This document shows positions 1-27,255 of a stretch of DNA of 27,255 nt, piece by piece. The stretch is from a virus. Made by a program: the position numbers and the translations under genes. The notes under the pieces were generated by a model, which worked only from the letters and a program-made list of their open reading frames with translations, was not told where the DNA came from and did no database searches. Where the stretch lies: IMG/VR virus record IMGVR_UViG_3300046450_002269, positions 1 to 27,255 of that record. One strand, 5' to 3'. Each line of letters starts with the position of its first letter. Within the stretch, counting starts at the first letter, position 1.

Positions 1-1
1 T

Positions 2-172
2 AAGGTTGTTAGTTTACTAAATAGAACGCTCGGTAAGAGCAAATGGAAAGGTCCTAGAGGTGTAGTAAAACAAATTAAGCACTGGCCTCACAGAGGTGAA
101 TTCCATTTTACAGCATGGATGGCTGAAAATAAAAAAGACGAAATTAATTTTTTAATGAAGTTAATATTTTAA
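2..172 (+). CDS. Partial CDS, C-terminal 56 residues of an unknown protein
   Basis: The reading frame is open from the left edge to a TAA at 170-172 and gives 56 residues ending in FLMKLIF. The start lies outside the window. The stretch is basic and aromatic (SKWKGPRGVVKQIKHWPHRGEFHFTAW in part), which suggests a compact, possibly nucleic-acid-binding or structural fold, but I do not recognise a family. The next gene starts at the base directly after this stop, as in the tightly packed operon that follows. Coding status rests on the open frame and this junction. Confidence 0.6.
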   Translation, partial: KVVSLLNRTLGKSKWKGPRGVVKQIKHWPHRGEFHFTAWMAENKKDEINFLMKLIF

Positions 173-409
173 ATGTTTAATCCTCTACTTGATCTATCAG
201 GTAAAACAGTCGAAGATCTTCTTGAAATGCGACGTACTCTTATAACTAAATTGCAACAAGCAGGAGGTGGGTATTCTGGTGCTGTTAATCAAATTAATAT
301 CACACTAGATACTGTTGATATGGCAATAGCCGAGAAAACAGCAAAAGAAGATAGAGAAAAAAGCGAGTCCGGTGACGATGACGAGTTACATGAACTAATT
401 AGTACATGA
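173..409 (+). CDS. Hypothetical protein, 78 aa, helical and acidic C-terminus
   Basis: This small protein starts MFNPLLDLSGKTVEDLLEMR. The first two thirds look helical (LEMRRTLITKLQQA, then a Gly-rich turn GGGYSG, then a second helix with NITLDTVDMAIAEK). The last twenty residues are strongly charged and acidic (SGDDDELHEL). The helix-turn-helix hairpin layout is common in small phage coiled-coil proteins. Its ATG abuts the preceding stop and its own stop overlaps the next start (ATGA), so translation is probably coupled. I do not recognise the family. Confidence 0.7.
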   Translation: MFNPLLDLSGKTVEDLLEMRRTLITKLQQAGGGYSGAVNQINITLDTVDMAIAEKTAKEDREKSESGDDDELHELIST

Positions 410-852
410 GAATAGATAAAAATTTAAATCCAATTTATACAGAACAAGAAGCAGTTAAGGTATTATTAAATGATGTACAACCTTGGGACTTTTGTGTAGA
501 AGGAAGAAATGATATTTTTAAAGCATCAACTGAAGACGAATATAGAACTACTGAATGGTGGATGCCCAATGAATATAAAAACATCGATATTGAACACTTT
601 TTATTAGAATGTCGTTCTCATACGGATACTGAACGTGAAAGAATAATACAAGAACTTAAATTATTTAAAGCACGTGATCTAATAGGATTATTACGATTTT
701 TAAAGTATTTTGTAGACAAATGCAAGAAAACTAAGGTTACATTAGGAATTGGCCGAGGTAGTAGTGTAAGTAGCTATTGCTTATACTTGTTGGGTGTTCA
801 CAAGGTTAATAGTATTAAATACAATTTAGATATTAAGGAATTCTTACGATGA
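406..852 (+). CDS. 148-aa protein with a DnaE-like GRGS motif at its C-terminus
   Basis: The C-terminal part contains GIGRGSSVSSYCLYLLGV followed by NSIKYNLDIKEFLR (about residues 114-148). This closely follows a conserved element of bacterial DNA polymerase III alpha (DnaE/PolC), the GRGSAAGSLVAYLLGI...DPLKYNLLFERFL block of the palm, whose Gly-Ser helps hold the incoming nucleotide. The catalytic aspartates that come later in DnaE are absent because the protein ends here. The first 110 residues (Trp- and charged-rich, EWWMPNEYKNIDIEHFLLEC) match nothing I know. It may be a free-standing relic of the palm element with a binding role. ATGA overlaps join it to both neighbours. The motif match is clear; the function is inference. 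Confidence 0.75.
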   Translation: MRIDKNLNPIYTEQEAVKVLLNDVQPWDFCVEGRNDIFKASTEDEYRTTEWWMPNEYKNIDIEHFLLECRSHTDTERERIIQELKLFKARDLIGLLRFLKYFVDKCKKTKVTLGIGRGSSVSSYCLYLLGVHKVNSIKYNLDIKEFLR

Positions 853-1256
853 GAGAAGTAAAAACAAATAAAGGCAGAACTATTAACATGCAGGAGATCA
901 TGGATGCTAATCAGGAAACTAAAGCAATAGGTAACATGCCAGTAAATGCTCGTGGAGATGTTGTTAAAGGCGATGTAATTATTAAACCATATAATGAAGT
1001 TACTAAAACACGACAAAAAATAACAGAAAAACCACAGGAAGAAGAAGTTAATATCAAAGAAAATTTCGGAGACCCTGAAATAAAAACAGCGGATACAGGC
1101 CAGATACTTAATGAGTATCGAGGAGAAGATGGTAAAATGTATCAAGAAATTGAATTTGCTGATGGTAGTATACGAGTTAATGAAATAAAAGAACCTGCTT
1201 CTGAGGAACCACCTACAAAAGCAAAATCAAAAACAACTAAGAAACAAGCAAAATGA
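849..1256 (+). CDS. Hypothetical 135-aa protein with Lys-rich tail
   Basis: The protein starts MREVKTNKGRTINMQEIMD and carries NMPVNARGDVVKGDVIIKPYNE near residues 33-55, then a charged linker, then a beta-like segment (EYRGEDGKMYQEIEFADGSIRVNEI). It ends in a disordered Pro/Lys tail (EEPPTKAKSKTTKKQAK). There is no signal peptide or membrane segment. The layout suits a small phage scaffold or nucleic-acid-associated protein, but I do not recognise the family. It overlaps the genes on both sides by ATGA junctions, directly before the GroES-like gene. Confidence 0.7.
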   Translation: MREVKTNKGRTINMQEIMDANQETKAIGNMPVNARGDVVKGDVIIKPYNEVTKTRQKITEKPQEEEVNIKENFGDPEIKTADTGQILNEYRGEDGKMYQEIEFADGSIRVNEIKEPASEEPPTKAKSKTTKKQAK

Positions 1257-1585
1257 GTTTGCGTAACTACACCATACATAAAATGAATATAAAACCACTT
1301 AGAGGAAAAATACTAGGCGAGCTTCTTGATACAGGTAATCGTACTACACATGCCGGTGTTATTCTGTTAGATGATAACATGAAAGAAGACGGAGTCCGCC
1401 CACGTTGGTTTAAATGCCAAGCAATCGGCCCTGAAGTATATGATATTAAACCAGGTGATTATATGTTAGTATCACATGGTCGATGGACTAGAGAACACGC
1501 AACCAGCGGAAGAAAATTAGTTACACGAGTAATTGAAGCTGATTCAGTACTGGGTGTGCAAAATGACCGACCTGAAGGATATTAG
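1253..1585 (+). CDS. GroES/gp31-like co-chaperonin
   Basis: The 110-aa product contains MNIKPLRGKILGELLDTG, then THAGVILLDDN, then RPRWFKCQAIGPEVYDIKPGDYMLVSHGRWTRE and a closing strand EADSVLGV. This is the order of a GroES beta-barrel: first strand, mobile-loop region, VlAvG..., vkvGD.v, E.diL. The RPRW and GRWTR segments are, from memory, typical of the divergent phage forms. Family members cap the chaperonin so that virion proteins can fold; T4 gp31 does this for the major capsid protein. The start at 1253 overlaps the previous stop (ATGA); a later start at the internal MNIKPL is possible. The end overlaps the next gene by about 20 bases. Confidence 0.85.
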   Translation: MSLRNYTIHKMNIKPLRGKILGELLDTGNRTTHAGVILLDDNMKEDGVRPRWFKCQAIGPEVYDIKPGDYMLVSHGRWTREHATSGRKLVTRVIEADSVLGVQNDRPEGY

Positions 1586-2771
1586 TCCAACTATTTGTCC
1601 ATGGCCTTGGACAACAATTCACGTAGCCACTAATAGTTTTTTAAGTCATTGCTGTGAAGCAAGAGACCTCCCCGCATCTGTACAAGATACCTCCCTCCAA
1701 TCTTTCTGGAATAGCAACGAATTACAAAATGTACGAGCAACTATGCTTGCCGGAAAGTGGCATAAATCGTGTGATATATGTAAAAAGAAAGAAAAAAATA
1801 GTATTAAAAGTAAAAGGCAATTAGCAGTTCATAAAGCTAATAATAAAGGATGGCACGGATATACAACAGAACAAATTAAAAATCTAATATTAAATGGAAC
1901 ACATGTTAAAGAACCTGTTAAACAAATAGATATTCGATTTGGCACTACATGTAATTTAGCATGTAGAATGTGTAGTCCGTGGAGTTCTAGCATGTGGGCT
2001 CAAATAGTAGATGAAAATAAAGAAGCATTTGAAGAAGTTGGATGGCAAGACGTAGTACCACAATCGGAAATAAGTATGACGTTTCAAAAAAGTCGCTGGT
2101 GGCAACAAAAAAAGTTTTTAACCAGTTTAATTGAAGCCTGCGGAGGATTACATGAACTTAATATTACTGGCGGAGAACCTACATTAATACCAGAGCTTAT
2201 TGATGTACTTAAACAAATTAATAAAGATTGCATTGTACAATTAACAACAAACGGAACGTTATTCAATGAAAAATTATACAATGAGTTATCTAAATTTAAA
2301 AAAACTTGGTTTGTTCTTAGTATTGATGGAATTGGAGATACATACAATTACATAAGACATCCAGGTAATTGGAATACTGTAAATAGTAATGTAGCCAAGT
2401 TTAAAGATTATGTCGAAGAAATCCACGTAGAAACAGCAACAACAATTTTTAATATTTTAGATATTACTAATATTTGGGAATGGGCATACAAAAATAAATT
2501 AGATCTATTATCCCCTAATTACGTATCTGAACCTCAGTGGACAAGTGTTTATGCAATACCTGATAATGTAAAGGCAGTTGCAATCAATAAAGTAAATAAG
2601 ATAGGAACCGAATTTAAAGAATTAAAAGATGCGTTTATATCATCTCTTTTATCTATTAACTTTGATCCTGTATTTTTTGATGAATTTAAAGTAAATTATA
2701 AATTACAAGATAAATTATATAACAAACAATTAACCGATTATCTACCTGAATTAGAGGAATTATTAACATGA
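1563..2771 (+). CDS. Radical SAM protein with N-terminal Cys cluster (twitch/SPASM type)
   Basis: This 402-aa enzyme carries the 4Fe-4S radical SAM motif CNLACRMC (CX3CX2C) near residues 130-137, followed by the SAM-binding NITGGEPTLIPEL and TTNGTLFNE segments. The N-terminal 75 residues hold extra cysteines (CPWPW, HCCEA, CDIC), the auxiliary-cluster pattern of twitch/SPASM-type proteins, here placed before the core as also seen in the gene at 17674. The substrate is unknown. I chose the ATG at 1563 (MTDLKDISPTICPWPW) over the upstream 1533 because it limits overlap with the GroES-like gene. The gene ends in an ATGA overlap with the phosphoribosyltransferase. Confidence 0.9.
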   Translation: MTDLKDISPTICPWPWTTIHVATNSFLSHCCEARDLPASVQDTSLQSFWNSNELQNVRATMLAGKWHKSCDICKKKEKNSIKSKRQLAVHKANNKGWHGYTTEQIKNLILNGTHVKEPVKQIDIRFGTTCNLACRMCSPWSSSMWAQIVDENKEAFEEVGWQDVVPQSEISMTFQKSRWWQQKKFLTSLIEACGGLHELNITGGEPTLIPELIDVLKQINKDCIVQLTTNGTLFNEKLYNELSKFKKTWFVLSIDGIGDTYNYIRHPGNWNTVNSNVAKFKDYVEEIHVETATTIFNILDITNIWEWAYKNKLDLLSPNYVSEPQWTSVYAIPDNVKAVAINKVNKIGTEFKELKDAFISSLLSINFDPVFFDEFKVNYKLQDKLYNKQLTDYLPELEELLT

Positions 2772-3259
2772 AGGATACACAATATATCTGGTATAGCTGG
2801 AAAGACATGACACTAGACGTCAATACACTTATACGACAACTAGTCTTATCCAAGTTTATACCCGAAGTAGTAGTAGGAATAGCTCGAGGAGGATTAACTC
2901 CAGCAGTTATGATATCACACTGGCTAAACTTACCATTTAAACCAATACATGCAAGTTTAAGAGATTTTCCGCATTGGGAAGATTACTTGCCAAAGAAATC
3001 AGATAAACGAATATTAATAGTAGATGATATATGCGATTCAGGCGAAACATTTGCTCGATTACAAAATCATATTGATGGCCGAGGTAAAACTGATAAAATT
3101 GATATTCGATTTGCTACTCTTTGGTGGAATAACGAATGTAACTTTGAACCTAATTATTGGATTAGAGATTGTGCAAAAGATTCTGGCAATATATGGATTC
3201 ATTTTCCTTGGGAAGCATGGTGGTCTTCGCAATTACATAATCCTGATGATGATAAATGA
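2768..3259 (+). CDS. Type I phosphoribosyltransferase (Gpt/Hpt-like)
   Basis: The PRPP-binding motif of type I phosphoribosyltransferases is plain: ILIVDDICDSGETF near residues 78-91. Upstream is VVVGIARGGLTPAVMISHWLNLP, the usual PRPP-loop region. The length (163 aa) and the layout suggest a purine salvage enzyme such as xanthine-guanine or hypoxanthine phosphoribosyltransferase, which joins a base to PRPP. The C-terminus (FPWEAWW) is like Gpt-type enzymes, whose tail contacts the base. The base itself cannot be assigned by eye. It sits between a radical SAM gene and a small membrane protein, while the purine synthesis genes lie 20 kb away in the same window. Confidence 0.85.
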   Translation: MKDTQYIWYSWKDMTLDVNTLIRQLVLSKFIPEVVVGIARGGLTPAVMISHWLNLPFKPIHASLRDFPHWEDYLPKKSDKRILIVDDICDSGETFARLQNHIDGRGKTDKIDIRFATLWWNNECNFEPNYWIRDCAKDSGNIWIHFPWEAWWSSQLHNPDDDK

Positions 3260-3504
3260 AGTTAAATATAGGTATGAGCACACTAAAAGAATTATTCGAG
3301 CAAAGTCAAAAAACACTAGAAGATTTGCAATCCCAAGCGGCAAAAGAATCCAAACGGCTTAAAGAAGGCATAGGCGAGCAACTCCAAATAAAATTAGATT
3401 CCGACAAGCGGTATGAAAGCCGATGGGTGTGGTACCATTCTTTACTTGGCATAGAATTAGCTATTGTAATCGTATTATTAAGTATTATCGCCTATAAATT
3501 ATAA
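3256..3504 (+). CDS. Small coiled-coil protein with C-terminal membrane anchor
   Basis: The product is 82 aa. Residues 8-45 form a charged amphipathic helix (LKELFEQSQKTLEDLQSQAAKE), and the last 20 residues are a membrane span (LLGIELAIVIVLLSIIAYKL). The pattern is a tail-anchored helical protein, as in some phage spanin-like or envelope-associated small proteins, but no family is recognised. An alternative start is the ATG at 3274 (MSTLKELFEQ). It overlaps the previous gene by ATGA and the next gene starts on the very next base. Confidence 0.7.
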   Translation: MKLNIGMSTLKELFEQSQKTLEDLQSQAAKESKRLKEGIGEQLQIKLDSDKRYESRWVWYHSLLGIELAIVIVLLSIIAYKL

Positions 3505-4359
3505 ATGAAAGTTGCCGTATTATTAACAGGACAGCCTAGATGTGTTCGCGAGGGTTCTTGGTGGTGGCATAACAATTGCTCTCCGATTGGTAAAGATTAT
3601 CATATGGATTTTTATGTTCATACATGGGATCCTGGTGAACCAAACCAATATGGTCATATTAGAACAGAATGGAAAGCATTAGATATTAATCCTCAGTATA
3701 ATCCAGTCATGGATAATTATACAACCCACCTTAATAATTTTATTACCCCTATACTTGAGTATAATAAAACAGATGAAAAAACAAAATATATCAATGACCA
3801 TGTGTGGACTTGGTTTAATAGTTACCATATAGGACAATTTTTAAGTACATATGAAGCCACTAAAATGATGCTTAATACAGGTATTGATTATGATTTTGTT
3901 ATACGAACACGATTTGATTCCATTTTAAATCCAATGTCAAACGAAGCATGGATGAGTATATTTACGGCTATTAAATCACATACCGAAACCAGTATTTTTG
4001 TTCCGTGGCTTTTTATTCAAAAAGGTTTACCAATGCTTGGCGATTTAATAAGTGTTGCATCTTTTTCTAGTTGGAAAAAGTATGCTGAACATCTTAAAGG
4101 TAATTTGTTTGATTTGTTAACTAAAGATAAATTAACATTATATCCGTTAAACGAAGGAAACCCGTTTATTACACATATCATTTGGACAATGTTAGGTATG
4201 CCAACGAATACACAATTTCATCCAATTAGTGGAGCAATGCCCGTAGATTTTCGAATTTGTTTATATCGCCCCAAGGGATGGAACAAACCAATAGAAGAAA
4301 GCACATATGAAGAGCTTGCTAAACATTATACTAATACTGAGCAAGGAAGGAATAAATGA
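3505..4359 (+). CDS. Glycosyltransferase-like protein, first of a tandem pair
   Basis: The N-terminus MKVAVLLTGQPRCVREGSWW and the internal YDFVIRTRFDSILNP (near residues 128-142) recall WavE-like and related glycosyltransferases, which start with a hydrophobic strand ending in TGxPR and have an R-x-D box in place of the usual DxD. The body holds several Trp-rich segments. It is likely to transfer a sugar to an unknown acceptor such as a host surface glycan, phage DNA or a virion protein. The following gene is a clear paralog with the same two landmarks, so the pair arose by tandem duplication. The enzyme class is inferred from motif resemblance only. Confidence 0.65.
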   Translation: MKVAVLLTGQPRCVREGSWWWHNNCSPIGKDYHMDFYVHTWDPGEPNQYGHIRTEWKALDINPQYNPVMDNYTTHLNNFITPILEYNKTDEKTKYINDHVWTWFNSYHIGQFLSTYEATKMMLNTGIDYDFVIRTRFDSILNPMSNEAWMSIFTAIKSHTETSIFVPWLFIQKGLPMLGDLISVASFSSWKKYAEHLKGNLFDLLTKDKLTLYPLNEGNPFITHIIWTMLGMPTNTQFHPISGAMPVDFRICLYRPKGWNKPIEESTYEELAKHYTNTEQGRNK

Positions 4360-5225
4360 AAATTGCGGTTCTTGTTACTGGTCTTCCTAGATTTATAAAA
4401 GAAGGAGCATGGTGGTTTAATCATAAGAGTAATTATCCAAATGACGAATATGAAATGGATTTTTTTGTTCATTCATGGGCCAACGAAACTTATCGCAATC
4501 AACTAGAAGATGCTTGGCATCCAACAAAATTACTCATAGGAAATTTTAATAAAGAAATAGATCAGTTTGTTGATAGAGTACGTGAATATAATTACAGGTG
4601 TGATAAACTTCAACACTTTAATCAAAATTTAAAAGAAACTATTTTCTTTGATACTTCAACTCCTTCTGATTATGCTAAAAACTTTTTTGGACAATATATA
4701 AGTGCCTATCGAGCGTCTGAAATGTTAAAAAATTACATACAAGAAGATGATTTAATGGGTAACGGCTATGATTGGGTTATTAAAATTCGTATGGATACTA
4801 TAATGCATCCACAGGTACACCAGGTCTGGTCAAAGATATTTAAAGTACTAAATAGTAGTGAATGGTATCGATCCAAAGTGTACACTTCATGGCTCCATAT
4901 TAAAAGTTCATTACCATTTATTGGAGACTATGTTTTTATAAGTAACACTGATGTATGGTTAGACTATACAAAAGATTTTAACGAAAATTTATATAACCTT
5001 TTAACAAAAGATAAATTCCTCCTATATGACTTAAACTTTTTCAAAGATATGATAGCTCATTATTTTTGGATACGGTTAGCAATATACAGTAAAACAAGTT
5101 TTGTTCCAATTACTGGAATATTTCCAATGAACTTTGAGGCTGTTTTACTAAGAGATGGTTACGGAGACACTATCGAAAATTCAACATACCAAGACATTAA
5201 ATCAAATTACGAAAAAGGCGGTTAA
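4356..5225 (+). CDS. Glycosyltransferase-like protein, second of a tandem pair
   Basis: The start MKIAVLVTGLPRFIKEGAWW, the middle YDWVIKIRMDTIMHP and the tail ENSTYQDIKSNYEK align with the preceding protein's MKVAVLLTGQPR, YDFVIRTRFDSILNP and ESTYEELAKHY. Shared internal blocks include FGQYISAYRASEML versus IGQFLSTYEATKMM, and NLLTKDKFLLYDLN versus DLLTKDKLTLYPLN. The copies have diverged widely but keep length (289 versus 284 aa) and motif order, so both are probably active. The ATGA overlap with the first copy and the same strand suggest co-expression. The acceptor and sugar are unknown. Confidence 0.65.
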   Translation: MKIAVLVTGLPRFIKEGAWWFNHKSNYPNDEYEMDFFVHSWANETYRNQLEDAWHPTKLLIGNFNKEIDQFVDRVREYNYRCDKLQHFNQNLKETIFFDTSTPSDYAKNFFGQYISAYRASEMLKNYIQEDDLMGNGYDWVIKIRMDTIMHPQVHQVWSKIFKVLNSSEWYRSKVYTSWLHIKSSLPFIGDYVFISNTDVWLDYTKDFNENLYNLLTKDKFLLYDLNFFKDMIAHYFWIRLAIYSKTSFVPITGIFPMNFEAVLLRDGYGDTIENSTYQDIKSNYEKGG

Positions 5226-5226
5226 C

Positions 5227-5466
5227 ATGGCTCAAGATAGACGATATTCTAATTACAATGATAGATCAAGACAATCGTATTACGAAAAACAAAAACGACC
5301 ATTAAGTGAAAAAAAGCGTAAAAAACAGGAAATGATTAGAGAACTTAATGAAGGATTTCGCAGAGTTAAAGAGGCACGCTCGCCCGACGAATTTTATCTG
5401 TGGCAAAATAAAGTTGAAGTTATTGCACAACGACTTAAGACATTGGAATTCTCGGATTTTAAATAA
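5227..5466 (+). CDS. Small basic charged protein, 79 aa
   Basis: The start is MAQDRRYSNYNDRSRQSYYE, followed by a Lys/Arg-rich helix (KRPLSEKKRKKQEMIRELNEGFRRV) and a second helix (DEFYLWQNKVEVIAQRLKTLEF). The N-terminus looks disordered. The strong positive charge suggests nucleic-acid or phospholipid contact. I chose the ATG at 5227 over the longer frame from 5155 because the latter overlaps the preceding gene, and AAAAGGCGG lies a short distance upstream. It ends in a TAATG junction with the next gene. No family is recognised. Confidence 0.7.
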   Translation: MAQDRRYSNYNDRSRQSYYEKQKRPLSEKKRKKQEMIRELNEGFRRVKEARSPDEFYLWQNKVEVIAQRLKTLEFSDFK

Positions 5467-5972
5467 TGGACCTAATTCAAGAACTACCACTTGATATTAA
5501 TTTTGAAAATGTTTTAACAATAACAGAAAAAATCCAAGCTCATTCGATGTTTAACAGGCTAGGTGGGTGTTCTCTTCAATCTCGAACATCAGTTCCGTAT
5601 CCATGGAAACTATTTGACGGAATTGGGGCATTAGGCGACTATCCTATAGATATTAATGAAACAAGTTTTAACGAGATAAATGATGAATTTAAAAATACAG
5701 AATTTGAAAAAATTATAAATCATTTTAAGTTATATCGATCAAGACTTAATTTGCTTAAGGCAAAATCAAACTATAGCATTCATACAGATAAAGGTTGGCG
5801 ATTACACTTGCCAATACACACAAACAAACAATGCCGTTTTTATTATTCGAAATATGAAAAAGAATTTCATTTAGAAGCCGGTAAATTTTACAAAGTATAT
5901 GTTGGTACTCCGCATACATTTTTTAATAGCTCTAATGATAAACGGATACACTTTGTGGCAACCATTATATGA
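5466..5972 (+). CDS. Aspartyl/asparaginyl beta-hydroxylase-like 2OG-Fe(II) oxygenase
   Basis: Residues 105-168 hold YSIHTDKGWRLHLPIHTN, then CRFYY, then a strand set, then GTPHTFFNSSNDKRIHFVATI. This is the layout of the Asp/Asn beta-hydroxylase type of double-stranded beta-helix enzymes: HxD iron ligands, a nearby RxH, a distal His ligand, and a basic residue binding 2-oxoglutarate. The protein is 168 aa, about the core domain alone. Its substrate could be a protein side chain or a free small molecule. It sits in a run of modification genes and overlaps the next gene by ATGA. The fold call is fairly firm, the substrate unknown. Confidence 0.75.
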   Translation: MDLIQELPLDINFENVLTITEKIQAHSMFNRLGGCSLQSRTSVPYPWKLFDGIGALGDYPIDINETSFNEINDEFKNTEFEKIINHFKLYRSRLNLLKAKSNYSIHTDKGWRLHLPIHTNKQCRFYYSKYEKEFHLEAGKFYKVYVGTPHTFFNSSNDKRIHFVATII

Positions 5973-6688
5973 TATGGATAAGTGCTACAGGCTCAATGGG
6001 CGGAGCATATTTAGAACTTTTATGTAATCAACAAGATCTTAAAGATACAAAATCGGCGTGGGGTTCTAAAGGTATGCTGGATGAAGAAGATAGACCTCCT
6101 GAATTTTATGAAGTTCATTATCGAGAAGGATTTTTTGGTGATTGGATTGAACTCCAAAGAGGTGATAAACTTAAAGGTATTGTTAAACTTGTTGATGAGG
6201 TGAAATTTTCAAGAACTGAATTTGACATACGTAGAGAATGTTTGCTAGATAATAATTTGATAGCAGGATTTACTCACTGTATAGAAGATAGCAAATTAGA
6301 TGATTATGCAAAGGAAAACGGAGATATTATTTTACAAGTTGCACCTGGTCCATATATTGTACATTTTGTAAAAAGAGAATCAGTTTATACAGGCAATGAT
6401 CCATACGACCTCGGCAAGATATTGTACTTTCGACACTTACATTATTCACGTTCTTTTGGTTTGTATCATAAAAATAATAGGATAATATTTCCACAACAAT
6501 GTTTTATGGAAAACCCAAAAGCGTTAAGTTCGCTAATACCTAATTTTGATGAAGACTTATTTCGTAGTAATCGAGATTATTATAAAGAACAAAATTATAC
6601 TGATATTAAGAACCAAGATATAATCAATGAAGTATTAAATATATTTAATAATTTAATATTAGATTATCCTAAATATTCAAAGGAATAA
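5969..6688 (+). CDS. Unknown 239-aa protein, paralog of the gene at 14625
   Basis: The start MIWISATGSMGGAYLELLCN is a hydrophobic strand followed by a Gly/Ser turn, which could be a nucleotide- or PAPS-binding loop as in sulfotransferase-like folds, although no full Walker motif is present. The C-terminal part (ALSSLIPNFDEDLF, NRDYY, then IKNQDIINEVLNIFNNL) matches the C-terminal half of the protein at 14625 (LQSLVPDFDTELH, NLSWYL, IKDLDRINSIL), and both begin MIWI. The two are therefore distant paralogs of one unrecognised family. It is coupled to the oxygenase upstream by an ATGA overlap. Confidence 0.7.
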   Translation: MIWISATGSMGGAYLELLCNQQDLKDTKSAWGSKGMLDEEDRPPEFYEVHYREGFFGDWIELQRGDKLKGIVKLVDEVKFSRTEFDIRRECLLDNNLIAGFTHCIEDSKLDDYAKENGDIILQVAPGPYIVHFVKRESVYTGNDPYDLGKILYFRHLHYSRSFGLYHKNNRIIFPQQCFMENPKALSSLIPNFDEDLFRSNRDYYKEQNYTDIKNQDIINEVLNIFNNLILDYPKYSKE

Positions 6689-6690
6689 AA

Positions 6691-6963
6691 ATGGGCATGA
6701 AAGTACACAAAACTGCTAGAGATGAAGGAACTCCACAATGGCGTCATATGATGGAGCGAGAACGATCGGCCGACAAAAAGAAGAAACATAAGCACGGTGG
6801 TAAAAGAATAGGTGAGAAATTACCAGACGGAACATATGAACGAGTATCTACCGCTGACTGTGATTGGCATAAGTCTTATATTAATCCTGATATGAAAGAT
6901 CAATTAGAGGAAGCAAGGCTACAACGACTAGAAGCATACAGATTAAAAAAGAAACTAGAATGA
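6691..6963 (+). CDS. Small Lys/His-rich protein, 90 aa
   Basis: The product starts MGMKVHKTARDEGTPQWRHM and is rich in Lys, Arg and His (KKKKHKHGGKR). A short central segment follows (GEKLPDGTYERVSTADCDWHKSY), then a C-terminal charged helix (LEEARLQRLEAYRLKKKLE). It may bind nucleic acid, but no family is recognised. A Shine-Dalgarno-like AAGGAATAAAA precedes the ATG, and its stop overlaps the start of the next oxygenase-like gene (ATGA). Confidence 0.7.
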   Translation: MGMKVHKTARDEGTPQWRHMMERERSADKKKKHKHGGKRIGEKLPDGTYERVSTADCDWHKSYINPDMKDQLEEARLQRLEAYRLKKKLE

Positions 6964-7469
6964 GCTTTTTTAAATTTATTGATATAAAATACAATAAACA
7001 ACCTATTTTAGATTTTTGTTTAAAGTATAAAAATAAATGGTACCTCAAAGGCACAGGATGGGAAAGTCCACATCTTGAACTAAGACCAAACATACTCCCA
7101 GAAATATTAGAAGACTTTATATTAAATCCAGAAGTAGTTAGCATATACAATCAACTTGATGAACAAATACATGAAGGGCGTATCTTTTTTAAATTTTATG
7201 AACCTGGATTTTCATTTAAACGACATAAAGATGGTCATAGAAAAATTGGTATAGTTTTACCTCTTAACGATGATTATTCAGATACTCCTATAGAGTTTTT
7301 AGATGAAGAATTTAATTTAATAGACAGTTGTAGTTATTCAACACCAATAGCATTTGATGCACAATCTATTCATCAAGTTGGCGTTATAAAAACACAACGA
7401 TGGCAGATGCAGATATCATTATATGAACCCTTTAACACATACATACGAAACAATAGACTCGTTAAGTGA
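6960..7469 (+). CDS. Putative 2OG-Fe(II) oxygenase (Asp/Asn hydroxylase-like)
   Basis: The 169-aa protein contains FKRHKDGHRKIGIVLPLN near residues 80-98, then PIEFLD, then a strand pair ending SIHQVGVIKTQRWQMQISL. The H-x-D pair, the distal His followed by a basic residue, and the overall beta-rich spacing match the double-stranded beta-helix oxygenases that use iron and 2-oxoglutarate. It is not close in sequence to the gene at 5466, so the two likely act on different substrates. The start overlaps the previous stop by ATGA. The tail overlaps the next gene by about 45 bases. Confidence 0.65.
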   Translation: MSFFKFIDIKYNKQPILDFCLKYKNKWYLKGTGWESPHLELRPNILPEILEDFILNPEVVSIYNQLDEQIHEGRIFFKFYEPGFSFKRHKDGHRKIGIVLPLNDDYSDTPIEFLDEEFNLIDSCSYSTPIAFDAQSIHQVGVIKTQRWQMQISLYEPFNTYIRNNRLVK

Positions 7470-8403
7470 GTATAACGATTGTGCAATAGATTACTTGTTA
7501 CATTGTGCAAAAGAAAACAACGTTACAATAGGAATACACGAGTTTAAAAGAAAAGAAATCGGCGATATTTTATTATTTTCGTCTGGTGGAAACCTAGCAG
7601 AGGCTGAAATATTAGGATTTGCTAATGCTCTTTTAATTGCAGATAGGGAAGCAGTTGATGCCTACTTAGCAATAATTGAAAATAGTAATTTTCAATATGA
7701 TTATGGCACAGAATTAGACAACTCCCAAATTCGGTCTAACGGGTTACTTGCTGATGGATTTTTTTGGTGGCAAAAGTTCTTTTGGTTATTGCATGAATTT
7801 CAAGAAGAAAAAGTAATGCGTGATCCTATGTTAATGTTGCCTTGGAGCAATACAAATGATAAATGTGTCTATAACATACATCCTGGAGGAACCCGTAAAT
7901 GGTCGTTTATAGCATCCAATGCATTAAGTGCATATTCAATGATATATGATCATCATATATTCGAACTTGATATACCATATAGAAAATCAATAGAAACTAG
8001 AGAACAACTTAAAGGTTTGTTTCAACCCGGATGGACTGAGAGAGGTACATTTTATGTTATTTTTCCTTACGAATTAGATAAGAGTGTTCATCCTGAGTTA
8101 TGTCCGGACATTGATGTTCAAGCACCGTACTTTACAAATTATGTAGAAAATTGGATGCGACAAGCAGTAGATAAAATTTATAAAAATAGAGGAACAGATA
8201 CTGATTTAACAATACATGATAAAACAAAATGTTTTATTTTACACTACACAGAAACTCCATTAGAAAAATTATATAATAATATTTTTGGGGATAGAAAGTT
8301 TATTATGCTTAAAGAACGAATGCACTCAAGCGATGAAGTAGAAATAGGAAATTTAGTATTGTATAAAACTGACGGAAAGTTTACTTCATATGCAGTTAAA
8401 TGA
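7423..8403 (+). CDS. Unknown 326-aa protein, first of a tandem paralog pair (FWxxKFxW...HPGxTRxW family)
   Basis: The centre of the protein holds ADGFFWWQKFFWLLHEFQEE followed by a segment with RDPMLMLPW and then YNIHPGGTRKWSF. The next gene has the same blocks (IAFWQKFYWMSQDM, RSPIFATQ, FVHPGATRHWVV). The HPGxTRxW box looks like a binding or catalytic site with conserved His, Arg and Trp. No family is recognised. The first ATG in frame (7423) forces a 47-base overlap with the upstream gene; I saw no alternative start just after the upstream stop, so the true start is uncertain. It ends inside the start region of its paralog. Confidence 0.7.
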   Translation: MNPLTHTYETIDSLSEYNDCAIDYLLHCAKENNVTIGIHEFKRKEIGDILLFSSGGNLAEAEILGFANALLIADREAVDAYLAIIENSNFQYDYGTELDNSQIRSNGLLADGFFWWQKFFWLLHEFQEEKVMRDPMLMLPWSNTNDKCVYNIHPGGTRKWSFIASNALSAYSMIYDHHIFELDIPYRKSIETREQLKGLFQPGWTERGTFYVIFPYELDKSVHPELCPDIDVQAPYFTNYVENWMRQAVDKIYKNRGTDTDLTIHDKTKCFILHYTETPLEKLYNNIFGDRKFIMLKERMHSSDEVEIGNLVLYKTDGKFTSYAVK

Positions 8404-9274
8404 AAAAGTAGAACAAACAAGACATGACTTTATTGATTGGTATTTTAATGATATTAAAAATACAGCAACTAAAGTATATATTGATACAATACCATGTGAA
8501 GAATATTGGAATAGGCATAAACAAGGTGCGGAGTACTTAGTAGATTGTATTAACCACCTTGCTGAAGTTAGTTGGGAGACAATAGATCAATATACACAAA
8601 TTATACAAACATTTAATAGAAAGCGTAATGTAGCAGATCCTTGGATACAAAAGTTACGACTTAATGATTATGTCCAACGAAGTATTGCATTTTGGCAAAA
8701 GTTTTATTGGATGTCTCAAGACATGACGGATAAAGGACAACGTAGTCCTATATTTGCTACACAATGCGGTGACGGATGGTTTGTACATCCTGGTGCTACT
8801 AGACATTGGGTAGTACTTCAAGGGTTTAAAACAATAAATGTATTTTATACATTTTATGATTATAACTTTCCAAACAATGGTTGTTTAGATGAATTATTAA
8901 AAGTAAAAGATAGAACTTATTTACAAAATGAAGAAGCATCATGGTTTGTTTTTGAAAAAGATGGTGTGAATGTAATAAATGACGTTACATCAAATCTCGA
9001 CAAATTACGTTACAAGAGTGCGATGGGAATAAAACAAGGAATATATGATAAAAAGTTATTTAAAAATAGTAAACATGCTCGAATACCAGATGATTTTAAA
9101 TTCTTATTTACAAACGAAAAAGTAGCAAATGATGCTCCTAGCTTTTTTGAATTTTTTGATTTTATTGAATTAAAATATAAATTAGAGGAAAAAAACTCTT
9201 TTAATTGGGGCAATTTTATGTTATACTATATAGAAGATAATTGGAGAATTAAATGGCATACGAAACAGAATTAA
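8390..9274 (+). CDS. Unknown 294-aa protein, second of the tandem paralog pair
   Basis: Shared blocks with the preceding protein are IAFWQKFYWMSQDMTDKGQR (versus FFWWQKFFWLLHEFQEEKVM) and GWFVHPGATRHW (versus VYNIHPGGTRKW), in the same order and spacing. The C-terminal ends also correspond (EEKNSFNWGNFMLYYIEDNW versus SDEVEIGNLVLYKTDGKF). N-termini differ. The two copies probably arose by duplication and then took on different partners or substrates. The next gene downstream is a methyltransferase that overlaps the tail, so a joint role in modifying a small molecule or protein is possible. The function is not known to me. Confidence 0.7.
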   Translation: MQLNEKVEQTRHDFIDWYFNDIKNTATKVYIDTIPCEEYWNRHKQGAEYLVDCINHLAEVSWETIDQYTQIIQTFNRKRNVADPWIQKLRLNDYVQRSIAFWQKFYWMSQDMTDKGQRSPIFATQCGDGWFVHPGATRHWVVLQGFKTINVFYTFYDYNFPNNGCLDELLKVKDRTYLQNEEASWFVFEKDGVNVINDVTSNLDKLRYKSAMGIKQGIYDKKLFKNSKHARIPDDFKFLFTNEKVANDAPSFFEFFDFIELKYKLEEKNSFNWGNFMLYYIEDNWRIKWHTKQN

Positions 9275-9882
9275 ACAAGAACAAATATTTCAGTGTAGCA
9301 GTAACTTGGTTGTGTGATCACTTCCAATTTGATGACATAGTTGAAACGGGTACATTTATGGGTACTGGGTCAACAACTATATTTGCTCGTACTGGTATTA
9401 AGACTACTACAATAGAATGTAATAAGCAACGAGCCGAAGACGCAACAAAAAACTTACAGAAATATCCAAATGTAACAGTTATTCATGGTTTAAGCATGGA
9501 CCGTAAAGGATCAATTGAACATATGCTACAAAACGATCATGAATATCCGTTTGGTGTACAACATGATGTAAGGGATTTATCTCAGGAACGTGATTTTTAT
9601 GTACGTGAAGTTAATGTTGAGTGTCCGGCTGAAAATGTGTTGCCAATGCTAATTAGTAACGATCAAGAACAATTAGTATTTTTAGATAGTGCCGGTGGCA
9701 TGGGCTTCTATGAATTTAAAGAAGGCGTAATGTCACTACAAGGTGAGCAATTAAAAAAGAAAACTGTTATCTTTGATGACGTAAATCATGTTAAACATTA
9801 CAGGTCCGTAAAATTATTAGAGGATGCTGGTTATTGCGTAAACTATGATTGGAACCTGCGATTCGCTTGGTGTAAATTATGA
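9253..9882 (+). CDS. Class I SAM-dependent methyltransferase-like protein
   Basis: The 209-aa protein has a Rossmann methyltransferase start: DDIVETGTFMGTGSTTIFAR (motif I, acidic residue then G-x-G-x-G-like turn), then TTTIECNKQRAEDATKNLQK (motif II, Glu at the strand end that would bind the SAM ribose), NVTVIHGLS, and later QLVFLDSAG and KTVIFDDVNH in place of motifs IV and V. The FLDS and IFDDVNH segments are like those of CmcI/small-molecule O-methyltransferase-type folds, in which Asp and His can bind a metal. The substrate is unknown. It overlaps the upstream gene by about 20 bases and the downstream gene by ATGA. Confidence 0.8.
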   Translation: MAYETELNKNKYFSVAVTWLCDHFQFDDIVETGTFMGTGSTTIFARTGIKTTTIECNKQRAEDATKNLQKYPNVTVIHGLSMDRKGSIEHMLQNDHEYPFGVQHDVRDLSQERDFYVREVNVECPAENVLPMLISNDQEQLVFLDSAGGMGFYEFKEGVMSLQGEQLKKKTVIFDDVNHVKHYRSVKLLEDAGYCVNYDWNLRFAWCKL

Positions 9883-10115
9883 AAAATCCTATTATTACAG
9901 TAATTAATGGAAGGCTAGTTATTAATGGCATAACTTTTGAACATGATCAACTGCTTGAATCAAAACAATATCTTCAAGAAATGGGTGCAGATGAAGCTCT
10001 TTTTTATCCTGAAGATGATGATATGATTGACGAATTACATTCAGTAATAATAAAAATGGGCGAAATAACTCCCGAAGCTTCTGGTAATGATATTCTCTCT
10101 TATACATTAAATTAA
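9879..10115 (+). CDS. Hypothetical acidic protein, 78 aa
   Basis: The start is MKNPIITVINGRLVINGITF, two short beta strands, followed by an acidic helical region (HDQLLESKQYLQEMGADEAL, PEDDDMIDELHSVIIKMGE). There is no signal or membrane segment. The acidic nature and small size are like phage-encoded inhibitors or adaptors, but nothing specific supports that. Its ATG overlaps the methyltransferase stop and its stop overlaps the next ATG (TAATG). No family is recognised. Confidence 0.7.
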   Translation: MKNPIITVINGRLVINGITFEHDQLLESKQYLQEMGADEALFYPEDDDMIDELHSVIIKMGEITPEASGNDILSYTLN

Positions 10116-10729
10116 TGATATTTGAAGAACCGTTTTTACATATTATACAAGAGAACGCCATTGAGAATCCAATAGAGCTTAGTAAAAATATATATAGTTC
10201 AATTGAGTGGACTGCTGATCCGCGGCCCGATTTATGTCCTGAAATATATAAAGGCGAAAGTACTACTAACGTTTTTTCTAAGTTTGAAACAAAAGAACAG
10301 GCAGAACATCTATTCAATGTATTTAGAATTGATACTCCAACAAAGTATATCTTTACGTCAGATTTTCAATTACAAAAGCTGGGCGGAAAACTAGATATAC
10401 ATACAGATTATAATCAAATTGCATTTGATGTTTATAAAACAGAATTAAATTTAGATGTAGTCGAAGGTACGTTCGGTGTCTGTTCCTTAGCAGACGGTGC
10501 TTTACATAGTATAACCCAACACATTTATCTACCTGAAACTGATCAATATCCAGAAACAGGTGCTATATTTTATAAAAAACATAAAGATACTATATTACCA
10601 GTTAAGCAAGTAAAGTGTTTACCTGGAACTTATTTTGCATATTTAAATACCGAAAGCAGTCTCCACTCAGTACCTAAACAAAAACATGAGTTTAATAGGA
10701 TTGTCTGGGTTTCTAGACTAGTTTGGTAA
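10115..10729 (+). CDS. Putative 2OG-Fe(II) oxygenase
   Basis: Residues 85-100 hold FQLQKLGGKLDIHTDYNQ, in which H-x-D would supply two iron ligands. Near the end, GTYFAYLNTESSLHSVPKQKHEFNRIVWVSRLVW supplies the distal His and, ten residues later, the Arg that binds 2-oxoglutarate. This spacing is that of prolyl-hydroxylase/phytanoyl-type dioxygenases. The protein (204 aa) is close to a single catalytic domain. It is the third such enzyme in the window and is not a close copy of the others. The substrate is unknown. Confidence 0.75.
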   Translation: MIFEEPFLHIIQENAIENPIELSKNIYSSIEWTADPRPDLCPEIYKGESTTNVFSKFETKEQAEHLFNVFRIDTPTKYIFTSDFQLQKLGGKLDIHTDYNQIAFDVYKTELNLDVVEGTFGVCSLADGALHSITQHIYLPETDQYPETGAIFYKKHKDTILPVKQVKCLPGTYFAYLNTESSLHSVPKQKHEFNRIVWVSRLVW

Positions 10730-10741
10730 TAAAAAGGAAAA

Positions 10742-11011
10742 ATGGAATACAGATATAACGAAGATAAAATTCTTAAAGAATTAACAAAATATATAGAAGG
10801 TACATATGATGAACATTATGCTGGACAAGATCAACCGTTTCAAATACAAGATGTTTTTGAACATCTTGGTATTGCTGAGTCCTTTGTTCGCGGTAATGCT
10901 ATTAAGTATCTTTATCGTTTCGGACAGAAAGAAGGCAAGAACAAAAAAGACTTGCTAAAAGCATTGCATTATACTATACTATTATATCACTTTAGCGGAA
11001 TGGATAAATGA
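10742..11011 (+). CDS. DUF3310-type phage protein
   Basis: The C-terminal half, FVRGNAIKYLYRFGQKEG followed by KKDLLKALHYTILLYHF, matches the DUF3310 signature (aiKYl.R...K.g...DL.KA.hYl..l), a small helical domain common in phages and sometimes labelled nucleotide-kinase-like. The N-terminus (MEYRYNEDKILKELTKYIEG) is helical. A good Shine-Dalgarno (AAAAAGGAAAA) precedes the ATG. Its last six residues, FSGMDK, are identical to those of the next gene, and the DNA there carries the ribosome-binding site and start of the following gene. The exact biochemical role of the domain is not established. Confidence 0.8.
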   Translation: MEYRYNEDKILKELTKYIEGTYDEHYAGQDQPFQIQDVFEHLGIAESFVRGNAIKYLYRFGQKEGKNKKDLLKALHYTILLYHFSGMDK

Positions 11012-11413
11012 CAAGAATTAATCTAATTGATCCTAAAGAATTAGCTGACCAACATTTAGTTGCAGAATATAGAGAAATCTTTATGGTGGGCTCAGCATTA
11101 CAACGTTCGTTACGATCTAAAAATGGTGTAATAGATATTCCAAAAGACTTTACTTTAAACAAAGGACATGTTAAATTCTTTTATAACAAAGGCAAATATC
11201 TAAGCAACCGATATGATAAACTAATAACTGAAATGAAACGTAGAAGAATGAATCCAGATCCTTCTCGTAAGTTTAAAAGAGAACAATGGCCCGATGAGAT
11301 GTATAACGATTGGCAACCCAACGATCACGACAAAAAAATAGTTGAATTAAGAATCAAACAACGAATTAGCGAAAAACCTGACTGGTACAGATTTAGTGGA
11401 ATGGATAAATGAT
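10991..11413 (+). repeat. Repeated gene-junction element (two copies)
   Basis: GGAATGGATAAATGA and the six bases before it occur at 10991-11012 and again at 11392-11413, with one difference in 21 positions. Each copy encodes the same C-terminal residues FSGMDK of one gene and contains the ribosome-binding GGA and overlapping ATGA start of the next gene. It links the DUF3310 gene, denV and the SGNH-like gene. Confidence 0.85.
11008..11412 (+). CDS. denV: Pyrimidine dimer DNA glycosylase/AP lyase (T4 endonuclease V, DenV)
   Basis: The start MTRINLIDPKELADQHLVAE is nearly that of T4 DenV (MTRINLTLVSELADQHLMAE). Thr2, which becomes the N-terminal nucleophile after Met removal, and Glu23, the catalytic acid, are both present. 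Later segments also match: GHVKFFYNKGKYLSNRYDKL, MKRRRMNP, KQRISEKPDWYRF. The length (134 aa) agrees with T4 (138). The enzyme flips out and cuts the glycosidic bond at UV-induced cyclobutane pyrimidine dimers and then nicks the abasic site, repairing phage DNA exposed to sunlight. ATGA overlaps join it to both neighbours. This is one of the firmest calls in the window. Confidence 0.97.
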   Translation: MTRINLIDPKELADQHLVAEYREIFMVGSALQRSLRSKNGVIDIPKDFTLNKGHVKFFYNKGKYLSNRYDKLITEMKRRRMNPDPSRKFKREQWPDEMYNDWQPNDHDKKIVELRIKQRISEKPDWYRFSGMDK

Positions 11414-11966
11414 TATTATTGGCGATAGCTTTTGCCATACACAAAATGAAGAATGGGCATGGCCTAATTTATTAAACGCTGATCAAGTTCATTCATATCC
11501 TGGTGCTAGTGAATACAGGCTATGGCAAAAGGCAAAAAAATTTATTAGATATAACGATGTTGCTCAAATTAATGATGTTCCTCTAATATTTGTACATACA
11601 AGTCCGTATAGAATACACACAGATAATAACCCTTTCCATAATGACGATGTTTACAGTAATAGTGATATTGTTATAACTGATGCTCTTGCTAAAGATGCCC
11701 ATCCAGATATTGAACATTTAAAATGGTTTGTAAAACATTGTTTTAACAAAAAATATCTAATTAACATACACAAATTAATTTTAGTAGAGTTACTAAACGC
11801 ATTTCCTGATGCCCTCCATATAAGTTGGTTCGACCAACCTTTTCCTGACATAATAAAAATAAACGTAGAAATTACACACCATTTACCATGCCATATGAAC
11901 CAAGTAAATAATAGACTAGCATATGAACAGGTAAAATGCATTCTGAAATCAAAAGATTACATTTAG
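11409..11966 (+). CDS. SGNH/GDSL-like hydrolase domain protein
   Basis: The protein begins MIIIGDSFCHTQNEEWAWPN, the block I Gly-Asp-Ser of SGNH hydrolases at the first strand. A late block, HHLPCHMNQVNNRLAYEQV, resembles block V, where the catalytic His lies before a final helix. A middle segment (PLIFVHTSPYRIH) could supply the oxyanion residues. Family members remove acetyl or other acyl groups from sugars or lipids; phage forms often act on surface glycans. The length (185 aa) is typical. It starts in an ATGA overlap with denV, whose final codons carry its ribosome-binding site. Confidence 0.7.
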   Translation: MIIIGDSFCHTQNEEWAWPNLLNADQVHSYPGASEYRLWQKAKKFIRYNDVAQINDVPLIFVHTSPYRIHTDNNPFHNDDVYSNSDIVITDALAKDAHPDIEHLKWFVKHCFNKKYLINIHKLILVELLNAFPDALHISWFDQPFPDIIKINVEITHHLPCHMNQVNNRLAYEQVKCILKSKDYI

Positions 11967-11983
11967 AATTAAGTAATTGAAAC

Positions 11984-13000
11984 ATGCATACTAAAATGCG
12001 GAAAGTACACGAAGTAGACTGCGAAATAACAAGTTTTTGTAATTTAACATGTGTTCTATGTGAACGATATTATAGAATAGTTAAAAACCAAGAAAGAATT
12101 CCAATTAACCATTGGACAGTTGATGATATCAACTGGTTAGCAAACGAAGGAATAGTCGATGAAGTACGCTGGGCCCTTAGTGGTGGTGTCTCTGATCCTA
12201 TGGGTAATCCTAATTTCATTAGTATTGTGGATGCTTTGTTAAAAAATAATGCAAAGCAAGTTTATGTATCTACGAATGCAACATTAGGAACCGAAGAAAC
12301 ATGGCGCAATATTGCTATGTTGACAAACGAATTGCCTAGGAGTAAATTAAATTTTGTAGTAGCAATAGATGGTAGTAATCAAGAAATAAATTCAAAATAT
12401 CGAGTAGGTAGCGACTACAATTTAATTGAAAGAAATTTAAATATTTTTAAACAATATAAGGGTAGAGGCAAGTGGCAATTTATTCAGTTTGGACATAATA
12501 TAGATGACATGATGGCTACAAAAAAGAAAGCAAATGAGTTCGGCTTTCGTTTTTTTATTCATAATACTAGAAAGATTAATGACGTACTAAAGGTTAGCGA
12601 TGATGTAAGAAAAGTTATCTCACAAGATAACTTTGATAAGAAGCACGAAGAACTAAAACAAGTAATTGCCCCAAAGAAAAAGTCTAAGAAAATAGAAAAG
12701 CAAATAATTAAACGGCTTAACAATCCTAAAGGGTTTGATTGTATGCATGTTAATGAAAGGAAAACAATTGCCATTACATATGATTTTAACATGTGGCCTT
12801 GTTGTTATCATTACAGGTTGGATAGAGAAGATGATATGAAAGATTTCTTTGCTGGATATCCTGCTGGTTGGAATAATATAAAAGAGCACGGAATAGAAAC
12901 TGTATTCGAACATCATTATTTTTCGAAATATATACCTGCTGTTTTACGCAAAGAAGAATACATACGAACATGTTTTCATAAGTGTGGTAAAGATGTATAA
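11984..13000 (+). CDS. Radical SAM protein, SPASM-like C-terminus
   Basis: Near residues 18-25 is CNLTCVLC, the CX3CX2C cluster motif, preceded by EVDCEITSF. The usual GGEP loop is replaced by LSGGVSDPMGNP, with a VYVSTNATLG strand next. The C-terminal third has DFNMWPCCYHYRLDRE and a final TCFHKCGKDV, an auxiliary-cluster cysteine set. The protein is closely similar in layout to the next gene and to 18782. The substrate is unknown; related twitch/SPASM enzymes modify peptides or sugars. No good Shine-Dalgarno is visible before the ATG, and an ATG five codons later is an alternative. Confidence 0.88.
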   Translation: MHTKMRKVHEVDCEITSFCNLTCVLCERYYRIVKNQERIPINHWTVDDINWLANEGIVDEVRWALSGGVSDPMGNPNFISIVDALLKNNAKQVYVSTNATLGTEETWRNIAMLTNELPRSKLNFVVAIDGSNQEINSKYRVGSDYNLIERNLNIFKQYKGRGKWQFIQFGHNIDDMMATKKKANEFGFRFFIHNTRKINDVLKVSDDVRKVISQDNFDKKHEELKQVIAPKKKSKKIEKQIIKRLNNPKGFDCMHVNERKTIAITYDFNMWPCCYHYRLDREDDMKDFFAGYPAGWNNIKEHGIETVFEHHYFSKYIPAVLRKEEYIRTCFHKCGKDV

Positions 13001-14027
13001 GTTAGAAGTAGAATTAACAACGTTTTGTAATTTATTTTGTCCTGGTTGCTTACGATATAAATTTAAAGATAACATCCTTCATAGAAAAAATGAAGTGATA
13101 TATGATCAATTTCTAGATCTTAATGTATTCAAAGAAAACTTATTTAAAGGAAAAAACGCTTTTTTATGGCATTCAGTTGAAGGTATTGGTACATATGGAG
13201 ATCCATTAGGACATAAAGATATTGCAAAATTTTGTGAAATAATGTTGTTAAGTAATCCTAAAATAAGATTCTTTTTCCATACAAATGGTACATTAGGTAA
13301 CGAAGATACCTGGAAAAATTTAGCTAAATTTTGTAATACCCCTAATAGATATATAACATTTTCAGTTGATGATATTGGAGAAGATAATAGCAAATATAGA
13401 ATAGGACAAACTTGGGATTTAATAGTACGTAACATGCAAACATTTATTAATGCTGGAGGAGTTGCAAAATGGAAAATGGTTGTGTTTGAACATAATAAAC
13501 ATAAAATTGACATTCTTAAAAACTACAGTCAAAAACTTGGGTTTAAAGGTTTTAGATCAGTATTAGATTATAGTGAATGTGATAAATCAATTAAAACACT
13601 TAATGGTATCACTCCTAACAACATATCGGTATGCAACGAACCACGTCAAACTAAAGATCGAATTCCTGAAAATCATAATGTCGAATGTCAAAGTATAATA
13701 AGAAAAATGATGTATCTTACTGCAAACGGAGATATATATCCTTGTTGCATGTGGAATGCTAGTACTGGCTTAAAAAAGAAAAAAATAAACGAATGGATAG
13801 GCGGCGACTGGAATAATGCTCTTAAACATGATATAAAGGATATATTAGGGCATAACACATATAAGACCAAATTATTAGATATGACAACAACCAACCCGCT
13901 TGATGAATGCTATATATCATGTGATAAGCACGTAGGTAGTGCAGATGCATTTGAAGTCCAGCATGTTTACGGTAAAAAAGATGACATGGTTTATAGGCGA
14001 CAATCAGAGGTTGACAGAGTACAGTAG
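12993..14027 (+). CDS. Radical SAM protein, SPASM-like C-terminus
   Basis: The start MYKLEVELTTFCNLFCPGCL puts the CX3CX2C cluster at residues 12-19. The SAM-binding region is reduced to SVEGIGTYGDPLGHKD, like the gene before it, followed by FFFHTNGTLGNEDTWKNL and FSVDDIGEDNSKYRIGQ. C-terminal cysteines occur in ANGDIYPCCMWNAS and DECYISCDKH. These match the preceding protein's STNATLGTEETWRN, AIDGSNQEINSKYRVG and MWPCCYHYR, so the two are tandem paralogs. I prefer the ATG at 12993; a GTG at 12984 is three codons upstream. A consensus promoter lies inside the last codons. Confidence 0.88.
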   Translation: MYKLEVELTTFCNLFCPGCLRYKFKDNILHRKNEVIYDQFLDLNVFKENLFKGKNAFLWHSVEGIGTYGDPLGHKDIAKFCEIMLLSNPKIRFFFHTNGTLGNEDTWKNLAKFCNTPNRYITFSVDDIGEDNSKYRIGQTWDLIVRNMQTFINAGGVAKWKMVVFEHNKHKIDILKNYSQKLGFKGFRSVLDYSECDKSIKTLNGITPNNISVCNEPRQTKDRIPENHNVECQSIIRKMMYLTANGDIYPCCMWNASTGLKKKKINEWIGGDWNNALKHDIKDILGHNTYKTKLLDMTTTNPLDECYISCDKHVGSADAFEVQHVYGKKDDMVYRRQSEVDRVQ

Positions 14028-14039
14028 ATAGTATATAAT
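14011..14039 (+). promoter_or_regulatory. Consensus sigma70 promoter
   Basis: TTGACA at 14011-14016 and TATAAT at 14034-14039 are separated by exactly 17 bases, a perfect match to the bacterial sigma70 consensus. It lies in the last codons of the radical SAM gene and about 30 bases upstream of the small membrane gene at 14070, so it would start a new transcription unit there, probably using unmodified host polymerase. Confidence 0.85.
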
Positions 14040-14069
14040 ATAGCATTAACAATTAAAGAGGAAAAAGAT

Positions 14070-14204
14070 ATGGATTTATTTGACATACAACAATGGGTTA
14101 GTACTTTCATTGGAAAACATTGGGAAAAAGGAATTCACAGGTGGGCATTTTGGTTCGAGGGTATATTAATAGGACTATTGATATATCATTTTTGGATTGT
14201 GTAA
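14070..14204 (+). CDS. 44-aa membrane peptide
   Basis: The frame starts MDLFDIQQWVSTFIGKHWEK and ends in a hydrophobic helix (WFEGILIGLLIYHFWIV). The ribosome-binding site AAAGAGGAAAAAG stands 1-13 bases before the ATG and a consensus promoter lies just upstream. It ends in a TAATG junction with the next gene. The amphipathic N-terminus plus one membrane span is typical of small phage inner-membrane proteins. No family is recognised, but the expression signals make it convincing. Confidence 0.75.
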   Translation: MDLFDIQQWVSTFIGKHWEKGIHRWAFWFEGILIGLLIYHFWIV

Positions 14205-14449
14205 TGATGATACCTTTTCTTCCTTTTGCTATATTCACAGTTGGAATAACCATCTATAGTGCATTTTTTTATGAAAATGATTACTGTCCTTACGAATGGA
14301 GTTGGCCAGAAGTCACAGTACAGGAAGAACAAATGCGATGCGAAAGACAGCGAGCAGGTAAAGAATTTGGATTTTACGTAAAAGATGAATACTTAGAAGA
14401 TTTAGAACAGTTGCAAATACAAAAACGAATTGAGGAGATCAAAAAATGA
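14204..14449 (+). CDS. 81-aa protein with N-terminal membrane segment
   Basis: The start MMIPFLPFAIFTVGITIYSA is a single membrane span, followed by a Trp/Tyr-rich turn (YENDYCPYEWSWPEV) and a charged helix (EEQMRCERQRAGKEFG to the end). I placed the start at 14204, where ATG overlaps the previous stop (TAATG), rather than in the longer frame from 14120, which would run over the upstream gene. It overlaps the next gene by ATGA. This looks like a signal-anchored protein with a cytoplasmic or periplasmic coiled tail. The family is unknown. Confidence 0.7.
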   Translation: MMIPFLPFAIFTVGITIYSAFFYENDYCPYEWSWPEVTVQEEQMRCERQRAGKEFGFYVKDEYLEDLEQLQIQKRIEEIKK

Positions 14450-14628
14450 GAAGTAAACTACACGGTAAACAAGCTCGACAAGAAGGTGCTATTGAACGTA
14501 CCGAAGCACAACTTGCAATTCACGAGCAACAACTTGTAAATGACAAAGATAATAAAGTTCTTAAGAAAAAGATTGAACGTGCCAAGAAGGCTATTGCGAA
14601 TACAAAGAAGAACTTAAAAGGATTATGA
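14446..14628 (+). CDS. 60-aa coiled-coil basic protein
   Basis: MRSKLHGKQARQEGAIERTE is followed by a continuous charged helix with heptad-like spacing (LAIHEQQLVNDKDNKVLKKKIERAKKAIANTKKNLKGL). It is Lys/Arg-rich and without hydrophobic spans. It probably dimerises as a coiled coil and may bind nucleic acid. ATGA overlaps join it to both neighbours. No family is recognised. Confidence 0.7.
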   Translation: MRSKLHGKQARQEGAIERTEAQLAIHEQQLVNDKDNKVLKKKIERAKKAIANTKKNLKGL

Positions 14629-15458
14629 TCTGGATTATAAGTCGTAGTTGTATGTGTGCAGACTTTCTAGAAGCATGTATAAATGGTATAGACTTACAAA
14701 GTCCTTCGAGCAATTATAGAATACAAACAGAAAGTAATTCAGTTGCTACTGTAACTGAAATAGAAAATATATTCTTCAACGGAATTCGTGTTCATGATCA
14801 AATGCAAGAAAGTAAAAAGGAAGCTCAAGAAAAAGGCATTAAAGCATTATGTATATATTGGTATAAAGATAGTTTTGTAAAATGGGCTCAGGATCAAGGT
14901 GACACAGTTATACGTACTAGACATATTAATAATCCTGTAATAAGTTTAATTAGCGAAATGAATGAGACTGATCCTAGTTCAACATCTAATGCAAAATATA
15001 TTAGTTTTTTGCAAAATAGAATTTTACATGATAATAAATTAACAACAACTATTCGTAATATTCCGTATGTGGACCAAAATGATTATCTTACACCAATAAC
15101 AGATAAACTACAATCATTAGTTCCTGATTTTGATACAGAACTACATGATAAAAATTTAAGTTGGTACTTGGATGTAAATTTACAAGGTATTAAAGACTTA
15201 GATAGAATAAATTCTATATTAACTAAATCCGTTTCTAGTTCGTACGAAAAGAAGGAACTTATAAAATTAAAAGGATTCAAGATGAAATTGCATAACAATA
15301 AACTTGATCTAACATCTGGGTGGAGTATGATAAGTGATGAAGAAGAAGGTGTGAGTGTGGAAATAGAAATACTGGAAGAAACTGAAGATAGTGTTACAGT
15401 AAAAATACTTGAGATAGATAATAAACAGCCTGAATCACTTCCTGATACGACTGTTTAA
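14625..15458 (+). CDS. Unknown 277-aa protein, paralog of the gene at 5969
   Basis: The start MIWIISRSCMCADFLEACIN parallels MIWISATGSMGGAYLELLCN of the gene at 5969, and the later block LQSLVPDFDTELHDKNLSWYL...IKDLDRINSIL parallels its partner's SSLIPNFDEDLF...IKNQDIINEVL. This copy has an added C-terminal beta-rich, acidic extension of about 70 residues (KLHNNKLDLTSGWSMISDEE onward, with EIEILEETEDSVTVKILEI) that its paralog lacks. The N-terminal strand-turn-helix could be a nucleotide-binding loop, but I do not recognise the family. It is the last plus-strand gene before a convergent minus-strand gene. Confidence 0.7.
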   Translation: MIWIISRSCMCADFLEACINGIDLQSPSSNYRIQTESNSVATVTEIENIFFNGIRVHDQMQESKKEAQEKGIKALCIYWYKDSFVKWAQDQGDTVIRTRHINNPVISLISEMNETDPSSTSNAKYISFLQNRILHDNKLTTTIRNIPYVDQNDYLTPITDKLQSLVPDFDTELHDKNLSWYLDVNLQGIKDLDRINSILTKSVSSSYEKKELIKLKGFKMKLHNNKLDLTSGWSMISDEEEGVSVEIEILEETEDSVTVKILEIDNKQPESLPDTTV

Positions 15459-15461
15459 TTA

Positions 15462-15791
15462 TTATTTTTTATCATCTTCACCAATTGAGTCGATTGCTTT
15501 ATCTATCTTACTAAAAATTTTCTTTTCTAGATGAGGTAATAATCTAATACCACTATACCCAATCATAAATGCTATTGCGAGTGCAGTATATACTCCAAAT
15601 TCAAATGATTCCATTAAAGCAGGTATTAAAAATTCTGCGGCAATCCATCCTACTGCGGCCGCAAGGCCTACATTTTTTAGTTCTGATTTCCATCCTGTCC
15701 AAGTGTGAACTAATCCATTAGTTACTCCTCCAGCTGTAGATGCAAATACACAACACCACTTTGCGCCAAAAATTGCTAATAATGTTTCCAT
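15462..15791 (-). CDS. Small multi-span membrane protein on the minus strand
   Basis: The product begins METLLAIFGAKWCCVFASTA and has two or three hydrophobic segments (LAAAVGWIAAEFLIPALM, GVYTALAIAFMIGYSGIRLL), ending in a charged tail (FSKIDKAIDSIGEDDKK). The layout of short N-terminus, two or more spans and charged C-terminus resembles phage holins, but no specific family is recognised. I chose the ATG at 15791 over one further upstream because TTAGGAGACATA stands directly before it and a promoter lies 16-44 bases upstream. It is one of only two minus-strand protein genes in the window and converges on the gene ending at 15458. Confidence 0.75.
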   Translation of the reverse strand: METLLAIFGAKWCCVFASTAGGVTNGLVHTWTGWKSELKNVGLAAAVGWIAAEFLIPALMESFEFGVYTALAIAFMIGYSGIRLLPHLEKKIFSKIDKAIDSIGEDDKK

Positions 15792-15806
15792 TATGTCTCC
15801 TAATAT

Positions 15807-15835
15807 ATTATACGTATTTATTTTACCATGCTCAA
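15807..15835 (-). promoter_or_regulatory. Sigma70-like promoter for the minus-strand membrane gene
   Basis: Read on the minus strand, TTGAGC (15835-15830) and TATAAT (15812-15807) are separated by 17 bases and stand just upstream of the TTAGGAGACATA ribosome-binding site and ATG at 15791. The -10 box is perfect; the -35 matches four of six positions. The promoter overlaps the first codons of the divergent plus-strand gene at 15828. Confidence 0.65.
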
Positions 15836-16106
15836 ACAAATAATCAACTATTTTAAAGAAAGTTATAGGTTAAGTCCAATTGCATTTTACTGTGAACTTA
15901 GTGAAACTATTCTTGTTTGTAGTGCTAGTGGAATATTAACCTATACTGTTTTAGATCCTGCTACTAAACTATTCATTCCTATGTTCTTTATAGGTAGTAT
16001 TTGTGGTGTTATTGCTACATTTTACCGTAAAGCCGCATTTGCAACCATTCTAACAATGTGGTTTGTAATAGCAAATTTTATTGCATTATTGACACTTTTT
16101 GGTTGA
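15828..16106 (+). CDS. Small membrane protein, 92 aa
   Basis: The protein starts MLKQIINYFKESYRLSPIAF and has about three hydrophobic segments (ETILVCSASGILTYTV, LFIPMFFIGSICGVIATFY, AFATILTMWFVIANFIALLTLFG). It is divergent from the minus-strand membrane gene, with only 36 bases between starts. No Shine-Dalgarno is seen before its ATG, so the start or the mode of initiation is uncertain. Its stop overlaps the -35 box of the promoter at 16103. No family is recognised. Confidence 0.65.
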   Translation: MLKQIINYFKESYRLSPIAFYCELSETILVCSASGILTYTVLDPATKLFIPMFFIGSICGVIATFYRKAAFATILTMWFVIANFIALLTLFG

Positions 16107-16131
16107 CTTATTGCAATGCGTATAGTATAAT
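16103..16131 (+). promoter_or_regulatory. Sigma70-type promoter
   Basis: TTGACT at 16103-16108 and TATAAT at 16126-16131 are separated by 17 bases. This near-consensus promoter lies about 35 bases upstream of the small gene at 16166 and overlaps the end of the preceding gene. It would drive the run of small genes up to the terminators at 16948 and 17625. Confidence 0.8.
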
Positions 16132-16165
16132 ATATATAGCAATTAAACTTTTGGTAGGAGACAAG

Positions 16166-16321
16166 ATGAACAAGAGAGACTTTAAGCAAATAGAAAAAGA
16201 ATACGGTACTGTAAAAGCTAAACAAGCGATGAATTGGTTATACGATAATACAACCTCCGATTTTCGGAAGTGTGTATATATTGTTGGATTTCTTGAATCA
16301 AACGAAATACATTGGATTTAG
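16166..16321 (+). CDS. 51-aa protein
   Basis: MNKRDFKQIEKEYGTVKAKQ starts a mostly helical protein that ends FLESNEIHWI. TAGGAGACAAG directly precedes the ATG and the same leader occurs before the next gene. A near-consensus promoter lies just upstream. No family is recognised; I reject the longer frame from 16058 because it would run through the promoter. Confidence 0.7.
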   Translation: MNKRDFKQIEKEYGTVKAKQAMNWLYDNTTSDFRKCVYIVGFLESNEIHWI

Positions 16322-16329
16322 GAGACAAG

Positions 16330-16545
16330 ATGAAACGATTTGGCTTAAACGATTTTGTAACAGTAAAAGGAGTAAACAACTTAGTTGGGCAAATAGGAGC
16401 CTGGATGGGAATGACGGGAGAGACACTTGTAGTTTATTACAATAACGGTGATCAAGAACATTGCAAACATAATGAACTTAACGAAGCAACCATATACGAT
16501 AACTGGTCGACCGTACAAGGCGACTGCTTTTGGCAAAACGCATAA
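16330..16545 (+). CDS. 71-aa protein, probable small beta-barrel
   Basis: The start MKRFGLNDFVTVKGVNNLVG and the following IGAWMGMTGETLVVYYNNGD and DQEHCKHNELNEATIYDNW have the strand-turn pattern of a small SH3- or KOW-like barrel (DFVTVKG...G.I....G..LVVYY..GD). I chose the ATG at 16330 because TAGGAGACAAG directly precedes it, as in the gene before. The barrel idea is inference from the strand pattern. The last residues are FWQNA. Confidence 0.7.
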   Translation: MKRFGLNDFVTVKGVNNLVGQIGAWMGMTGETLVVYYNNGDQEHCKHNELNEATIYDNWSTVQGDCFWQNA

Positions 16546-16555
16546 AGGAGAACTT

Positions 16556-16801
16556 ATGGAACAAACACAAACTTTATTTGCAGGAATAGTACAAGGTAAA
16601 TTCGAAATTCATTCAGTACTTGGTAAGAACACGTTTGAACTTAATGACGTTGCAGGTCTTGCAAGATTTATTAATTTATTTAAAAAACATACAACATTAG
16701 CAACATCATCTAGTATTGATTTTCCAGAAGAAGACGGAGCACCTAAAGGATTTGATGCTCGTGCAATTCTTAGTCAAGCATTACACTTAGCCCATGCGTA
16801 A
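16556..16801 (+). CDS. 81-aa hypothetical protein
   Basis: The protein starts MEQTQTLFAGIVQGKFEIHS and continues with a strand-rich first half and a helical second half (VAGLARFINLFKKHTTLATS, FDARAILSQALHLAHA). AAAGGAGAACTT precedes the ATG at 16556, so the longer frame from 16448 is not needed. It lies in the promoter-driven small-gene run and no family is recognised. Confidence 0.7.
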   Translation: MEQTQTLFAGIVQGKFEIHSVLGKNTFELNDVAGLARFINLFKKHTTLATSSSIDFPEEDGAPKGFDARAILSQALHLAHA

Positions 16802-16809
16802 ATATATGA

Positions 16810-17013
16810 ATGCAAATACTTTATCGCCTATGGAATGGAACTTATCTAGTCGAACTAACGACACGGAAAACTGATATCGGAAGAGAAACAATATATCAGT
16901 TCTGGACTGAGGATAAGTGTAAATCAATGTTTAAGAGTTTTAAACCCGGGGCTTTTCCTGTAAAGATAAAGCCCCTTCTTAGCATCTCTAGTAGTAATTT
17001 TATAGCTCACTAG
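16810..17013 (+). CDS. Possible 67-aa protein, weak
   Basis: An open frame starts MQILYRLWNGTYLVELTTRK and has a plausible mix of strands up to about residue 45. No Shine-Dalgarno stands before its ATG, and the strong hairpin at 16948-16975 falls inside the last third. Either a real gene overlaps a terminator or the frame is chance. The N-terminal part looks protein-like, which is the only support. Confidence 0.35.
   Translation: MQILYRLWNGTYLVELTTRKTDIGRETIYQFWTEDKCKSMFKSFKPGAFPVKIKPLLSISSSNFIAH
16948..16980 (+). terminator. Rho-independent-type terminator hairpin
   Basis: GGGGCTTT at 16948-16955 pairs perfectly with AAAGCCCC at 16968-16975 over a 12-base loop and is followed by TTCTT. It stands out as a G+C-rich stem in AT-rich DNA after the run of small genes that starts at the 16103 promoter. 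The short, interrupted T-run makes its strength uncertain. Confidence 0.65.
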
Positions 17014-17043
17014 AGGTGTCAACTCCTAATCAAAGGAGGTAAC

Positions 17044-17421
17044 ATGGCTCGATTAGCCTTTCTAATAATCAACTTGTTTATTGTTGCTACTATAGTTTCA
17101 GCAACAATGTATTCGCAAGTCTACGCTGTCAAGGAATCAAAACTTGGCACAGTATATAGTGCAACAACCTGGGGTGCTGGTATCGGTATTGTAGCCGGTC
17201 TAGGAATAGCCGCACTCGAAACTCCCGATACAGAAGAAACAGGCGATACCTCGGATCGACTTAAGAATAATATACTCCAAGGCTTCGGAGGTGGAGTTCT
17301 TGCGGGTTTACTTTATGGCATGTTTGAAATCAGCGAGATTGGCCCCGCTGTTGCAGACTTTGATATGTCATACGATATTAACGCCAAAAAGACTATACTT
17401 GCTTATAACCATAAATTCTAA
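17044..17421 (+). CDS. Membrane protein, 125 aa, glycine-rich spans
   Basis: The N-terminus MARLAFLIINLFIVATIVSA is a signal anchor or signal peptide. Two further hydrophobic, glycine-rich segments follow (YSATTWGAGIGIVAGLGIAAL and ILQGFGGGVLAGLLYGMFEI). The region between them is acidic (ETPDTEETGDTSDRL). AAAGGAGGTAAC just before the ATG is one of the strongest ribosome-binding sites in the window. Glycine-zipper-like spans occur in pore-forming or channel-like small phage proteins, but no family is recognised. Confidence 0.75.
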   Translation: MARLAFLIINLFIVATIVSATMYSQVYAVKESKLGTVYSATTWGAGIGIVAGLGIAALETPDTEETGDTSDRLKNNILQGFGGGVLAGLLYGMFEISEIGPAVADFDMSYDINAKKTILAYNHKF

Positions 17422-17429
17422 GGAGTTAC

Positions 17430-17618
17430 ATGAGGTATTCATTTACTGCGACCCGGAGGCATCGAAGGGTTCGAAATGGTACATTCGTTGCTAGTAATAA
17501 AATTAATTTAGAAAGTGAAGTTGCATGGATTATACATGAAACAGGAGCTGATAAGTTAACTACTTACGAAACACGAACAAACGCTACTAAGAATTGGCGT
17601 TGTCATACTAGTATGTAA
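17430..17618 (+). CDS. Basic 62-aa hypothetical protein
   Basis: The protein starts MRYSFTATRRHRRVRNGTFV and is rich in Arg and Thr, with a middle segment (LESEVAWIIHETGADKLTTY). AAGGAGTTAC precedes the ATG. It is followed within 10 bases by a terminator hairpin, so it is the last gene of its unit. No family is recognised; the Arg-rich start may contact nucleic acid. Confidence 0.65.
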   Translation: MRYSFTATRRHRRVRNGTFVASNKINLESEVAWIIHETGADKLTTYETRTNATKNWRCHTSM

Positions 17619-17624
17619 ATATAG

Positions 17625-17660
17625 TGGGCACCAGTGTAATGCACTGGTTGCCCATTTTCT
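17625..17660 (+). terminator. Rho-independent terminator
   Basis: TGGGCACCAGTG (17625-17636) pairs with CACTGGTTGCCCA (17642-17654), leaving a single bulged T and a five-base loop, and is followed by TTTTCTCTCT. The stem is long and stable. It separates the small-gene unit from the radical SAM gene at 17674, for which I see no good promoter. Confidence 0.8.
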
Positions 17661-17673
17661 CTCTAATGGACAA

Positions 17674-18780
17674 ATGCCTTATTGTGTTTTATTAAAAAAT
17701 GGTCGATATGTTGATGCTCGAGGTAACGTAAGACCTTGTTGCAGTTTTATGTTTAATGAACACCTTGCACCTGGTGACACTTTCGTTTATGACGCAGAAT
17801 CCTTACATAATAAAATGCTTAAAGGATGGATACCAGAATGTAACCAATGCGAAAGAAACGAAAACTTTTCTGAAGTATCCAATTCATTAAGAACAATTTC
17901 AAATAGACACGAACATGATTATTATGCGAGAGATCTGCCACCAGAATTAAGTAACCAAGAAGTTGCTTCTTCTCGGCAATCACAATATGAATTAAATCAG
18001 CTTGGTTATAATTTTGTACATTTGGATGTAAGTAATCAATGTAATTTGGCTTGCAGAATGTGCGGGGTATCACAATCAACAGGCTGGAATCCAGTAAGAT
18101 TATATTATAACGAGGGCGAAGAAATATACAATTGGCATAAAACACTATATCCAAAATTAAAATCAGACTTATTAAAAGCAACAGAAATAAAATTTACTGG
18201 GGGCGAACCAATGTTAATGCCAATGGTAAAAAAAATATTACGTGATGTAATTGAACATGGAAACTCGCATCAAGTAAAATTACGTATAATTACAAACGGA
18301 ACGCAAATATTAACGGATGAATGGAAGGATATTTTTTCACAATTTAACAGTATTAAGATAGACATAAGTGTAGATGCATTAGGAAAACGATACGAATATA
18401 TTAGGCCTAATTCAAATTGGGATATAACTAGAAATAATGTACGAGAATATGCTAATTTTTTCCAAAAACCAGTTGAGGTTACTGCTTTAAATATGAATAT
18501 AAATGTTGCAGTACAAGAAGAAATGAAAGACTATTGGAAAAAGGAAAACATTGGACTTCATCTAGATTCTCCATTAGTTAGTCCAGATTATTTAACATAC
18601 CGAGCATTACCTCATACATTACGAGAACGATATAATATAGAAACTGATGAAAAGTTTGAAAGAGGATTATGTGTTGAATTATATAAACAAATGGATAAAC
18701 TAGATACATTTTATGATACATCATTTAAGGATGCATGTCCAGAATTTTTTGATGACAAAGTATTAAAGGAAATTAAATAG
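17674..18780 (+). CDS. Radical SAM protein with N-terminal Cys cluster (twitch/SPASM type)
   Basis: The 368-aa protein has an N-terminal cysteine region (MPYCVLLKNGRYVDARGNVR then PCCSF, later CNQC) followed by the radical SAM core with CNLACRMC near residues 124-131, KFTGGEPMLMPM, and IITNGTQIL. The order of accessory cysteines first and core second, and the CNLACRMC sequence itself, match the gene at 1563, so these two form one subfamily. The substrate is unknown. No clear Shine-Dalgarno precedes the ATG and no promoter is visible after the terminator at 17625. Confidence 0.9.
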   Translation: MPYCVLLKNGRYVDARGNVRPCCSFMFNEHLAPGDTFVYDAESLHNKMLKGWIPECNQCERNENFSEVSNSLRTISNRHEHDYYARDLPPELSNQEVASSRQSQYELNQLGYNFVHLDVSNQCNLACRMCGVSQSTGWNPVRLYYNEGEEIYNWHKTLYPKLKSDLLKATEIKFTGGEPMLMPMVKKILRDVIEHGNSHQVKLRIITNGTQILTDEWKDIFSQFNSIKIDISVDALGKRYEYIRPNSNWDITRNNVREYANFFQKPVEVTALNMNINVAVQEEMKDYWKKENIGLHLDSPLVSPDYLTYRALPHTLRERYNIETDEKFERGLCVELYKQMDKLDTFYDTSFKDACPEFFDDKVLKEIK

Positions 18781-18781
18781 C

Positions 18782-19918
18782 ATGGAAATAAAGCCAGAAT
18801 TATTATCTTGGGCTCAAATTGATATTACTGCTAGATGCCAAGCAATGTGTTTAGATTGTGCAAGAAATATAAAAGGTGTAGAATTAAACCCAGAAATTGG
18901 TACGTCAGATACTTGGGATATGCCAATAGAAATTTTAAAAAAATTTCTATCTCTCAAAATGCTATCATCATTAGAAAGAATTAGATTTAATGGTAATTTT
19001 GGAGATTCATTGTTGCATCAAGATTTTTTTAATATTTTAAAATATGTTGTTAAGTATGCACATAAAAATTTAAAAGTTTCAATTAGTACAAATGGTGCAA
19101 TGTTTGATGATGATTATTATCGAGAATTGTATAGTATTCTTAAACCATTACGTAGACATAGAGTAATTTTTGCATTAGATGGATTAGAAGATACTCATCA
19201 TATTTACAGACGTGGTACTAAATTTCAAGATGTAATAGATCACGCAACTGCATTTATTAAGGCTGGTGGTAGAGCAGATTGGCAGTTTATAGAATTTGAT
19301 CATAATAAACATCAATTAGAAGAAGCAAAACAATTAGCCAGAGAATTAAAGTTTGAAGATTTTCAACATCGTCATGGATCAAGAAATTTTAGTTATATTG
19401 CAAATGCAGTAAGTTCCGGAAACCCAAAAGACCAGAATTACGGTAAAGAAACAAAAAAAGAACCTAAACGTGAGCTCATAGTTAAAAATAGACAAGCATA
19501 TAAAGAAATGGAAAAAAAGATTCATAAAGCCGCAGGTAAAACAATTAATGAAAAGTTAGAAGAAAAAGATATAGATAATGTTATGAATACGGTTAAAATT
19601 ACTTGTTCTGCCTTGAAGAATAAAGGTTTATATTTAGAGTATGATGGTACAGTTAATATGTGTTGTTGGTTAGGTGATCAACATAAGTCTAAAGGTGAAT
19701 CTCAGAGATATGAATGGAATGAAAAAATTGTTTCAAAATATGGTAATAAGTTTAATAATTTACATTATCATACATTAACTGAGATACTAAATCATGATTA
19801 TTTTGTTAAGTATTTGCCCACTAGCTGGGGTAATACAATGCAAGATAAAGAGCATCCACGGTTAGAAACTTGTGCTGAAATGTGTGGTGGTTGGGGCGAT
19901 TGGAATAAACAAAATTAA
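18782..19918 (+). CDS. Radical SAM protein, SPASM-like C-terminus
   Basis: Near residues 19-26 is CQAMCLDC, the CX3CX2C motif, followed by a divergent SAM loop (RFNGNFGDSLLHQDFF), then SISTNGAMFDDDYY and FALDGLEDTHHIYRRG. C-terminal cysteines occur in TCSALKNKGLYLEYDGTVNM followed by CCW, and in the last residues CAEMCGGW. The DG-E-x-x-H/N-YR-G block and the Cys layout match the two tandem genes at 11984 and 12993, so these three form a second subfamily. A charged insert (about residues 215-265) is specific to this copy. The substrate is unknown. Confidence 0.88.
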   Translation: MEIKPELLSWAQIDITARCQAMCLDCARNIKGVELNPEIGTSDTWDMPIEILKKFLSLKMLSSLERIRFNGNFGDSLLHQDFFNILKYVVKYAHKNLKVSISTNGAMFDDDYYRELYSILKPLRRHRVIFALDGLEDTHHIYRRGTKFQDVIDHATAFIKAGGRADWQFIEFDHNKHQLEEAKQLARELKFEDFQHRHGSRNFSYIANAVSSGNPKDQNYGKETKKEPKRELIVKNRQAYKEMEKKIHKAAGKTINEKLEEKDIDNVMNTVKITCSALKNKGLYLEYDGTVNMCCWLGDQHKSKGESQRYEWNEKIVSKYGNKFNNLHYHTLTEILNHDYFVKYLPTSWGNTMQDKEHPRLETCAEMCGGWGDWNKQN

Positions 19919-19924
19919 TAAAAG

Positions 19925-20003
19925 AGGGATGTAGTTCAGTCTGGTTCAGAGCACTCCGTTTGGGGCGGAGGGGTCGTAGGTTCGAATCCTACTATCGAGA
20001 CCA
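19925..20003 (+). tRNA. tRNA-Pro(UGG) with a damaged acceptor stem
   Basis: The D arm (19934-19952), the anticodon arm with loop TTTGGGG and anticodon TGG at 19961-19963, and the T arm with loop TTCGAAT (19976-19992) are all present, and CCA is encoded at 20001-20003. The 5' acceptor strand AGGGATG pairs only at its inner four positions with TATCGAG; the outer three are mismatched. The strand that would restore the stem (CCT then ACCA) is found at 20491-20497, beyond the HNH gene. The tRNA may still be used with a frayed end, or may be inactive. Confidence 0.8.
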
Positions 20004-20441
20004 ATTAAGTTTGTCGCTCTTGCGTCTATTATCTTCTTTAGTAAGATATTGCAAGTTTGGCAAGGTGTGAAAGCCGCCCTTACTAATGGGATAAATGTGA
20101 TCTACTTCATATCCTTTAGGGCAGTTTGCATAGAACTCTTGTAAGGCAGAGATGTCTTCGTCTGCAGGGGTTTGCTGTTTCTGTTTAGCGTGGTAACGTT
20201 GCCACGCTTCATTGGCAATAGCACGTTTACGCTTGTATCGTTCTTCAGTCATAGGAACTTTACGGGCTTGCTGGGCGCAAGTATGCGAACAGTATAAGTT
20301 GTTGGATTGGTAGGATATGTTCTTTTCTGTTCCGCAAACTAAACAGTTGAAAGTAGGTTTGGGTCTACCACAATGCTTTACGTGCATTGCAAGTCCTTGC
20401 TTATTTTTGAATGAGTTATTACATTTTGTACAATTGTGCAT
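19992..20441 (-). CDS. HNH homing-type endonuclease with zinc-binding N-terminus
   Basis: The 149-aa product begins MHNCTKCNNSFKNKQGLAMH with two Cys/His zinc-binding pairs (a C2H2-like finger and CLVCG...CSHTC) followed by a basic linker and the nuclease domain near residues 110-149: EVDHIYPISKGGFHTLPNLQ and LTKEDNRRKSDKL carry the H, N and K/N residues of HNH enzymes. Such genes are mobile and cut a specific DNA site. Its last five codons and stop run into the antisense of the tRNA-Pro 3' end. I start it at 20441 because the longer frame to 20498 merely translates the antisense of tRNA sequence. Confidence 0.88.
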   Translation of the reverse strand: MHNCTKCNNSFKNKQGLAMHVKHCGRPKPTFNCLVCGTEKNISYQSNNLYCSHTCAQQARKVPMTEERYKRKRAIANEAWQRYHAKQKQQTPADEDISALQEFYANCPKGYEVDHIYPISKGGFHTLPNLQYLTKEDNRRKSDKLNWSR

Positions 20442-20449
20442 ATGTTTAT

Positions 20450-20497
20450 TTATCTCAGTTTGGTAGAGCACAGGTTCGAGTCCAGTCATCCCTACCA
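20450..20497 (+). pseudogene. tRNA remnant lacking the anticodon arm
   Basis: A D arm (TATCTCAGTTTGGTAGAGCA, 20451-20470) is joined directly to a T arm (AGGTTCGAGTCCAG) and a 3' acceptor strand CATCCCT plus ACCA (20487-20497). No anticodon arm and no matching 5' acceptor strand are present. The 3' strand pairs fully with the 5' strand AGGGATG of the tRNA-Pro 500 bases upstream. It is either a decayed second tRNA or the displaced end of the first. Confidence 0.7.
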
Positions 20498-20505
20498 AAA
20501 TAGTC

Positions 20506-20626
20506 AGGGGGTAGAGCTCAAAGGTAGAGCAAATCCATGAATATGTCCTTTGTGGAATATATGGAGAACTAGATTCACTCGAGGGTGAATTGTCGGTATA
20601 AGGTTCGATTCCTTATCCCCCTACTA
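20506..20626 (+). ncRNA. Oversized tRNA-like element
   Basis: An acceptor-like helix (AGGGGG at 20506-20511 with CCCCCT at 20617-20622, plus A and CTA), a D arm (GCTC/GAGC at 20516-20530 with the usual AAAGGTA loop) and a canonical T arm (TAAGG/CCTTA, loop TTCGATT, 20599-20615) are clear. The middle is not: TCCAT/ATGGA (20534-20565) closes a 22-base loop in place of a 7-base anticodon loop, and ATTCAC/GTGAAT (20573-20590) would be a long variable arm. It may be a tRNA with an insertion, a dead tRNA, or the tRNA-like start of the RNA that follows. Confidence 0.55.
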
Positions 20627-20980
20627 GAGGTATGTTTTGGAAGTCCGTGATAATAATTATAAAGATACGGACCGCTGATAAAACATGTCCTCTTTAAGGC
20701 CTGGTAAACGTGCGGCCGGGAGGGTATAGATTTAGCCGATCTATAGTGCTTTCGGGTACACTTTAACAAGAAGTTTCTATTCCAACGTGACAGGTTGGTT
20801 AACTCGTTGACAGGGACACCTTGGCCGGTGTAGTAATGGGACAGCCCCCCGAGAGAGGTAGAATATACGTTAAAGCTCTGCCTAGGCCTTTTCTTTTTAT
20901 GTTCAGGGTAGCTGTAGTGGAAAATGCAATACCGAAAGGCTGGTTGATCTTCTATAGTTGCCCTGACTTCTTAACCACTA
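20626..20980 (+). ncRNA. Candidate large structured non-coding RNA
   Basis: About 355 bases contain no convincing gene, are visibly richer in G and C than the flanks, and fold into successive hairpins: 20626-20693 (5+7+6 bp stacked), GGCC/GGCC at 20698-20717, TATAGAT/ATCTATA at 20725-20745, ACACC/GGTGT at 20816-20831, AGGTAGA/TCTGCCT at 20856-20883, and a stem of about 14 bp at 20904-20965 with G-U pairs. A long-range helix TGGTTAA/TTAACCA (20796-20802 with 20971-20977) could close the 3' domain. The start, end and family are unknown; GOLLD- or ROOL-like phage RNAs also lie beside tRNAs. Confidence 0.6.
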
Positions 20981-20997
20981 ATAAAGGAGTAATAGAT

Positions 20998-21087
20998 ATG
21001 AATAATAATAAATTATTTGTTTTATCTTTTCTTATAATAGCAATCGTGGCTACTTCTGCATATGTGATAGTTACCTTTTACCTTTAA
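20998..21087 (+). CDS. 29-aa membrane peptide
   Basis: AAAGGAG at 20983-20989 stands eight bases before the ATG of MNNNKLFVLSFLIIAIVATS, which continues as a single membrane span to TFYL. It directly follows the structured RNA region and precedes the SelW-like gene. The strong ribosome-binding site makes translation likely; the function is unknown. Confidence 0.65.
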   Translation: MNNNKLFVLSFLIIAIVATSAYVIVTFYL

Positions 21088-21111
21088 ATAAATATCAATG
21101 AAAGGTAACTC

Positions 21112-21333
21112 ATGGCAACTTATAGTATCCGTTATTGTGTTAGATGAAACTACTTACAACACGCCACTAGGTTAGTGAGCGAACTTACACAACACAGAGA
21201 ATATAATTCACAAGATTTTCATTTGATCGAAGGGAAGCAAGGAGAGTTTACTTTGTGGAGAGATAATGAAAAAATATACGATAAAGGTGATAATGATTTT
21301 CCTTCTGGGAATGACATTATCCACTTGCTCTGA
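21112..21333 (+). CDS. SelW-like (Rdx family) selenoprotein, in-frame UGA as selenocysteine
   Basis: The frame reads MATYSIRYCVR, then TGA at 21145-21147, then NYLQHATRLVSELTQHREYN and on to a TGA at 21331-21333, 73 residues in all. With the first TGA read as selenocysteine (U12) the N-terminus is RYCVRUNYL, the CxxU redox site at the end of the first beta strand of the SelT/SelW/SelH family. Later landmarks agree: LxxEL helix, LIEGKQGEFTLWRD (family: G-x-x-G-x-F-x-V), EKIYDK, and DFPS (family GGFP). The length is normal for the family. AAAGG stands six bases before the ATG. Family members are small thioredoxin-fold redox proteins. The Sec machinery must come from the host or elsewhere in the phage. 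The alternative is a nonsense-broken gene with Cys or Trp at that site. Confidence 0.85.
21162..21181 (+). promoter_or_regulatory. Candidate bacterial SECIS hairpin
   Basis: CGC-CACTA (21162-21169) pairs with TAGTG-A-GCG (21173-21181), giving eight base pairs with one bulged A and a three-base GGT loop. The first loop G is 22 bases past the in-frame TGA. Bacterial SECIS elements lie within the coding region just after the UGA, with a G in the first two apical-loop positions and the loop roughly 16-37 bases away; this hairpin meets those rules, and SelB would bind it. Confidence 0.7.
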
Positions 21334-21466
21334 GAAACCAATGTACATGAAGTCGGCTAGCCATACATACATATGTAAAATGGGTTGTCAAAATTATCCT
21401 TCGTTATGGAAAGGTAAGGATAAAATTAAACTGTGGAGACCATACGAATTAAACAGGCGCAAATGA
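21266..21466 (+). CDS. Small putative lipoprotein
   Basis: MKKYTIKVIMIFLLGMTLST followed by C is a lipoprotein signal: two lysines, a hydrophobic core and the lipobox LSTC with the acylated Cys at residue 21. The mature part is about 46 residues with two more cysteines (YICKMGC) and a basic, aromatic tail. GGAGAG stands just before the ATG. The first 68 bases overlap the end of the SelW-like gene in another frame, which is unusual here and lowers confidence. It ends two bases before the TTG start of the next gene. Confidence 0.6.
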   Translation: MKKYTIKVIMIFLLGMTLSTCSEKPMYMKSASHTYICKMGCQNYPSLWKGKDKIKLWRPYELNRRK

Positions 21467-21467
21467 A

Positions 21468-22028
21468 TTGGATTATAAAGACTATATAAGTTTAGATAAA
21501 ATATTAAATGCACAAACTCCAGTAACACAAGAACCAATGGAATTGGTGTTTATTATTGCTCATCAAGTTACGGAATTATGGTTTAAAGTTTTAATACAAG
21601 AATTAACCTGTTTAATTGAAATACCAGCCGATCAACGTTATAACCCAACAATACAATTAGACAGAATAGTAAAAATATTTGATCATTTAATTACATTGTG
21701 GGGAGTATTAGCAACAATGACTCCGGAAGAATACGAACAGTTTAGATTTAAATTAGGAAATGCTTCTGGATTACAATCTATACAATATAAAGAAGTTAAA
21801 GTACTTTTAAATAAATTACCAACACGTTGGAATTATAAGTACAAGCACTATCTTACTAATATTGAAAATGCTTTTAAAAAATATCAGTTTTCGCATATGA
21901 AAACAGCAGAACGAATGATTGGAAACAAAGAAGGCACTGGCGGAACTACTGGTGTAGAATATCTTAAAAAGGCCGTTGATGTTCCATTATTCGATGAAAT
22001 CGAACCCTATAAATGGAAAGGATGGTAA
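21468..22028 (+). CDS. Compact tryptophan 2,3-dioxygenase-like heme protein
   Basis: The 186-aa protein aligns with bacterial tryptophan 2,3-dioxygenase (usually about 280 aa) at both ends: DYKDYISLDKILNAQTP, FIIAHQVTELWFK, EEYEQFRFKLGNASGLQSIQ, and FSHMKTAERMIGNKEGTGGT. Residues that matter in known enzymes are kept: F28, the active-site H32, substrate-binding R93, the heme ligand H143 and T157 in the GTGG loop. About 100 residues between the LQSIQY helix and the heme-ligand helix are missing. The family opens the indole ring of tryptophan to N-formylkynurenine. The only start that keeps the conserved N-terminus is TTG at 21468. It may oxidise tryptophan or a different indole or small substrate. 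It overlaps purC by TAATG. Confidence 0.85.
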   Translation: MDYKDYISLDKILNAQTPVTQEPMELVFIIAHQVTELWFKVLIQELTCLIEIPADQRYNPTIQLDRIVKIFDHLITLWGVLATMTPEEYEQFRFKLGNASGLQSIQYKEVKVLLNKLPTRWNYKYKHYLTNIENAFKKYQFSHMKTAERMIGNKEGTGGTTGVEYLKKAVDVPLFDEIEPYKWKGW

Positions 22029-22864
22029 TGATAATTGAAGGTAAAACAAAACGAATAGAAGTATTAGATGATCCAACCCTAGTACGGATCACAACTAAGG
22101 ATTCCCTTACAGCAAACGACGCCGCTATACAAGCTGATTTGCCTGTAGCCGAAGATAAAACCTCACAAAATTGTAGTGTAATGTTTCATTTAAAAAAAGC
22201 AGGTATACCTGTTGCATATGAAACAAGAAACGACGAAACATCTTTTATTTCAAAAAATTGTAAAATGATTCCTATTGAATGTATTATGCGTAGGCGAGCA
22301 TTTGGTAGTTATTTAAAAAGAGAACCAAGTAAAAAATCAGGTGAAATATTTGATCCATTACTAACAGAATTTTTTCATAAAAATGCAATAGTTGGTAATG
22401 AAATGATAACAGAAGATAAAGCACGAGAGTTATATCTACGTGATGGTAAGTGGACAGAAACAGTATATACAGATCCATTAATAGAAGTTCGGGTTGATTC
22501 GTGGATGCTTTTTCCGCCAAAAGAACCGCGATATGATATGCAACCATTAAAATATATGCGTCCAGAAGTTGATGGAGTAACTCTTGAGTACATTAGAAAA
22601 GATTTAATGATACCTTGTTTTGAAATATTGGAAAAAGCATGGAAAAAGTTTGATGTCGAATTAATTGATATGAAAATAGAAATTGGTATTGACAACGAAA
22701 AACAACTCGTTATAGCAGATGTAATAGATAATGATAGTTGGCGCATTTGGCCAAAAGGTGATCCAAAACAACAGTTAGATAAGCAAGCGTTTAGAGACGG
22801 AGACAAATTGACTGAAATACAAAAAAAATATGCAGTGGTAACAGAGTATACTAAGCAATTTTAA
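22028..22864 (+). CDS. purC: SAICAR synthetase (PurC)
   Basis: PurC joins aspartate to CAIR with ATP to give SAICAR in purine synthesis. The start MIIEGKTKRIEVLDDPTLVR is the family's EGKTK(R) strand, followed by FKDSLTANDA-like KDSLTANDAA, IPVAYETRND, CIMRRRAFGSYLKRE (canonical VVRNxAAGSxxKR), and VIADVIDNDSWRIWP (canonical lADEisPDSxRxW). The length (278 aa) is slightly above the usual bacterial form. I chose the ATG at 22028 because it overlaps the previous stop (TAATG), is preceded by AAAGGA, and gives the normal N-terminus. It ends in a TAATG junction with purF. Confidence 0.95.
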   Translation: MIIEGKTKRIEVLDDPTLVRITTKDSLTANDAAIQADLPVAEDKTSQNCSVMFHLKKAGIPVAYETRNDETSFISKNCKMIPIECIMRRRAFGSYLKREPSKKSGEIFDPLLTEFFHKNAIVGNEMITEDKARELYLRDGKWTETVYTDPLIEVRVDSWMLFPPKEPRYDMQPLKYMRPEVDGVTLEYIRKDLMIPCFEILEKAWKKFDVELIDMKIEIGIDNEKQLVIADVIDNDSWRIWPKGDPKQQLDKQAFRDGDKLTEIQKKYAVVTEYTKQF

Positions 22865-24345
22865 TGTGCGGTATCATTGGAGTATACTCATTAAAGGATA
22901 AAACACGAAATGTTTATCCGTTAGTAATAAAAGGACTGTTGGACTTACAACATCGGGGACAACTCAGTGCCGGAATTACATCATATAATCCTAAAAGAAA
23001 ACGAATACTTCAAACACATAAAAAGAATGGTAAAGTACATGAAGTATTTGAAATAAGCCATCGCTATAAAAGTAAAAGACTTCTAGAAGATTATAGCGGA
23101 CATGCGGCAATAGGACATACACGTTATGCAACTAGTGGTGACAATGAAGACTCATTAGCACAACCATTTGAACGCCCGCATGGTCGAAAATCAAAGTGGT
23201 TTAGTTTAGCATTTAATGGTAACCTAGCCAATGTTGATAAACTAAAAGCAGGATTAGAGGATGTAGGTTATAATATGACTTACGATTCTGATACCGAAGT
23301 TATTATGCACTTTCTTAGTAGAGAAGTGCAATCACATAAGCCTTGGGAAGAACTAAACTTTGTAGACATATTTAAAAATTTATTAAAAGATTTTGATGGA
23401 TCATGGAATATTGCCTTTTTAAATGCTGATGGAAAAATGGTTGCAGTTAGGGATCCCCTAGGCTTAAAGCCTATGTGTTATGGTGTTAAAGATGATATAT
23501 TAGTTTTTGCATCTGAGAGTGTAGTATTATCTAACTTACAAATAGAACCAATTAATTTAAAACCAGGTGAAATGATTATTGCCGAAGATGATCATTTTGA
23601 AGTAAAGAGTTATATTGACACAACAAAAAACAGTTATTGTTTTTTTGAATGGATTTATTTTGCTCACCTAGCATCTGTAATGGATGGAGAATCTGTATAT
23701 CATGTACGAGAAAACATAGGACAAGAATTAGCAAACGAAGAAACAGTAGAGTTTAACAATGATGAGTGGATAGTAGTACCTGTTCCTGATAGTTCGTATG
23801 TTGCTGGAGCAAAATATGCACGAGTAACAGGGTTACCATTTATCCAAGGGTTACTTAAAAATCATTCTGTTGGTAGAACATTTATTGATAATACCAACAG
23901 AGCGTATAATATTCAATTAAAATTTACACATTTACGAGAAGTATTACAAGGTAAAAAAATTATTCTTGTAGATGATTCTATTGTACGTGGAACTACAATG
24001 CAAGCACTGGTAAAAAATTTAAAAGATTGGAGTGGGGCAAAAGAAGTACATTTAAGAATAGGCTGTCCGCCTATTACATCACCATGTTTTTATGGTATAG
24101 ATTTTCCGACTATTAACGAATTATTTGCAGGAGACAAGATACCTGATGCTAGTGAGCTTAACGCAGATAGTTTATACTATCTGTCATTACCAGGATTAAT
24201 GACAGCATTAAATAAAAACGAAGAAGAATTATGTACAGCATGCCTTACATCAAAGTATCCTACTCTAGAAGGTAAAACACGATTTGAGATACAAGTTCAT
24301 GAAAAATCCAGTAAACAAAATGAGCGAGCGAGCATTAACAACTAG
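22864..24345 (+). CDS. purF: Amidophosphoribosyltransferase (PurF)
   Basis: PurF makes phosphoribosylamine from PRPP and glutamine, the first committed step of purine synthesis. It begins MCGIIGVYSLKD with Cys2 ready as the glutaminase nucleophile and no propeptide, then LQHRGQLSAGI, GHTRYATSGDNE and FNGNLAN, all canonical for the glutaminase domain. The phosphoribosyltransferase half has IILVDDSIVRGTTMQALVKN, the PRPP motif. The length (493 aa) is normal. Near the end CTACLTSKYPT parallels the CxACF segment of cellular forms. Its last codons overlap the 30-aa membrane peptide that starts at 24320. Confidence 0.96.
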   Translation: MCGIIGVYSLKDKTRNVYPLVIKGLLDLQHRGQLSAGITSYNPKRKRILQTHKKNGKVHEVFEISHRYKSKRLLEDYSGHAAIGHTRYATSGDNEDSLAQPFERPHGRKSKWFSLAFNGNLANVDKLKAGLEDVGYNMTYDSDTEVIMHFLSREVQSHKPWEELNFVDIFKNLLKDFDGSWNIAFLNADGKMVAVRDPLGLKPMCYGVKDDILVFASESVVLSNLQIEPINLKPGEMIIAEDDHFEVKSYIDTTKNSYCFFEWIYFAHLASVMDGESVYHVRENIGQELANEETVEFNNDEWIVVPVPDSSYVAGAKYARVTGLPFIQGLLKNHSVGRTFIDNTNRAYNIQLKFTHLREVLQGKKIILVDDSIVRGTTMQALVKNLKDWSGAKEVHLRIGCPPITSPCFYGIDFPTINELFAGDKIPDASELNADSLYYLSLPGLMTALNKNEEELCTACLTSKYPTLEGKTRFEIQVHEKSSKQNERASINN

Positions 24346-24412
24346 TATCATAATTATGATTAGTATTGTTGTGATATTTGTTATATCTTTAATAATTATA
24401 GTAGCATTATGA
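24320..24412 (+). CDS. 30-aa single-span membrane peptide between purF and purD
   Basis: MSERALTTSIIIMISIVVIF then VISLIIIVAL is a single membrane span almost without polar residues. The frame overlaps the end of purF and ends in an ATGA overlap with purD, exactly filling the gap between them, which is the packing style of the real genes here. The AATGAGCGAGCG start has no strong Shine-Dalgarno, so translation would depend on coupling. Confidence 0.55.
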   Translation: MSERALTTSIIIMISIVVIFVISLIIIVAL

Positions 24413-25593
24413 AACAAACAGTAACAATAATTGGAAACGGAGGTCGAGAAGACTCACTTCGTTGGAAATTAAGTACCGAAGGAGTCAAAGTTGAATCAGA
24501 GGTTAGTGAGCATTTAACAATTATAGGCCCCGAAGCACCTATTGCGGAAGGACTTACAGACGAATTGGAATCAAAACTTATTCCAGTATTTGGTCCTTCA
24601 AAGTTAGCAGGACGACTGGAAACAAGCAAGTTATGGGCAAAACAATTTATGCAACGTAACGATATTCCTACTGCACATTGGGTAACGTATACACGAGATG
24701 ACATAGAAGAAGTAATATTAAAAACGCATGGTTATCCGTTTGTTATTAAAGAAGACGGATTGTGTGGCGGTAAAGGAGTAGCAGTTTGCGAAACACAAAC
24801 TGAAGCGAACGAAGTTGCAGGAATTTATGCTTCAAATAAATTTAATTCTCCATCAAATAAAATATTAATTGAAGATTTTATTCACGGCGAAGAAGCGAGT
24901 TGTTTTGTATTAACAGATGGGAAGTCTTATAAAGTATTACCATATTGTCAGGATCATAAACGTGTTGGAGAAGGAGACACAGGACCTAATACAGGCGGCA
25001 TGGGTGCATATGCTCCGGCCCCTTTAATGACAAAAAAATTACAAAAACGAGTAGAAAAAGAAATTATAGAGCCCACAATTAAAGGAATGCAAGAAGAAGG
25101 TATTCCATATAAGGGTGTATTATATATTGGATTAATGATTTGCGATGGAGATCCATATGTTATAGAATATAATGTACGGTTTGGAGATCCTGAATGTCAA
25201 GTATTAATGATGTTAATGAAGAGTGAGTTACTTCCGTATTTAGAAGCCGTTGCATTTGAAATATTAGATACATTACCTGATCCTGAATTTCATAAAGGGT
25301 CTGCAATGACAGTTGTTATGTGTTCAGAAGGATATCCAGGTGAATATAAAAAAGGATTTGAAATAGATTTGTGGGGTCATCATAATTTTCAACCACAATT
25401 ACATACGCAAGTGTTTCATGCAGGTGTCAAATATGATGGCGATAATTATATTACTGATGGCGGACGAGTATTAAGTGTATCAGCAAGAGGAAAAACATTA
25501 CAGGAAGCAAGAGATAGAGCATACGAACTAGCCGAAAAAATAAGTTGGGAAGGTAGTTTTTATCGAAAAGATATAGGGCATAGAGCATTATGA
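24409..25593 (+). CDS. purD: Phosphoribosylamine-glycine ligase (PurD)
   Basis: PurD uses ATP to join glycine to phosphoribosylamine, the step after PurF. MKQTVTIIGNGGREDSLRWK is the family's N-terminal loop (GxGGREHAL in most), followed quickly by LTIIGPEAPIAEGL. The ATP-grasp core has DGLCGGKGVAV, EDFIHGEEASCFVLTDG, GPNTGGMGAYAPAP and EYNVRFGDPECQ, all canonical. The N-terminal domain is about 35 residues shorter than usual because the segment between the first loop and the GPEAP loop is reduced, and His of GREHA is Asp. The total is 394 aa. ATGA overlaps join it to both neighbours. Confidence 0.95.
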   Translation: MKQTVTIIGNGGREDSLRWKLSTEGVKVESEVSEHLTIIGPEAPIAEGLTDELESKLIPVFGPSKLAGRLETSKLWAKQFMQRNDIPTAHWVTYTRDDIEEVILKTHGYPFVIKEDGLCGGKGVAVCETQTEANEVAGIYASNKFNSPSNKILIEDFIHGEEASCFVLTDGKSYKVLPYCQDHKRVGEGDTGPNTGGMGAYAPAPLMTKKLQKRVEKEIIEPTIKGMQEEGIPYKGVLYIGLMICDGDPYVIEYNVRFGDPECQVLMMLMKSELLPYLEAVAFEILDTLPDPEFHKGSAMTVVMCSEGYPGEYKKGFEIDLWGHHNFQPQLHTQVFHAGVKYDGDNYITDGGRVLSVSARGKTLQEARDRAYELAEKISWEGSFYRKDIGHRAL

Positions 25594-27134
25594 CAGTAGC
25601 AGTAATAGATTTTGGAGCAAAATATACACATAGTCCAGTGGCGGTAATAGATTTTGGTGCCCAATATACACAACTTATTGCTAGAAGGGTTAGAGAGCAA
25701 AATGTTTATTCTGAAGTTTTTCCACCTAATGTTAAAGCAAACGAATTAAAACATGCTAAAGCAATAATTTTATCAGGTAGCAGATCGGGTGTATATGAAA
25801 TAGAAGCTCCACAATTAGATCCAGACATTTTAAACTTAGGGGTTCCTGTTCTTGGTATATGTTATGGTTTACAAGCAATAGTACATAATGCTGGAGGTAG
25901 AATTATTCGTGGAACTGGAGAATATGGAAACGCAGACATTTATGCAGAAAAAAATTCTCCGTTATTTGATAATTTAATAGATTATATTAGTGGAGCACAA
26001 GTATGGATGAGCCATGCTGATGAAATTGTATCTCTTCCAGAAACGTTTGATGTTATTGCAAGATCATCTAACAATGTTATTGCGGCAGTTAAACATAAAG
26101 AAAAACCTATTTACGGAGTACAGTTCCATCCAGAAGTAATTCATTCACTTATTGGAAAGGATGTATTTAAAAACTTTTTATTTAAAGTTGCACATTGTGA
26201 AAAGGATTGGATTTCAAAATATATTATTGAAGATGCAATTAAGTCTATTAGGGAGCAAGTCGGAGACGGTGAAGTTGTTACAGCAATTAGTGGAGGAGTC
26301 GACTCGGCAGTAGTAGGAACGTTACTACATAAAGCAATAGGTAACCAGTCAAAATGTATTTTTATTGAAAATGGTCTTCTTCGAAAAAACGAAGGTGATA
26401 AAATAATGGATGCATTAAAAAGTTTAGGATTACATGTCGAAAGACATTATTTTGCAGACCAGTTTTGGTCGGTTCTTAAGGGAATCACTGATCCTGAAAC
26501 AAAACGAAAAATAATTGGAAGGGAATTTATTAGATGTTTCGAGAAAGTTGCTGGAGAAGCAAAATTTTTAGCACAAGGCACATTGTATCCGGATGTAATA
26601 GAATCAGGTGCAGGTACAGCGGCAACAATTAAATCACATCATAATGTAGGTGGGTTACCTGACGATATGGATTTTACTTTAATTGAACCAGTTAGAAATT
26701 TATTTAAAGATGAAGTTAGATTATTAGGAAAAGAATTGGGGTTACCAGATACTGTTTTAAACCGACAACCATTCCCCGGGCCGGGATTAGCAGTAAGAAT
26801 ATTAGGAGAGGTAACACACGAAAGATTACAAATATTAAGAGAAGCAGATCATGTGTTTTTAAATACATTAGGTGAACATAAAGATATTTGGCAAGCATTT
26901 GCAGTATTAATACCTAATAAAACTGTTGGAGTAATGGGGGATACTAGAACATATGAAAATATTATTGCATTACGAGTAGTTTCAAGCGAAGATGGAATGA
27001 CAGCAGATTGGTATGATATACCGCATGATATACTTAAAAAATGTTCTACTGAAATTATTAACAACGTTAAAGGCGTTAACAGGGTTGTATATGATATAAC
27101 TTCTAAACCACCAGGGACAATAGAATGGGAATAG
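25590..27134 (+). CDS. guaA: GMP synthase (GuaA) with duplicated N-terminal segment
   Basis: GuaA aminates XMP to GMP with glutamine and ATP. The glutaminase half has VLGICYGLQAI with the nucleophilic Cys and YGVQFHPEV with the catalytic His-x-Glu. The ATP pyrophosphatase half has AISGGVDSAVVG, and the C-terminal dimer part has LNRQPFPGPGLAVRILGEVT and a typical end, TSKPPGTIEWE. The first 16 codons (MTVAVIDFGAKYTHSP) repeat the true start VAVIDFGAQYTQ; a GTG at 25638 would give the normal start. The glycine-rich turn is SGSRSGVYE instead of SGGPxSVYD. The length (514 aa) is normal. It overlaps purD by ATGA. Confidence 0.95.
   Translation: MTVAVIDFGAKYTHSPVAVIDFGAQYTQLIARRVREQNVYSEVFPPNVKANELKHAKAIILSGSRSGVYEIEAPQLDPDILNLGVPVLGICYGLQAIVHNAGGRIIRGTGEYGNADIYAEKNSPLFDNLIDYISGAQVWMSHADEIVSLPETFDVIARSSNNVIAAVKHKEKPIYGVQFHPEVIHSLIGKDVFKNFLFKVAHCEKDWISKYIIEDAIKSIREQVGDGEVVTAISGGVDSAVVGTLLHKAIGNQSKCIFIENGLLRKNEGDKIMDALKSLGLHVERHYFADQFWSVLKGITDPETKRKIIGREFIRCFEKVAGEAKFLAQGTLYPDVIESGAGTAATIKSHHNVGGLPDDMDFTLIEPVRNLFKDEVRLLGKELGLPDTVLNRQPFPGPGLAVRILGEVTHERLQILREADHVFLNTLGEHKDIWQAFAVLIPNKTVGVMGDTRTYENIIALRVVSSEDGMTADWYDIPHDILKKCSTEIINNVKGVNRVVYDITSKPPGTIEWE
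25592..25669 (+). repeat. Imperfect tandem repeat in the 5' end of guaA
   Basis: The stretch encoding VAVIDFGAKYTH and the one encoding VAVIDFGAQYTQ lie one after the other with a 48-base offset and share most bases (GTAATAGATTTTGG is common to both). It is an in-frame duplication of the first beta strand of the glutaminase domain. Confidence 0.85.
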
Positions 27135-27208
27135 ACTTTGTTGCCTTATTCATTTGGACGTATGGACTCCCGTCTATTCTAATTTATGCTTGGATACAGT
27201 CATTATGA
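27125..27208 (+). CDS. 27-aa membrane peptide
   Basis: A frame overlapping the last codons of guaA reads MGIDFVALFIWTYGLPSILI then YAWIQSL, one membrane span. It ends in an ATGA overlap with the next start. The position between two genes and the coupling pattern match the peptide between purF and purD. Support is limited to context. Confidence 0.5.
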   Translation: MGIDFVALFIWTYGLPSILIYAWIQSL

Positions 27209-27255
27209 AAATAGCATTAATAATAGGAATAATTCTACTTCTTAGTAGTTGCTCA
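27205..27255 (+). CDS. Start of a lipoprotein, cut by the window edge
   Basis: The last 51 bases read MKIALIIGIILLLSSCS, a short lipoprotein signal with lipobox LSSC and the acylated Cys at residue 16. The rest of the gene is outside the window. Its ATG overlaps the previous stop (ATGA). Confidence 0.65.
   Translation, partial: MKIALIIGIILLLSSCS

Follow-up and report, generated by a model that had tools for sequence, protein, structure and literature searches.

A phage gene of the SelW family with a conserved in-frame UGA codon and a putative bacterial-type SECIS hairpin

A selW-like gene of the Rdx family, interrupted by one in-frame TGA, was found at positions 21112..21333 (plus strand) of a 27,255-base linear IMG/VR virus record, which is probably a fragment and is referred to here in its full length as the window. 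The gene is in all probability (approx. 0.92) a functional phage selW whose UGA12 is read as selenocysteine (Sec) by means of the host's SelB and a SECIS hairpin, and whose product is a redox protein. A SelW-like selenoprotein encoded by a phage had been the core of the original prediction, made from the letters alone; it is now backed by a match to the Rdx family, by orthologues that keep the TGA and by a SECIS that had not been looked at before, with Sec insertion as such being inferred.

Reading frame, family and fold

The frame comprises 73 codons and a TGA stop, and its read-through translation is MATYSIRYCVR-U-NYLQHATRLVSELTQHREYNSQDFHLIEGKQGEFTLWRDNEKIYDKGDNDFPSGNDIIHLL-stop with 73 residues. 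Its identification as selW rests on this translation, the Rdx profile, the fold and the orthologues. Codon 12 (TGA, 21145..21147, plus strand) is the sole internal stop and corresponds to U12 of C9-V-R-U12; it is shared with the two viral relatives introduced below and aligned with the Sec codon of bacterial SelW. An open frame of 74 codons interrupted by a single TGA had been described beforehand: the single interruption holds, whereas the length of 74 counts the final TGA (73 residues plus stop). The good ribosome-binding site that had also been claimed is the Shine-Dalgarno-like GAAAGG (21100..21105, plus strand) six bases 5' of the ATG, and selW of both relatives has a site of its own (GGAAGG and GGAG). 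Likewise, the landmarks GEF, EKIYDK and DFP were all found in the translation, and the TGA does fall on the U of a CxxU motif right after the first strand (E4-9).

For the Pfam and NCBIfam profile searches, U12 was entered as Cys. Membership of the Rdx family, as predicted, was clear with E = 4.2e-11 and 43.3 bits against Pfam Rdx (PF10262; SelW/SelT/SelH) over residues 5-71, spanning the TGA, compared with a gathering score of 22.6 bits. The match to NCBIfam SelTWH_Campy (NF041051) reached 7e-14 and 51.8 bits, which is below the 88-bit equivalog cutoff; judged by these scores, the protein would be related to SelTWH_Campy, yet outside that equivalog. An AlphaFold2 model, based on 44 aligned proteins that had been translated from the window and from retrieved loci, had a pLDDT of 94.6 and the order strand-helix-strand-strand-strand-helix (thioredoxin-like). 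When this model was compared with the PDB by Foldseek, the best matches were all members of the SelW family (2obk, 2oka, 2fa8, 3dex, 2ojl and 2p0g) with TM scores to the query of 0.77-0.85. A viral structure library gave nothing at E ≤ 0.001, the named best matches being thioredoxins and glutaredoxins. No match was obtained for the protein in the PHROG families (best E = 0.29), and a search of 50,697 annotated phage records from INPHARED, with E values up to 1 admitted, gave no relative. Frame, family and predicted fold were thus established, and it is confirmed that 21112-21333 is a gene and a member of the SelW family.

Within viral contigs, the DNA pattern YCxxUNYLxxA led to two true relatives, namely L010 (IMGVR_UViG_3300008735_001255) and L011 (IMGVR_UViG_3300032006_002537). 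Their SelW proteins are 66 and 67% identical to that of the window.

The SECIS hairpin

In bacteria, Sec is inserted at a UGA by SelB, which attaches to the SECIS together with Sec-tRNA-Sec. A bacterial-type hairpin, CGC-CACTA(GGT)TAGTG-A-GCG, lies at 21162..21181 (plus strand) of the window and was recognised by its fold, by a covariance model and by a compensatory change. It has a stem of 5 bp and then 3 bp past a bulge. Its apical loop is GGU (or AGGUU with an A-U closing pair), begins 21-22 nt downstream of the UGA and shows the N1-G-G-N-N2 pattern of the published bSECIS model (PMC13188914). According to published rules, a bSECIS has a loop of 3-9 nt, a stem of at least 4 bp, a G in the first two loop positions and a distance of 16-37 nt from the UGA (PMC13188914); the hairpin in selW meets the loop, stem and spacing rules of that work. 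The energy threshold of the published model is ≤ -7.5 kcal/mol (PMC13188914). The hairpin of the window has -8.2 kcal/mol, and those of L010 and L011 in isolation have -6.2 and -6.4 kcal/mol, respectively. Compared with shuffled sequences, the window hairpin had a z of -1.6 and 11 out of 200 shuffles were equally stable. Hairpin energy on its own is weak evidence for a SECIS.

Comparison with other genes, on the other hand, lends strong support to the putative SECIS in phage selW. The hairpin occurs in the same register in bacterial TGA-SelW genes (approx. 100 among the matches listed). Within 66 distinct bacterial sequences from these matches, 58 cells were changed on both sides versus 15.5 in shuffles (0 of 500), and the covariation signal was lost when the partner was slid by 1 to 3 bases. 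Among the phages, the pair 21/33 (counted from the T of TGA) is C-G in the window and U-A in L010; the remaining stem codons are identical across the three phages and codons elsewhere vary. A covariance model, R1, was built from bacteria only (66 bacterial Sec-SelW genes) and applied to 92,350 bases of phage DNA. It gave three matches at E ≤ 10, which are the three selW sites with 22.0, 21.3 and 17.2 bits. The match in the window covers 21160-21183 and scored 17.2 bits without filters versus 9.6 bits for the next best. R1 also found the Sec-SelW gene of Cytobacillus and had no match in four Cys-SelW genes.

Host SelB would thus bind the hairpin just 3' of UGA12 and bring in Sec-tRNA-Sec, and decoding of UGA12 as selenocysteine would yield the 73-residue protein with its CVRU active site. 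The actual insertion of Sec is very likely, but it is inferred in the absence of expression or selenium-labelling data. Translation might instead begin downstream of the TGA (e.g. at GTG 21175 with a 52-residue product), or the UGA might be passed at a low level by a near-cognate tRNA, in both cases without selenium. The 52-residue ORF from this GTG exists and UGA readthrough does occur in bacteria; still, all three contigs have the conserved residues C9 and I6-Y8 and a ribosome-binding site 5' of the TGA, the 52-residue product would be devoid of the active site and of strand 1, and the SECIS would be left unexplained. A selenium-free origin of the product is therefore regarded as very improbable.

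Phage identity and genomic setting

The contigs derive from relatives of the jumbo phages PA5oct, RaK2 and GAP32 and are fragmentary. They measure 13-32 kb and are probably pieces of much larger genomes, with jumbo size (over 200 kb) being unproven. The window encodes a DnaE-like fragment (PHROG DNA-polymerase family phrog_11127), a GroES-like protein, a DUF3310 protein (phrog_21972) and radical-SAM proteins, and its metabolic genes are a truncated tryptophan dioxygenase and purC as well as purF, purD and guaA, which were named from their sequence. For the window's GroES-like protein and for DnaE-like and PhoH of L010, the nearest annotated relatives are in PA5oct, Paride, RaK2, GAP32, Phosso and other jumbo phages. 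Pseudomonas phage PAC2 has its DnaE-like gene next to the GroES-like one, as does the window. DnaE-like, GroES-like and PhoH proteins are common to the selW phages and the PA5oct/RaK2/GAP32-type jumbo phages at about 38-49% identity; a SelW relative, in contrast, was not found in any of the 50,697 INPHARED records (E up to 1). In the window, a tRNA cluster is followed by a non-coding stretch, selW and an overlapping lipoprotein-like gene. The related contig L002 contains the region of tryptophan dioxygenase and purC without selW on its 20 kb, and selW therefore looks like an accessory gene.

No virion structural gene was recognised on the 27-kb window, and purF, purD, guaA and purC are metabolic genes of cellular type, which would fit a misclassified bacterial contig with an ordinary bacterial selenoprotein. 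Very little credence can be given to this, as the DNA is an IMG/VR record with the phage-specific families DUF3310/phrog_21972 and phrog_11127, its DnaE-like gene adjoins the GroES-like one, just as their relatives do in PA5oct-type phages, and the succession of tRNA, selW and lipoprotein-like gene recurs in L010 and L011, two other viral contigs that hold PhoH or MazG genes. The SelW tree also speaks against it, as the phage proteins form a clade apart from the bacterial ones with 96/99 support and without a supported bacterial sister. The phage protein is only 23-41% identical to the bacterial sequences compared. Approx. 100 bacterial SelW genes (among the matches listed) have a Sec codon that aligns with the phage TGA; these relatives are a sample from one genome-contig scan.

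The small lipoprotein-like gene (21266..21466, plus strand; from the ORF list and alignment A6) overlaps the 3' end of selW in the +1 frame. In all three phages it starts inside selW codon N52 (A-ATG-AA), and its counterparts in L011 (9743-9988) and L010 (115-330, minus strand) overlap selW as in the window. The selW codons W49-R50 provide GGAG(A/G) upstream of its ATG; the GGAGA of the window is the likely ribosome-binding site of the lipoprotein-like gene. A Pfam search with its product gave no match, and the cysteine pairs of the mature part differ among the three phages. Just upstream of selW, a short ORF for a membrane peptide of 29 aa (20998..21087, plus strand) was seen in the sequence. 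Its connection with selW is uncertain, and it had no match in Pfam.

Several further elements surround selW. On the minus strand, an ORF of the HNH type (19992-20498, by inspection) lies between tRNA-Pro and a tRNA remnant with D and T arms and without an anticodon arm; the arrangement resembles a tRNA gene that has received a homing insertion. The approx. 370 non-coding bases at 20624-20990, bounded by AGGCCT...AGGCCT, fold with -114.7 kcal/mol versus -98.7 kcal/mol (sd 5.9) for mononucleotide shuffles; they belong to no Rfam family, matched nothing in the related phage contigs and are possibly an unknown structured phage RNA. Downstream, 21468-22028 encodes a protein of 186 residues whose best-matching stretch is confined to the N-terminal region of tryptophan 2,3-dioxygenase (PF03301, profile 16-155 of 346); it is also present in L002 at 71% identity, so that the short form is conserved. 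It is followed by a purine run of purC, purF, purD and guaA (22013-27134). The L011 contig encodes two proteins similar to flavin-dependent tryptophan halogenases (L145 7853-9430 and 13877-15532, named by inspection) as well as ClpX, IF3-like, small-heat-shock-like, IscU/IscA-like proteins and PEP carboxykinase (by inspection), an unusually rich metabolic load.

Conservation of the TGA codon

Phage selW is known from only three viral contigs of one phage group. In L010 and L011, codon 12 of selW is likewise TGA, and the frame is otherwise free of stops. Relatives with a sense codon other than Cys or Sec at this site and stops scattered in the frame would have counted against the original prediction; the two phage relatives have neither. 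Synonymous divergence after the TGA among the three phages is considerable with a dS of 0.77-1.45 per site, and dN/dS is 0.19-0.36, or about 0.15-0.5 for codons 13-50 alone, which precede the overlapping gene. Purifying selection acts on the part of the frame that follows the TGA.

Other searches of the viral contigs added no further relative. The Cys version of the pattern had no matches there. When any codon was allowed at position 12, four more contigs were hit, all by chance, and L010 and L011 remained the only true relatives. A looser Sec motif, CxxUNY[LF]PxA, hit ten more contigs, all of them chance frames without Rdx sequence. Nothing was confirmed in a scan with the single selW protein, in which U was back-translated as Cys codons, so that Sec genes were missed at the motif; a scan of the viral contigs with the two-sequence alignment A2 gave nothing.

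A single base change (TGC or TGT to TGA) would be sufficient to turn the second Cys codon of a CxxC SelW gene into a stop, be it as nonsense mutation in a pseudogene or as sequencing error, and selW is a small gene on a metagenomic contig. This explanation is already refuted by the orthologues: the TGA is kept in three contigs in spite of the synonymous divergence, with the frame otherwise under purifying selection, so that a random nonsense mutation at codon 12 is as unlikely as had been argued at the outset. In addition, selW has a SECIS, which four Cys-SelW genes were found to lack, and no Cys version was found in the viral contigs. Of 85 ORFs with at least 100 codons in these phage contigs, 35 end in TGA, and UGA is an ordinary stop elsewhere in these phages, which use the standard code. 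Although stop codons are reassigned in some phages, a genome-wide reassignment of UGA (e.g. to Trp or Gly) that would make the TGA a plain sense codon is as good as ruled out, since TAA or TAG follows these 35 TGA codons within 29 codons in every case and selW has 61 conserved codons after its TGA. Taken together, conservation of the TGA, selection and ordinary use of TGA as stop make nonsense mutation, sequencing error and genome-wide recoding very unlikely.

Selenocysteine machinery and candidate hosts

The phage fragments, which are only pieces of 13-32 kb, gave no hit for SelA, SelB-type GTPases or tRNA-Sec; for tRNA-Sec, the gathering threshold was applied in the window and a cutoff in the related contigs. 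Hence, Sec decoding is most likely supplied by the host, with the rest of the phage genome being unseen. A tRNA-like gene of 117 nt at 20507-20623 (Rfam tRNA with 30 bits, uncalled by ARAGORN) is longer by approx. 40 bases, which fold into a hairpin situated between its D arm and the stem-loop CUCGAGG. Its length made it a candidate for tRNA-Sec, but it was rejected as such on inspection, having an ordinary D stem of 4 bp and no rightly placed UCA anticodon loop. The dependence of the phage on a selenium-using host, which had been proposed with the gene, remains an inference.

The host was approached by comparing the metabolic genes with those of 22-24 genomes that had been preselected for Sec-SelW, so that hosts without selenocysteine cannot be tested. 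PurF was closest to SAR324 with 47% versus at most 41% for all others, the top two relatives of PurD were from SAR324 and ClpX of L011 was marginally closest to SAR324. The top three for GuaA were Marinimicrobia and MED-G177, with the nearest Marinimicrobia at 57%, and PEPCK did not resolve a host. Within this set of genomes, these similarities suggest mixed origins of the purine genes, PurF being nearest to SAR324 and GuaA nearest to Marinimicrobia. A tRNA-Sec is present in two SAR324 genomes and SelA in Marinimicrobia genomes. With these conflicting signals, SAR324 and Marinimicrobia may be named as candidate hosts.

Glutaredoxin and IscU/IscA-like genes, named by sequence inspection and in the case of the L011 glutaredoxin also from a match to a PHROG thioredoxin domain, are present on both the L010 and the L011 contig and suggest that the phages control thiol or Fe-S chemistry. 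The redox role of phage SelW is inferred from its family membership; during infection it would probably act as a thiol/selenol oxidoreductase alongside these other redox and Fe-S genes of the phage.

Relation to known systems and implications

Like bacterial Sec-SelW, the phage protein has the CxxU right after strand 1, a thioredoxin-like fold, NYL..A after the U and the G.F and FP landmarks, and its gene has an in-register bSECIS within the coding region. It differs in being encoded by a phage, in forming its own clade, in its signatures IRYCVxUNY and WRDNE and in the overlap with a lipoprotein-like gene. Eukaryotic viruses encode selenoproteins as well, e.g. the glutathione peroxidase of molluscum contagiosum virus. 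Like phage SelW, the latter is a viral Sec redox protein that relies on decoding by the host; however, it is a different enzyme with a eukaryotic SECIS in the 3' untranslated region, whereas that of phage selW is bacterial and lies in the coding region.

A link of phages with selenocysteine decoding is known from tRNA-Sec genes in Basilisk-like phages (PMC6145125) and three wastewater huge phages (PMC10747093). For these, the tRNA gene has been described and no selenoprotein gene, while the selW phages are the reverse with no tRNA-Sec on the fragments. That phage selenoproteins are little described, as had been stated beforehand, agrees with the literature searched: no published phage selenoprotein gene was found, only the tRNA-Sec reports, with most subscription papers and preprints being outside the search. 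The papers found on the Sargasso Sea and GOS, and the reviews, contain no description of phage selenoproteins. In one study, the protein families examined, bar a named few, had no viral sequences or very few (PMC9402790).

A more far-reaching picture is possible, but doubtful at present: a lineage of phages with large genomes would maintain its own clade of Sec-SelW as auxiliary redox gene, host range or infection success would be tied to Sec decoding by the host, and expression of the lipoprotein-like gene may be coupled to selenium supply via Sec-dependent readthrough. This coupling of lipoprotein-like translation to readthrough is a hypothesis only.

With selW, its TGA and its SECIS in three contigs, the selenoproteome extends into phages. 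Previously, the use of Sec was known from cells and a few enzymes of eukaryotic viruses, and for phages, in the papers found, only from tRNA-Sec genes. Phage selW is a trait that should depend on selA, selB, selC and selD of the host and on environmental selenium, and phages are possible carriers of Sec genes between bacteria. As standard annotation splits or misses Sec genes, more of them may hide in virus collections, where they could be searched for by combining SECIS and motif.
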